A stretch of DNA of 35,706 nucleotides from Candidatus Methylumidiphilus alinenensis (GTDB taxonomy: Bacteria; Pseudomonadota; Gammaproteobacteria; Methylococcales; Methylococcaceae), in assembly GCA_003242955.1 (NCBI GenBank), contig QJPH01000412.1:1-35706 (forward strand). The letters are read 5' to 3'. Every line of letters begins with the position of its first letter. The first letter of the stretch is position 1. Made by a program: the position numbers and the translations under genes. Shown piece by piece: positions 1 through 35,706 of this stretch. Under the pieces are notes generated by a model that saw nothing but the letters and a program-made list of their open reading frames with translations, made no database searches and was not told where the DNA came from.

Positions 1-1
1 C

Positions 2-1666
2 CGGGGCAAGGTCAAGCTGATTTACATCGACCCGCCGTTTGATTCCGGGGCGGATTATGTGCGCAAGGTCAACTTGCGCGGCACGGCGAGTGCCAAGCTG
101 GACGGGGAGGATTACAGTCTAGGCGAACAAGTGCAATATACGGATATTTGGGCGAATGACAATTACTTGCAGTTTATGTATGAACGGTTCATCCTTCTAA
201 AAGAATTATTATCTAAAGATGGAAGTATTTTTGTTCATTGTGATAACCGAAAAATGCACCATTTGAGGTGTTTACTAGAAGAAGTATTTGGGGCTGATTC
301 ATTCCGTAACGAGATAGTCTGGATTCACCAAATAATGGGGGGCGCTCATGATAAAAGATTTCCAAAGGCACACGAAACAATATTCTGGTTTGCAGCAGAT
401 GAAATAAAGCTACAAAGTCAAGACTCTAATGTCAGAGTTCCATTTGGGGAATATGTTAAAAATACCATGCAACAAGATGATGATGGTCGATGGTATTATG
501 AACGTCGTCGCATGAGCAGAAAAGCGACCACTGAAGAAGCTGCCAGCAAAGCGCATACAAGAACCTATGTGGATGACCCATCGAAAGGTACTGTTGCAAC
601 GGATGTATGGGGAAATATGCTTTCATATCAAGAAACATCAGATGAACGCGAAGGATTAGACCTTTATCCTACCCAAAAAACTACACGCCTATTGACCCGA
701 ATTATATCTGCTGCCAGTACAACCGGCGATATTGTTTTAGACTGCTTTATGGGTTCTGGTGTAGTTGCTAAAGTAGCCCAACAACTAGGCCGTCGCTGGA
801 TCGGTTGCGACATCAACAAAGGCGCGATTCAAACCACCGCCAAACGCTTGCAAACCATCATTAAGGAACAGATTGCCACCACCGCCAATGACCGGCAAAC
901 CAGCCTAATTGAGGACGACGAACACACGCCCGTCAAACCCGCCCAATTGAGTTTTAGCGTGTGGCGGGTGAACGATTACGACCTACACATCCAACACAAT
1001 GAGGCAGTGGAACTGGTCGCCGAGCATCTAGGCATTCAGCGAATCAAGTCAGAAGGCTTCTTTGACGGCACTCGCGGCAAATATTGGGTGAAGATCATCC
1101 CGTTCAACCATCCGCTGACACCGCTGGATTTGGACAGCATCAGGAGCGAACTCAGCAACCGCCCTAGTGAAGAGCGGGATGTGCAAGTCGTCACACTCGG
1201 CATGGAGTTGGCCGCAAAAGCGTGGGTAGAGCAACACAACCGCAATCGGCCCATTAACCGCTTCCATGTCATCGAACTGCGTACCGATAAAAAGTATGGT
1301 GGCATCATCAAGCATGAACCGGCTTTTGCTGACGTGTCGGTAAGCCGGGGAACCCGGCACGGCGAAGCGTGTTTAATCGTGGAGATTGTGGACGTGGTGT
1401 CCCCGTCCATCGTCCAACGCTTGAACCTGGACACCTCGCTATTCCGCGCCCAAATCCCGGAATGGCGGGCCGTGGTGGATTGTGTGCTGATAGATACCGC
1501 CTATGATGGCGAAGTATTCAATATCTGTCTGTCAGACGTGCCAGAACGAAAGCAAGACTTGTGCCAAGGCCGCTACGAACTTCCCGCCCCGCCGCTCGGA
1601 AGCCGTGTGGCGGTGAAGATCATCGACATGCTAGGGGAGGAAATTGTGGTGGTTAGCCAGATTTAA
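2..1666 (+). CDS. Site-specific DNA methyltransferase (beta class, N6-A/N4-C type), 5'-truncated by the window edge
   Basis: The frame is open from base 2, so the gene begins outside the window. Motif IV (I-D-P-P-F) is encoded at bases 26-40. The SAM-binding motif I (D-C-F-M-G-S-G) lies downstream near base 740, followed by W-I-G-C-D-I-N. Motif IV before motif I is the beta-class order seen in Mod subunits of type III systems and in orphan enzymes (family knowledge). The region between them should carry the target recognition domain. About 230 further C-terminal residues, beyond the catalytic fold, resemble no domain I can name. No restriction subunit follows: the next gene is aceE, on the same strand after its own promoter. 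A Res partner could only lie upstream. Bases 181-300 are about 33% GC against about 60% in bases 1-120, suggesting a mosaic gene. Methyltransferase call is firm; type III assignment is not. Confidence 0.87.
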   Translation, partial: RGKVKLIYIDPPFDSGADYVRKVNLRGTASAKLDGEDYSLGEQVQYTDIWANDNYLQFMYERFILLKELLSKDGSIFVHCDNRKMHHLRCLLEEVFGADSFRNEIVWIHQIMGGAHDKRFPKAHETIFWFAADEIKLQSQDSNVRVPFGEYVKNTMQQDDDGRWYYERRRMSRKATTEEAASKAHTRTYVDDPSKGTVATDVWGNMLSYQETSDEREGLDLYPTQKTTRLLTRIISAASTTGDIVLDCFMGSGVVAKVAQQLGRRWIGCDINKGAIQTTAKRLQTIIKEQIATTANDRQTSLIEDDEHTPVKPAQLSFSVWRVNDYDLHIQHNEAVELVAEHLGIQRIKSEGFFDGTRGKYWVKIIPFNHPLTPLDLDSIRSELSNRPSEERDVQVVTLGMELAAKAWVEQHNRNRPINRFHVIELRTDKKYGGIIKHEPAFADVSVSRGTRHGEACLIVEIVDVVSPSIVQRLNLDTSLFRAQIPEWRAVVDCVLIDTAYDGEVFNICLSDVPERKQDLCQGRYELPAPPLGSRVAVKIIDMLGEEIVVVSQI

Positions 1667-1676
1667 TTTTCAAACA

Positions 1677-1705
1677 TTGAGCCAAACCAAACCGAAAGTT
1701 ATAAT
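1677..1705 (+). promoter_or_regulatory. Sigma70-type promoter for aceEF
   Basis: TTGAGC at 1677-1682 and a perfect TATAAT at 1700-1705 are separated by 17 bases. The hexamers lie between the methyltransferase stop codon and the aceE start, which would leave a short leader of roughly 25 bases. No operator palindrome was recognised. Confidence 0.65.
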
Positions 1706-1737
1706 CAACAATTACCCTTTACGGTTCAGGAACCCCC

Positions 1738-4419
1738 ATGCCAGAAGCCCAATCCCTTTCATCAACTTCGCTCCATCTAAACGACCTTGATCCAACCGAA
1801 ACACGCGAATGGTTGGATGCGCTTGAAGCCGTCATCGAGAACGAAGGTTCCGAACGGGCGCACTATCTGATTGAGCGCTTGGTCGACAAAGCCCGGCGTT
1901 CCGGGATCAATCTGCCCTATAAAGCCAACACTGCTTATATCAACACCATCCCGCCGCATAAACAAGCGCGTTTGCAGGGGGATGAAGAAATGGAGCATCG
2001 GATAAGCTCATGGATTCGCTGGAATGCGATGGCGATGGTGGTGCAGGCCAACCGTGTGTCATCCGAATATGGCGGTCACATTGCTAGTTTTGCCTCTTCC
2101 GCGACCCTGTATGAAGTTGGGTTCAACCATTTTTTCCATGCGCCGGATCAGAGTCACGGCGGCGACTTGGTGTTTTTCCAAGGCCATTCTTCGCCGGGAA
2201 TCTACGCCCGTGCCTTCCTTGAAGGGCGTTTGACCGAGGATGAGTTGTCCCGTTTCCGCCGTGAAGTGCGGGGCGACGGGCTTTCATCCTACCCACATCC
2301 TTGGCTGATGCCGGATTTCTGGCAATTCCCAACCGTATCAATGGGCTTGGGTCCAATCATGGCGATCTATCAAGCCCGTTTTATGCAATATCTTGAAGAT
2401 CGCGGCATTCTGCAAACCAAAGGCCGCAAGGTTTGGGCTTTCATGGGTGACGGTGAGATGGACGAACCAGAATCCATGGGTGCCATCGGACTGGCTGGAC
2501 GCGAGAAATTAGACAATTTGGTTTTTGTAGTCAACTGCAACCTGCAACGCTTGGACGGGCCGGTCAGGGGCGGTGGCAAAATCATCCAAGAACTTGAAGC
2601 AGAATTTCGTGGTGCGGGCTGGAACGTCATCAAAGTGATTTGGGGTTCACAATGGGATGCGCTTTTGGCACGAGATTCCAAAGGCTTCTTGCGCAGGCGC
2701 ATGGAAGAGGTAGTGGATGGCGAATACCAAAACTACAAGGCCAAGGGCGGTGCTTATACGCGCAAGCATTTTTTCGGCAAGTACCCGGAATTGTTGGACA
2801 TGGTCGCACACCTTTCGGATGACGACATCTACCGCCTGAGCCGAGGTGGTCACGACCCGCACAAGGTTTATGCCGCCTATCATGCGGCGGTAAACCATAC
2901 GGGCCAGCCTACCGTCATCCTTGCCAAAACCGTGAAAGGCTTCGGCATGGGCAGTTCGGGCGAGGGCGCAATGATTGCACACCAGCAGAAAAAAATGGAT
3001 GAAGCCGCGCTGAAGGGGTTTCGTGACCGTTTCCGCGTTCCCATTCCTGACGATAAGATAGCTGAAACGCCGTTCTTCAAGCCATCGGATGAAAGCCCGG
3101 AAATCCAGTATTTACACGAACGCCGTAAAGCCTTGGGCGGTTACTTGCCGAGCCGTCGCAGACAGGCCCCGCTATTGCAAGTTCCCGATTTGAGCGTGTT
3201 TGAATCCCTGCTGCACAAGAGCGACAGGGAAATGTCCACCACCATGGCATTCGTTCGCATCCTCACCACGCTGCTGCGGGATAATAAAATCGGCAAATAT
3301 GTGGTGCCTATCGTGGCCGATGAGGCGCGGACTTTTGGCATGGACGGATTGTTCCGCCAATATGCCATCTACTCCTCGGTAGGCCAGCCTTACACCCCTG
3401 AAGACTCCGACCAACTGATGTTCTACCGGGAGGACAAGACCGGTCAGATTCTTGAAGAAGGCATCTGCGAAGCCGGGGCAATGAGTTCGTGGATTGCGGC
3501 AGGAACCGCCTATAGCAATCACAATGTGCAGATGATTCCGTTTTACATTTACTACTCAATGTTCGGCTTCCAGCGTGTCGGTGATTTAATGTGGGCGGCC
3601 GGTGACTTACAAACCCGTGGCTTCTTGCTGGGAGGGACTGCCGGACGCACCACTTTGGCAGGCGAAGGACTGCAACATCAAGACGGCCATAGTCACATGG
3701 CAATGTCTTTCATTCCCAACTGCGTGGCTTACGACCCTGCCTTTGCCCATGAGTTGGCGGTCATCGTGCAAGACGGTCTGCGCCGCATGTATCAGGAAGG
3801 GGAAAGTGTCTTCTACTATGTCACCGTGATGAACGAAAACTACGACCATCCCGGCATGCCGGAGGGGGTCGCCGAGGGTATCATCAAGGGAATTTACCAA
3901 CTTCAAGACAAGGGTGAGGACGCAGAAGTGCAATTGCTCGGTAGCGGTGCGATTTTGCGGGAAGCCATTGCCGCTGCCGAGTTGCTGGAGGAGGATTTCA
4001 GCATCAAGGCGAATGTTTGGAGCGTGACTAGCTTCAGCGAACTGCGCCGCGAAGGACTCGACAAGGAACGCTGGAGCCTGATGCACCCCGACCGGCCCAA
4101 GGCCACCAGCTATCTGGAGGATATTTTGGGAGGCATGCCCGGTCCTATCGTCGCCGCCACTGATAACATGAAAGTAGTGGCAGATCAAGTTCGGCAATTC
4201 TTGCCTGGCAAGCATTTTGTTGCATTAGGCACTGACGGCTATGGGCGGAGCGACCGCCGCACCGAGTTGCGCCGCTTCTTCGAGGTCAACCGGCACTACA
4301 TTGTTTTGGCTAGCCTCAAAGCGTTGGCCGACGAGGGTAAAATCGCCGTTGCACGAGTTGCAGAGGCGATGGAGAAATACGGGATAGACCCCGAGAAACC
4401 GAACCCGATGACGGTTTAA
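1738..4419 (+). CDS. aceE: Pyruvate dehydrogenase E1 component (homodimeric type)
   Basis: Thiamine-diphosphate enzyme that decarboxylates pyruvate and reductively acetylates the lipoyl groups of E2. At 893 aa it matches the ~890 aa of gammaproteobacterial AceE and aligns along its whole length with the E. coli protein as I remember it. The ThDP/Mg signature begins at G237 (G-D-G-E-M-D-E-P-E-S) and ends in N-C-N-L-Q-R-L-D-G-P-V. Other shared blocks include S-S-Y-P-H-P, R-G-G-H-D-P, A-D-E-A-R-T-F-G-M and E-G-L-Q-H-Q-D-G-H-S-H. The ATG at 1738 gives the family N-terminus (D-L-D-P-T-E-T-R-E-W-L); the ribosome site (AGGAA) is weak. aceF follows after 11 bases, so the two are an operon. No pdhR-like regulator is present. 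Confidence 0.97.
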   Translation: MPEAQSLSSTSLHLNDLDPTETREWLDALEAVIENEGSERAHYLIERLVDKARRSGINLPYKANTAYINTIPPHKQARLQGDEEMEHRISSWIRWNAMAMVVQANRVSSEYGGHIASFASSATLYEVGFNHFFHAPDQSHGGDLVFFQGHSSPGIYARAFLEGRLTEDELSRFRREVRGDGLSSYPHPWLMPDFWQFPTVSMGLGPIMAIYQARFMQYLEDRGILQTKGRKVWAFMGDGEMDEPESMGAIGLAGREKLDNLVFVVNCNLQRLDGPVRGGGKIIQELEAEFRGAGWNVIKVIWGSQWDALLARDSKGFLRRRMEEVVDGEYQNYKAKGGAYTRKHFFGKYPELLDMVAHLSDDDIYRLSRGGHDPHKVYAAYHAAVNHTGQPTVILAKTVKGFGMGSSGEGAMIAHQQKKMDEAALKGFRDRFRVPIPDDKIAETPFFKPSDESPEIQYLHERRKALGGYLPSRRRQAPLLQVPDLSVFESLLHKSDREMSTTMAFVRILTTLLRDNKIGKYVVPIVADEARTFGMDGLFRQYAIYSSVGQPYTPEDSDQLMFYREDKTGQILEEGICEAGAMSSWIAAGTAYSNHNVQMIPFYIYYSMFGFQRVGDLMWAAGDLQTRGFLLGGTAGRTTLAGEGLQHQDGHSHMAMSFIPNCVAYDPAFAHELAVIVQDGLRRMYQEGESVFYYVTVMNENYDHPGMPEGVAEGIIKGIYQLQDKGEDAEVQLLGSGAILREAIAAAELLEEDFSIKANVWSVTSFSELRREGLDKERWSLMHPDRPKATSYLEDILGGMPGPIVAATDNMKVVADQVRQFLPGKHFVALGTDGYGRSDRRTELRRFFEVNRHYIVLASLKALADEGKIAVARVAEAMEKYGIDPEKPNPMTV

Positions 4420-4430
4420 GGAGCTAAATC

Positions 4431-6029
4431 ATGGCAAAAGAACAAACAATCACCGTTCCCGACATCGGCAATAACAAAGATGTCTCCATTATTGAAGTAT
4501 TAGTCAAGGCTGGCGATACTGTCAAGAAGGAAGATTCCCTAATCACCCTGGAAAGTGACAAAGCTGCGATGGAGATTCCGAGTACCCATGCGGGCACTGT
4601 AAAAGGGGTCATTGTCAAAGTCGGCGATAAAGTAAGCCAAGGCTCGCCAATTTTGGTCTTGGTGGAAGATGAGGGCGGGGCTGTCCAGCTAGCCGCAGTG
4701 GAACCTGCCCAAGATGCCATCGCGTCCACACCGGGCAGTCTGGCCATTTTGACGGATGCCCCTAGCAACACAATCACCGTTCCCGACATCGGCAATAACA
4801 AAGATGTCTCGATTATTGAGGTATTGGTAAAAGTCGGCGACATCATCGGCAAGGAAGACTCCATCATCACCTTGGAAAGCGACAAGGCAGCGATGGAGAT
4901 TCCCAGCCCAAGGGGAGGCGAGGTTAAACAAGTGCTGGTTAAAGTCGGCGACAAAGTCAGCCGAGGCTCTCCCGTGCTGGTGTTGGCAGGGGCCGAAGAT
5001 GGCCCCGCGCTTGCCATGGCCCAGCCAACCCCCGCCCCCGTGCCTGCGACTGCGCAGATCGCCACCCCGTCCGCCACCCGGGCCACACCCACCCTTGTTG
5101 CCATTGACGACTATGGTCCAAGCACCGGCAACAAACCCCACGCCAGCCCTGCCGTGCGCCGTTTCGCCCGTGAACTCGGCGCGAATGTCGAGAAAATCAA
5201 GGGAACGGGCCCGAAGGGGCGGATATTGAAGGATGATGTGCAAGCCTACATCAAATCCCGTTTGCAGGCACCTGAGACTGGCTCGTTGGGATTGAACTTG
5301 ATTGATGCGCCGGAAATCGACTTTTCCCAGTTCGGACCCATTGAGTCCAGCCCGTTATCCAAAATACGCAAGCTCACAGGCGCGAACCTGCATCGCAACT
5401 GGGTGTCGATTCCCCATGTCACAGTGAACGAAGATGCCGACATCACCGACTTGGAGGCTTTCCGGGTTGCGCTCAAATCTGAGGCGGAAAAGCAGAAAAT
5501 CAAGCTAACCTTGATGCCCTTCTTGATCAAAGCAGTGGTGTCCGCGCTGAAAGCCTATCCCCGATTTAATTCTTCGTTGGCTCCGAATGGCGATGACCTG
5601 ATTTTCAAGCAGTACTACCACATTGGCGTTGCCATCGACACCCCGGAAGGCTTGGTCGTGCCGCCCGTGCGCGATGCCGACCGCAAGAGCATTTATGAAC
5701 TGGCTAAGGAAGTGGCGGAATTCAGTGACCGGGCGCGGGCACGCAAGCTTCGCGCCCCGGAACTGCAAGGTGGGACTTTTACCATCTCAAGCCTAGGTGG
5801 CATCGGCGGAACCGGCTTCAGTCCCATCATCAATGCCCCGGAAGTGGCGATTCTGGGTATCTGCAAGGCACAGACTAAACCGGTTTGGAAAGACGGTCAA
5901 TTCGTCCCGCGCTTGCTTTTGCCCTTGTCTTTGTCCTTCGACCATCGCGTCATCGATGGTGCGGACGCGGCACGCTTTAACGCCTATCTTGCCCAAGTGT
6001 TGGGGGATATGAGGCGAGTTTTATTGTAG
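4431..6029 (+). CDS. aceF: Dihydrolipoamide acetyltransferase, E2 of pyruvate dehydrogenase
   Basis: Core of the pyruvate dehydrogenase complex, transferring acetyl from lipoamide to CoA. Two lipoyl domains are visible at roughly residues 5-80 and 113-190, each with E-S-D-K-A-A-M-E-I-P; the lipoylated lysines are K44 and K152. A Pro/Ala/Thr-rich linker follows, then a peripheral-subunit-binding domain (about 237-274), then the catalytic domain ending in D-H-R-V-I-D-G with H505 and D509. Length 532 aa; enteric AceF has three lipoyl domains and is longer, while two is common elsewhere. GGAG lies 9 bases before the ATG, 11 bases after aceE. The two lipoyl segments share 41 identical bases, pointing to recent duplication or gene conversion. 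No lpd (E3) gene follows; the next 360 bases are repeats. Confidence 0.96.
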   Translation: MAKEQTITVPDIGNNKDVSIIEVLVKAGDTVKKEDSLITLESDKAAMEIPSTHAGTVKGVIVKVGDKVSQGSPILVLVEDEGGAVQLAAVEPAQDAIASTPGSLAILTDAPSNTITVPDIGNNKDVSIIEVLVKVGDIIGKEDSIITLESDKAAMEIPSPRGGEVKQVLVKVGDKVSRGSPVLVLAGAEDGPALAMAQPTPAPVPATAQIATPSATRATPTLVAIDDYGPSTGNKPHASPAVRRFARELGANVEKIKGTGPKGRILKDDVQAYIKSRLQAPETGSLGLNLIDAPEIDFSQFGPIESSPLSKIRKLTGANLHRNWVSIPHVTVNEDADITDLEAFRVALKSEAEKQKIKLTLMPFLIKAVVSALKAYPRFNSSLAPNGDDLIFKQYYHIGVAIDTPEGLVVPPVRDADRKSIYELAKEVAEFSDRARARKLRAPELQGGTFTISSLGGIGGTGFSPIINAPEVAILGICKAQTKPVWKDGQFVPRLLLPLSLSFDHRVIDGADAARFNAYLAQVLGDMRRVLL

Positions 6030-6094
6030 GTGCCGGCTAGGCATTAGTTGCTTTGTAATTTAAGCTTATTTTAAGGTACTTGGGTTTTAATAAA

Positions 6095-6354
6095 TGATGT
6101 TAAGTACATTGCCAATGAGGTAAGCGTTCACCCCTCCCCCGCTTTTTCCCGGCAGCGCGGCCATCTTGGCCTCCATTTCAGCGGGCGAGACGCCCACGCT
6201 CCCAGGGGGGGGTGAACGCTTACCCAATGAGAGCAAGAAGGCCGGAATAAGCCTGCCCAAGTGGGCGTTTCTGGCAAAGCAAGCCTCACGGTTCAGAATC
6301 TTATGCCGGAAATGCCCGTGTACGGGCGTTTCCGGCCTATAGTGCGTAACATCA
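6095..6354. mobile_element. Palindromic element, family B (TGATGTTA.. ends), interrupted by a nested MITE
   Basis: Left end TGATGTTAAGTAC (6095-6107) and right end GTGCGTAACATCA (6342-6354) are inverted repeats agreeing at 11 of 13 positions. Inside are two hairpins, one around 6241-6276 and a near-perfect one at 6305-6336 (GCCGGAAA...TTTCCGGC). The MITE at 6120-6223 sits inside; removing it and one target copy leaves about 148 bp. A second copy of about 130 bp lies at 22719-22852. The 6030-6391 gap otherwise holds no gene I can support. Confidence 0.5.
6120..6223 (+). mobile_element. IS66-type MITE, copy 1
   Basis: A 104-bp non-coding element with ends GTAAGCGTTCACC and GGTGAACGCTTAC. It is flanked by a perfect 8-bp duplication, CCAATGAG at 6112-6119 and 6224-6231. 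Ends starting GTAAGCG and 8-bp target duplications are typical of IS66-family elements (family knowledge). There is no transposase, so it would need help in trans. The interior has the palindromic GGCCATCTTGGCC core shared with the other copies. Confidence 0.75.
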
Positions 6355-6391
6355 GTTAATAATATCCTACCTGACGTAAGCGAGGAATTTT

Positions 6392-6670
6392 ATGAACACC
6401 GCAACCAAGAGTCTAATTTTCCGAGGGTCTATCATTATCCTGTTTGGGCTGGTATTCAGCTTGCCTGCCGTTGCCCATGGCTATGGCGGTGGCTATTGGC
6501 GACCCCACGGGTATTACGGCTGGCAGCGCCCCTATTATCCTCCCCCGATGGTTTATGCACCCGTTGTGCCTCGCTATGCGCCAGTCCCGCCCCCGGTCGT
6601 TTATGGCGCACCACCCGTTTACCGACTGCCTCCTGTTTGGCATCATCCCTATCGCTATGGGTGGCGTTGA
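6392..6670 (+). CDS. Small secreted Pro/Tyr/Gly-rich protein
   Basis: A 92-aa protein of unknown function. Residues 1-28 form a signal peptide: charged start, hydrophobic stretch I-I-I-L-F-G-L-V-F-S-L, then A-V-A-H. The mature part is low complexity, with GYGGGYW, repeated PYYPPP-like and PPPVVYGAPP-like stretches and many Tyr, Pro, His and Trp residues. Such small exported proteins are common in proteobacteria and are usually annotated only as hypothetical. GAGGAAT lies just before the ATG. The gene stands alone after the repeat-rich gap and ends 146 bases before the methyltransferase gene. Export to periplasm or surface is inferred; no enzyme motif is present. Confidence 0.7.
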   Translation: MNTATKSLIFRGSIIILFGLVFSLPAVAHGYGGGYWRPHGYYGWQRPYYPPPMVYAPVVPRYAPVPPPVVYGAPPVYRLPPVWHHPYRYGWR

Positions 6671-6816
6671 TTACAACTGATGCGCGAGAAATATTTATTA
6701 GAGGGGTATCAGCGACAACGTTTGAATGGAGATGATAAAATAACAAGAAGCAATCCGGGATTAGAATAGCCAAGTTTGGGCAACATCCCTTTGACAAAAC
6801 ACTCAAAAAAAATCCC

Positions 6817-7734
6817 ATGCAGCATTACCTAGAAGCCAATAAAGACTACCGAACCGATACCCTGCGCCATGGGGCTGAATTCACCGAAGAAGAAATCCGG
6901 GTGGACACCGCCAAGCATTACGACGACTGCTATTGGGATTACCGCACGGCTTGGTTCGACAGTGAAAATTTGGCCCTGCATTACGGTTATTGGGAAGATG
7001 GCATAAAAACCCATAGCCAAGCCTTATTGAATAAAAACCGCATTATGTGCGAACTGGCAGGCATCAAGCCGGAAGACCATGTGTTGGATGCCGGTTGCGG
7101 CATTGGCGGCAGTTCTATTTGGCTGGCAAAGAACGCTGGTTGCCGGGCGACGGGCATCACCGTCAGCGCCGAGCAGGTGGAACATGCCAAGCGCAATGCC
7201 AAACGCCATGGCGTGGACGGGCGGGTTGATTTTCAAATGGCGGATTTTTGCAAAACCCCTTTCCCAGACGAATCCTTCGACGTGGTGTGGGCCATAGAAA
7301 GCAGTTGCTATGCCACGGACAAGCGGGATTTTTTCCGCGAAGCCTATCGGTTGCTTAAAAAAGGCGGCACACTGATGGCCTGCGACGGCTATGCCACCCG
7401 CCGGGAATTCAACGACGAAGAATGGCAATGGGTGATGGACTGTTTGAACGGCTGGGCGGTGCCAAACCTCTCCACGGTGGACGAATTTCAACAGGGCATG
7501 GAGGAATGCGGTTTTACCGACGTGCAACTCACCGAGGCCACCAAGGAAAGCCTGCCGTCCTCCCGTAGGATGTATATCACAGCCCTATGGACTGCGCCCA
7601 TGCAATGGATCATGCACTATTTGGGATTGCGGAAAAAAGCCCAAACCGCCAATTACAAAGTGGCCATCGCACAATGGAAGGTGTTTCATAATGGCTTGGT
7701 GCGTTATTGCTTGTTTAGGGCGAAGAAGCCATAG
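6817..7734 (+). CDS. Class I SAM-dependent methyltransferase
   Basis: A 305-aa Rossmann-fold methyltransferase. Motif I is V-L-D-A-G-C-G-I-G-G-S-S (about residues 90-101). Before it comes L-A-L-H-Y-G-Y-W, as in the tocopherol / MPBQ methyltransferase and cyclopropane-synthase-like group. After it come V-S-A-E-Q-V-E-H-A, the motif around D-V-V-W-A-I-E-S-S, and R-L-L-K-K-G-G. The substrate cannot be told from sequence; small-molecule or lipid/quinone methylation is the family expectation. The start at 6817 has no good ribosome site, but no other in-frame Met is more convincing. The gene appears monocistronic: repeats follow and the next gene is on the other strand. Confidence 0.85.
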   Translation: MQHYLEANKDYRTDTLRHGAEFTEEEIRVDTAKHYDDCYWDYRTAWFDSENLALHYGYWEDGIKTHSQALLNKNRIMCELAGIKPEDHVLDAGCGIGGSSIWLAKNAGCRATGITVSAEQVEHAKRNAKRHGVDGRVDFQMADFCKTPFPDESFDVVWAIESSCYATDKRDFFREAYRLLKKGGTLMACDGYATRREFNDEEWQWVMDCLNGWAVPNLSTVDEFQQGMEECGFTDVQLTEATKESLPSSRRMYITALWTAPMQWIMHYLGLRKKAQTANYKVAIAQWKVFHNGLVRYCLFRAKKP

Positions 7735-7772
7735 CAGGAAACCACAACCTTTTGAAAAGGATTTTAGCCAAG

Positions 7773-7798
7773 GGTTCCCAAGCTGGAGCTTGGGAACC
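7773..7798. repeat. Palindrome with AAGCTGGAGCTTGG core
   Basis: GGTTCCCAAGCT is followed after GG by its exact reverse complement, giving a 12-bp stem. It lies between the convergent methyltransferase and flavoprotein genes and could work as a bidirectional stop signal. A related core, AAGCTGGTGCTTGG, occurs at 9126-9176 on the other side of the flavoprotein gene. Confidence 0.6.
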
Positions 7799-7836
7799 AG
7801 CCAAACGTCGTACTTTCATGGCAACCCACCCTACGA

Positions 7837-7855
7837 CTGCGTAATATCAGTTAAG
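7837..7855. repeat. Solitary end of a family-B element
   Basis: TGCGTAATATCAGTTAA matches the right end of the family-B element at 6342-6359 with one difference. I found no matching left end upstream, so this is a remnant or chance similarity. Confidence 0.3.
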
Positions 7856-7864
7856 CGGACGCAT

Positions 7865-9103
7865 CTAGAGGGTCTCCAACCAAGCCAACGCCCCTAAGCC
7901 CGCCGCCCTACCCGTGGAAAAACAAGCAGTGAGTAGATAACCGCCGGTCGGGGCTTCCCAGTCCAGCATTTCCCCGGCACAGAAAACCCCAGGCAATGCC
8001 CGGATCATTAATTGCCCGTCCAGTGCCTCGAAGGCAACCCCGCCTGCGGTACTGATGGACTCGTCCAACGGCTTTGTGGCATTTAACCGCAACGGCAATG
8101 ATTTGATCGCCGCCGCCAACCTGACGGGATCGGCAAAATCTCCAGGGTAGGCCAGTTCACGCAACAATCCAGCCTTGACCCCCGTTATTCCTGCTTGCCT
8201 TTGCAAGTGTTTTGCCATCGAAGCCGATCCACGCGGTTTGGACAAATCGTCAACCAGTCGCTTAAAATCCCGTCCGGGAGTCAAGTCAAACCGTGGAGTG
8301 GCCACGCCTAGGGCGTCTATCGTATCGCGCATCGCGGCTGACAGGGCATAGATCAGATGGCCTTCGACACCGCTTGCTGTGACGACAAACTCCCCCGGCA
8401 GCGAATGTTCCTCCCCTTCCGAATCGGTGAAAGACGCTGTGACCGACTTGATTGGCTGACCGGCAAACCGGTCGCGAAAATGGTCGCTCCAGTGGCAATT
8501 AAAACCGCAATTGGAAGGCCGCAGCGGCGCGACTGCAACCCCGCGTTCAGATAGTACGGGCAGCCAAGTGCCATCCGAGCCTAGCCGTGACCAACTGGCC
8601 CCGCCCAAGGCCATAATTACAGCATCGGCTTTCGCCAGCCGGATGCCTTGGGGAGTGGCGAAGCGCAGCGAACCGCCATCGTCCCAGCCTTGCCAGCGGT
8701 GACGGCTATGGAACACCACCCCGGCTTGACGCAGCCGGTGTAGCCAAGCTCGTAGCAACGGCGCAGCTTTTTGCCCGGTTGGGAAAACCCGGCCGGAACT
8801 GCCGACGAACGTACCGATGCCCAGCCCTTGCGCCCACTCGCGCAATTCATTCGCCCCAAAGGACGCAAGGAAAGGACGCAGGACAGTTTCACGAGTACCG
8901 TAGCGAGACAAAAATGACTCCATCGGTTCGGCGTGGGTAAGGTTCAAACCACCAATGCCAGCCAGCAAAAACTTACGGCCCACTGAAGCCATGCTGTCGT
9001 ATACATCAACGCTCACGCCCTCCTGTATTGCGGCTTCCGCCGCCATCAGCCCCGCAGGGCCACCACCGATGATTGCGATTGAATATTTAGTATTGGTTTC
9101 CAT
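7865..9103 (-). CDS. NAD(P)/FAD-dependent oxidoreductase, HI0933/YhiN-like (TIGR03862-type flavoprotein)
   Basis: A 412-aa flavoprotein. The N-terminus has the FAD dinucleotide-binding motif I-I-G-G-G-P-A-G-L-M-A-A-E-A, then V-G-R-K-F-L-L-A-G-I-G-G-L-N-L-T-H. The C-terminus has T-A-G-G-V-A-F, G-V-F-C-A-G-E-M-L-D and G-G-Y-L-L-T-A-C-F-S-T-G. This is the aminoacetone oxidase-like / BaiN / HI0933 family; the R-V-F-P-T-G and P-S-N-C-G-F blocks suggest the PP_4765-like branch. The physiological substrate of this branch is not established. The start at 9103 gives the motif its usual position five to ten residues in; the ribosome site is weak. It is bracketed by two related palindromes. Confidence 0.88.
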   Translation of the reverse strand: METNTKYSIAIIGGGPAGLMAAEAAIQEGVSVDVYDSMASVGRKFLLAGIGGLNLTHAEPMESFLSRYGTRETVLRPFLASFGANELREWAQGLGIGTFVGSSGRVFPTGQKAAPLLRAWLHRLRQAGVVFHSRHRWQGWDDGGSLRFATPQGIRLAKADAVIMALGGASWSRLGSDGTWLPVLSERGVAVAPLRPSNCGFNCHWSDHFRDRFAGQPIKSVTASFTDSEGEEHSLPGEFVVTASGVEGHLIYALSAAMRDTIDALGVATPRFDLTPGRDFKRLVDDLSKPRGSASMAKHLQRQAGITGVKAGLLRELAYPGDFADPVRLAAAIKSLPLRLNATKPLDESISTAGGVAFEALDGQLMIRALPGVFCAGEMLDWEAPTGGYLLTACFSTGRAAGLGALAWLETL

Positions 9104-9125
9104 TTAAGCGTTTTCAACATCGATT

Positions 9126-9176
9126 GCCAAGCTGGTGCTTGGCGTTCCTTCTGGGAGTGCCAAGCACCAGCTTGGC
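9126..9176. repeat. Long inverted repeat (18-bp arms)
   Basis: GCCAAGCTGGTGCTTGGC (9126-9143) is followed after 15 bases by its exact reverse complement (9159-9176). Each arm is itself nearly palindromic. It separates the VF530 gene from the flavoprotein gene, both on the minus strand, and could terminate or attenuate transcription. Confidence 0.65.
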
Positions 9177-9209
9177 CTTTGGATGGGATGTTCTTTATTG
9201 GATATCACC

Positions 9210-9431
9210 TTAGTTCTGACCTTCGACAAGACTGAGGTAAAGTGCCTCGACCTGTTTCCTGGCCCAAGGGGTACTCCTGAGGAATTTCAGGCTAGATTTT
9301 ATGCTCGGTTCGTTGTTGAAACACTTGATGTTGATCTGCTGCCCCAGCACCTCCCAGCCGTAATGTTCGACCAGCCGGGTAAGGATGGTTTCCAGCGTCA
9401 GGCCGTGAAGGGGGTTGTTGGGTTGATTCAT
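9210..9431 (-). CDS. VF530 family DNA-binding protein (DUF2132)
   Basis: A 73-aa protein matching the VF530/DUF2132 family along its whole length. Diagnostic blocks are [21 protein letters not shown]-x-[19 protein letters not shown] and T-P-W-A-R-K-Q-V-E. The family has a double-wing type small fold and is thought to bind DNA; its cellular role is not known. The ATG at 9431 gives the family N-terminus. It lies 13 bases downstream of a small uncertain ORF and within the same-strand run that starts at the phospholipase-like gene. Confidence 0.88.
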
Positions 9432-9444
9432 GGTTTTGCGATCT

Positions 9445-9633
9445 TTAGGTGTTTTCCAAACTAGACACCAACTTTAACGACTTGACCGGGAAATTTTCGT
9501 CAAGCAGGATGCGCATCATCTGTAACCGATTCGTAAGCCGCATCAAGTACGGCAATGGCTTGTTCACGTTTGACGGAAGGAAACTGATGATGCGTTCTTT
9601 ATCCGGTGGGCGTGTCATAGCTGGCTCTCTCAC
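9445..9633 (-). CDS. Small hypothetical ORF, possibly degraded
   Basis: A 62-codon frame starting with GTG immediately after the phosphoesterase stop codon; an in-frame ATG lies five codons in. The product is basic and shows no domain I can name. Its last third reads [10 protein letters not shown], which resembles the start of PIN-like DUF5615 toxin proteins, but the frame ends 13 residues later. So it may be the truncated remnant of such a gene. The opposite strand has an ORF of equal length over nearly the same bases, so coding itself is unproven. Confidence 0.25.
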
Positions 9634-11073
9634 CTAGCGCGTGTATGGTATGTGGAACTTCCCATTTTCGTCAAAAAACAACATATGAAGAAAAGATTTG
9701 GCACCCTCCGGCGTGGGCGGCACAGTTCCCGGATCATGGCCTACGAACCGGGCGACATTGCGCAAAGTATACTCCGCAATTTGCGATAAGCGCTCATTGC
9801 CGCCTGTGTCGGGGTGATACGATTGTACCTTAATCTTAGGGCGGTCAGTGCGCGGCTCGGACAAATTAAACATAGGCGCGATACTCGGTGCTATTTCATC
9901 ACGCTTGGTCAGCGGGGGGCCAAGATCAAAACGGTCACGCAGCGACCTCAACACCGAACAATTGTGGAAGGTATCTGTAATCACTGTTTCGCGTTGGGTG
10001 TAGGGCGACACGACGATGACCGGGATGCGCAAACCCAGCCTGTCAAACCCGAAAGGGGGATTTTTGGATTGATAATTGTCGGGAGGAATGATATCGGGTG
10101 GCGGGACATGGTCGTAGGTTCCGCCATGTTCGTCAAAACAGATGATCAGCGCCGTGCTTTCCCATGCGGGTGACTGCCTGACGGTTTCGTAGACGGTTGC
10201 CAGAAACTCTTCGCCCGCACGGATATCGGTAGGTGGGTGATAATCTGTCAACGGGGTGAACATCATGTTAGGCTCCAGCCATGAAAAGGCCGGTAAATCG
10301 CCACGCTTCGCATCGGCGATAAAGTCTTCCCAAGTGGCTGCATGATCGGCTATTTCGGGGATATGACGCAAACCGCCGAGCAATGAAATGCAAACCGGTA
10401 TGACTTGAGTCGGGCGGTCATAATACACCTTCCACGGAATATTCTTTTCAGTAAACAAATCAAAAATGGTTCTGCTGGTTTCAGACCAAGCGAGATTCCA
10501 TATTAATTCATTGTCAATGCGGCCTTGGCTGGTGCCGGTCAAAAAGAATTCGCGATTCGGGTTGGTGCAGGTGGGAACTTCACAGAACCAACGTGTGAAT
10601 ACGCCGTATTCTTGGGCTAGCGTGTTAATGACCGGTGCGGTTTCCGGGGTGTATACCGCCGCAATGCTCTGCATTTCCTCATTGCTGGGTTCCCTGCCTG
10701 TCTGCCACTTATAGTTCCAATAATAATCCAGAGCAGCCCCATCCATGGTTGGAATTCCAAGGTTTTTAGCAAGATTATAAGGAGGCTGCATAAAATTGGG
10801 AAAGGCCGCATAAGCCGCTTTCCCTTGGTTTGACTCAGGGATATATTGGTTCCAAAGCTGGGCATTGGCGTTAGGCCACCCCTCGCCTGGGTCAGGATCG
10901 GGGTCCCAGAAACCGGTAGCCTTATGAATCTTAACGCTACCACCTGGGTAATTTAAGGTAATGTCTTTATCTTTAACCCCGTCTTCGGAGCGTATATGTG
11001 GCAAGTAACCGAGCAAGGAATCAAAAGACCGATTCTCGAACATGACGACGATAAAATGCTTTATTCTATGCAT
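9634..11073 (-). CDS. Phospholipase C / acid phosphatase family phosphoesterase
   Basis: A 479-aa member of the phosphoesterase family (PF04185), which hydrolyses phosphate esters such as phosphatidylcholine. The metal/active-site start motif is F-E-N-R-S-F-D-S near residue 12. Other family blocks are W-F-C-E-V-P-T-C-T-N-P-N-R, F-D-E-H-G-G-T-Y-D-H-V-P-P-P and R-I-P-V-I-V-V-S-P-Y. The protein starts M-H-R-I-K-H-F-I-V-V-M directly at the catalytic domain. It has no Tat or Sec signal, whereas many bacterial relatives are exported. No upstream in-frame extension is seen. Substrate is not predictable from sequence. Confidence 0.88.
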   Translation of the reverse strand: MHRIKHFIVVMFENRSFDSLLGYLPHIRSEDGVKDKDITLNYPGGSVKIHKATGFWDPDPDPGEGWPNANAQLWNQYIPESNQGKAAYAAFPNFMQPPYNLAKNLGIPTMDGAALDYYWNYKWQTGREPSNEEMQSIAAVYTPETAPVINTLAQEYGVFTRWFCEVPTCTNPNREFFLTGTSQGRIDNELIWNLAWSETSRTIFDLFTEKNIPWKVYYDRPTQVIPVCISLLGGLRHIPEIADHAATWEDFIADAKRGDLPAFSWLEPNMMFTPLTDYHPPTDIRAGEEFLATVYETVRQSPAWESTALIICFDEHGGTYDHVPPPDIIPPDNYQSKNPPFGFDRLGLRIPVIVVSPYTQRETVITDTFHNCSVLRSLRDRFDLGPPLTKRDEIAPSIAPMFNLSEPRTDRPKIKVQSYHPDTGGNERLSQIAEYTLRNVARFVGHDPGTVPPTPEGAKSFLHMLFFDENGKFHIPYTR

Positions 11074-11176
11074 GCAGTGTTTTCAGCCTCTAAATAGTCA
11101 AGTGTTTAACTTGGGGACACTGTAGCTTTTCACCGTGGTTTTTGTATATAGGAAAAAATCTGATTTTTTGGCGAAA

Positions 11177-11434
11177 CTACGTCAAGCCGAGTTCAACCAT
11201 TTCCTCATATTTAAGGATTTCCGGCAATTTATCTTTGGGTACGATCACGGTTGTCTGTAACTCGGTGTCGTAAAGGATGAAGCAATGGCCCTTGTCCAAT
11301 TGATTGCCAACGTGATCAATTTTCACTTGCAGTGGTGTCTCGACTTCACCGTAATCGGTTCCATCCCGCGTGACAAAATCTTCGATTATCCCCTGCAAAG
11401 CTTCTGGGCTTAACTCATGGTGAGGAATAATCAT
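11177..11434 (-). CDS. YheU family (UPF0270) protein
   Basis: An 85-aa protein resembling E. coli YheU: start M-I-I-P-H-H-E-L-S-P-E-A-L, then V-T-R-D-G-T-D-Y-G-E-V-E. The C-terminal part (V-I-V-P-K-D-K-L) is longer than in the ~72-aa enteric protein. The family has no assigned function. It lies 32 bases downstream of dut on the same strand, so co-transcription is likely. Confidence 0.8.
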   Translation of the reverse strand: MIIPHHELSPEALQGIIEDFVTRDGTDYGEVETPLQVKIDHVGNQLDKGHCFILYDTELQTTVIVPKDKLPEILKYEEMVELGLT

Positions 11435-11466
11435 AGGTAGATGAGGTAGGAAATGAATCTGTTATC

Positions 11467-11907
11467 TTAAACCCCTGATGACCCAAATCCGCCAATGCCT
11501 CTTGCCGTTTCGGTCAAACTATCGGCTTCTTCAATCTCAACCCGAAGGACGGGCTTGATGACCAGTTGGGCAATCTTCATGCCTTTTTCGGCAATGAAAT
11601 CCTCTTTCCCGTGATTAATCAAGATTACGCCAATTTCCCCTCGATAGCCTTCGTCAATGGTTCCCGGCGTATTGAGCACTGTTACCTTTCGCTTTAACGC
11701 CAACCCACTCCTTGGCCTCACTTGGGCTTCAGTTCCCGGTGGCAATTGAATGGACAAACCCGTCCTGACTAGGGCCGCATCGCCTGCCGGAATAGACACT
11801 TCTTGAAAGGCAACCAAATCCATGCCGGCATCACCGCTATGGGCATAGCAAGGCAAAGTTGCGCCCTCTTCAAGCTTCATGAATCGAACGGTAACGGGCT
11901 GAGTCAT
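11467..11907 (-). CDS. dut: Deoxyuridine 5'-triphosphate nucleotidohydrolase (dUTPase)
   Basis: Trimeric dUTPase, converting dUTP to dUMP plus pyrophosphate; it keeps uracil out of DNA and supplies dUMP for thymidylate. At 146 aa it has the family length, and the five conserved motifs are present: [31 protein letters not shown] and [10 protein letters not shown] at the C-terminus. The start at 11907 gives the usual strand preceding motif 1. dcd in the same window makes dUTP, so both steps of this dUMP route are nearby though not in one operon. In gammaproteobacteria dut often sits with coaBC; here it does not. Confidence 0.96.
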
Positions 11908-11999
11908 TTTATAGTTCCGAGAAGGGTAAGCAATGTGAAGTCAGGGGTAAACATCAATCCTTCCATGAGCAAGCAAGACAAATACCGCACTCGCCACCC

Positions 12000-12036
12000 G
12001 GCACACCCTAATGCCATTAGAACAATAGGGTGTGCC
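12000..12036. repeat. Inverted repeat between dut and the secreted-protein gene
   Basis: GGCACACCCTA (12000-12010) and TAGGGTGTGCC (12026-12036) form a perfect 11-bp stem with a 15-base loop. It is in the 198-base gap upstream of dut and downstream of the secreted-protein gene. It may end the latter's transcript, though no T tract follows. The rest of the gap holds nothing I can support. Confidence 0.5.
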
Positions 12037-12105
12037 AACGAAAAAGGCAGCATCGCGTATTGACGCGCTTGGTTCGGCGCATCGTCTACGACACTTTCTA
12101 AGCTA

Positions 12106-14022
12106 TTAAGGCATGATCAATGGAAAGTGAGAATAATACAACTGATTAGTGTCCAATACACCATTCATGTTCGTATCTACCCCAAAATACAAATCATAGC
12201 TACCACTTGCTAAGCCAGTGGTATTGAATAGTGCCAAACCGGAAATATCAGCCAGCGGACCTTGGTAGGCTGGTTTCGCTCCGTTTATGCTAGTGCCAAT
12301 ATCCACCCATTGATTAGGGTAGATATAAGCAAACCAATGTCCCCATGGCGTGTAGGCTAGAAACCACCAGTCTCCACTTTTGCCAATGTTGCTACCGGAG
12401 GTCAGTTGCACTGTTACCGATGAACCGTTCAGACTGATGCTGGGGTTGGTCACCGTTGACATGAAACTATTGTCAACTAAAGCAACGCCGCGCAAGACCT
12501 GGCCATATTGGGCAGTTTGCAATGTATCAAAACTGATATTGGTAGGCGCAGTAACCGCACCGACGACATCCGTTATCTTTACCAGCTTGTTAGGGTCGGC
12601 TCCTTGGTCCCCGGAAGTGCTGACAGTCGATGTAGTGGCGAATAAGGTCACAGTACCGTCGAGATTGTCCCGACCAATGAGGTTACGCAAACCATCAGTG
12701 GCGGTAGTGTAGCTACCGCTAACACCTAAGGCTGACCCTGAAACCGTATAATTGACACCTAAATTAAGACCTGCTTGTAAGGTATAAACATTGTGCCACA
12801 AATGGTCGGTGTCACTTAAAACCCACTTCTCCAACCCGGCGTTGGCACTCTTGCCGGCATTGGCTAACACGCCATCGCCTTCATCTGCAACGTACAAGGT
12901 GTGATCGTTGGCAAACCAGATGCCAAATGGGAAGTTGGTCGGTGTTCCCGAAGCCAAGACTGACGGTAAACCTGGCAATATCGTGATTGGGGTGGACGAA
13001 CTATTAGTCACGAGACTATCCAGACTGCCAGTGGCACCCACTTGATAAACCGTATCAATGCCATTACCGCCGCTGCCTTTCGTCACATAAAGGGTCTTGT
13101 TGAAGACGGTCATTCCTCGGAAATTGTCGTCTTTTCCGGTTTTATCGGCTGCTGCCGCATAGGGCGAACCAGTCAACGGGTTAATCTGAGTTACAGAAAA
13201 ACCAAATTGGTAACCAGTGGCGTTTCCATTGGTGCCTTGTGGTTGACCGATTACTTTAGTCAGAGGGCTGTTGTTCCCAGCGGCAATGGTTTGAACGCCG
13301 GTGTTTCCGCTCAACGTCGCCAAAGTCGCGTTGGTCGGACCAGTACCAGAATTTCCTGCATTACCCACCATAAAATAGGTATTAGTAGTTGCATCCAGAA
13401 TGGCGGCACGTCCATTGTTGCCACTATAACCATCGGTTGAAGTGACGGTAAGGCTTCCATCTGGATTAATTTGAGCAACGTTACGATAAGTCGGTGCCGC
13501 AATGCCCACAGTTGGATTAGTCGGATCAATCACGTCCGGCGTATTACTATTGGAAATATCTATTTGACCTTGGGTCGTACCGTAACCCATCAAGGTTAAT
13601 GATTTCCCATCAGTTGACAGGTTGACCGCCAATTCCGATTTTGAACTAAAGCTAGTTACAAATTTATAACCTTGCCTTGCAGCAATATCTGACAAGTTGA
13701 TCGTTTGTTGCAGATTGCCGTATTCACTATCAAGAAAGCTGATAAAAACAGGTGAAGTAATGCCAAAGCTACCGTCTGTTTTGTTGTTATTCCAAACGTT
13801 TAGATAGCTGCCATCGGCTGTAGCTGTGACCGTGCTTCCCGCAGTCTTGCCAGCCAATATTGTGCTGCCAGCTACGATAGGCGTTGCCGTGCCTTGATAA
13901 AAACTACTGGTTACAATTAGTTTATCCTGGCTAATTGCCATAACCATGCTTGGTAAACTTATCAATAAAGAACCCGTCAATAACGTGCTTATGACTAGTT
14001 TTGAATTTAATTTGTTACTCAT
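12106..14022 (-). CDS. Large secreted protein of unknown family, beta-propeller-like
   Basis: The frame opens at 14058, but the Met at 14022 (M-S-N-K-L-N-S-K-L) directly precedes a typical Sec signal peptide ending near V-M-A and has GAAG upstream, so I chose it (638 aa). The mature part is rich in Thr, Ser, Asn and Gly, with blocks such as D-D-N-F-R-G-M-T-V-F-N-K-T-L-Y-V-T-K-G, F-P-F-G-I-W-F-A-N-D-H-T-L-Y-V-A-D-E-G-D-G and D-Q-G-A-D-P-N-K-L. These spaced F-A-x-x-x-T-L-Y-V-A-D-type segments suggest propeller blades, by inference. The C-terminus (F-G-V-D-T-N-M-N-G-V-L-D) looks like a calcium-binding or lipase-associated type loop. No membrane anchor or sorting tail is obvious. Function unknown. 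Confidence 0.75.
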   Translation of the reverse strand: MSNKLNSKLVISTLLTGSLLISLPSMVMAISQDKLIVTSSFYQGTATPIVAGSTILAGKTAGSTVTATADGSYLNVWNNNKTDGSFGITSPVFISFLDSEYGNLQQTINLSDIAARQGYKFVTSFSSKSELAVNLSTDGKSLTLMGYGTTQGQIDISNSNTPDVIDPTNPTVGIAAPTYRNVAQINPDGSLTVTSTDGYSGNNGRAAILDATTNTYFMVGNAGNSGTGPTNATLATLSGNTGVQTIAAGNNSPLTKVIGQPQGTNGNATGYQFGFSVTQINPLTGSPYAAAADKTGKDDNFRGMTVFNKTLYVTKGSGGNGIDTVYQVGATGSLDSLVTNSSSTPITILPGLPSVLASGTPTNFPFGIWFANDHTLYVADEGDGVLANAGKSANAGLEKWVLSDTDHLWHNVYTLQAGLNLGVNYTVSGSALGVSGSYTTATDGLRNLIGRDNLDGTVTLFATTSTVSTSGDQGADPNKLVKITDVVGAVTAPTNISFDTLQTAQYGQVLRGVALVDNSFMSTVTNPSISLNGSSVTVQLTSGSNIGKSGDWWFLAYTPWGHWFAYIYPNQWVDIGTSINGAKPAYQGPLADISGLALFNTTGLASGSYDLYFGVDTNMNGVLDTNQLYYSHFPLIMP

Positions 14023-14120
14023 AACTTCTAATGCCCCGCCCAGATTTAAAACGAGCATTTTTAGCAGAAAAATATTACAATTTAACGTCTATTAAAAAAA
14101 TTGGTATTTATTGATCCAAT

Positions 14121-14180
14121 TTAACATTCGCGGGCCAGGCCAACGTTCCGCACTTCTTCGACGATAGGGTCATTCTTCAT
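14121..14180 (-). pseudogene. Truncated 19-codon ORF with a strong ribosome site
   Basis: GGAG sits eight bases before an ATG, and the frame reads M-K-N-D-P-I-V-E-E-V-R before stopping after 19 codons. That N-terminus is familiar from small (60-80 aa) uncharacterised proteins found beside toxin genes, recalled from memory rather than searched. The rest of such a protein is not seen downstream in any frame I checked. It is probably a remnant, between the secreted-protein gene and the ctaA-ftsY terminator. Confidence 0.35.
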
Positions 14181-14246
14181 AGTCGTTATCTCCAAGTTTT
14201 TCGGGTGAGCAGAGAACAGGACACATCCATCCATCGGATTCGATAC

Positions 14247-14287
14247 CGCAAAAAGCCCTCCCGGATTACGCTTCGCTTCATCCGGGC
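14247..14287 (-). terminator. Rho-independent terminator after ctaA-ftsY
   Basis: On the minus strand CCCGGAT and ATCCGGG (14260-14286) pair around a 13-base loop. A GGGC and a run of five T follow. It starts eight bases past the fusion gene's stop codon. The hairpin sequence resembles a widespread palindromic repeat, so it may be a repeat doing a terminator's work. Confidence 0.65.
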
Positions 14288-14294
14288 CACTTTT

Positions 14295-16343
14295 TTATTC
14301 CGCAAACAACGCCTCGATAAACTTCCTCGCATCAAAATCTTGCAAATCCTCAATCGTTTCACCCACGCCGATATAACGGATGGGGATGCCGAATTGCTTG
14401 GCAAGGGCGAACACCACGCCGCCTTTGGCGGTTCCGTCCAGTTTGGTGACGGCAAGGCCGGTCAGTCCCACGGCCTCGTTAAACTGCTTGGCCTGACTCA
14501 GGGCATTTTGCCCAGTGCCGCCGTCCAGCACCAACAGCACTTCGTGGGGCGCGGCGGGGTCCAGTTTTGCCATGATGCGCTTGATCTTGGTCAATTCTTC
14601 CATCAGGTTGGACTTGGTGTGTAAGCGGCCTGCGGTGTCGGCAATCAGCACGTCCACATTGCGTGACTTCGCAGCTTGAATGCCATCGAAGATCACCGAG
14701 GCGGAATCCGCGCCGGAGCCTTGGGAGACGACATGAATCTGGTTGCGATCCCCCCAAGCCTGCAACTGTTCGACGGCGGCGGCACGGAACGTGTCGCCGG
14801 CGGCGAGCATAACGCTGTGGCCTTGGTTTTTCAGCCGGTTGGCGAGTTTGCCAATGGTGGTGGTTTTGCCGACCCCGTTGACACCGACGACCAGAATCAC
14901 GAAAGGTTTCTTGTCGGGCGTGATGACTAGCGGTTGACTTACCGGTTCGATGAGTTCGTACAGGTGTTCGCGCAAGCGGGCGGTCAGCGCGTCAAGATCG
15001 GCTAGTTGGCTACGCTCCAAGCTGGAGGTGAGGTCGGCGATAATTTCCGAAGTTGCCGCCACACCAATGTCGGCCATAAGCAATTGCGCCTCGATGTCCT
15101 CCAACAAATCGCCATCAATGGTTTTTTTGCCCAAGGCCAAGTTGGCGAGGAACCCCGTCAATCCGCTACGCGTTTTGCCCAAGCCAGATTTAAGGCGTCC
15201 AAAGAGGTTTTCGTGTACAGGAAGAATTGGGGCTTCAATGCGTGGAAGCAACTCTGCTTCCACGGGCGGGGCAACGACTGTCGGCGGAATCAGCTCGGAA
15301 GGGATTTCCGGCAACTCCCGCCGAACTAAGGGTTCCTCGCGCAATGCCTTGCCTTTGTCAGGCAAGGTTTCAGCTAAGGGGACGCGTAAGAAAAAGACGA
15401 TGTGTAGCAGGTTTAACAGCAACAAGGCCGCAAAAACATTATGTGCCAACGCGATGGGAATCGGCAGCCGCAGTAGGACTGCGGCGACTCCAAACACAAT
15501 TTGCACTAGCAGCAAGAAATTCAGCAACAGTGCCGGTCTGCTCAGGCGGAGGGCATGACGATTGGATGTCAGGTTAAGCGCCAACAGGGTCAGTAGCAGG
15601 AAAGTGAACACAGCACCTAGCCGGTGCGTCCAATGGATGGCCGCCCGCTCTGTAAACGGCAAACTACCCGCCACTGAATGGATGGAATCCGCTGACAGGC
15701 TGAAAGCACCGATATAATCAACGGGTGGGTTGTATGTATTTAAGCAAGTCGGGAAATCCTGGCAGGTCAAGCCGGCGTGGTTGGTGCTGGTCCATCCGCC
15801 TAGGGCAATTTGTAGCAGCAGCGCCAACAGCCCGGCTCTGGCAAGCCAGCGCAACCCCGAATCAACATAGGGGCGGTCATTCGCACTGAGGCTTTGGTTG
15901 AGGCTCAGCCAATAAAGGACACCGAGGGTGGCCAAACCGCCCAATAGATGCGCCGTAGCCACCACGGGAACAGATAACAAGCCTCCGCCCCACTTCCCTA
16001 AAGCGGCAAGCAAAGCGACCAGTGTCAATGCCACTAGGGACAACAAAACTGACGATAATCGTCTTTCCTGCACACGGAATGACAGTGCAAAAAGCCCAAG
16101 CACAAGGACTCCCAATACGCCGGCCAAATAACGGCCTGCCATTTTCAAGCCGTCCAGGTTGGTCGGTGTGGAAACCTCGCCAAATTGGGATAGTGGCTTG
16201 GGAGAGTCTTCGATGATGGTTGCGCCAAGGCAACCCGGCCATTGGGGGCAGCCAAGTCCCGCATCGGAAATGCGGACATAGGCACCTAAAACCGTCACGC
16301 AGAGAGTCAGGAATACGCAAAGCAGGGCTAGTTTTCTAAACAT
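14295..16343 (-). CDS. CtaA/Cox15 heme A synthase-like domain fused to FtsY (SRP receptor GTPase)
   Basis: One uninterrupted 682-codon frame encodes two normally separate proteins. Residues 1-320 are CtaA/Cox15-like: about eight hydrophobic segments, cysteine pairs C32/C38 (G-C-P-Q-W-P-G-C) and C194/C200, and histidines H132, H240 (W-T-H-R) and H301 (A-H-N). The family E-x-x-H-R motif reads K67-M-A-G70-R, losing Glu and His. Residues 321-379 are a Pro/Glu-rich linker. Residues 380-682 are a full FtsY NG domain: N-domain helices, G487-V-N-G-V-G-K-T-T, D-T-F-R-A-A-A-V-E-Q, D569-T-A-G-R, T633-K-L-D-G. There is no Met between about residue 320 and residue 423, so separate FtsY translation would need a GTG/TTG start. 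Oxidase-assembly genes lie upstream; a ctaB/cyoE gene, common after ctaA, is absent. A terminator follows. Assembly error is the main alternative. Confidence 0.9.
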   Translation of the reverse strand: MFRKLALLCVFLTLCVTVLGAYVRISDAGLGCPQWPGCLGATIIEDSPKPLSQFGEVSTPTNLDGLKMAGRYLAGVLGVLVLGLFALSFRVQERRLSSVLLSLVALTLVALLAALGKWGGGLLSVPVVATAHLLGGLATLGVLYWLSLNQSLSANDRPYVDSGLRWLARAGLLALLLQIALGGWTSTNHAGLTCQDFPTCLNTYNPPVDYIGAFSLSADSIHSVAGSLPFTERAAIHWTHRLGAVFTFLLLTLLALNLTSNRHALRLSRPALLLNFLLLVQIVFGVAAVLLRLPIPIALAHNVFAALLLLNLLHIVFFLRVPLAETLPDKGKALREEPLVRRELPEIPSELIPPTVVAPPVEAELLPRIEAPILPVHENLFGRLKSGLGKTRSGLTGFLANLALGKKTIDGDLLEDIEAQLLMADIGVAATSEIIADLTSSLERSQLADLDALTARLREHLYELIEPVSQPLVITPDKKPFVILVVGVNGVGKTTTIGKLANRLKNQGHSVMLAAGDTFRAAAVEQLQAWGDRNQIHVVSQGSGADSASVIFDGIQAAKSRNVDVLIADTAGRLHTKSNLMEELTKIKRIMAKLDPAAPHEVLLVLDGGTGQNALSQAKQFNEAVGLTGLAVTKLDGTAKGGVVFALAKQFGIPIRYIGVGETIEDLQDFDARKFIEALFAE
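15241..15264. repeat. Palindrome inside the coding sequence of the CtaA-FtsY linker
   Basis: CGTGGAAGCA and TGCTTCCACG pair perfectly over 10 bp around a four-base loop. It encodes residues about 361-368 of the fusion protein, in the linker between the two domains. It looks like a REP-type palindrome accommodated in frame. Confidence 0.55.
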
Positions 16344-16398
16344 ATTTTAAGAGTCTTATTGTTGAATAATTGCCGATGGCTATCATATCAATATAAAC

Positions 16399-16554
16399 GT
16401 AGGGGCGAATTCATTCGCCTTTGGGCGGTTGGTAAGCGTTCACTCCCCCTGCCTTTTCCTGGGAGCGCGGCCATCTTGGCTGCAAATTCTGGCGGGCGGG
16501 ATGCCCGTGCTTCCGGTGGGGAGTGAACGCTTACGGCGGCTGAGCCACCCCTAC
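16399..16554. mobile_element. Palindromic element, family C (GTAGGGG..CCCCTAC), interrupted by MITE copy 2
   Basis: GTAGGGG at 16399-16405 and CCCCTAC at 16548-16554 are exact inverted ends. Taking out the MITE at 16432-16534 and one 8-bp target copy leaves 45 bp, close to the 48 bp of the intact relative at 23941-23988. It shares GGGGCGAATTCATTCGCC with the copy at 17225. It lies in the 229-base gap between ctaA-ftsY and the SCO-like gene; nothing else is seen in that gap. Confidence 0.55.
16432..16534 (+). mobile_element. IS66-type MITE, copy 2
   Basis: A 103-bp element with ends GTAAGCGTTCAC and GTGAACGCTTAC. Flanks are GGCGGTTG (16424-16431) and GGCGGCTG (16535-16542), an 8-bp duplication with one change. 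Orientation is as copies 1 and 3. It sits between the SCO-like gene and the fusion gene, within a same-strand transcription unit. Confidence 0.72.
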
Positions 16555-16572
16555 ACACACTGAATCATGCCT

Positions 16573-17184
16573 TCAGCCGATCTGTGAGATTCTTAACAGA
16601 CGCTGCAAATCCTTTAATATGCCGTAAGGATCGAAACCGGGTTCGTACCACATCATCGCATTGGAAAATGGGTCCAGCAGCAATACCGTACCCTCGGCCA
16701 AAGGTCTGCCCACCGAATCTTGCAGACGTTGGCGCAAGGCATCGGACATGCCAGTTATTAGCAAGGCCGGGTTAAGGTTGGCGATTTCCCGTGCGGAATC
16801 CGGCGATGCCTGGCCGGGGAACAGCAGCAAGCGTCGGACGCGAGGAATGTCTTTGCTCATCAATAAGCGGACCTTTTCAGTCTTTTGCAAAGTTTCCTTG
16901 CAAATATCGGCACAAACGGGGCCAGCGACGATTTGCACCATAACCCAATGGCCCTTGATCTCAGGCAGGTTTTCCACTGTCGTTACGGGTGCCTGAAAAA
17001 ACAGATCATAATCAATCGACTGGGCTGGAGAAATTAGATGGCCATAATTGGTCTTTTGCCTGTCCTTGACCAGTTGGGGATTCTTCGCCAAATACCAGGC
17101 AAAGCCAAAAGGAATGATACAGATTAGCGCAATCGAGATAATCATCATACGATTGCGCCATGCTTTAATATTGGTTCCGGTCAC
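16573..17184 (-). CDS. Membrane-anchored SCO-like cytochrome oxidase assembly protein
   Basis: The frame opens with TTG at 17211. GTG at 17184, ten bases after AAAGG, is a better start and gives 203 aa; the ATG pair at 17148 is another option. One N-terminal transmembrane helix (I-I-S-I-A-L-I-C-I-I-P-F-G-F-A-W-Y-L) precedes a periplasmic domain with a C-A-D-I-C motif (C-x3-C spacing, as in SCO copper chaperones). The conserved SCO metal-binding His is not evident. In pseudomonads a protein of this kind lies between surf1 and ctaA (family knowledge), exactly this position. The likely role is delivery or redox handling during aa3 oxidase assembly. Two MITEs in the same orientation bracket the gene. 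Confidence 0.72.
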   Translation of the reverse strand: MTGTNIKAWRNRMMIISIALICIIPFGFAWYLAKNPQLVKDRQKTNYGHLISPAQSIDYDLFFQAPVTTVENLPEIKGHWVMVQIVAGPVCADICKETLQKTEKVRLLMSKDIPRVRRLLLFPGQASPDSAREIANLNPALLITGMSDALRQRLQDSVGRPLAEGTVLLLDPFSNAMMWYEPGFDPYGILKDLQRLLRISQIG

Positions 17185-17224
17185 TTTTTGGGTACCTTTT
17201 ATGTGAATCAATCATTAATTTTTC

Positions 17225-17264
17225 TAGGGGCGAATTCATTCGCCATGGCGGCTAAAGCCGCCCC
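17225..17264. repeat. Palindromic element, family C, second copy
   Basis: TAGGGGCGAATTCATTCGCC followed by GGCGGCTAAAGCCGCC and a terminal CCCC: two hairpins inside a TAGGGGCG...CGCCCC frame. The first 20 bases match the element at 16400. It lies upstream of the SCO-like gene. Confidence 0.5.
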
Positions 17265-17297
17265 AACAGGTAAGCTTTTCGGGGGGTCAGAATCATC

Positions 17298-17397
17298 GTA
17301 AGCGTTCACTCCCCGCGCTTTTTCCTGGGAGTGCGGCCATCTTGGCCGCCATTTCAGCGGACAAGATGCCCGCGTCCCCAAGGGGGTGAACGCTTAC
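17298..17397 (+). mobile_element. IS66-type MITE, copy 3
   Basis: A 100-bp element with ends GTAAGCGTTCAC and GTGAACGCTTAC. Flanks GAATCATC (17290-17297) and GAATCAAA (17398-17405) agree at six of eight positions, a decayed duplication. The right flank contains the surf1 stop codon (17401-17403), so it inserted exactly at the gene's end. Confidence 0.68.
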
Positions 17398-17400
17398 GAA

Positions 17401-18117
17401 TCAAATCTTTGGCTTAAACCCATACCAGACATACAAAATCAACACTGCTAGCGCGAAAGAAAACCATTGCAGGGCATATCCTCGGCTTGTCTCTGGCCGC
17501 AAGCTTGCAATCTTCCAGTCCCTAGCATATCCATAGTCCGCGTCGGGTGGCAATAATACTTGATATGGCAACAATCGATAACCAAGACGTTCGGACAATC
17601 GTTCTATATTAGCTACCTGTACCATAGAAGGCCAACCGGATGAAGGGTTTTCCGCCCCTTTGAGCTTGAACCCAACACTAGGCAGCTTGTCGATGACACC
17701 CACAAAATGGGCCTTGGCCTGTTTGATGGCAAGGTCAGGAAAACGGGTCCGGTCTTTGCCTACGGGCAACCAACCCCGGTTGACTAACACGGCTGCTTGT
17801 ATTCCTGCAATGCGCAACGGTGTCAACACTCGATACCCCGGTTGTTGATTGAACAGTTGGTTGTCAAGCAAAAACTGATGCTCCAAGTCGAACTCACCAG
17901 TCAGTTCTATGCGGCGATAACGGTTTGCTTCCACCGCCCAAGATTCTGAGCCGGAAGCAAGAACGGGTTCGCCTGACTGCCGTTCACGTTGCTCCATCAT
18001 TGCCTCTTTTTCACCGGCCCTATGCAATTGCCAAAATCCCAAGGACACAAAAAGAGGCATCAAAACAGCCACGGCCAAAGAAGCCACCCATCCTGGCCTA
18101 AACAGATAATTTTTCAC
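17401..18117 (-). CDS. SURF1 family cytochrome c oxidase assembly protein
   Basis: A 238-aa inner-membrane protein needed for heme a insertion into aa3-type oxidase (family knowledge). Two transmembrane helices frame a periplasmic domain. The first ends in S-L-G-F-W-Q-L-H-R-A-G-E-K, the SURF1 signature; the last is A-L-Q-W-F-S-F-A-L-A-V-L-I-L-Y-V-W-Y-G. Between them are L-L-D-N-Q, V-L-V-N-R-G-W-L-P and the G-x-R-V-L-T-P-like block. It heads the block surf1, SCO-like, ctaA-ftsY and is divergent from a DUF2909 gene, a layout also known in Pseudomonas. The oxidase subunit genes are not in the window. Confidence 0.92.
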   Translation of the reverse strand: MKNYLFRPGWVASLAVAVLMPLFVSLGFWQLHRAGEKEAMMEQRERQSGEPVLASGSESWAVEANRYRRIELTGEFDLEHQFLLDNQLFNQQPGYRVLTPLRIAGIQAAVLVNRGWLPVGKDRTRFPDLAIKQAKAHFVGVIDKLPSVGFKLKGAENPSSGWPSMVQVANIERLSERLGYRLLPYQVLLPPDADYGYARDWKIASLRPETSRGYALQWFSFALAVLILYVWYGFKPKI

Positions 18118-18136
18118 CGAATGCCTTAATTAGTGA

Positions 18137-18166
18137 CTTATAATGGATGCCATATTAGTGTAACAA
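18137..18166 (-). promoter_or_regulatory. Candidate promoter for surf1
   Basis: Read on the minus strand, TTGTTA (18166-18161) and TATAAG (18142-18137) are spaced by 18 bases, about 20 bases before the surf1 ATG. Hexamers are only moderately conserved. Confidence 0.4.
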
Positions 18167-18196
18167 CAATCATTTTGTGCAAAACCGCAAAGAGCC

Positions 18197-18442
18197 ATGA
18201 TAACCAAGACTTTGATTGTGTTCGTGTTATTGTTAATCATCGCCAGCTTGGGCTTGGCTTTGCGCTATTTGCTAATGGATGGACAGCGTTCGACAAGGAC
18301 AGTTAAAGCGCTCACCTTTCGCATTGGCATCTCCATCGCCCTATTCTTTTTGCTGCTGCTCGGCTATCAGGCGGGAATTTTACACCCTCACGGCTTAAAC
18401 ATGGGGGTTAATAAAGCTCAACCCAGCGCAGAGCGGAAATAA
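18197..18442 (+). CDS. Twin transmembrane helix protein (DUF2909)
   Basis: An 81-aa protein with two hydrophobic helices: residues about 4-26 (T-L-I-V-F-V-L-L-L-I-I-A-S-L-G-L-A-L) and 48-64. They are joined by a short polar loop containing M-D-G-Q-R-S-T-R-T-V-K-A-L-T-x-R-I, the recognisable DUF2909 loop. Function is unknown, but the family is regularly found next to surf1 and ctaA in gammaproteobacterial oxidase clusters, as here. AAGAG precedes the ATG. It converges with dcd, leaving only eight bases between the stop codons, and no clear terminator is seen. Confidence 0.82.
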   Translation: MITKTLIVFVLLLIIASLGLALRYLLMDGQRSTRTVKALTFRIGISIALFFLLLLGYQAGILHPHGLNMGVNKAQPSAERK

Positions 18443-18450
18443 TACGCCGT

Positions 18451-19035
18451 TTATTTATCCTCGCTGATGCGACTCGCCGTAGGCCCATTTTGGTCGCGGT
18501 ATTTGGCATCGGCCCGTTGCCTGTAGGGACGGTCAGCCGGCCCAGACATTGATTCGAAGCTGATTGCGCCAATCGACATTCCAGGGCGCAACGCCAAGGG
18601 CAGCTTGCCGGAATTGAAGAACTCCAGCACGATATTGCCGCTCCAGCCAGGGTCGATGCGGTGAGCGGTGACATGCACCATCAAACCCAACCTTGCCAAA
18701 CTAGAACGCCCGTCCAGCCAACCTACAATATTATCGGGCAGAGTGAGAGAATCCTCGGTTGCCCCCAAGGCCAACTCGCCGGGATGGAGAAAAAAAGCCT
18801 CGCCTTCGCTTATGACGATCTCATCGCTCATGACTTTCTCAATGGCGGCGTTCATTTCTTCGCGTGAACCCGACAGGTCGATATAAGGCGTGGTATGGGA
18901 ACTGAACACGCGAAAACGGTTGCCGAGCAACAAATCCACGCTGACCCCACTGATGCGCCCGTCGACCGGACGGGGGCTCATCTTGATTCGCCCCTCGTTA
19001 AGGGCTGCAATGATGTCGCGGTCACAGAGCCTCAT
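18451..19035 (-). CDS. dcd: dCTP deaminase
   Basis: Converts dCTP to dUTP, the main dUMP route in gammaproteobacteria, working with dUTPase. At 194 aa it matches E. coli Dcd (193 aa). Conserved blocks are M-R-L-C-D-R-D-I, the [15 protein letters not shown] region, [31 protein letters not shown] and P-G-M-x-I-G-A-I-S-F-E. The deaminase glutamate lies in L-E-F. One base separates its ATG from the mrp stop codon, so the two are translated from one message. Confidence 0.96.
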
Positions 19036-19036
19036 C

Positions 19037-20125
19037 TTAATTATTCACGATACTGATTGTTGGGAATTTGGCGCTGTAGTCTTTGGCAGTTAGAGCTAAC
19101 CGTCCCGCCAGCTTGCGGGCAATTTCCCGGTAAATTTGCGCACTGCGCCCAAGCGGGTCGGCCACCACCGTGGGATGGCCGGAGTCCGCCTGCTCGCGTA
19201 TGCGAATATCCAACGGCAGCGAACCCAACAAGTCAACAGCATATTTTTCCGACATTTTCAAAGCACCGCCAGAACCAAAAATGGGTTCTTCATGACCGCA
19301 GTTGGAACAGACGTGTAGGCTCATGTTCTCGATGATGCCCAACACCGGGACACTGACTTTCTCGAACATCTTCAATCCCCTTTGCGCGTCTAGAAGGGCG
19401 ATATCTTGAGGGGTAGTGACGATCACTGCGGCGGACACCGGAATTTGCTGGGCTAAAGTCAACTGAATGTCGCCGGTTCCAGGGGGCAAGTCGATGATCA
19501 AATAATCCAATTTATCCCAGCGGGTATCATTGAGCAACTGTTGCAAAGCGCCAGTGACCATCGGGCCGCGCCAAATCATCGGCGTGTCCTCGTCGATCAG
19601 GTAGCCGATGGACATTGATTGCACGCCATAGGCAACTTTAGGCAGAATGGATTGACCGTCCACTTCGGGTTTGCCTGAGAGTCCTAGCATAGTGGGTTGG
19701 CTTGGGCCGTAGATGTCGGCATCAAGAATGCCAACGCGGGCACCCTCAGCGGACAGCGCCAGTGCCAAGTTGACAGCCGTGGTTGACTTGCCCACACCAC
19801 CCTTGCCGGAAGCCACGGCAATGATGTTTTTTACACCCGGCATAGGTTTGAGGTTCTTTTGCACGGCATGGGACACGATATCGGTGCTGAGATCGACGAC
19901 GACATCGGCAATCCCTGTTTCCCTGCAAATTTTAGAACGGAGAGTCTCGGCCAATTCGCTTCTGATACTGGATGCCGGATAACCCAGCACAATCTTGACG
20001 GCGATGCGAGATTCATCCACTTCAATTTTCTTGACTGCCTTGGCGGACACAAGGTCTATCCCTAGATTGGGGTCGATGAAATCCTTGAGCAACTGTTCAA
20101 CATCGTTTTTTGTGGTGCTAGCCAT
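19037..20125 (-). CDS. Mrp/ApbC iron-sulfur cluster carrier ATPase
   Basis: A P-loop ATPase that binds and hands on Fe-S clusters. Residues 1-80 form a MIP18/DUF59 domain ([10 protein letters not shown]). Then comes the deviant Walker A motif [15 protein letters not shown] (about 105-119), [29 protein letters not shown] and the cluster-binding C-S-N-C after E-N-M-S. Length 362 aa is typical. GGAG five bases upstream supports the ATG at 20125. It is upstream of and almost touching dcd, a common pairing in gammaproteobacteria. Gene names mrp and apbC are both used for this protein. Confidence 0.95.
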
Positions 20126-20246
20126 TGGGGCTCCTGTGGTCGATGGGGATGTATTTCGGTCTATTGGAAACGATTTTACACCTTTTGTTTCCTTAAATTG
20201 AATGACTAAGGCAAAACAAGCTGTTATTGAAAGGCTTCCATCGCTA

Positions 20247-20281
20247 GACCGACTCGGTTATAAAAACCGAGTCGGTCTTTT
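20247..20281. terminator. Strong hairpin downstream of rmuC
   Basis: Arms 20247-20259 (GACCGACTCGGTT) and 20265-20277 form a perfect 13-bp stem with a five-base loop, followed by TTTT on the plus strand. It begins six bases past the rmuC stop. The T tract is on the side facing plus-strand transcription, although the genes on either side are on the minus strand. It may work in both directions. The rest of the 161-base gap is the mrp leader. Confidence 0.5.
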
Positions 20282-20286
20282 CCATC

Positions 20287-21618
20287 TCACTCATCAGGTT
20301 CCTCCAATCCCGCCCGCTCCAAGCTGGCCTTCGGCAGACTCTTACCCACCTTCACACCTAGCTCGGCGAAGCTTTCCGCCTGGCGGACCAGATTTCCCCG
20401 CCCACGGGCAAGCTTGTTCATTGCATCGTCATAGGTTTTATGCAAACAGTCGATTTGGATGCCCAGTTTTTCCATTTCTTCCAAAAATCCCCTAAGCTTG
20501 TCGTAGACAGAACCGGCTTTGTCGGCAATGATTTTGGCATTTTCATACTGCCGCTCGTAGCGCCAGATATTTTCCACTGTGCGCAAGGTCGCTAGCAACG
20601 TGGTCGGGGTGACAATAACGATATTTTCGGCAAAGGCATCATCAAACAAGGTTTCATCCTGTTGGAATGCCACTAAAAAAGCGGCTTCTATAGGTAGGAA
20701 CATCAGCACAAAATCCAATGTCCGCAATCCCTTGAGTGCGGAATAATCCTTGCCCCCCAAGGTTTTGACATGCTTGTGCACGGCCAAGGCGTGCTCCCGC
20801 AGGGCGGCATCGCGCTCCTGCCCATCATCAAGGGAAGCATAACGTTCATAGGCAACCAAGGACACCTTCGAATCAATGATAATATCCTTGCCTCCGGGCA
20901 AGAAAACGACCACGTCCGGCTTGAACAAGCGTTGTTCGGTATCGCGATAACCGCCCTGAATTTCATATTCCACCCCTTTGCGCAAACCCGAGCGTTCCAG
21001 CACCCGTTCCAAAATCATCTCCCCCCAAGTTCCCTGAACTTTCTTATCCCCTTTAAGTGCGCGGGTAAGATTTACGGCATCTTCGTTGATCTGTCGGGTC
21101 TGCTGCTGAAGGTTTTTGATTTCCTGCCGTAAAGACGCACGGTCGCGGGCATCGTCAACATGGACCTCATCCACCCGCTGCTTGAACTCGCCTAGTTGGT
21201 GGCGGAACGGCGTAAGTAATCCATCTAGTTGGAGTTTGTTGCGTTCGGCGAAAGTTTGAGCTTTTTCTTCCAAAATGCGGTTAGCCATATTTTCGAACCG
21301 CTCAGTCAATTGCGCTTCCGCCTGTTGCAGCAGCGCCAGCTTTTCGTCCATGCTTTTGCGTTGTTCTATTAGTTGCGCTTGCAGTCCGGCCAAGTCGCGT
21401 TGTAGATTTTCGGCTTGGGCAGATTTTTCCTTGAGTTGGGCTTCCAATTCGGGGATACGGGAGTTTTTTTCCTGCTCAACCGCTAGAGTGATTTTCAAAG
21501 TTTGCAAGCGGCGGGATGCGATAAGGAAGGCGATGGCATAGCCTAAGATCAAACTGGCTAAGGCTGATAGTAAGATGAGCGTATTCGGGGAAAGGTGCTG
21601 AAAGTCCATAGGGCGCAT
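20287..21618 (-). CDS. rmuC: DNA recombination protein RmuC
   Basis: A 443-aa RmuC family protein, thought to be a membrane-tethered nuclease limiting inversions between short repeats (family knowledge). One N-terminal transmembrane helix (I-L-L-S-A-L-A-S-L-I-L-G-Y-A-I-A-F-L) is followed by a long coiled coil rich in Glu, Gln and Leu to about residue 190. The RmuC core follows: G-T-W-G-E-M-I-L-E-R-V-L-E, D-V-V-V-F-L-P-G-G-K-D-I-I-I-D-S-K-V-S-L, M-F-L-P-I-E-A-A-F and V-T-P-T-T-L-L-A-T-L-R-T. The D-S-K motif belongs to the PD-(D/E)XK-like core. The gene seems to stand alone, ending at the hairpin. Confidence 0.95.
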   Translation of the reverse strand: MRPMDFQHLSPNTLILLSALASLILGYAIAFLIASRRLQTLKITLAVEQEKNSRIPELEAQLKEKSAQAENLQRDLAGLQAQLIEQRKSMDEKLALLQQAEAQLTERFENMANRILEEKAQTFAERNKLQLDGLLTPFRHQLGEFKQRVDEVHVDDARDRASLRQEIKNLQQQTRQINEDAVNLTRALKGDKKVQGTWGEMILERVLERSGLRKGVEYEIQGGYRDTEQRLFKPDVVVFLPGGKDIIIDSKVSLVAYERYASLDDGQERDAALREHALAVHKHVKTLGGKDYSALKGLRTLDFVLMFLPIEAAFLVAFQQDETLFDDAFAENIVIVTPTTLLATLRTVENIWRYERQYENAKIIADKAGSVYDKLRGFLEEMEKLGIQIDCLHKTYDDAMNKLARGRGNLVRQAESFAELGVKVGKSLPKASLERAGLEEPDE

Positions 21619-21759
21619 TATTTACATTGACGAATGGACTCAGCTTAGCATACGCAAGCCACCGTAGAAGCCGCGAAGACCGGGAAAAGCATCAATCCTT
21701 GGGTGGCTCTGATGCGATTGAACTGGAATTGGTGTAGAGCCTGGGCAAGCCAACAGTGT

Positions 21760-22701
21760 TTAATTCCTTAGGCTTTGAATTTCATGAAGGCTTAAGCCTG
21801 TTTTCTCAGCGAGTGTTTCATCATCCAGAACACCCAGCAAATTTTTTGCTAGCTTTAGCTTTTCTTGTTTTGCGCCTTCTTCCCTACCTATTTCCATGCC
21901 TTCTTCCCTACCTATTTCCATGCCTTTTTCCATGCCTTTTTCCATGCCTTTTTCCATGCCTTTTTCCATGCCTTTTTCCATGCCTTTTTCAATTGCCGAG
22001 GCAATCTTACTTTCCACATCGGCTAACGATTGCATTCTTACTTCGTAAACCTGTCGCTCTTCTTCATTGAACATGCGATCCACCGCTTCTATAGCCTTGA
22101 CAATTTCCTTGTCAGATGCAAGTTCTTTTGGAACATGTTCTTTGTCCAGTTGGTGGGCTTTCGTTAAAAAAGTACTCCAGCGATCCAGTGCGTTTTCAAT
22201 TTGGTGAAGGGGTTTGTTGAATTTTTTAAGCTCGATGTAATGCAATTCAAAAACATCATGCAGCTTATCGTCCTTGCCTGTGTTGGTATTGATTATTTTG
22301 TAACAGCTATGAAAATCTTTTATTTCTGGTATGAAGTTGAAATCCAATATATTAATGCTGATGGTTTTTTTCAGTTCCTTAAACATCATGCCTTCACTGA
22401 GTTGCTCGGTGACCAGTTTTGCCCAGTAGTAAATTGCACGTTTATCGAAGTTATAGTCTTCGCTGATTTGCATTTCAACATTAAACCAGCGATTGTTTTC
22501 ACTGCGCGCTTTGATGTCGAGTATGGACATTTTGCCCGTCCGATAATCAGCCAAGTTGTAAGGGTTTTTTAAGGTGACTTCAACAACTTGTTCTTCCTCC
22601 GACACGATGGCGTTAATCAGGGAAATCAGCAAATCTTTGTTTTCTTCGCTGCCAAACAATTTTTTAAAAGCGAAATCAACACGGGGGTTTATTCTGCACA
22701 T
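21760..22701 (-). CDS. Rpn-type PD-(D/E)XK nuclease / transposase-like protein
   Basis: A 313-aa member of the Rpn / YhgA-like family, often annotated as PD-(D/E)XK nuclease family transposase. The N-terminus is typical: N-P-R-V-D-F-A-F-K-K-L-F-G-S-E-E-N-K-D-L-L-I-S-L-I-N-A-I. The nuclease core is D62-I-K-A and E76-M-Q78. The later part is helical and ends in a charged repeat: six E-K-G-M units, then two of E-I-G-R-E-E-G-M type, then a tail reading L-A-E-K-T-G-L-S. Enteric relatives promote RecA-independent recombination; whether this one does is unknown. It is intact, isolated between rmuC and hemE, and AT-richer than they are, which suggests acquisition. A family-B element begins just upstream of its start. 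Confidence 0.88.
   Translation of the reverse strand: MCRINPRVDFAFKKLFGSEENKDLLISLINAIVSEEEQVVEVTLKNPYNLADYRTGKMSILDIKARSENNRWFNVEMQISEDYNFDKRAIYYWAKLVTEQLSEGMMFKELKKTISINILDFNFIPEIKDFHSCYKIINTNTGKDDKLHDVFELHYIELKKFNKPLHQIENALDRWSTFLTKAHQLDKEHVPKELASDKEIVKAIEAVDRMFNEEERQVYEVRMQSLADVESKIASAIEKGMEKGMEKGMEKGMEKGMEKGMEIGREEGMEIGREEGAKQEKLKLAKNLLGVLDDETLAEKTGLSLHEIQSLRN
21876..21989. repeat. Tandem repeat inside the Rpn-type gene (24 bp x 2, then 12 bp x 5+)
   Basis: Two identical 24-base units (21876-21899, 21900-21923) are followed by five identical 12-base units CTTTTTCCATGC (21924-21983) and a partial sixth. All units are multiples of three, so copy-number change keeps the reading frame. They encode E-K-G-M and related heptad-like charged repeats. 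Confidence 0.85.
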
Positions 22702-22718
22702 TTTTTGACCTCATTATC

Positions 22719-22852
22719 TAACTGATGTTAAGCACAGACCACGATGCCATTGTCGGCAATGGGTTGCCGACCTGCGGCGATTTGTTTTAGCGTGTCAAGG
22801 CTTGCCTTGACAGGCAAAGCGAGCTTTGCCACTCCATGCGTAACATCAGCCA
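22719..22852. mobile_element. Palindromic element, family B, second copy
   Basis: Left end TAACTGATGTTAAGCA (from 22719) and right end TGCGTAACATCAG (22837-22849) are inverted repeats with one mismatch. Inside are hairpins GTCAAGGCTTGCCTTGAC (22797-22814 region) and GGCAAAGCGAGCTTTGCC (22813-22830). The right end contains the hemE stop codon. It fills the gap between hemE and the Rpn-type gene. Confidence 0.5.
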
Positions 22853-23916
22853 TTACAGTGAAACGCCGGACTAAACTCATGCACAGCATCGACCATCGCG
22901 CCGACATGTTCGGGGTGTATGTCCGGGTGTACTCCGTGCCCCAAATTAAACACATGACCAACCCCTTGGCCAAAATCGGTCAATATCTTTTTTACTTCGC
23001 CTCGGATGGATTCCGGTGACGCGTATAAGGCCACCGGGTCCAGGTTGCCTTGTAGCGCCACCTTGCCTCCCACGCGCCTGCGCGCCTCCGAAATCGGTGT
23101 TTGCCAATCCAGGCCAAGGGCATTGTAACCAGTTGCAGCCATGGCTTCCAACCACAAGCCACCACCCTTAGTGAAGAGTATTGCCGGTATGACCTGGCCG
23201 TTTTGCTTGAGTTTAAGTTGATTTAATATGCGCTCGGCGTAGTGGAGCGAAAAATCTTGGTATTGCCCTGTGGTCAATGAACCGCCCCAAGTATCGAACA
23301 GCATGACCGCGTTGACCCCCGCGGCGATTTGTGCGTTCAGGTAGGCGGCAACGGCATCGGCCAACTTACCCAACAATACATGCAGGAGGTCGGGCTGGTC
23401 ATAGAGCATGGCTTTAAGCTTGCGGAAGTCCCTGCTGCTGCCGCCTTCTACCATGTAGGTTGCAAGCGTCCAAGGGCTGCCGGAAAAGCCGATCAGCGGC
23501 ACCTTGCCTTGCAGCTCCCGTTGAATCAGGCGAACCGCATCGGTGACGTAGCACAACTTCTCTTCTGGATCGGGTACGATAAGTGCGTTGATATCCTCAT
23601 CGGTTCGTATGGGTCGGCTGAAACGTGGGCCTTCCCCTTCGATAAAATGCAGACCCAAGCCCATGGCATCGGGTATGGTCAAAATATCGGAAAATAGGAT
23701 GGCGGCATCTAGGCGGAAACGATCCAATGGCTGTAGAGTGACTTCGCAAGCGAGTTCCGGGTTGGTGCATAGATTCATGAAACTCCCGGCCTTTTCGCGT
23801 ACCCGGCGGTATTCGGGAAGATAGCGTCCGGCCTGGCGCATCATCCATACGGGGGTGTAACCCACGGGTTTCCGCAACAGGGCGCGGATAAAACAATCGT
23901 TTTTAAGTGCTGTCAT
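22846..23916 (-). CDS. hemE: Uroporphyrinogen decarboxylase
   Basis: Removes the four acetate carboxyls of uroporphyrinogen III to give coproporphyrinogen III in heme synthesis; cytosolic, cofactor-free. At 356 aa it has the family length. The substrate-binding signature [12 protein letters not shown] is near residue 25. Other blocks are [32 protein letters not shown] and G-H-G-V-H-P-D-I. The C-terminus (H-E-F-S) is followed by seven residues and a stop codon that lies inside a mobile palindrome. In many gammaproteobacteria hemE is near the aroKB/pil region, consistent with mrcA two genes away. Confidence 0.97.
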
Positions 23917-23940
23917 TGCTTTTCTATAATATGTGTGGTC

Positions 23941-23988
23941 GTAGGGGCGGGTTTGGAATCACTGGGAGGGTTTGGAACCCGCCCCTAC
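23941..23988. mobile_element. Palindromic element, family C, intact copy
   Basis: GTAGGGGCGGGTT (23941-23953) and AACCCGCCCCTAC (23976-23988) are perfect 13-bp inverted ends of a 48-bp unit. It contains the stop codon of the next gene (23985-23987) and lies upstream of hemE, so it may also end transcription coming from mrcA. Confidence 0.6.
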
Positions 23989-24578
23989 GGTTCCAACCCC
24001 ATCAACCTCTGCAATTCTTTAATGCCCCCCCCCGGCAACACGCCCCCTTTTTTGTGCAAGTTGTAGCCTTTCCAGGACGAAGGTAGCAACAATAGCTCAA
24101 CCCTGACTTCGTCAACGTAGAAATGCAGCGACGGTTGAGCAGACAGGGTTTCCGCATCACGCGACACGCTATGGGATTTTTCCTCGTAAGGAATATGTGC
24201 GTTCACTAATTTAAGGATCACGTCTTCGGGGGCTGGCGGATACAAATACAGCCGTATGGGGCTGTGCCTCCCCGCGCCTCCGCTCCAAACACTCCCCGTC
24301 AATAGGGGGGAAAACACTGCCAAAAACCGCATTGCCTCAAGCGCCAGAGTACGAAGCTTTGCCAGGTGTTGCGGCTGGTAGTCATGACCGAACAAACGCT
24401 GGTGTTCAACCAGCGCCGCTTCGATTTCTTCCCGGCGGGGCAAATTGCGATGGTCTGCCACACCCAATCGGGCAGCAGCCTTTCTTTTTGCCAGACCGGG
24501 TTCATCAATGCCTTCCTCGGCCATGATACGGGCGGCCTCCAAGGCTATACGTGTCCTCAGCCGATCTTCAAACGCCAT
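23985..24578 (-). CDS. Conserved uncharacterised protein (nucleotidyltransferase-like fold possible)
   Basis: A 197-aa protein I recognise only as a conserved gammaproteobacterial hypothetical. Its N-terminus, A-L-E-A-A-R-I-M-A-E-E-G followed by L-A-K-R-K-A-A-A-R-L-G-V, is the family hallmark. The middle reads S-P-L-L-T-G-S-V-W-S-G, then I-R-L-Y-L-Y-P-P-A-P-E-D-V, resembling the beta strands of minimal nucleotidyltransferases, though the catalytic G-S-x-x-x-D-x-D pattern is incomplete. The tail (H-K-K-G-G-V-L-P-G-G-G-I-K-E-L-Q-R-L-M) is also conserved in type. It lies 15 bases downstream of mrcA on the same strand. The stop codon falls inside a family-C palindrome, so the native C-terminus may have been altered. 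Confidence 0.65.
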   Translation of the reverse strand: MAFEDRLRTRIALEAARIMAEEGIDEPGLAKRKAAARLGVADHRNLPRREEIEAALVEHQRLFGHDYQPQHLAKLRTLALEAMRFLAVFSPLLTGSVWSGGAGRHSPIRLYLYPPAPEDVILKLVNAHIPYEEKSHSVSRDAETLSAQPSLHFYVDEVRVELLLLPSSWKGYNLHKKGGVLPGGGIKELQRLMGLEP

Positions 24579-24593
24579 GGTGAGTATGTTTAG

Positions 24594-27119
24594 TTAAAAC
24601 AACGGCTCGACGCTCTTGCCACCGCTCTCTCTCGATGGTGGCGAATAGCCGCCACCATCGCCTGAACCGCCACCTCCATCTCCAGGCATGGCATCTTCGT
24701 CGGAATCGATTATTGGTTTGGCTTTCTTCGGTTTCTTTTTTAGGTGTGCGGAGGAACGTTTTGATGCTTGACCATGCGAATAGTATTCGTCCATGCCGTT
24801 TGCACCTCTTCCCTTGGCTATAGGCGAGGTGCGCGCATCCGCCAAACCTTGCGGCGATGTGAAACCAGCTTCGGGAATGTCCTTGAGTGCTTCTTTCATG
24901 AAGTACATCCACATTGGCAAAGCCGTATGGCCCCCGGTTTCGCCTTCCCCCAAGGGTTTTGGTGAATCGAAGCCCAACCAACTGACAGCGACCATACCGG
25001 GGGAATAGCCATTGAACCAGGCATCGCGCTGTTCATTGGTAGTTCCGGTTTTACCTGCAATGTCGGAACGCTTTAGTTCCAAGGCTTTGGTTGCGGTTCC
25101 GTAGCGGACAACATCCTGTAACATGGAATTCATCATGAAATGGACTTGGGGCGTTAGAACACGCGGAGCTTCGTTGGCCGGCTTGTTCTCCTCATCGTCG
25201 CAATTCGGGCAGGCAACCAAAGGGGTGGCCTGAAATACGATTCCGCCGTCTTGGGTTTCAATGCGTTCAATCAGATAAGGTTCGACCCGGAAGCCCCCAT
25301 TGGCAAAAACGGCAAAAACCTGCGCCATTCTAAGAGGTGTCGCACTTCCGCTTCCCAGCGCCAAAGTAAGGGATCTTGGCAGTTCGCTATCGACGAAGCC
25401 GAACATTTTGGCGGTTTCTATCGCCTTGTCCAAGCCAATTTCCCTCAGCAGACGGATAGACACTAAATTTCTTGATTTTACTAGAGCATCGCGCAACCGG
25501 GTTGGCCCATAGTAGCGACCGCTAAAATTCTGCGGCCTCCATTCCCCCCCTGCCTGTGAAGGGTCATGGAATGAGATAGGGGCATCGTTGATGACACTGG
25601 AAGGTGAGTAACCTGCATCCAAGGCTGCGGCATAAAGCACCGGTTTAAAGCCAGAACCCGGTTGGCGTTGCGCTTGGGTAACGCGGTTGAAACTGCTGTG
25701 GTAGAAATCAAACCCACCGGACATGGACAAAATCGCGCCATTTTTGGCATCAATGGCAACTAATGCCGCTTCGACTTTAGGGGTTTGCGTCAGTCCCCAT
25801 TCACCGTTGTCCATCAACCGCAAGCGAATGATTTCACCGGGTTTAATCATATCTTTTACGCTATGTGGGTAGGCCCCTTGGGAATCTTGGTTGAGGAATT
25901 TACGCGCCCACTTCATGCCATCCCAATTAAGTTGCACGATTCCCGACCGGCCCAGATAAACTTCCGCCGAGCGTTCCTTCACGGACAGGACAATGCCAGG
26001 CACCGTATCGCCCTCCTCAGGGGTATTGGCCAACTGTTCGTCCCATTCTTTGTCGGTTTTGAATGTTTTCAAGTCGATGTGCAGTTTCGTCCCCCGGTAG
26101 CCATGGCGCTCGTCGTACTCGTGCAATGCCTGCCGCACTGCCTTGTCGGAAACCGTTTGCAAATGGCTGTCGATAGTTGTGTAAACCTTATAGCCATTGG
26201 TATAGGCTTCGTCGCCATAACGTTGATACATTTCGCTACGCACCATCTCTGCCGTGTACGGCGCATCCAGTTCGATGACGGGAAAATGCAGGCTGACGCT
26301 CACAGGCTCCTCAATTGCCGCGTTGTATTGCGCTTGATCAATATAGTCTTGCGCTAACATCCGCCTCAGCACATAGTCCCTACGCAACAATGCGCGCTCG
26401 GGATTGGCAACAGGATTAAAAGTGGAAGGTGCCTTGGGCAAGCCTGCAATCATGGCAGTTTCGCCCAAGGTCAGTTCGGGTATATGTTTACCATAGTAAA
26501 CCTGCGCCGCCGCATCAATTCCGTAGGCATGTTGGCCGAAGTAAATCTTGTTAAGGTACAATTCAAGAATTTGTTCTTTGGTTAGTTTGGATTCGATCTT
26601 CATGGCAAGCATGATTTCCGTGACCTTGCGGAAGAAGGTTTTTTCACTACTCAGAAAAAAATTTCGCGCCACCTGCATGGTGATGGTGCTTCCCCCTTGC
26701 CTTTTCTCTCCAGTGCGGACAAACTCATAGACAGCCCGCAGCAATCCTTGGTAGTCCACCCCAGGATGCTCGAAAAACCGATCATCCTCGGCTGCCAGGA
26801 ACGCCTGTATGGTTAATCGCGGAATTTCTGCGTAGTTCATCGGGCTTCGCTTTTTTTCGCCAAAATGGCCGATTAGTTTGCCGTCCCGGCTATATACGCT
26901 CATAGGAATCTGATACCTGACATCCAACAGCGAATCAATATCCGGCAATTGCGGCTCAATGTAGCGGTACAAAGCGTAGGAACCAACTCCGCCCACAATC
27001 ACCGTACCCAAAACAACAAAAGACAAGAGAAGGGCAAGGCTGCGAAGATGACTGGATCTACGTGTTTTGATCTGGGTTCTAACCACTCGCTTATCTTTAA
27101 AGTTTGGATTGATGCGCAT
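24594..27119 (-). CDS. mrcA: Penicillin-binding protein 1A (bifunctional transglycosylase/transpeptidase)
   Basis: Polymerises and cross-links peptidoglycan at the inner membrane. The frame extends to a TTG at 27137, but the ATG at 27119 (M-R-I-N-P-N-F) is more credible, giving 841 aa. One N-terminal transmembrane helix follows a basic segment. Transglycosylase motifs: E-D-D-R-F-F-E-H-P-G-V-D, G-G-S-T-I-T-M-Q, K-I-Y-F-G. Transpeptidase motifs: S-G-F-K (SxxK with the catalytic Ser), S-R-N (SxN), K-T-G-T-T. An OB-like insertion lies between the two domains. The tail is Lys-rich, then Asp/Gly-rich and disordered. Divergence from pilM, 183 bases apart, is the usual gammaproteobacterial layout. 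Confidence 0.95.
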   Translation of the reverse strand: MRINPNFKDKRVVRTQIKTRRSSHLRSLALLLSFVVLGTVIVGGVGSYALYRYIEPQLPDIDSLLDVRYQIPMSVYSRDGKLIGHFGEKKRSPMNYAEIPRLTIQAFLAAEDDRFFEHPGVDYQGLLRAVYEFVRTGEKRQGGSTITMQVARNFFLSSEKTFFRKVTEIMLAMKIESKLTKEQILELYLNKIYFGQHAYGIDAAAQVYYGKHIPELTLGETAMIAGLPKAPSTFNPVANPERALLRRDYVLRRMLAQDYIDQAQYNAAIEEPVSVSLHFPVIELDAPYTAEMVRSEMYQRYGDEAYTNGYKVYTTIDSHLQTVSDKAVRQALHEYDERHGYRGTKLHIDLKTFKTDKEWDEQLANTPEEGDTVPGIVLSVKERSAEVYLGRSGIVQLNWDGMKWARKFLNQDSQGAYPHSVKDMIKPGEIIRLRLMDNGEWGLTQTPKVEAALVAIDAKNGAILSMSGGFDFYHSSFNRVTQAQRQPGSGFKPVLYAAALDAGYSPSSVINDAPISFHDPSQAGGEWRPQNFSGRYYGPTRLRDALVKSRNLVSIRLLREIGLDKAIETAKMFGFVDSELPRSLTLALGSGSATPLRMAQVFAVFANGGFRVEPYLIERIETQDGGIVFQATPLVACPNCDDEENKPANEAPRVLTPQVHFMMNSMLQDVVRYGTATKALELKRSDIAGKTGTTNEQRDAWFNGYSPGMVAVSWLGFDSPKPLGEGETGGHTALPMWMYFMKEALKDIPEAGFTSPQGLADARTSPIAKGRGANGMDEYYSHGQASKRSSAHLKKKPKKAKPIIDSDEDAMPGDGGGGSGDGGGYSPPSRESGGKSVEPLF

Positions 27120-27162
27120 CACTCGCAGGTTGCCCAAGGCGACCCGCGAGCCTAATTTTTTT

Positions 27163-27192
27163 TTGATAGGAATCTTTCGGTGATAATATACT
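27163..27192 (+). promoter_or_regulatory. Candidate promoter for the pilMNOPQ operon
   Basis: TTGATA (27163-27168) and TATACT (27187-27192) with an 18-base spacer lie about 110 bases before the pilM ATG. The leader contains an inverted repeat, GTAATCGC/GCGATTAC (27242-27264). Its role is unknown. Confidence 0.5.
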
Positions 27193-27302
27193 ACAGGAAC
27201 ACGGTTAAATCCCGTGAAAGTCTTATCGACAGGCCTAGACTGTAATCGCTAAACTTGCGATTACCGCCTTTGATACAGGGGAAAACGCTAAGGATCTTCG
27301 AC

Positions 27303-28364
27303 ATGATATTTTTAAGGCGTAAAAAGCCGCTCTTGCTGGGCATCGATATCAGCACCGCCGCTGTAAAGTTGCTTGAGCTGAGCAAAATTGATTCCCGCTA
27401 TCGCGTAGAAAGCTTTGGGGTGGTCCCCTTGCCTCAAGATGCGGTTGTGGAAAAAACCATAGTCAACGTGGAAGCGATTGGCAACTGCGTCAAGGCCGTG
27501 GTCGCCCAGTCTGGCACCAAATTGAAGCATGTGGCCGTGGCGGTGGCTGCTTCCGCTGTCATACCTAAGGTAATCAGCTTACCGAACAACCTTAGTGATG
27601 ATGAGATGGAAGCTCAAATCGAGCTTGAAGCCGACCAATTCATACCCTATCCATTGGATGAAGTGAGCTTGGACTTCGAAATACAGGGCATCAATGAAAA
27701 AAACTCGGATTTGTTGGATGTTTTGGTGGTCGCTTCACGAAAGGAAAATGTTGAAGACCGTGTCGCTGCCATGGAATTGGCGGGGCTTAAGACAATAATC
27801 GTCGATATTGAGTCCTATGCGCTGGAAAACGCATTCCCGCTGATCGCCGACAGGTTGCTTGAAGGCGGCGCACAAATAACAGTTGCCATCGCCGATATTG
27901 GCGCTACGATGACAACGCTTAATGTGCTGCACAACTTCCGCCATGTTTATACGCGTGAACAGGCATTCGGCGGAAAGCAGCTTACGGAGGAAATTCAACG
28001 CCGCTATGGCCTGTCCTATGAGGAAGCCGGCCTGGCCAAGAAAGTAGGCGGCTTGCCGGACAATTACCTTCCTGAGGTGCTAGACCCTTTCAAGCAAGCA
28101 TTGGCTCAGCAAGTCGGTCGTGCCTTGCAATTTTTCCTTTCATCCTCCTCCCAAAAGGGCATCGATCAGTTAGTGCTTGCCGGTGGCTGCGCTTCGATTG
28201 CCGGGATCGAACATTTTGTCCAACAAACCCTTAATATCCCGACAATTATCGCCAACCCGTTCGCCAACATGTCGCTTTCGGGCCGGGTAAAGCCTATTAA
28301 TGTAAGCAATGATTCATCGGCAATGTTGACGGCCTGCGGTTTGGCGTTACGGAGTTTCGACTGA
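27303..28364 (+). CDS. pilM: Type IV pilus assembly protein PilM
   Basis: Cytoplasmic actin-like ATPase fold protein that binds the N-terminus of PilN and links the inner-membrane alignment complex to the motor. The frame is open from 27255, but the ATG at 27303 has AAGGAT upstream and gives the family start (L-G-I-D-I-S-T-A-A-V-K-L-L-E-L), 353 aa. Blocks include P-L-D-E-V-S-L-D-F-E, A-D-I-G-A-T-M-T-T-L-N-V and L-A-G-G-C-A-S-I-A-G. Its stop codon overlaps the pilN start (ATGA), so translation is coupled. Confidence 0.95.
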   Translation: MIFLRRKKPLLLGIDISTAAVKLLELSKIDSRYRVESFGVVPLPQDAVVEKTIVNVEAIGNCVKAVVAQSGTKLKHVAVAVAASAVIPKVISLPNNLSDDEMEAQIELEADQFIPYPLDEVSLDFEIQGINEKNSDLLDVLVVASRKENVEDRVAAMELAGLKTIIVDIESYALENAFPLIADRLLEGGAQITVAIADIGATMTTLNVLHNFRHVYTREQAFGGKQLTEEIQRRYGLSYEEAGLAKKVGGLPDNYLPEVLDPFKQALAQQVGRALQFFLSSSSQKGIDQLVLAGGCASIAGIEHFVQQTLNIPTIIANPFANMSLSGRVKPINVSNDSSAMLTACGLALRSFD

Positions 28365-28948
28365 TGGCACACCTAAATCTTCTCCCTTGGCGAGCGGAAC
28401 TTCGCAGGCAACAGCAAAAGGACTTTATAACCGTGACAGCTTTCGGGGTATTGATTACCTTGTTGTTGTTGCTTCTATTGCATCTCGATATCAATTCGAG
28501 GATCGATTATCAAAGTGAGCGCAACAAATATATCCAGTCTGAAATAGCCTCGTTGGATAGTAAGATCAAGGAAATCCAGGATCTCGAAATCAAGAGAAAA
28601 CGCCTTCTCGCCAAAATGGAAGTAATTCAGGAACTTCAGGCAAGCCGACCGGAAATTGTCCATCTTTTTGACGAGCTTGGGCGCACAATTCCCGAAGGGC
28701 TTTATTTAACAGATTTGAGTCAATCAGATAAAAACCTAATCGTCAACGGTATGGCTCAATCCAATGCGCGGATTTCGGCTTACATGCGCAACCTAGAGTC
28801 CTCTGCTTGGCTGAAGGATCCCGTACTCAATATTATCGAGACTAAGGTCGAAAGCAAAGACAACAGGAAAGAGCGTCAGAGCAGGTTTACGCTTCAGATT
28901 AAGCAAGCAACTGAAAAGACAGAAGACAAAAGAAAAGGCGCATCATGA
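28364..28948 (+). CDS. pilN: Type IV pilus inner-membrane protein PilN
   Basis: A 194-aa bitopic protein. The conserved cytoplasmic tail I-N-L-L-P-W-R appears here as L-N-L-L-P-W-R-A-E-L-R at the N-terminus and binds PilM. One transmembrane helix (about residues 25-42) leads to a periplasmic coiled coil and ferredoxin-like domain (G-L-Y-L-T-D-L, V-N-G-M-A-Q-S-N). It pairs with PilO. The overlap with pilM is ATGA and with pilO another ATGA. Confidence 0.94.
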   Translation: MAHLNLLPWRAELRRQQQKDFITVTAFGVLITLLLLLLLHLDINSRIDYQSERNKYIQSEIASLDSKIKEIQDLEIKRKRLLAKMEVIQELQASRPEIVHLFDELGRTIPEGLYLTDLSQSDKNLIVNGMAQSNARISAYMRNLESSAWLKDPVLNIIETKVESKDNRKERQSRFTLQIKQATEKTEDKRKGAS

Positions 28949-29580
28949 ATCTGTCCAACCTTGATTTAGACATCAACAAAATAGGCTCATGGCCAACTCC
29001 GATAAAAATAGTCGTCGTGCTAGTGCTATGCCTTCTTATTGTAGGATTGGCCTACTATTTAGATACCCAAGACCAACTGTCCGAGTTGCAAAAGGAATCT
29101 GACCAAGAACATGAATTGAAAACTGTTTTCGAAACCAAGCAAAAAAAAGCAGTCAACCTTGAGGAGTACCGGCAACAACTTGATGAAATAGAAAAATCCT
29201 TTGGCGATCTATTGCGGCAATTGCCCGATAAAACTCAAGTTCCCGATTTATTGGTTGATGTCTCCCAAACGGGGTTGGCAAGCGGGTTAGAGTTTGAGCT
29301 TTTCAAGCCGGACAATGAAACAAAAAAAGATTTTTACGCTGAACTTCCTATAAATATCAGAGTGCTAGGTTCTTATATGGAATTTGGAACTTTCATTAGT
29401 GGCTTGGCGGCCTTGCCTCGGATTGTGACAGTTCATAACATTAAAATCACCTCCAGAAAGGATCAGTCTGCAGGAATGAAAAACAAGCCCTTGGTCATGG
29501 AAGTGCTAGTCAAAACCTACCGTTATCTGGAAGACGGGGGTGTAACTGCAAACCCAGACAAGAAAAGCAAGAAGCAGTAA
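28945..29580 (+). CDS. pilO: Type IV pilus inner-membrane protein PilO
   Basis: A 211-aa partner of PilN in the alignment complex between the inner-membrane platform and the secretin. A short cytoplasmic segment is followed by one transmembrane helix (I-V-V-V-L-V-L-C-L-L-I-V-G-L-A-Y-Y), a coiled coil, and a periplasmic domain with L-P-D-K-T-Q-V-P-D-L-L and the typical G-S-Y-M-E-F-G-T-F-I-S-G-L-A-A-L-P-R-I-V block. Overlaps pilN by four bases and pilP by one base. Confidence 0.94.
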   Translation: MNLSNLDLDINKIGSWPTPIKIVVVLVLCLLIVGLAYYLDTQDQLSELQKESDQEHELKTVFETKQKKAVNLEEYRQQLDEIEKSFGDLLRQLPDKTQVPDLLVDVSQTGLASGLEFELFKPDNETKKDFYAELPINIRVLGSYMEFGTFISGLAALPRIVTVHNIKITSRKDQSAGMKNKPLVMEVLVKTYRYLEDGGVTANPDKKSKKQ

Positions 29581-30152
29581 TGATGCATAAACATTTGAGA
29601 AAACCTCCCAATCAGACTTATCATAGGCGTTTAGCCATAGCCCTCATTGCGGCAACGCTTTCGGCTTGCGGGGACAATAATTTCAGCGACCTGAGAGACT
29701 GGGTGACTAGCGTCAAAAAAAGACAAAAAGGCACAGTTGAACCTCTGCCTGAAATTAAAACCGTGGAGCCATTTTTGTTCAAACCCGATGATATACGGGA
29801 TCCATTCATGCAGAATGATAAAATCGAAATGCCCGAGGAATCCAAGGGAGACAATGGCGTGCGCCCAGACACTACACGCGCCAGGGAAGAATTGGAGACT
29901 TATGAACTCGATTCACTGCGCATGGTTGGAACGATCAACCAAGAAGGCCAATTATGGGGATTGGTCAGGGCGAGTGACGGAACCATACACCGTGTCCGTG
30001 TCGGCAATCACATGGGCCGCAATTACGGTAAAATCATTCGCATCAAAGAAAGTCAGATAGAACTGCTTGAGATCATACCCGAGAGTACCGGGGGATGGCG
30101 CGAGCGCAAAGCAGCCCTTGAGTTGACTGAAGCGAATAGTGTAAAAAAATGA
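29580..30152 (+). CDS. pilP: Type IV pilus lipoprotein PilP
   Basis: A 190-aa lipoprotein bridging PilN/PilO to PilQ in the periplasm. The signal peptide ends in a lipobox, L-S-A-C, with the lipidated Cys near residue 31. A disordered linker carries D-D-I-R-D-P-F, and the C-terminal domain has L-D-S-L-R-M-V-G-T-I, L-W-G-L-V, H-R-V-R-V-G-N-H-M-G-R-N-Y-G-K-I. Two adjacent ATGs are available; the first overlaps the pilO stop. The 3' end overlaps pilQ by four bases. Confidence 0.94.
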   Translation: MMHKHLRKPPNQTYHRRLAIALIAATLSACGDNNFSDLRDWVTSVKKRQKGTVEPLPEIKTVEPFLFKPDDIRDPFMQNDKIEMPEESKGDNGVRPDTTRAREELETYELDSLRMVGTINQEGQLWGLVRASDGTIHRVRVGNHMGRNYGKIIRIKESQIELLEIIPESTGGWRERKAALELTEANSVKK

Positions 30153-32425
30153 AAAAAACTTTGGAATTGATTTGCTTGGGAGAATATCTGCCCAAAGGCA
30201 TAAGGCACTCCATCTGGGTGTTGCTGTTATTGACTAGGTTTTCCCTCGCCAACGCTGATCCGCTAGAACTGCTTTCACTTGATTTCACGACCCTGCCCGG
30301 TGACAGCTTGCAAATCCAATTGTCCCTAAGCGGGCCTGCATTTTCACCTCGTGTGTTCCATACTGACAACCCCGCGCGCATTGCCTTGGACCTTCCTGGG
30401 GTATCCAATAAATTGGGGAAAAAATTATTCCCTGTTGGTTCAGGAGGGGTACAGAGCCTTCAAGCGATTGCGGTGGCAGACCGTACCCGCGTTGTGGTTA
30501 ATCTTTTAAAATCGGTCCCTTTTAACACAAGAGTTGAAGGGAACAATATCTTTGTAACATTGCAGAAGGGCAAGACTTGGTCCACAACAGAACCTACAAG
30601 GCAAATTTTAACCGCCGCCCACTCCCCGGTCAGGCCAGGATCTGACGCATACCCTTTGGGCCAATCCATCCTTAATCTTGATTTTCGTCGTGGTGAGAAA
30701 GGCGAGGGGAGAATCCTGGTTACGCTCGCCAATCCAACGATGATAGCGGACACTCGCGAAGAGGGCCGTAAAGTGGTCGCCTACTTTCCGTCTGCGAGAC
30801 TACCTTCAAATTTGGCGCGGAGGTTGGATGTCATGGACTTCGCCACCCCCGTTCAGTACATTGATGCAACGGAAGACAACAATGGAGCCAAGCTGACTAT
30901 CACTCCCTCGACCGAGGACTTTGAATACTCCTCGTACCAGTCGGAAAATTTATTGACTATTGAATTCCGTCCCTTGACTACCGTGGAGAAGGAAGAGGCC
31001 AAGAAGAAAACGTTCGCTTATGGCGGTCAAAAATTATCGCTCAATTTCCAAGATATTCCGGTTCGGTCAGTGTTGCAAATTCTTGCCGATTTCACCAAAG
31101 AGCAATTTCCTCCGAATGGTTTGAACCTGGTTGCCAGCGACACCGTCGGGGGCAATGTAACCCTTAGACTCAACGATGTGCCTTGGGACCAAGCTTTGGC
31201 TTTGGTATTGAAGTCGAAGAATTTGGGTAAGCGTCAAGAGGGCAACATCATTCAAATCTTACCTTTGGATGAACTGAATAAGCAGATCAAGGAAGAATTG
31301 GAACAGCAAAAGGTGGTTGAAGAACTCGAACCACTTAAGACCGAGATCATCCAAGTCAACTACACCAACGCCGAAGACATCAAGAAAGTATTGGTTGGCA
31401 CAATGGCAAGGACCAACGTGGTGACCGGGCAACAGGGCGCGATGGCCGCCCCAACCGTCGCCTCAACGACGAGTCTGGATGTCAGCCAGTCGATACTCTC
31501 CACACGCGGCAATGTCACGGTAGATGCGAGGACCAATCAAATCATTGTCAAAGACACCACCAAAAACCTAGAAAGAATACGGGACTTAGTCAAGCAACTC
31601 GATATTCCGATTCGCCAAGTATTGATTGAAGCACGCGTCGTGATTGCCAGCAACAGCTTTGCCCGTGAGTTAGGCAGCCGTTTCTCGGTGAACCCGGCGG
31701 CCTCGTCCGCTAATGTCCAGACTAATTACGGTACAGTGCCTCTGCCCAATAACGCGACGCCAACGGTTCCGACTTCAACCACCAATGGTGTGACTTCGTC
31801 CAATTCTCTTTTTACCACTGCCAGTGCATTGTCGGATCTTGGCGCGGCGGGAGCGATAGCCGGTACCCCTGCAACGCTAGGCGTGACCGTGCTGAAAGTC
31901 GGCGACTATCTGCTCAACTTGGAACTTTCCGCTGCGCAAGCGGAGGGCAGGAGTGAAATCATATCCAACCCAAGGCTGATGACAGCCGACCAGACTAAGG
32001 CTATCATCAAGCAGGGCAACCAAATCCCCGTATCGTCGGGTAGCACGGCCACAACCGTGGCTAGTGTTTCATACAAGGATGTCGTATTGGAGTTGGATGT
32101 CACCCCCCACATCACTCCAAACGATAATATCAGAATGGAATTGATGATAAAGAAAGACAACCCAAATGGCGTTGTCATTAACGGAAACCCCGAAATCGAC
32201 ACCCGCGAGATCAACACCACGGTGCAAGTCACCAATGGTGACACTGTGGTTCTAGGCGGTGTTTATGACAACACCAAAATCACTAGCACCAACAAAGTGC
32301 CTTTTTTCGGCGACTTGCCAGGCATTGGCTTTATGTTTCGCTATAACGCCATACAGGACAACAAATCTGAGTTGTTGATTTTCATCACCCCCAAGGTTAT
32401 TAAGCAGAATCTAGGGCAACGTTGA
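30149..32425 (+). CDS. pilQ: Type IV pilus secretin PilQ
   Basis: Outer-membrane ring through which the pilus passes. A signal peptide with a long N-region ends near residue 36 (S-L-A-N-A). Two AMIN domains (about 40-140 and 165-280) bind peptidoglycan. Then come the STN/N0 domain (L-S-L-N-F-Q-D-I-P-V-R-S-V-L-Q-I), an N1-type KH-like domain (I-I-Q-V-N-Y-T-N-A-E-D-I-K-K-V-L) and the secretin core starting V-L-I-E-A-R-V-V-I-A and ending V-P-F-F-G-D-L-P-G-I-G. 758 aa is within the PilQ range. A Ser/Thr/Asn/Pro-rich stretch between R-F-S-V-N-P and L-G-V-T-V-L is long and low-complexity, plausibly in the gate region. Last of the five pil genes; aroK overlaps or follows. Confidence 0.96.
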   Translation: MKKTLELICLGEYLPKGIRHSIWVLLLLTRFSLANADPLELLSLDFTTLPGDSLQIQLSLSGPAFSPRVFHTDNPARIALDLPGVSNKLGKKLFPVGSGGVQSLQAIAVADRTRVVVNLLKSVPFNTRVEGNNIFVTLQKGKTWSTTEPTRQILTAAHSPVRPGSDAYPLGQSILNLDFRRGEKGEGRILVTLANPTMIADTREEGRKVVAYFPSARLPSNLARRLDVMDFATPVQYIDATEDNNGAKLTITPSTEDFEYSSYQSENLLTIEFRPLTTVEKEEAKKKTFAYGGQKLSLNFQDIPVRSVLQILADFTKEQFPPNGLNLVASDTVGGNVTLRLNDVPWDQALALVLKSKNLGKRQEGNIIQILPLDELNKQIKEELEQQKVVEELEPLKTEIIQVNYTNAEDIKKVLVGTMARTNVVTGQQGAMAAPTVASTTSLDVSQSILSTRGNVTVDARTNQIIVKDTTKNLERIRDLVKQLDIPIRQVLIEARVVIASNSFARELGSRFSVNPAASSANVQTNYGTVPLPNNATPTVPTSTTNGVTSSNSLFTTASALSDLGAAGAIAGTPATLGVTVLKVGDYLLNLELSAAQAEGRSEIISNPRLMTADQTKAIIKQGNQIPVSSGSTATTVASVSYKDVVLELDVTPHITPNDNIRMELMIKKDNPNGVVINGNPEIDTREINTTVQVTNGDTVVLGGVYDNTKITSTNKVPFFGDLPGIGFMFRYNAIQDNKSELLIFITPKVIKQNLGQR

Positions 32426-32448
32426 ACCATGCCAGTTTTCAACAATCT

Positions 32449-32985
32449 ATGAAAGTCAACGGAAACATCTTCCTTATTGGGCCGATGGGCGCAGGCAAGA
32501 CGACGATAGGAAGGCTTTTGGCGAAATCTCTTGGGGTGGAGTTCCTAGACAGCGACAAGGAAATTGAGCAAAGCACCGGTGTCAGCATCCCGATGATTTT
32601 CGAATATGAAGGCGAGTTGGGTTTCAGAAAGCGCGAGGCGGAAATTCTAGCCGATTTGACAGCCCAAAGCCCCATTGTTCTCGCAACCGGGGGAGGTTCG
32701 GTCATACTACCCGAGAATCAGCAAATCTTACGCCGGCGAGGGTTCGTGGTCTACTTGCAATGCCCTGTGGACACACAACTGGAACGTACTCAAAGAGATT
32801 CCAACCGGCCTCTCTTGAAAACAGAAAATCCCCGCGAACGTTTGGAGGAACTCCTCAAAGTTCGCGACCCAATTTACCATTCCATCGCGGATTTTATCGT
32901 CGATACGAGCGAATATTCCAGTCGCGGTTCCGTGCGAAATATCCTCAAAGCCTTACAGCGTTTTCAACATCAAATGGTTACTTAA
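32449..32985 (+). CDS. aroK: Shikimate kinase
   Basis: Phosphorylates shikimate at O3 with ATP, in chorismate synthesis. The P-loop is G-P-M-G-A-G-K-T-T-I-G-R; D-S-D binds shikimate, and F-R-K-R-E, A-T-G-G-G and the lid R-x-x-x-R-P-L-L are present. The ATG at 32449 gives the usual N-terminus and 178 aa. An in-frame TTG at 32422 overlaps the pilQ stop and has AGGG upstream, so a nine-residue-longer product made by coupled translation is possible. Order pilQ-aroK-aroB is classic for gammaproteobacteria. A MITE now separates it from aroB. Confidence 0.95.
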   Translation: MKVNGNIFLIGPMGAGKTTIGRLLAKSLGVEFLDSDKEIEQSTGVSIPMIFEYEGELGFRKREAEILADLTAQSPIVLATGGGSVILPENQQILRRRGFVVYLQCPVDTQLERTQRDSNRPLLKTENPRERLEELLKVRDPIYHSIADFIVDTSEYSSRGSVRNILKALQRFQHQMVT

Positions 32986-32999
32986 TAGGGTTATGGTTG

Positions 33000-33097
33000 G
33001 TAAGCGTTCCCCCCCTGGGAGCGTGGGCGTCTCGTCCGCTGAAATGGCGGCCAAGATGGCCGCACTCCCAGGAAAAAGCGGGGGAGTGAACGCTTAC
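33000..33097 (-). mobile_element. IS66-type MITE, copy 4 (opposite orientation)
   Basis: A 98-bp element with ends GTAAGCGTTCCC and GTGAACGCTTAC; its interior is the reverse complement of copies 1-3. No target duplication is left (flanks TATGGTTG and GTCTTGGA). It lies between aroK and aroB, so it may weaken or end read-through from the pil operon. The remaining 150 bases to aroB may hold an aroB promoter, but none stands out. Confidence 0.65.
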
Positions 33098-33248
33098 GTC
33101 TTGGAAGCTCCAGCTTTCGGTATTACAACGTTTTCATCTTTAAAGTATAACTAATAATGGATATACAGTTAACCCTTTAAGTTAACCGAATGTCCTGCAC
33201 TATCATACCCACTATCACGTAACTATTTGATGTTGAGAACGCTGTAAG

Positions 33249-34331
33249 ATGAAAACGCTGAACGTAAACCTTGGTCAACGCAGTTATCCCATCTACATTG
33301 GCCCAAACCTAATCGGCGAACCCGAATTTTACGACCGCCATATCCATTCGTCGCAAGTCATGGTCGTTACCAACCAAACTGTCGCACCATTATACTTAGG
33401 CAGGGTTCTTGCCAATTTGGCTGGAAGGCAAATTGCCCAAGTCATTTTGACCGATGGTGAATCCTACAAAACGATGGCTTCCGCCATGCAGATTTTCGAC
33501 GAATTGCTAAGCCGAAAATTCAGCCGCAACGCCACCCTCATTGCCCTAGGTGGCGGTGTCATAGGCGACTTGGCCGGTTTTTCTGCCGCTTGCTATCAAC
33601 GCGGCATACCATTCATGCAAATACCCACCACATTATTGGCGCAGGTAGACTCGTCCGTGGGTGGGAAAACGGCGGTTAATCATCCGTTGGGAAAAAACAT
33701 GATTGGTGCCTTTTACCAACCGCAATGCGTATTGGCCGACACGTCTCTGTTAAACACCTTGCCCGACAGGGAGCTAAGCGCAGGACTGGCAGAAGTCATC
33801 AAATACGGGCTAATTCGCGACGCACAATTTTTTAGTTGGCTGGAAGATAATATCGAAGCCTTGTTAATGCGCGATGCCGAGGCATTAGCCCACGCCATTG
33901 AACGTTCTTGCGCCAACAAAGCCGAAGTGGTCGCCGCCGACGAGCGGGAAACCGGCGAACGCGCCACGTTGAATCTTGGGCACACCTTCGGCCACGCCAT
34001 CGAAACCGGCATGGGCTATGGTGTTTTTCTGCACGGCGAGGCGGTTGCCATCGGCATGTGCCAGGCAGCCGACCTATCCCGTCGGCTAGGCTGGCTAAAT
34101 GATGACGATGTATCGCGAATTGAGCATATCCTTCAGCGTTGCCGTTTGCCGACCACCCCGCCGACGAATTTGGATGCCGATAGATTTTTGGAATTGATGG
34201 CGGTGGACAAAAAGAACGTGGATGGCAAGTTGCGCCTTATTTTGCTGGAAGAAATAGGACGGGCTACATTGCCGGTCAGTGTTGATGTTGATACCCTAAG
34301 GTCCACGTTAGAAACTGGGAGTAGAAAATGA
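33249..34331 (+). CDS. aroB: 3-dehydroquinate synthase
   Basis: Converts DAHP to 3-dehydroquinate, the second shikimate-pathway step, using NAD and a divalent metal. 360 aa, as usual. Visible are D-G-E-S-Y-K-T, the NAD-binding [30 protein letters not shown], the lysine-rich K-N-M-I-G-A-F, A-E-V-I-K-Y-G and the metal ligands in [11 protein letters not shown] and H-G-E-A-V. It overlaps the next ORF by four bases (ATGA). Confidence 0.97.
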
Positions 34332-34785
34332 ACGAGGAGCAACTAAGAAATGCTCTTCAAGCCGAGTATCTTCATTTGCAGAAAGTAATCGAAGACTTCG
34401 ACGGAAGGGCCCTGACTATCAAGGCGTGGAGCGTGACATTTAGCTTAGTTACAATTGCTGGCTTTTTCGCAACCCAAAAACCTGCTGTTTTGATGGTCGC
34501 TTGCTTTAGCGCACTTCTGTTTTGGTATATCGAAGCTAGCTGGAAAACCTTCCAATATGCCTACTATGATCGCGCATGGGAAATAGAAGAATACTTTCGA
34601 GGCAAAAAAAATTGGATTGTGCTTTACAAATCAGTTTATCTTGGAACAAAAGCTTTCAGTCTGGTGGGATAGCTCGATTGGCTTGGATTATGTTCTGGCC
34701 ACATGTGGCACTTCCTCACGCGGCAGTTGCTGCGCTCAGTTTAGCTCTATTTTTAGTTATAAAATTTCGTTGTTTTATGTTGTAA
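34328..34785 (+). pseudogene. Small membrane protein gene split by a frameshift at an A8 tract
   Basis: The ATG overlaps the aroB stop (ATGA). The first frame gives 114 aa, ending at 34672: a polar N-terminus, a hydrophobic pair (T-F-S-L-V-T-I-A-G-F-F-A and V-A-C-F-S-A-L-L-F-W-Y) and F-Q-Y-A-Y-Y-D-R. At 34604-34611 there are eight A. Reading one A more (nine) enters a frame that runs to 34785 and adds a coherent segment, I-M-F-W-P-H-V-A-L-P-H-A-A-V-A-A-L-S-L-A-L-F, giving 152 aa with another membrane helix. That tail looks like the natural C-terminus. Cause could be mutation, sequencing error, phase variation or slippage. Function unknown; its link to aroB may be only positional. Confidence 0.6.
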
Positions 34786-35155
34786 CGTTTCTTGCTCGGT
34801 GGGACTTGTGTAATCCGTAAGGCGGATACAGGGATGTGATCCGCCGGATGGGAACAACCGCAAAGCATACGGCGGAACCCGTCCATGGTTCCGCCCTTGT
34901 ACCTCGAAAAAGCGGGTTTTCGCATAATTATGCTTTGCGCACGATTGCTATTTTATAAGGTACGCGCAGCTTACCCTAACTTGCGATTTTTAAGCCAAAG
35001 CGATAAATTATTCGTTAGTTCTGGTAGATGACGGTTTTTCATATCTGGCTAAATCAACTTGGTAATCGGGACCTTTAATGTCGCATGCAACGCGAAGAGG
35101 TGTGTTTGACTGTGGCTGATCTGCGTAATTCAGAAGATGATGAGTTATAAAACTT
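34786..35155. other. 370-base gap with two tandem hairpins
   Basis: No gene I can support. GGCGGAT/ATCCGCC (34821-34845) and GGCGGAACC/GGTTCCGCC (34871-34895) are hairpins sharing a GGCGGA start, probably palindromic repeats that may end the aroB message. The rest is AT-rich. A 99-codon minus-strand frame (35008-35307) overlaps the next gene and is not called. Confidence 0.5.
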
Positions 35156-35706
35156 ATGCGCACATTCATTAGACATTTTTTGGCAGTCTTCTTAATTGCG
35201 AGTTTTGTTCCGTCATTACAAGCTGTAACATTATCATTGTCAACAAACCAAGCAGTATACGTGCCTAGTGATACATTGAAGTTATCGGGTGGTATTGTAC
35301 CGTCCAACGATGACGCTAATGTACTTAGCGATGTCTATGTGGCGGTCGTTTTACCTGATGGTTCAATATTTACACTGGCCCCCAATCTTACTTGGGATGC
35401 AACACTTACACCAATCCTTAAAGCTTTCCCAATTGCCAATATACAAGCACCCAATTTTTATTCTTTATCCATTCCAGAAAGTTTGCCTAAAGGGACATAT
35501 ACCTTTTATCTGGTTGCCACTCCAACAAATTCAAATCCATTGGATAGTTCTTTATGGCTTGGTTCTATAACCACCACAATTAATATTAGTACTACACCGA
35601 CTTGTACTCCACCTCAAGTCTTGCAAAACAACTTATGTGTCACTCCGACACCCACTTGCACTTCACCGCAGGTGCTGCAAAATGGCATCTGTGTCACGCC
35701 GACACC
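35156..35706 (+). CDS. Secreted protein with 18-residue Cys repeats (3' end beyond window)
   Basis: The frame opens with the ATG at 35156 and stays open to the window end (183 codons). Residues 1-23 are a clear Sec signal peptide (M-R-T-F-I-R-H-F-L-A-V-F-L-I-A-S-F-V, ending L-Q-A). A domain of about 120 residues follows, with alternating hydrophobic strands (Y-V-P-S-D-T-L-K-L-S-G, V-A-V-V-L-P-D-G, G-T-Y-T-F-Y-L-V-A) like Ig-like or macroglobulin-type surface domains. From about residue 147 an 18-residue repeat starts (T-P-T-C-T-x-P-Q-V-L-Q-N-x-x-C-V-T-P), two full copies and the start of a third. Two Cys per repeat suggest disulfide-stabilised stalk units. Codons are AT-rich relative to aroB. 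Surface or extracellular location is inferred; function unknown. Confidence 0.75.
   Translation, partial: MRTFIRHFLAVFLIASFVPSLQAVTLSLSTNQAVYVPSDTLKLSGGIVPSNDDANVLSDVYVAVVLPDGSIFTLAPNLTWDATLTPILKAFPIANIQAPNFYSLSIPESLPKGTYTFYLVATPTNSNPLDSSLWLGSITTTINISTTPTCTPPQVLQNNLCVTPTPTCTSPQVLQNGICVTPT
35594..35706. repeat. 54-bp tandem repeat at the window end
   Basis: Units begin at 35594, 35648 and 35702, exactly 54 bases apart, in frame. They differ mostly at third codon positions (for example CTTGTACT versus CTTGCACT), so the repeat is older than a simple slippage product. It probably continues past the window. Confidence 0.8.

Follow-up and report, generated by a model that had tools for sequence, protein, structure and literature searches.

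What is a heme A synthase doing at the front end of an SRP receptor? The question is raised by one gene in a 35,706-nucleotide stretch of Candidatus Methylumidiphilus alinenensis DNA ("the window" in what follows is this entire stretch), in which a single 682-codon frame, opening with ATG, runs from a COX15-CtaA domain through a linker of 55 residues into a complete FtsY NG domain. A sequence-only reading had already proposed an in-frame fusion of CtaA/Cox15 to FtsY at 14295-16343, with a Pro/Glu-rich linker and the G1, G3 and G4 motifs. The coordinates are correct, the strand, which that reading left unstated, is the minus strand, and the fusion is borne out by Pfam, by TIGR00064 and by the motifs themselves.

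The gene and its two halves

14295..16343, minus strand: CtaA::FtsY fusion gene, 682 aa, ATG start at 16343, stop at 14295-14297
15384..16343, minus strand: COX15-CtaA membrane domain, residues 1-320 (Pfam, model, Foldseek of this half alone)
16134..16145, minus strand: degenerate substrate (heme O) site K67..G70 (E57..H60 in separate orthologues)
15948..15950, minus strand: H132, present, equivalent by alignment to H123 of B. subtilis CtaA
15744..15764, minus strand: second cysteine pair C194/C200, extracellular loop 3 (in 106/108 complete fused proteins)
15624..15626, minus strand: H240 (= H216), predicted heme-b ligand (in 107/108 complete fused proteins, G269 doubtful)
15441..15443, minus strand: H301 (= H278), predicted heme-b ligand (in 107/108 complete fused proteins)
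15219..15383, minus strand: Pro/Glu-rich linker, residues 321-375 (pLDDT block means 40-65)
14298..15218, minus strand: FtsY NG domain, residues 376-682 (Pfam, TIGR00064, Foldseek)

Both halves are readily recognized. Pfam places COX15-CtaA at residues 4-312 (3.6e-53; PF02628, 181.1 bits against 29.9), SRP54_N at 399-460 (4.8e-9) and SRP54 at 480-680 (8.4e-77), and the NCBIfam ftsY model TIGR00064 scores 361.8 bits, above its cut-off of 260.7. The GTPase signature is complete: G1 (GVNGVGKTT, 487), DTFRAAA (517), G3 (DTAGR, 569) and G4 (TKLDGTAKGG, 633) are present here and in every one of the 111 fused proteins aligned, with V/I and V/A variation in G1. The NG-domain stretch LFGRLKSGLGKTRSGL is presumably the counterpart of the amphipathic N1 helix.

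Modeled in full with AlphaFold2 (45 rows; mean pLDDT 81.9, pTM 0.57), the protein consists of helices, a weak linker and the NG domain; its eight long helices span residues 2-28, 62-90, 95-118, 126-149, 162-187, 230-260, 262-290 and 295-319. Foldseek matches this model best to E. coli FtsY (6cvd), with a TM of 0.94 by target length and 66% identity. Modeled alone (51 rows), the CtaA half reaches pLDDT 87.0 and pTM 0.87, and at E 0.001 or better it matches just two PDB entries, each a heme A synthase: that of B. subtilis (6a2j; E 4.6e-8, TM 0.70/0.73), followed by that of Aquifex (8aw5; 1.0e-4).

Distribution of the fusion

The window's genome is a 6.57-Mb draft in 597 contigs, listed as 100% complete and 4.4% contaminated, and the number of contigs and the contamination are grounds for suspecting an artefact of assembly or binning. 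The same architecture is present in many genomes, however, including the single-contig assemblies G015 and G017 and that of M. capsulatus Texas, and the suspicion can be given practically no credence. A first search of relatives, which took in 41 genomes including the window's own, found both halves in one frame in 34, some of them assemblies of 1-8 contigs: the fusion is therefore neither a chance occurrence nor an assembly join, and the possibility that relatives all have separate genes is excluded by genomes of the order. As to the rest of the 41, five (families f6 and f7) have a separate CtaA, G016 has split frames and G021 yields no FtsY match.

To judge by its named relatives, the order that carries the fusion is Methylococcales. 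Of 311 of its genomes examined, 297 have an FtsY match; among the 256 with a listed ftsY frame, 230 frames are of fusion length (558 aa or longer), 18 are the unfused frames of f6/f7 and eight reflect edges or frameshifts (frame length serves here as a proxy for fusion, and the counts were made by hand from tables; 111 fused proteins were aligned). In a collection of named organisms, the 12 fused loci all belong to Methylococcaceae, Methylococcus (M. capsulatus Texas included) or Methylomonas. A class-level search of 369 genomes found, among the matches listed, both halves covered only in G000, G015 and G031, all of the window's own order; every other match listed starts at query residue 276 or later, and weak cases may exist beyond that list.

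Several apparent exceptions dissolve on inspection. The frames of G016, G086 and G232 might be taken for reversals of the fusion; both halves are present in them, in different frames. The short ftsY frames of G224 and G242 run off their contigs, as do, by coordinates, those of G075, G066 and G287. The eight short frames being contig edges or split frames, no reversal of the fusion is shown. A seeming triple fusion in G017 and G018 (frames of 864 and 878 aa) is due to a PA_0111-like gene in its own overlapping frame. Long frames outside the order (G575, G593, G630 and G644; 615-944 aa) are ordinary FtsY proteins with an MFGF or MLGF start, lengthened by a spurious frame upstream or by an extended A domain. 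Likewise, G571, G665, G448 and G580 (496-526 aa) have ordinary FtsY, G448 with another start. Genome G089, listed as 100% complete, lacks an FtsY match at 1e-75, and of the CtaA copies (described below) it has the second alone; perhaps its assembly has a gap at the fused gene.

Could the halves nevertheless come apart in the cell, through internal starts or proteolysis of the linker? The linker is poorly conserved (mean 0.22) and modeled with low confidence, and in 16 of the 111 aligned proteins it contains some start codon with an SD-like site. Yet a linker ATG occurs in only 18 of the 111 and is accompanied by an SD-like site in just one; the window's own linker has neither an ATG nor any start codon with an SD-like site; and the frame stays joined in those 230 genomes of 256. 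Separate halves are, we think, very improbable.

Gene neighborhood and likely origin

16573..17211, minus strand: PA_0111-like gene, a constant upstream neighbor (NCBIfam, 30.6 against 230 bits, far below cut-off)
17401..18117, minus strand: SURF1 cytochrome oxidase assembly gene, a constant upstream neighbor (Pfam, 5.3e-40)

Where did the two halves meet? In M. capsulatus Texas, SURF1, the PA_0111-like gene, ctaA::ftsY, an ftsE-like ABC-ATPase gene, ftsX and a sigma-70 (rpoH-like) gene follow one another in one direction. In an unfused Cycloclasticus locus the order is cox3 - SURF1 - PA_0111-like - ctaA - ctaB (UbiA family) - aspartyl protease, the end of which meets the series rpoH-like sigma factor - ftsX - ftsE-like - ftsY head on; ctaA and ftsY also face each other at three f6/f7 loci (L042, L043 and L047). 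The opposed orientation in unfused loci and the one-way order in M. capsulatus point to a single inversion, which brought the ftsY-ftsE-ftsX-rpoH block up against ctaA and cost the locus its ctaB, as the simplest and likely origin. Formally the direction may instead have been fission of an older fusion, because the tree of FtsY parts (considered below) was rooted on the unfused rows.

The search for ctaD in 22 genomes gave 20 matches (17 fused genomes, 3 unfused). In 7 of the 17, no more than 6 kb separates ctaD from the fusion, with both on one strand of one contig, so that there FtsY sits in an oxidase gene cluster; the window's genome has its ctaD on a different contig. The sequence-only reading had remarked that no ftsE or ftsX is nearby, and indeed neither is matched among the 26 window ORFs scanned with Pfam.

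The rest of the window adds the following. A 650-aa ORF downstream of the fusion (12106-14058, minus strand) has no Pfam or NCBIfam match at 0.001. More ordinary neighbors are a uroporphyrinogen decarboxylase gene (22846-23916, minus strand) and a pilM-pilN-pilO-pilP-secretin cluster (27255-32425, plus strand). A 17-base inverted repeat with arms about 70 bases apart recurs at 6120-6223, 16432-16534, 17298-17397 and 33081-33097 (7 matches with at most 2 mismatches, against 0 expected). It lies between genes, two copies falling inside the SURF1 - PA_0111-like - ctaA::ftsY cluster, and looks like a palindromic intergenic element. A scan of the window for promoters and terminators found sites no more numerous than in shuffles.

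Substrate-site residues lost, heme-b histidines retained

In heme A synthase, according to part of PMC12808453, the substrate heme o is held at H60/H123 in the N-terminal bundle, where E57 is catalytic, and the cofactor heme b at H216/H278 in the C-terminal bundle; the residue roles are the same in the yeast enzyme, in which E166A abolishes activity (PMC13213658, in part). The window protein reads LKMAGR(Y) where E-x-x-H-R is expected: E57 and H60 are lost, a glycine occupying the place of the histidine, and the other three of the four heme histidines (H123, H216 and H278) are present.

In the 108 complete fused proteins (frames not cut at a contig edge; G069, G199 and G224 are left out), E..H is found in 27, H123 in 73 and the first cysteine pair in 79, and 35 have neither E..H nor H123; the second cysteine pair is found in 106, and H216 and H278 in 107 each, the H216 match of G269 being doubtful since it reads HVMLA, without R. 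Dropping only G224, which leaves a set of 110, gives E..H 28, H123 74, second pair 108, H216 109, H278 109. (A looser count of H60, which accepted H plus the residue set after it, gave 74 and was discarded.) Separate orthologues in the named set retain E..H in 67 of 68 cases, the one that lacks it being an additional copy from Methylolobus aquaticus; the named fused proteins retain it in 2 of 12. Counts of C2 and H216 in the named set are biased, the scan patterns having spanned those residues; genomes outside the named collection were drawn by the search of relatives and by FtsY score.

Mapped onto a tree built from the FtsY parts (115 rows, a quick method), the observed states require 13 changes for E..H, 16 for H123 and 8 for the first cysteine pair, as against a single change for each of three others: H216, H278 and the second pair. 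These figures exclude edge-cut rows; with the three such rows included they become 13 for E..H, 17 for H123 and 1. H216 and H278, like the second pair, rank with the best-conserved columns of the CtaA half (0.98-0.99).

Such tenacity invites a more ambitious reading, in which heme b (at H240/H301) and the periplasmic cysteine pair alter the fold or stability of the anchor, so that protein insertion follows heme or oxygen status. The methanotroph SRP receptor would then be a hemoprotein, with its heme-b bundle and periplasmic disulfide an embedded sensor controlling co-translational insertion, and heme or redox status would govern insertion of, for example, oxidase and methane monooxygenase subunits through a single receptor. 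The disparity between single changes and 13 or 16 speaks for it, as does a degree of conservation that seems excessive for a bare anchor. Against it, the heme may be structural only, the fusion persists in G268, where both heme-b histidines and the cysteine pair are gone, and in G269, where the pair is lost and H216 doubtful, and we know of no signaling path from the anchor to the NG domain. A sensing receptor is a bold reading that we regard as unlikely.

Decay can go further than the loss of single residues. In genus g47 (L164-L167) much of the N-terminal CtaA half is gone and the C-terminal half kept, in frames of about 565 aa. Both exceptions just named belong to genus g46: G268 (L189) keeps five hydrophobic segments and FtsY, and G269 (L188) keeps seven, also with FtsY.

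Other copies of ftsY and ctaA

A second ftsY and a second ctaA were both looked for. The fusion is the only match above the FtsY cut-off in the window's genome, which accordingly has one ftsY. Other SRP54 matches are one weak partial and a 474-aa Ffh-like frame on contig C1, which we take to be Ffh by its length (and 35% identity). A separate CtaA does exist, as a 372-aa frame on contig C337: it retains E57, H123, H216 and H278 together with the first cysteine pair, its position H60 is occupied by N, and the stretch from extracellular loop 3 to H216 is free of cysteine. It resembles type 1.3 as that type appears in Table 1 of PMC8239418, and is assumed to be active. The same set of residues, with N at H60 and no second cysteine pair, recurs in all 21 second CtaA copies examined (L036, L049-L068). 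L040 (G007), L046 (G021) and L098 (Methylolobus aquaticus) are yet other separate CtaA-like copies, in which HRY is present and the E57 motif absent.

With E57 and H60 lost and a second CtaA elsewhere in the genome, the reading of the window protein as a working heme A synthase fails, at least as far as its sequence allows one to judge. What of the order at large? A search for other CtaA genes covered 106 of 110 fused genomes. In six of them no CtaA besides the fused copy was found, and in five of these the substrate site is intact; it is intact in 23 of the 100 fused genomes that have a further CtaA, so that catalysis need not be lost everywhere. The five intact sole copies are those of G027 and of four genomes of genus g42 (G251-G254), and since these four share a genus they amount to only two independent cases. 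Fisher tests were set aside, since they count related genomes as independent. In the sixth genome, G038, the fused copy is degenerate and no other CtaA turned up, but this draft is 85% complete, and its relative G032 has two. All 22 genomes tested for ctaB gave matches, the one in G027 consisting of just two pieces under the cut-off. No CtaD was matched in G251 or G254, and the case for a site kept for the sake of heme A is the weaker for it.

These observations bear on the bifunctional coupling that the sequence-only reading had entertained, in which the CtaA half makes or hands over heme A while FtsY docks ribosomes translating oxidase subunit I beside it. Three things speak for it: SURF1 and the PA_0111-like gene precede the fusion, ctaD is close by in the seven genomes already mentioned, and in G027 and G251-G254 the only CtaA found is a fused copy with E..H, H123, H216 and H278. 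But E57 and H60 are gone from the window protein, and E..H and H123 are both missing from 35 of the 108 complete fused proteins; the window's genome has its other CtaA and keeps ctaD on another contig; and G251 and G254 do without a ctaD match. As a general explanation coupling is improbable, and for the window protein it is unsupported; it is possible in those lineages whose intact fused copy is the sole CtaA found.

A probable permanent anchor for FtsY

The better of the two proposals in the sequence-only reading was the plainer one, a new anchor for FtsY. We put at roughly 0.77 the probability that a retired heme A synthase now serves as the eight-helix permanent membrane anchor of the cell's only FtsY, probably holding heme b as it does so. 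FtsY is essential in model bacteria, where it is usually described as peripherally bound. The arrangement envisaged for the fusion is as follows: 1) Both ends of the CtaA domain would face the cytoplasm, and FtsY NG would consequently hang beside the membrane on its flexible 55-residue linker. 2) The anchor would replace the A domain. Separate FtsY proteins of the relatives examined have a basic MFGF..KK-like start; this start is absent from the fusion, which suggests that the CtaA domain takes the A domain's place. 3) SRP-ribosome complexes would be received without a cytosolic phase of FtsY, GTP-dependent docking of these complexes being the role proposed for the fusion. 4) The second CtaA would have freed the fused copy from catalysis; the N-terminal CtaA half would then have decayed repeatedly, while the anchor, held by an essential gene, stayed. 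5) In the window's lineage one structural heme b would be bound and no heme A made. Heme-b binding is a prediction from conservation and fold, but a structural heme would be a modest answer to the question of why the heme-b pair outlasts the substrate site.

That FtsY would become permanently membrane-embedded had been anticipated, and the anticipation is supported: internal starts are rare in the linker, and membrane-tethered FtsY NG is functional in E. coli (PMC2780400 and PMC5533587, each in part), which together argue for a permanently anchored SRP receptor.

Three things follow if the anchor reading is right. A large clade that includes M. capsulatus would anchor its FtsY permanently, which bears on the need for cycling between cytosol and membrane. 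The family would amount to a natural experiment in enzyme retirement, run many times over: the substrate site has lost residues again and again, and the cofactor site has stayed. What, then, would SRP targeting gain from a hemoprotein that is catalytically dead? Finally, annotation may enter the fusion under FtsY or count it as one more heme A synthase, the second; each name misleads when used alone.

Comparison with known systems

The type of protein had been thought undescribed, and this holds up: among the open-licence papers listed on heme A synthase (CtaA) with FtsY, on Methylococcus or methanotroph FtsY and on FtsY fusions, no description of a CtaA-FtsY fusion was found, and the words "fusion" and "fused" are absent from PMC7987157. 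It is CtaA::FtsY that seems to be new; CtaA-CtaB fusions and one-helix FtsY anchors are already known. Natural CtaA-CtaB fusions are included in Table 1 of PMC8239418; there the partner is the preceding enzyme of the same pathway, whereas in CtaA::FtsY it is an unrelated GTPase.

Set beside a bacterial FtsY such as that of E. coli (NG domain, 6cvd), the fusion is alike in its NG fold, its GTPase motifs, its single copy and its TIGR00064 score above cut-off. It differs from separate FtsY in that an A domain with its MFGF..KK start is replaced by an eight-helix, enzyme-derived domain. Set beside heme A synthase CtaA/Cox15 (6a2j; the type for comparison is class B, or type 1.1, in Table 1 of PMC8239418), it shares the fold, both cysteine pairs and the C-terminal heme-b histidines, and differs in its C-terminal GTPase and, in the window's lineage, in the loss of E57 and H60.

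Permanent tethering as such is not peculiar to this order. An engineered FtsY-membrane fusion reportedly goes back to Zelazny in 1997. Gram-positives and archaea have FtsY with a transmembrane helix, and engineered fusions include 3L-Pf3 (as described in parts of PMC2780400 and PMC5533587): these proteins are likewise permanently tethered and functional, but on an anchor that is one helix or artificial, while that of CtaA::FtsY is natural, polytopic and derived from a heme enzyme. In the eukaryotic SRP receptor, too, the GTPase of the alpha/beta pair is held at the membrane by an integral membrane partner; there, however, as part of PMC2780400 has it, the receptor is made of two subunits and the anchor is itself a GTPase.
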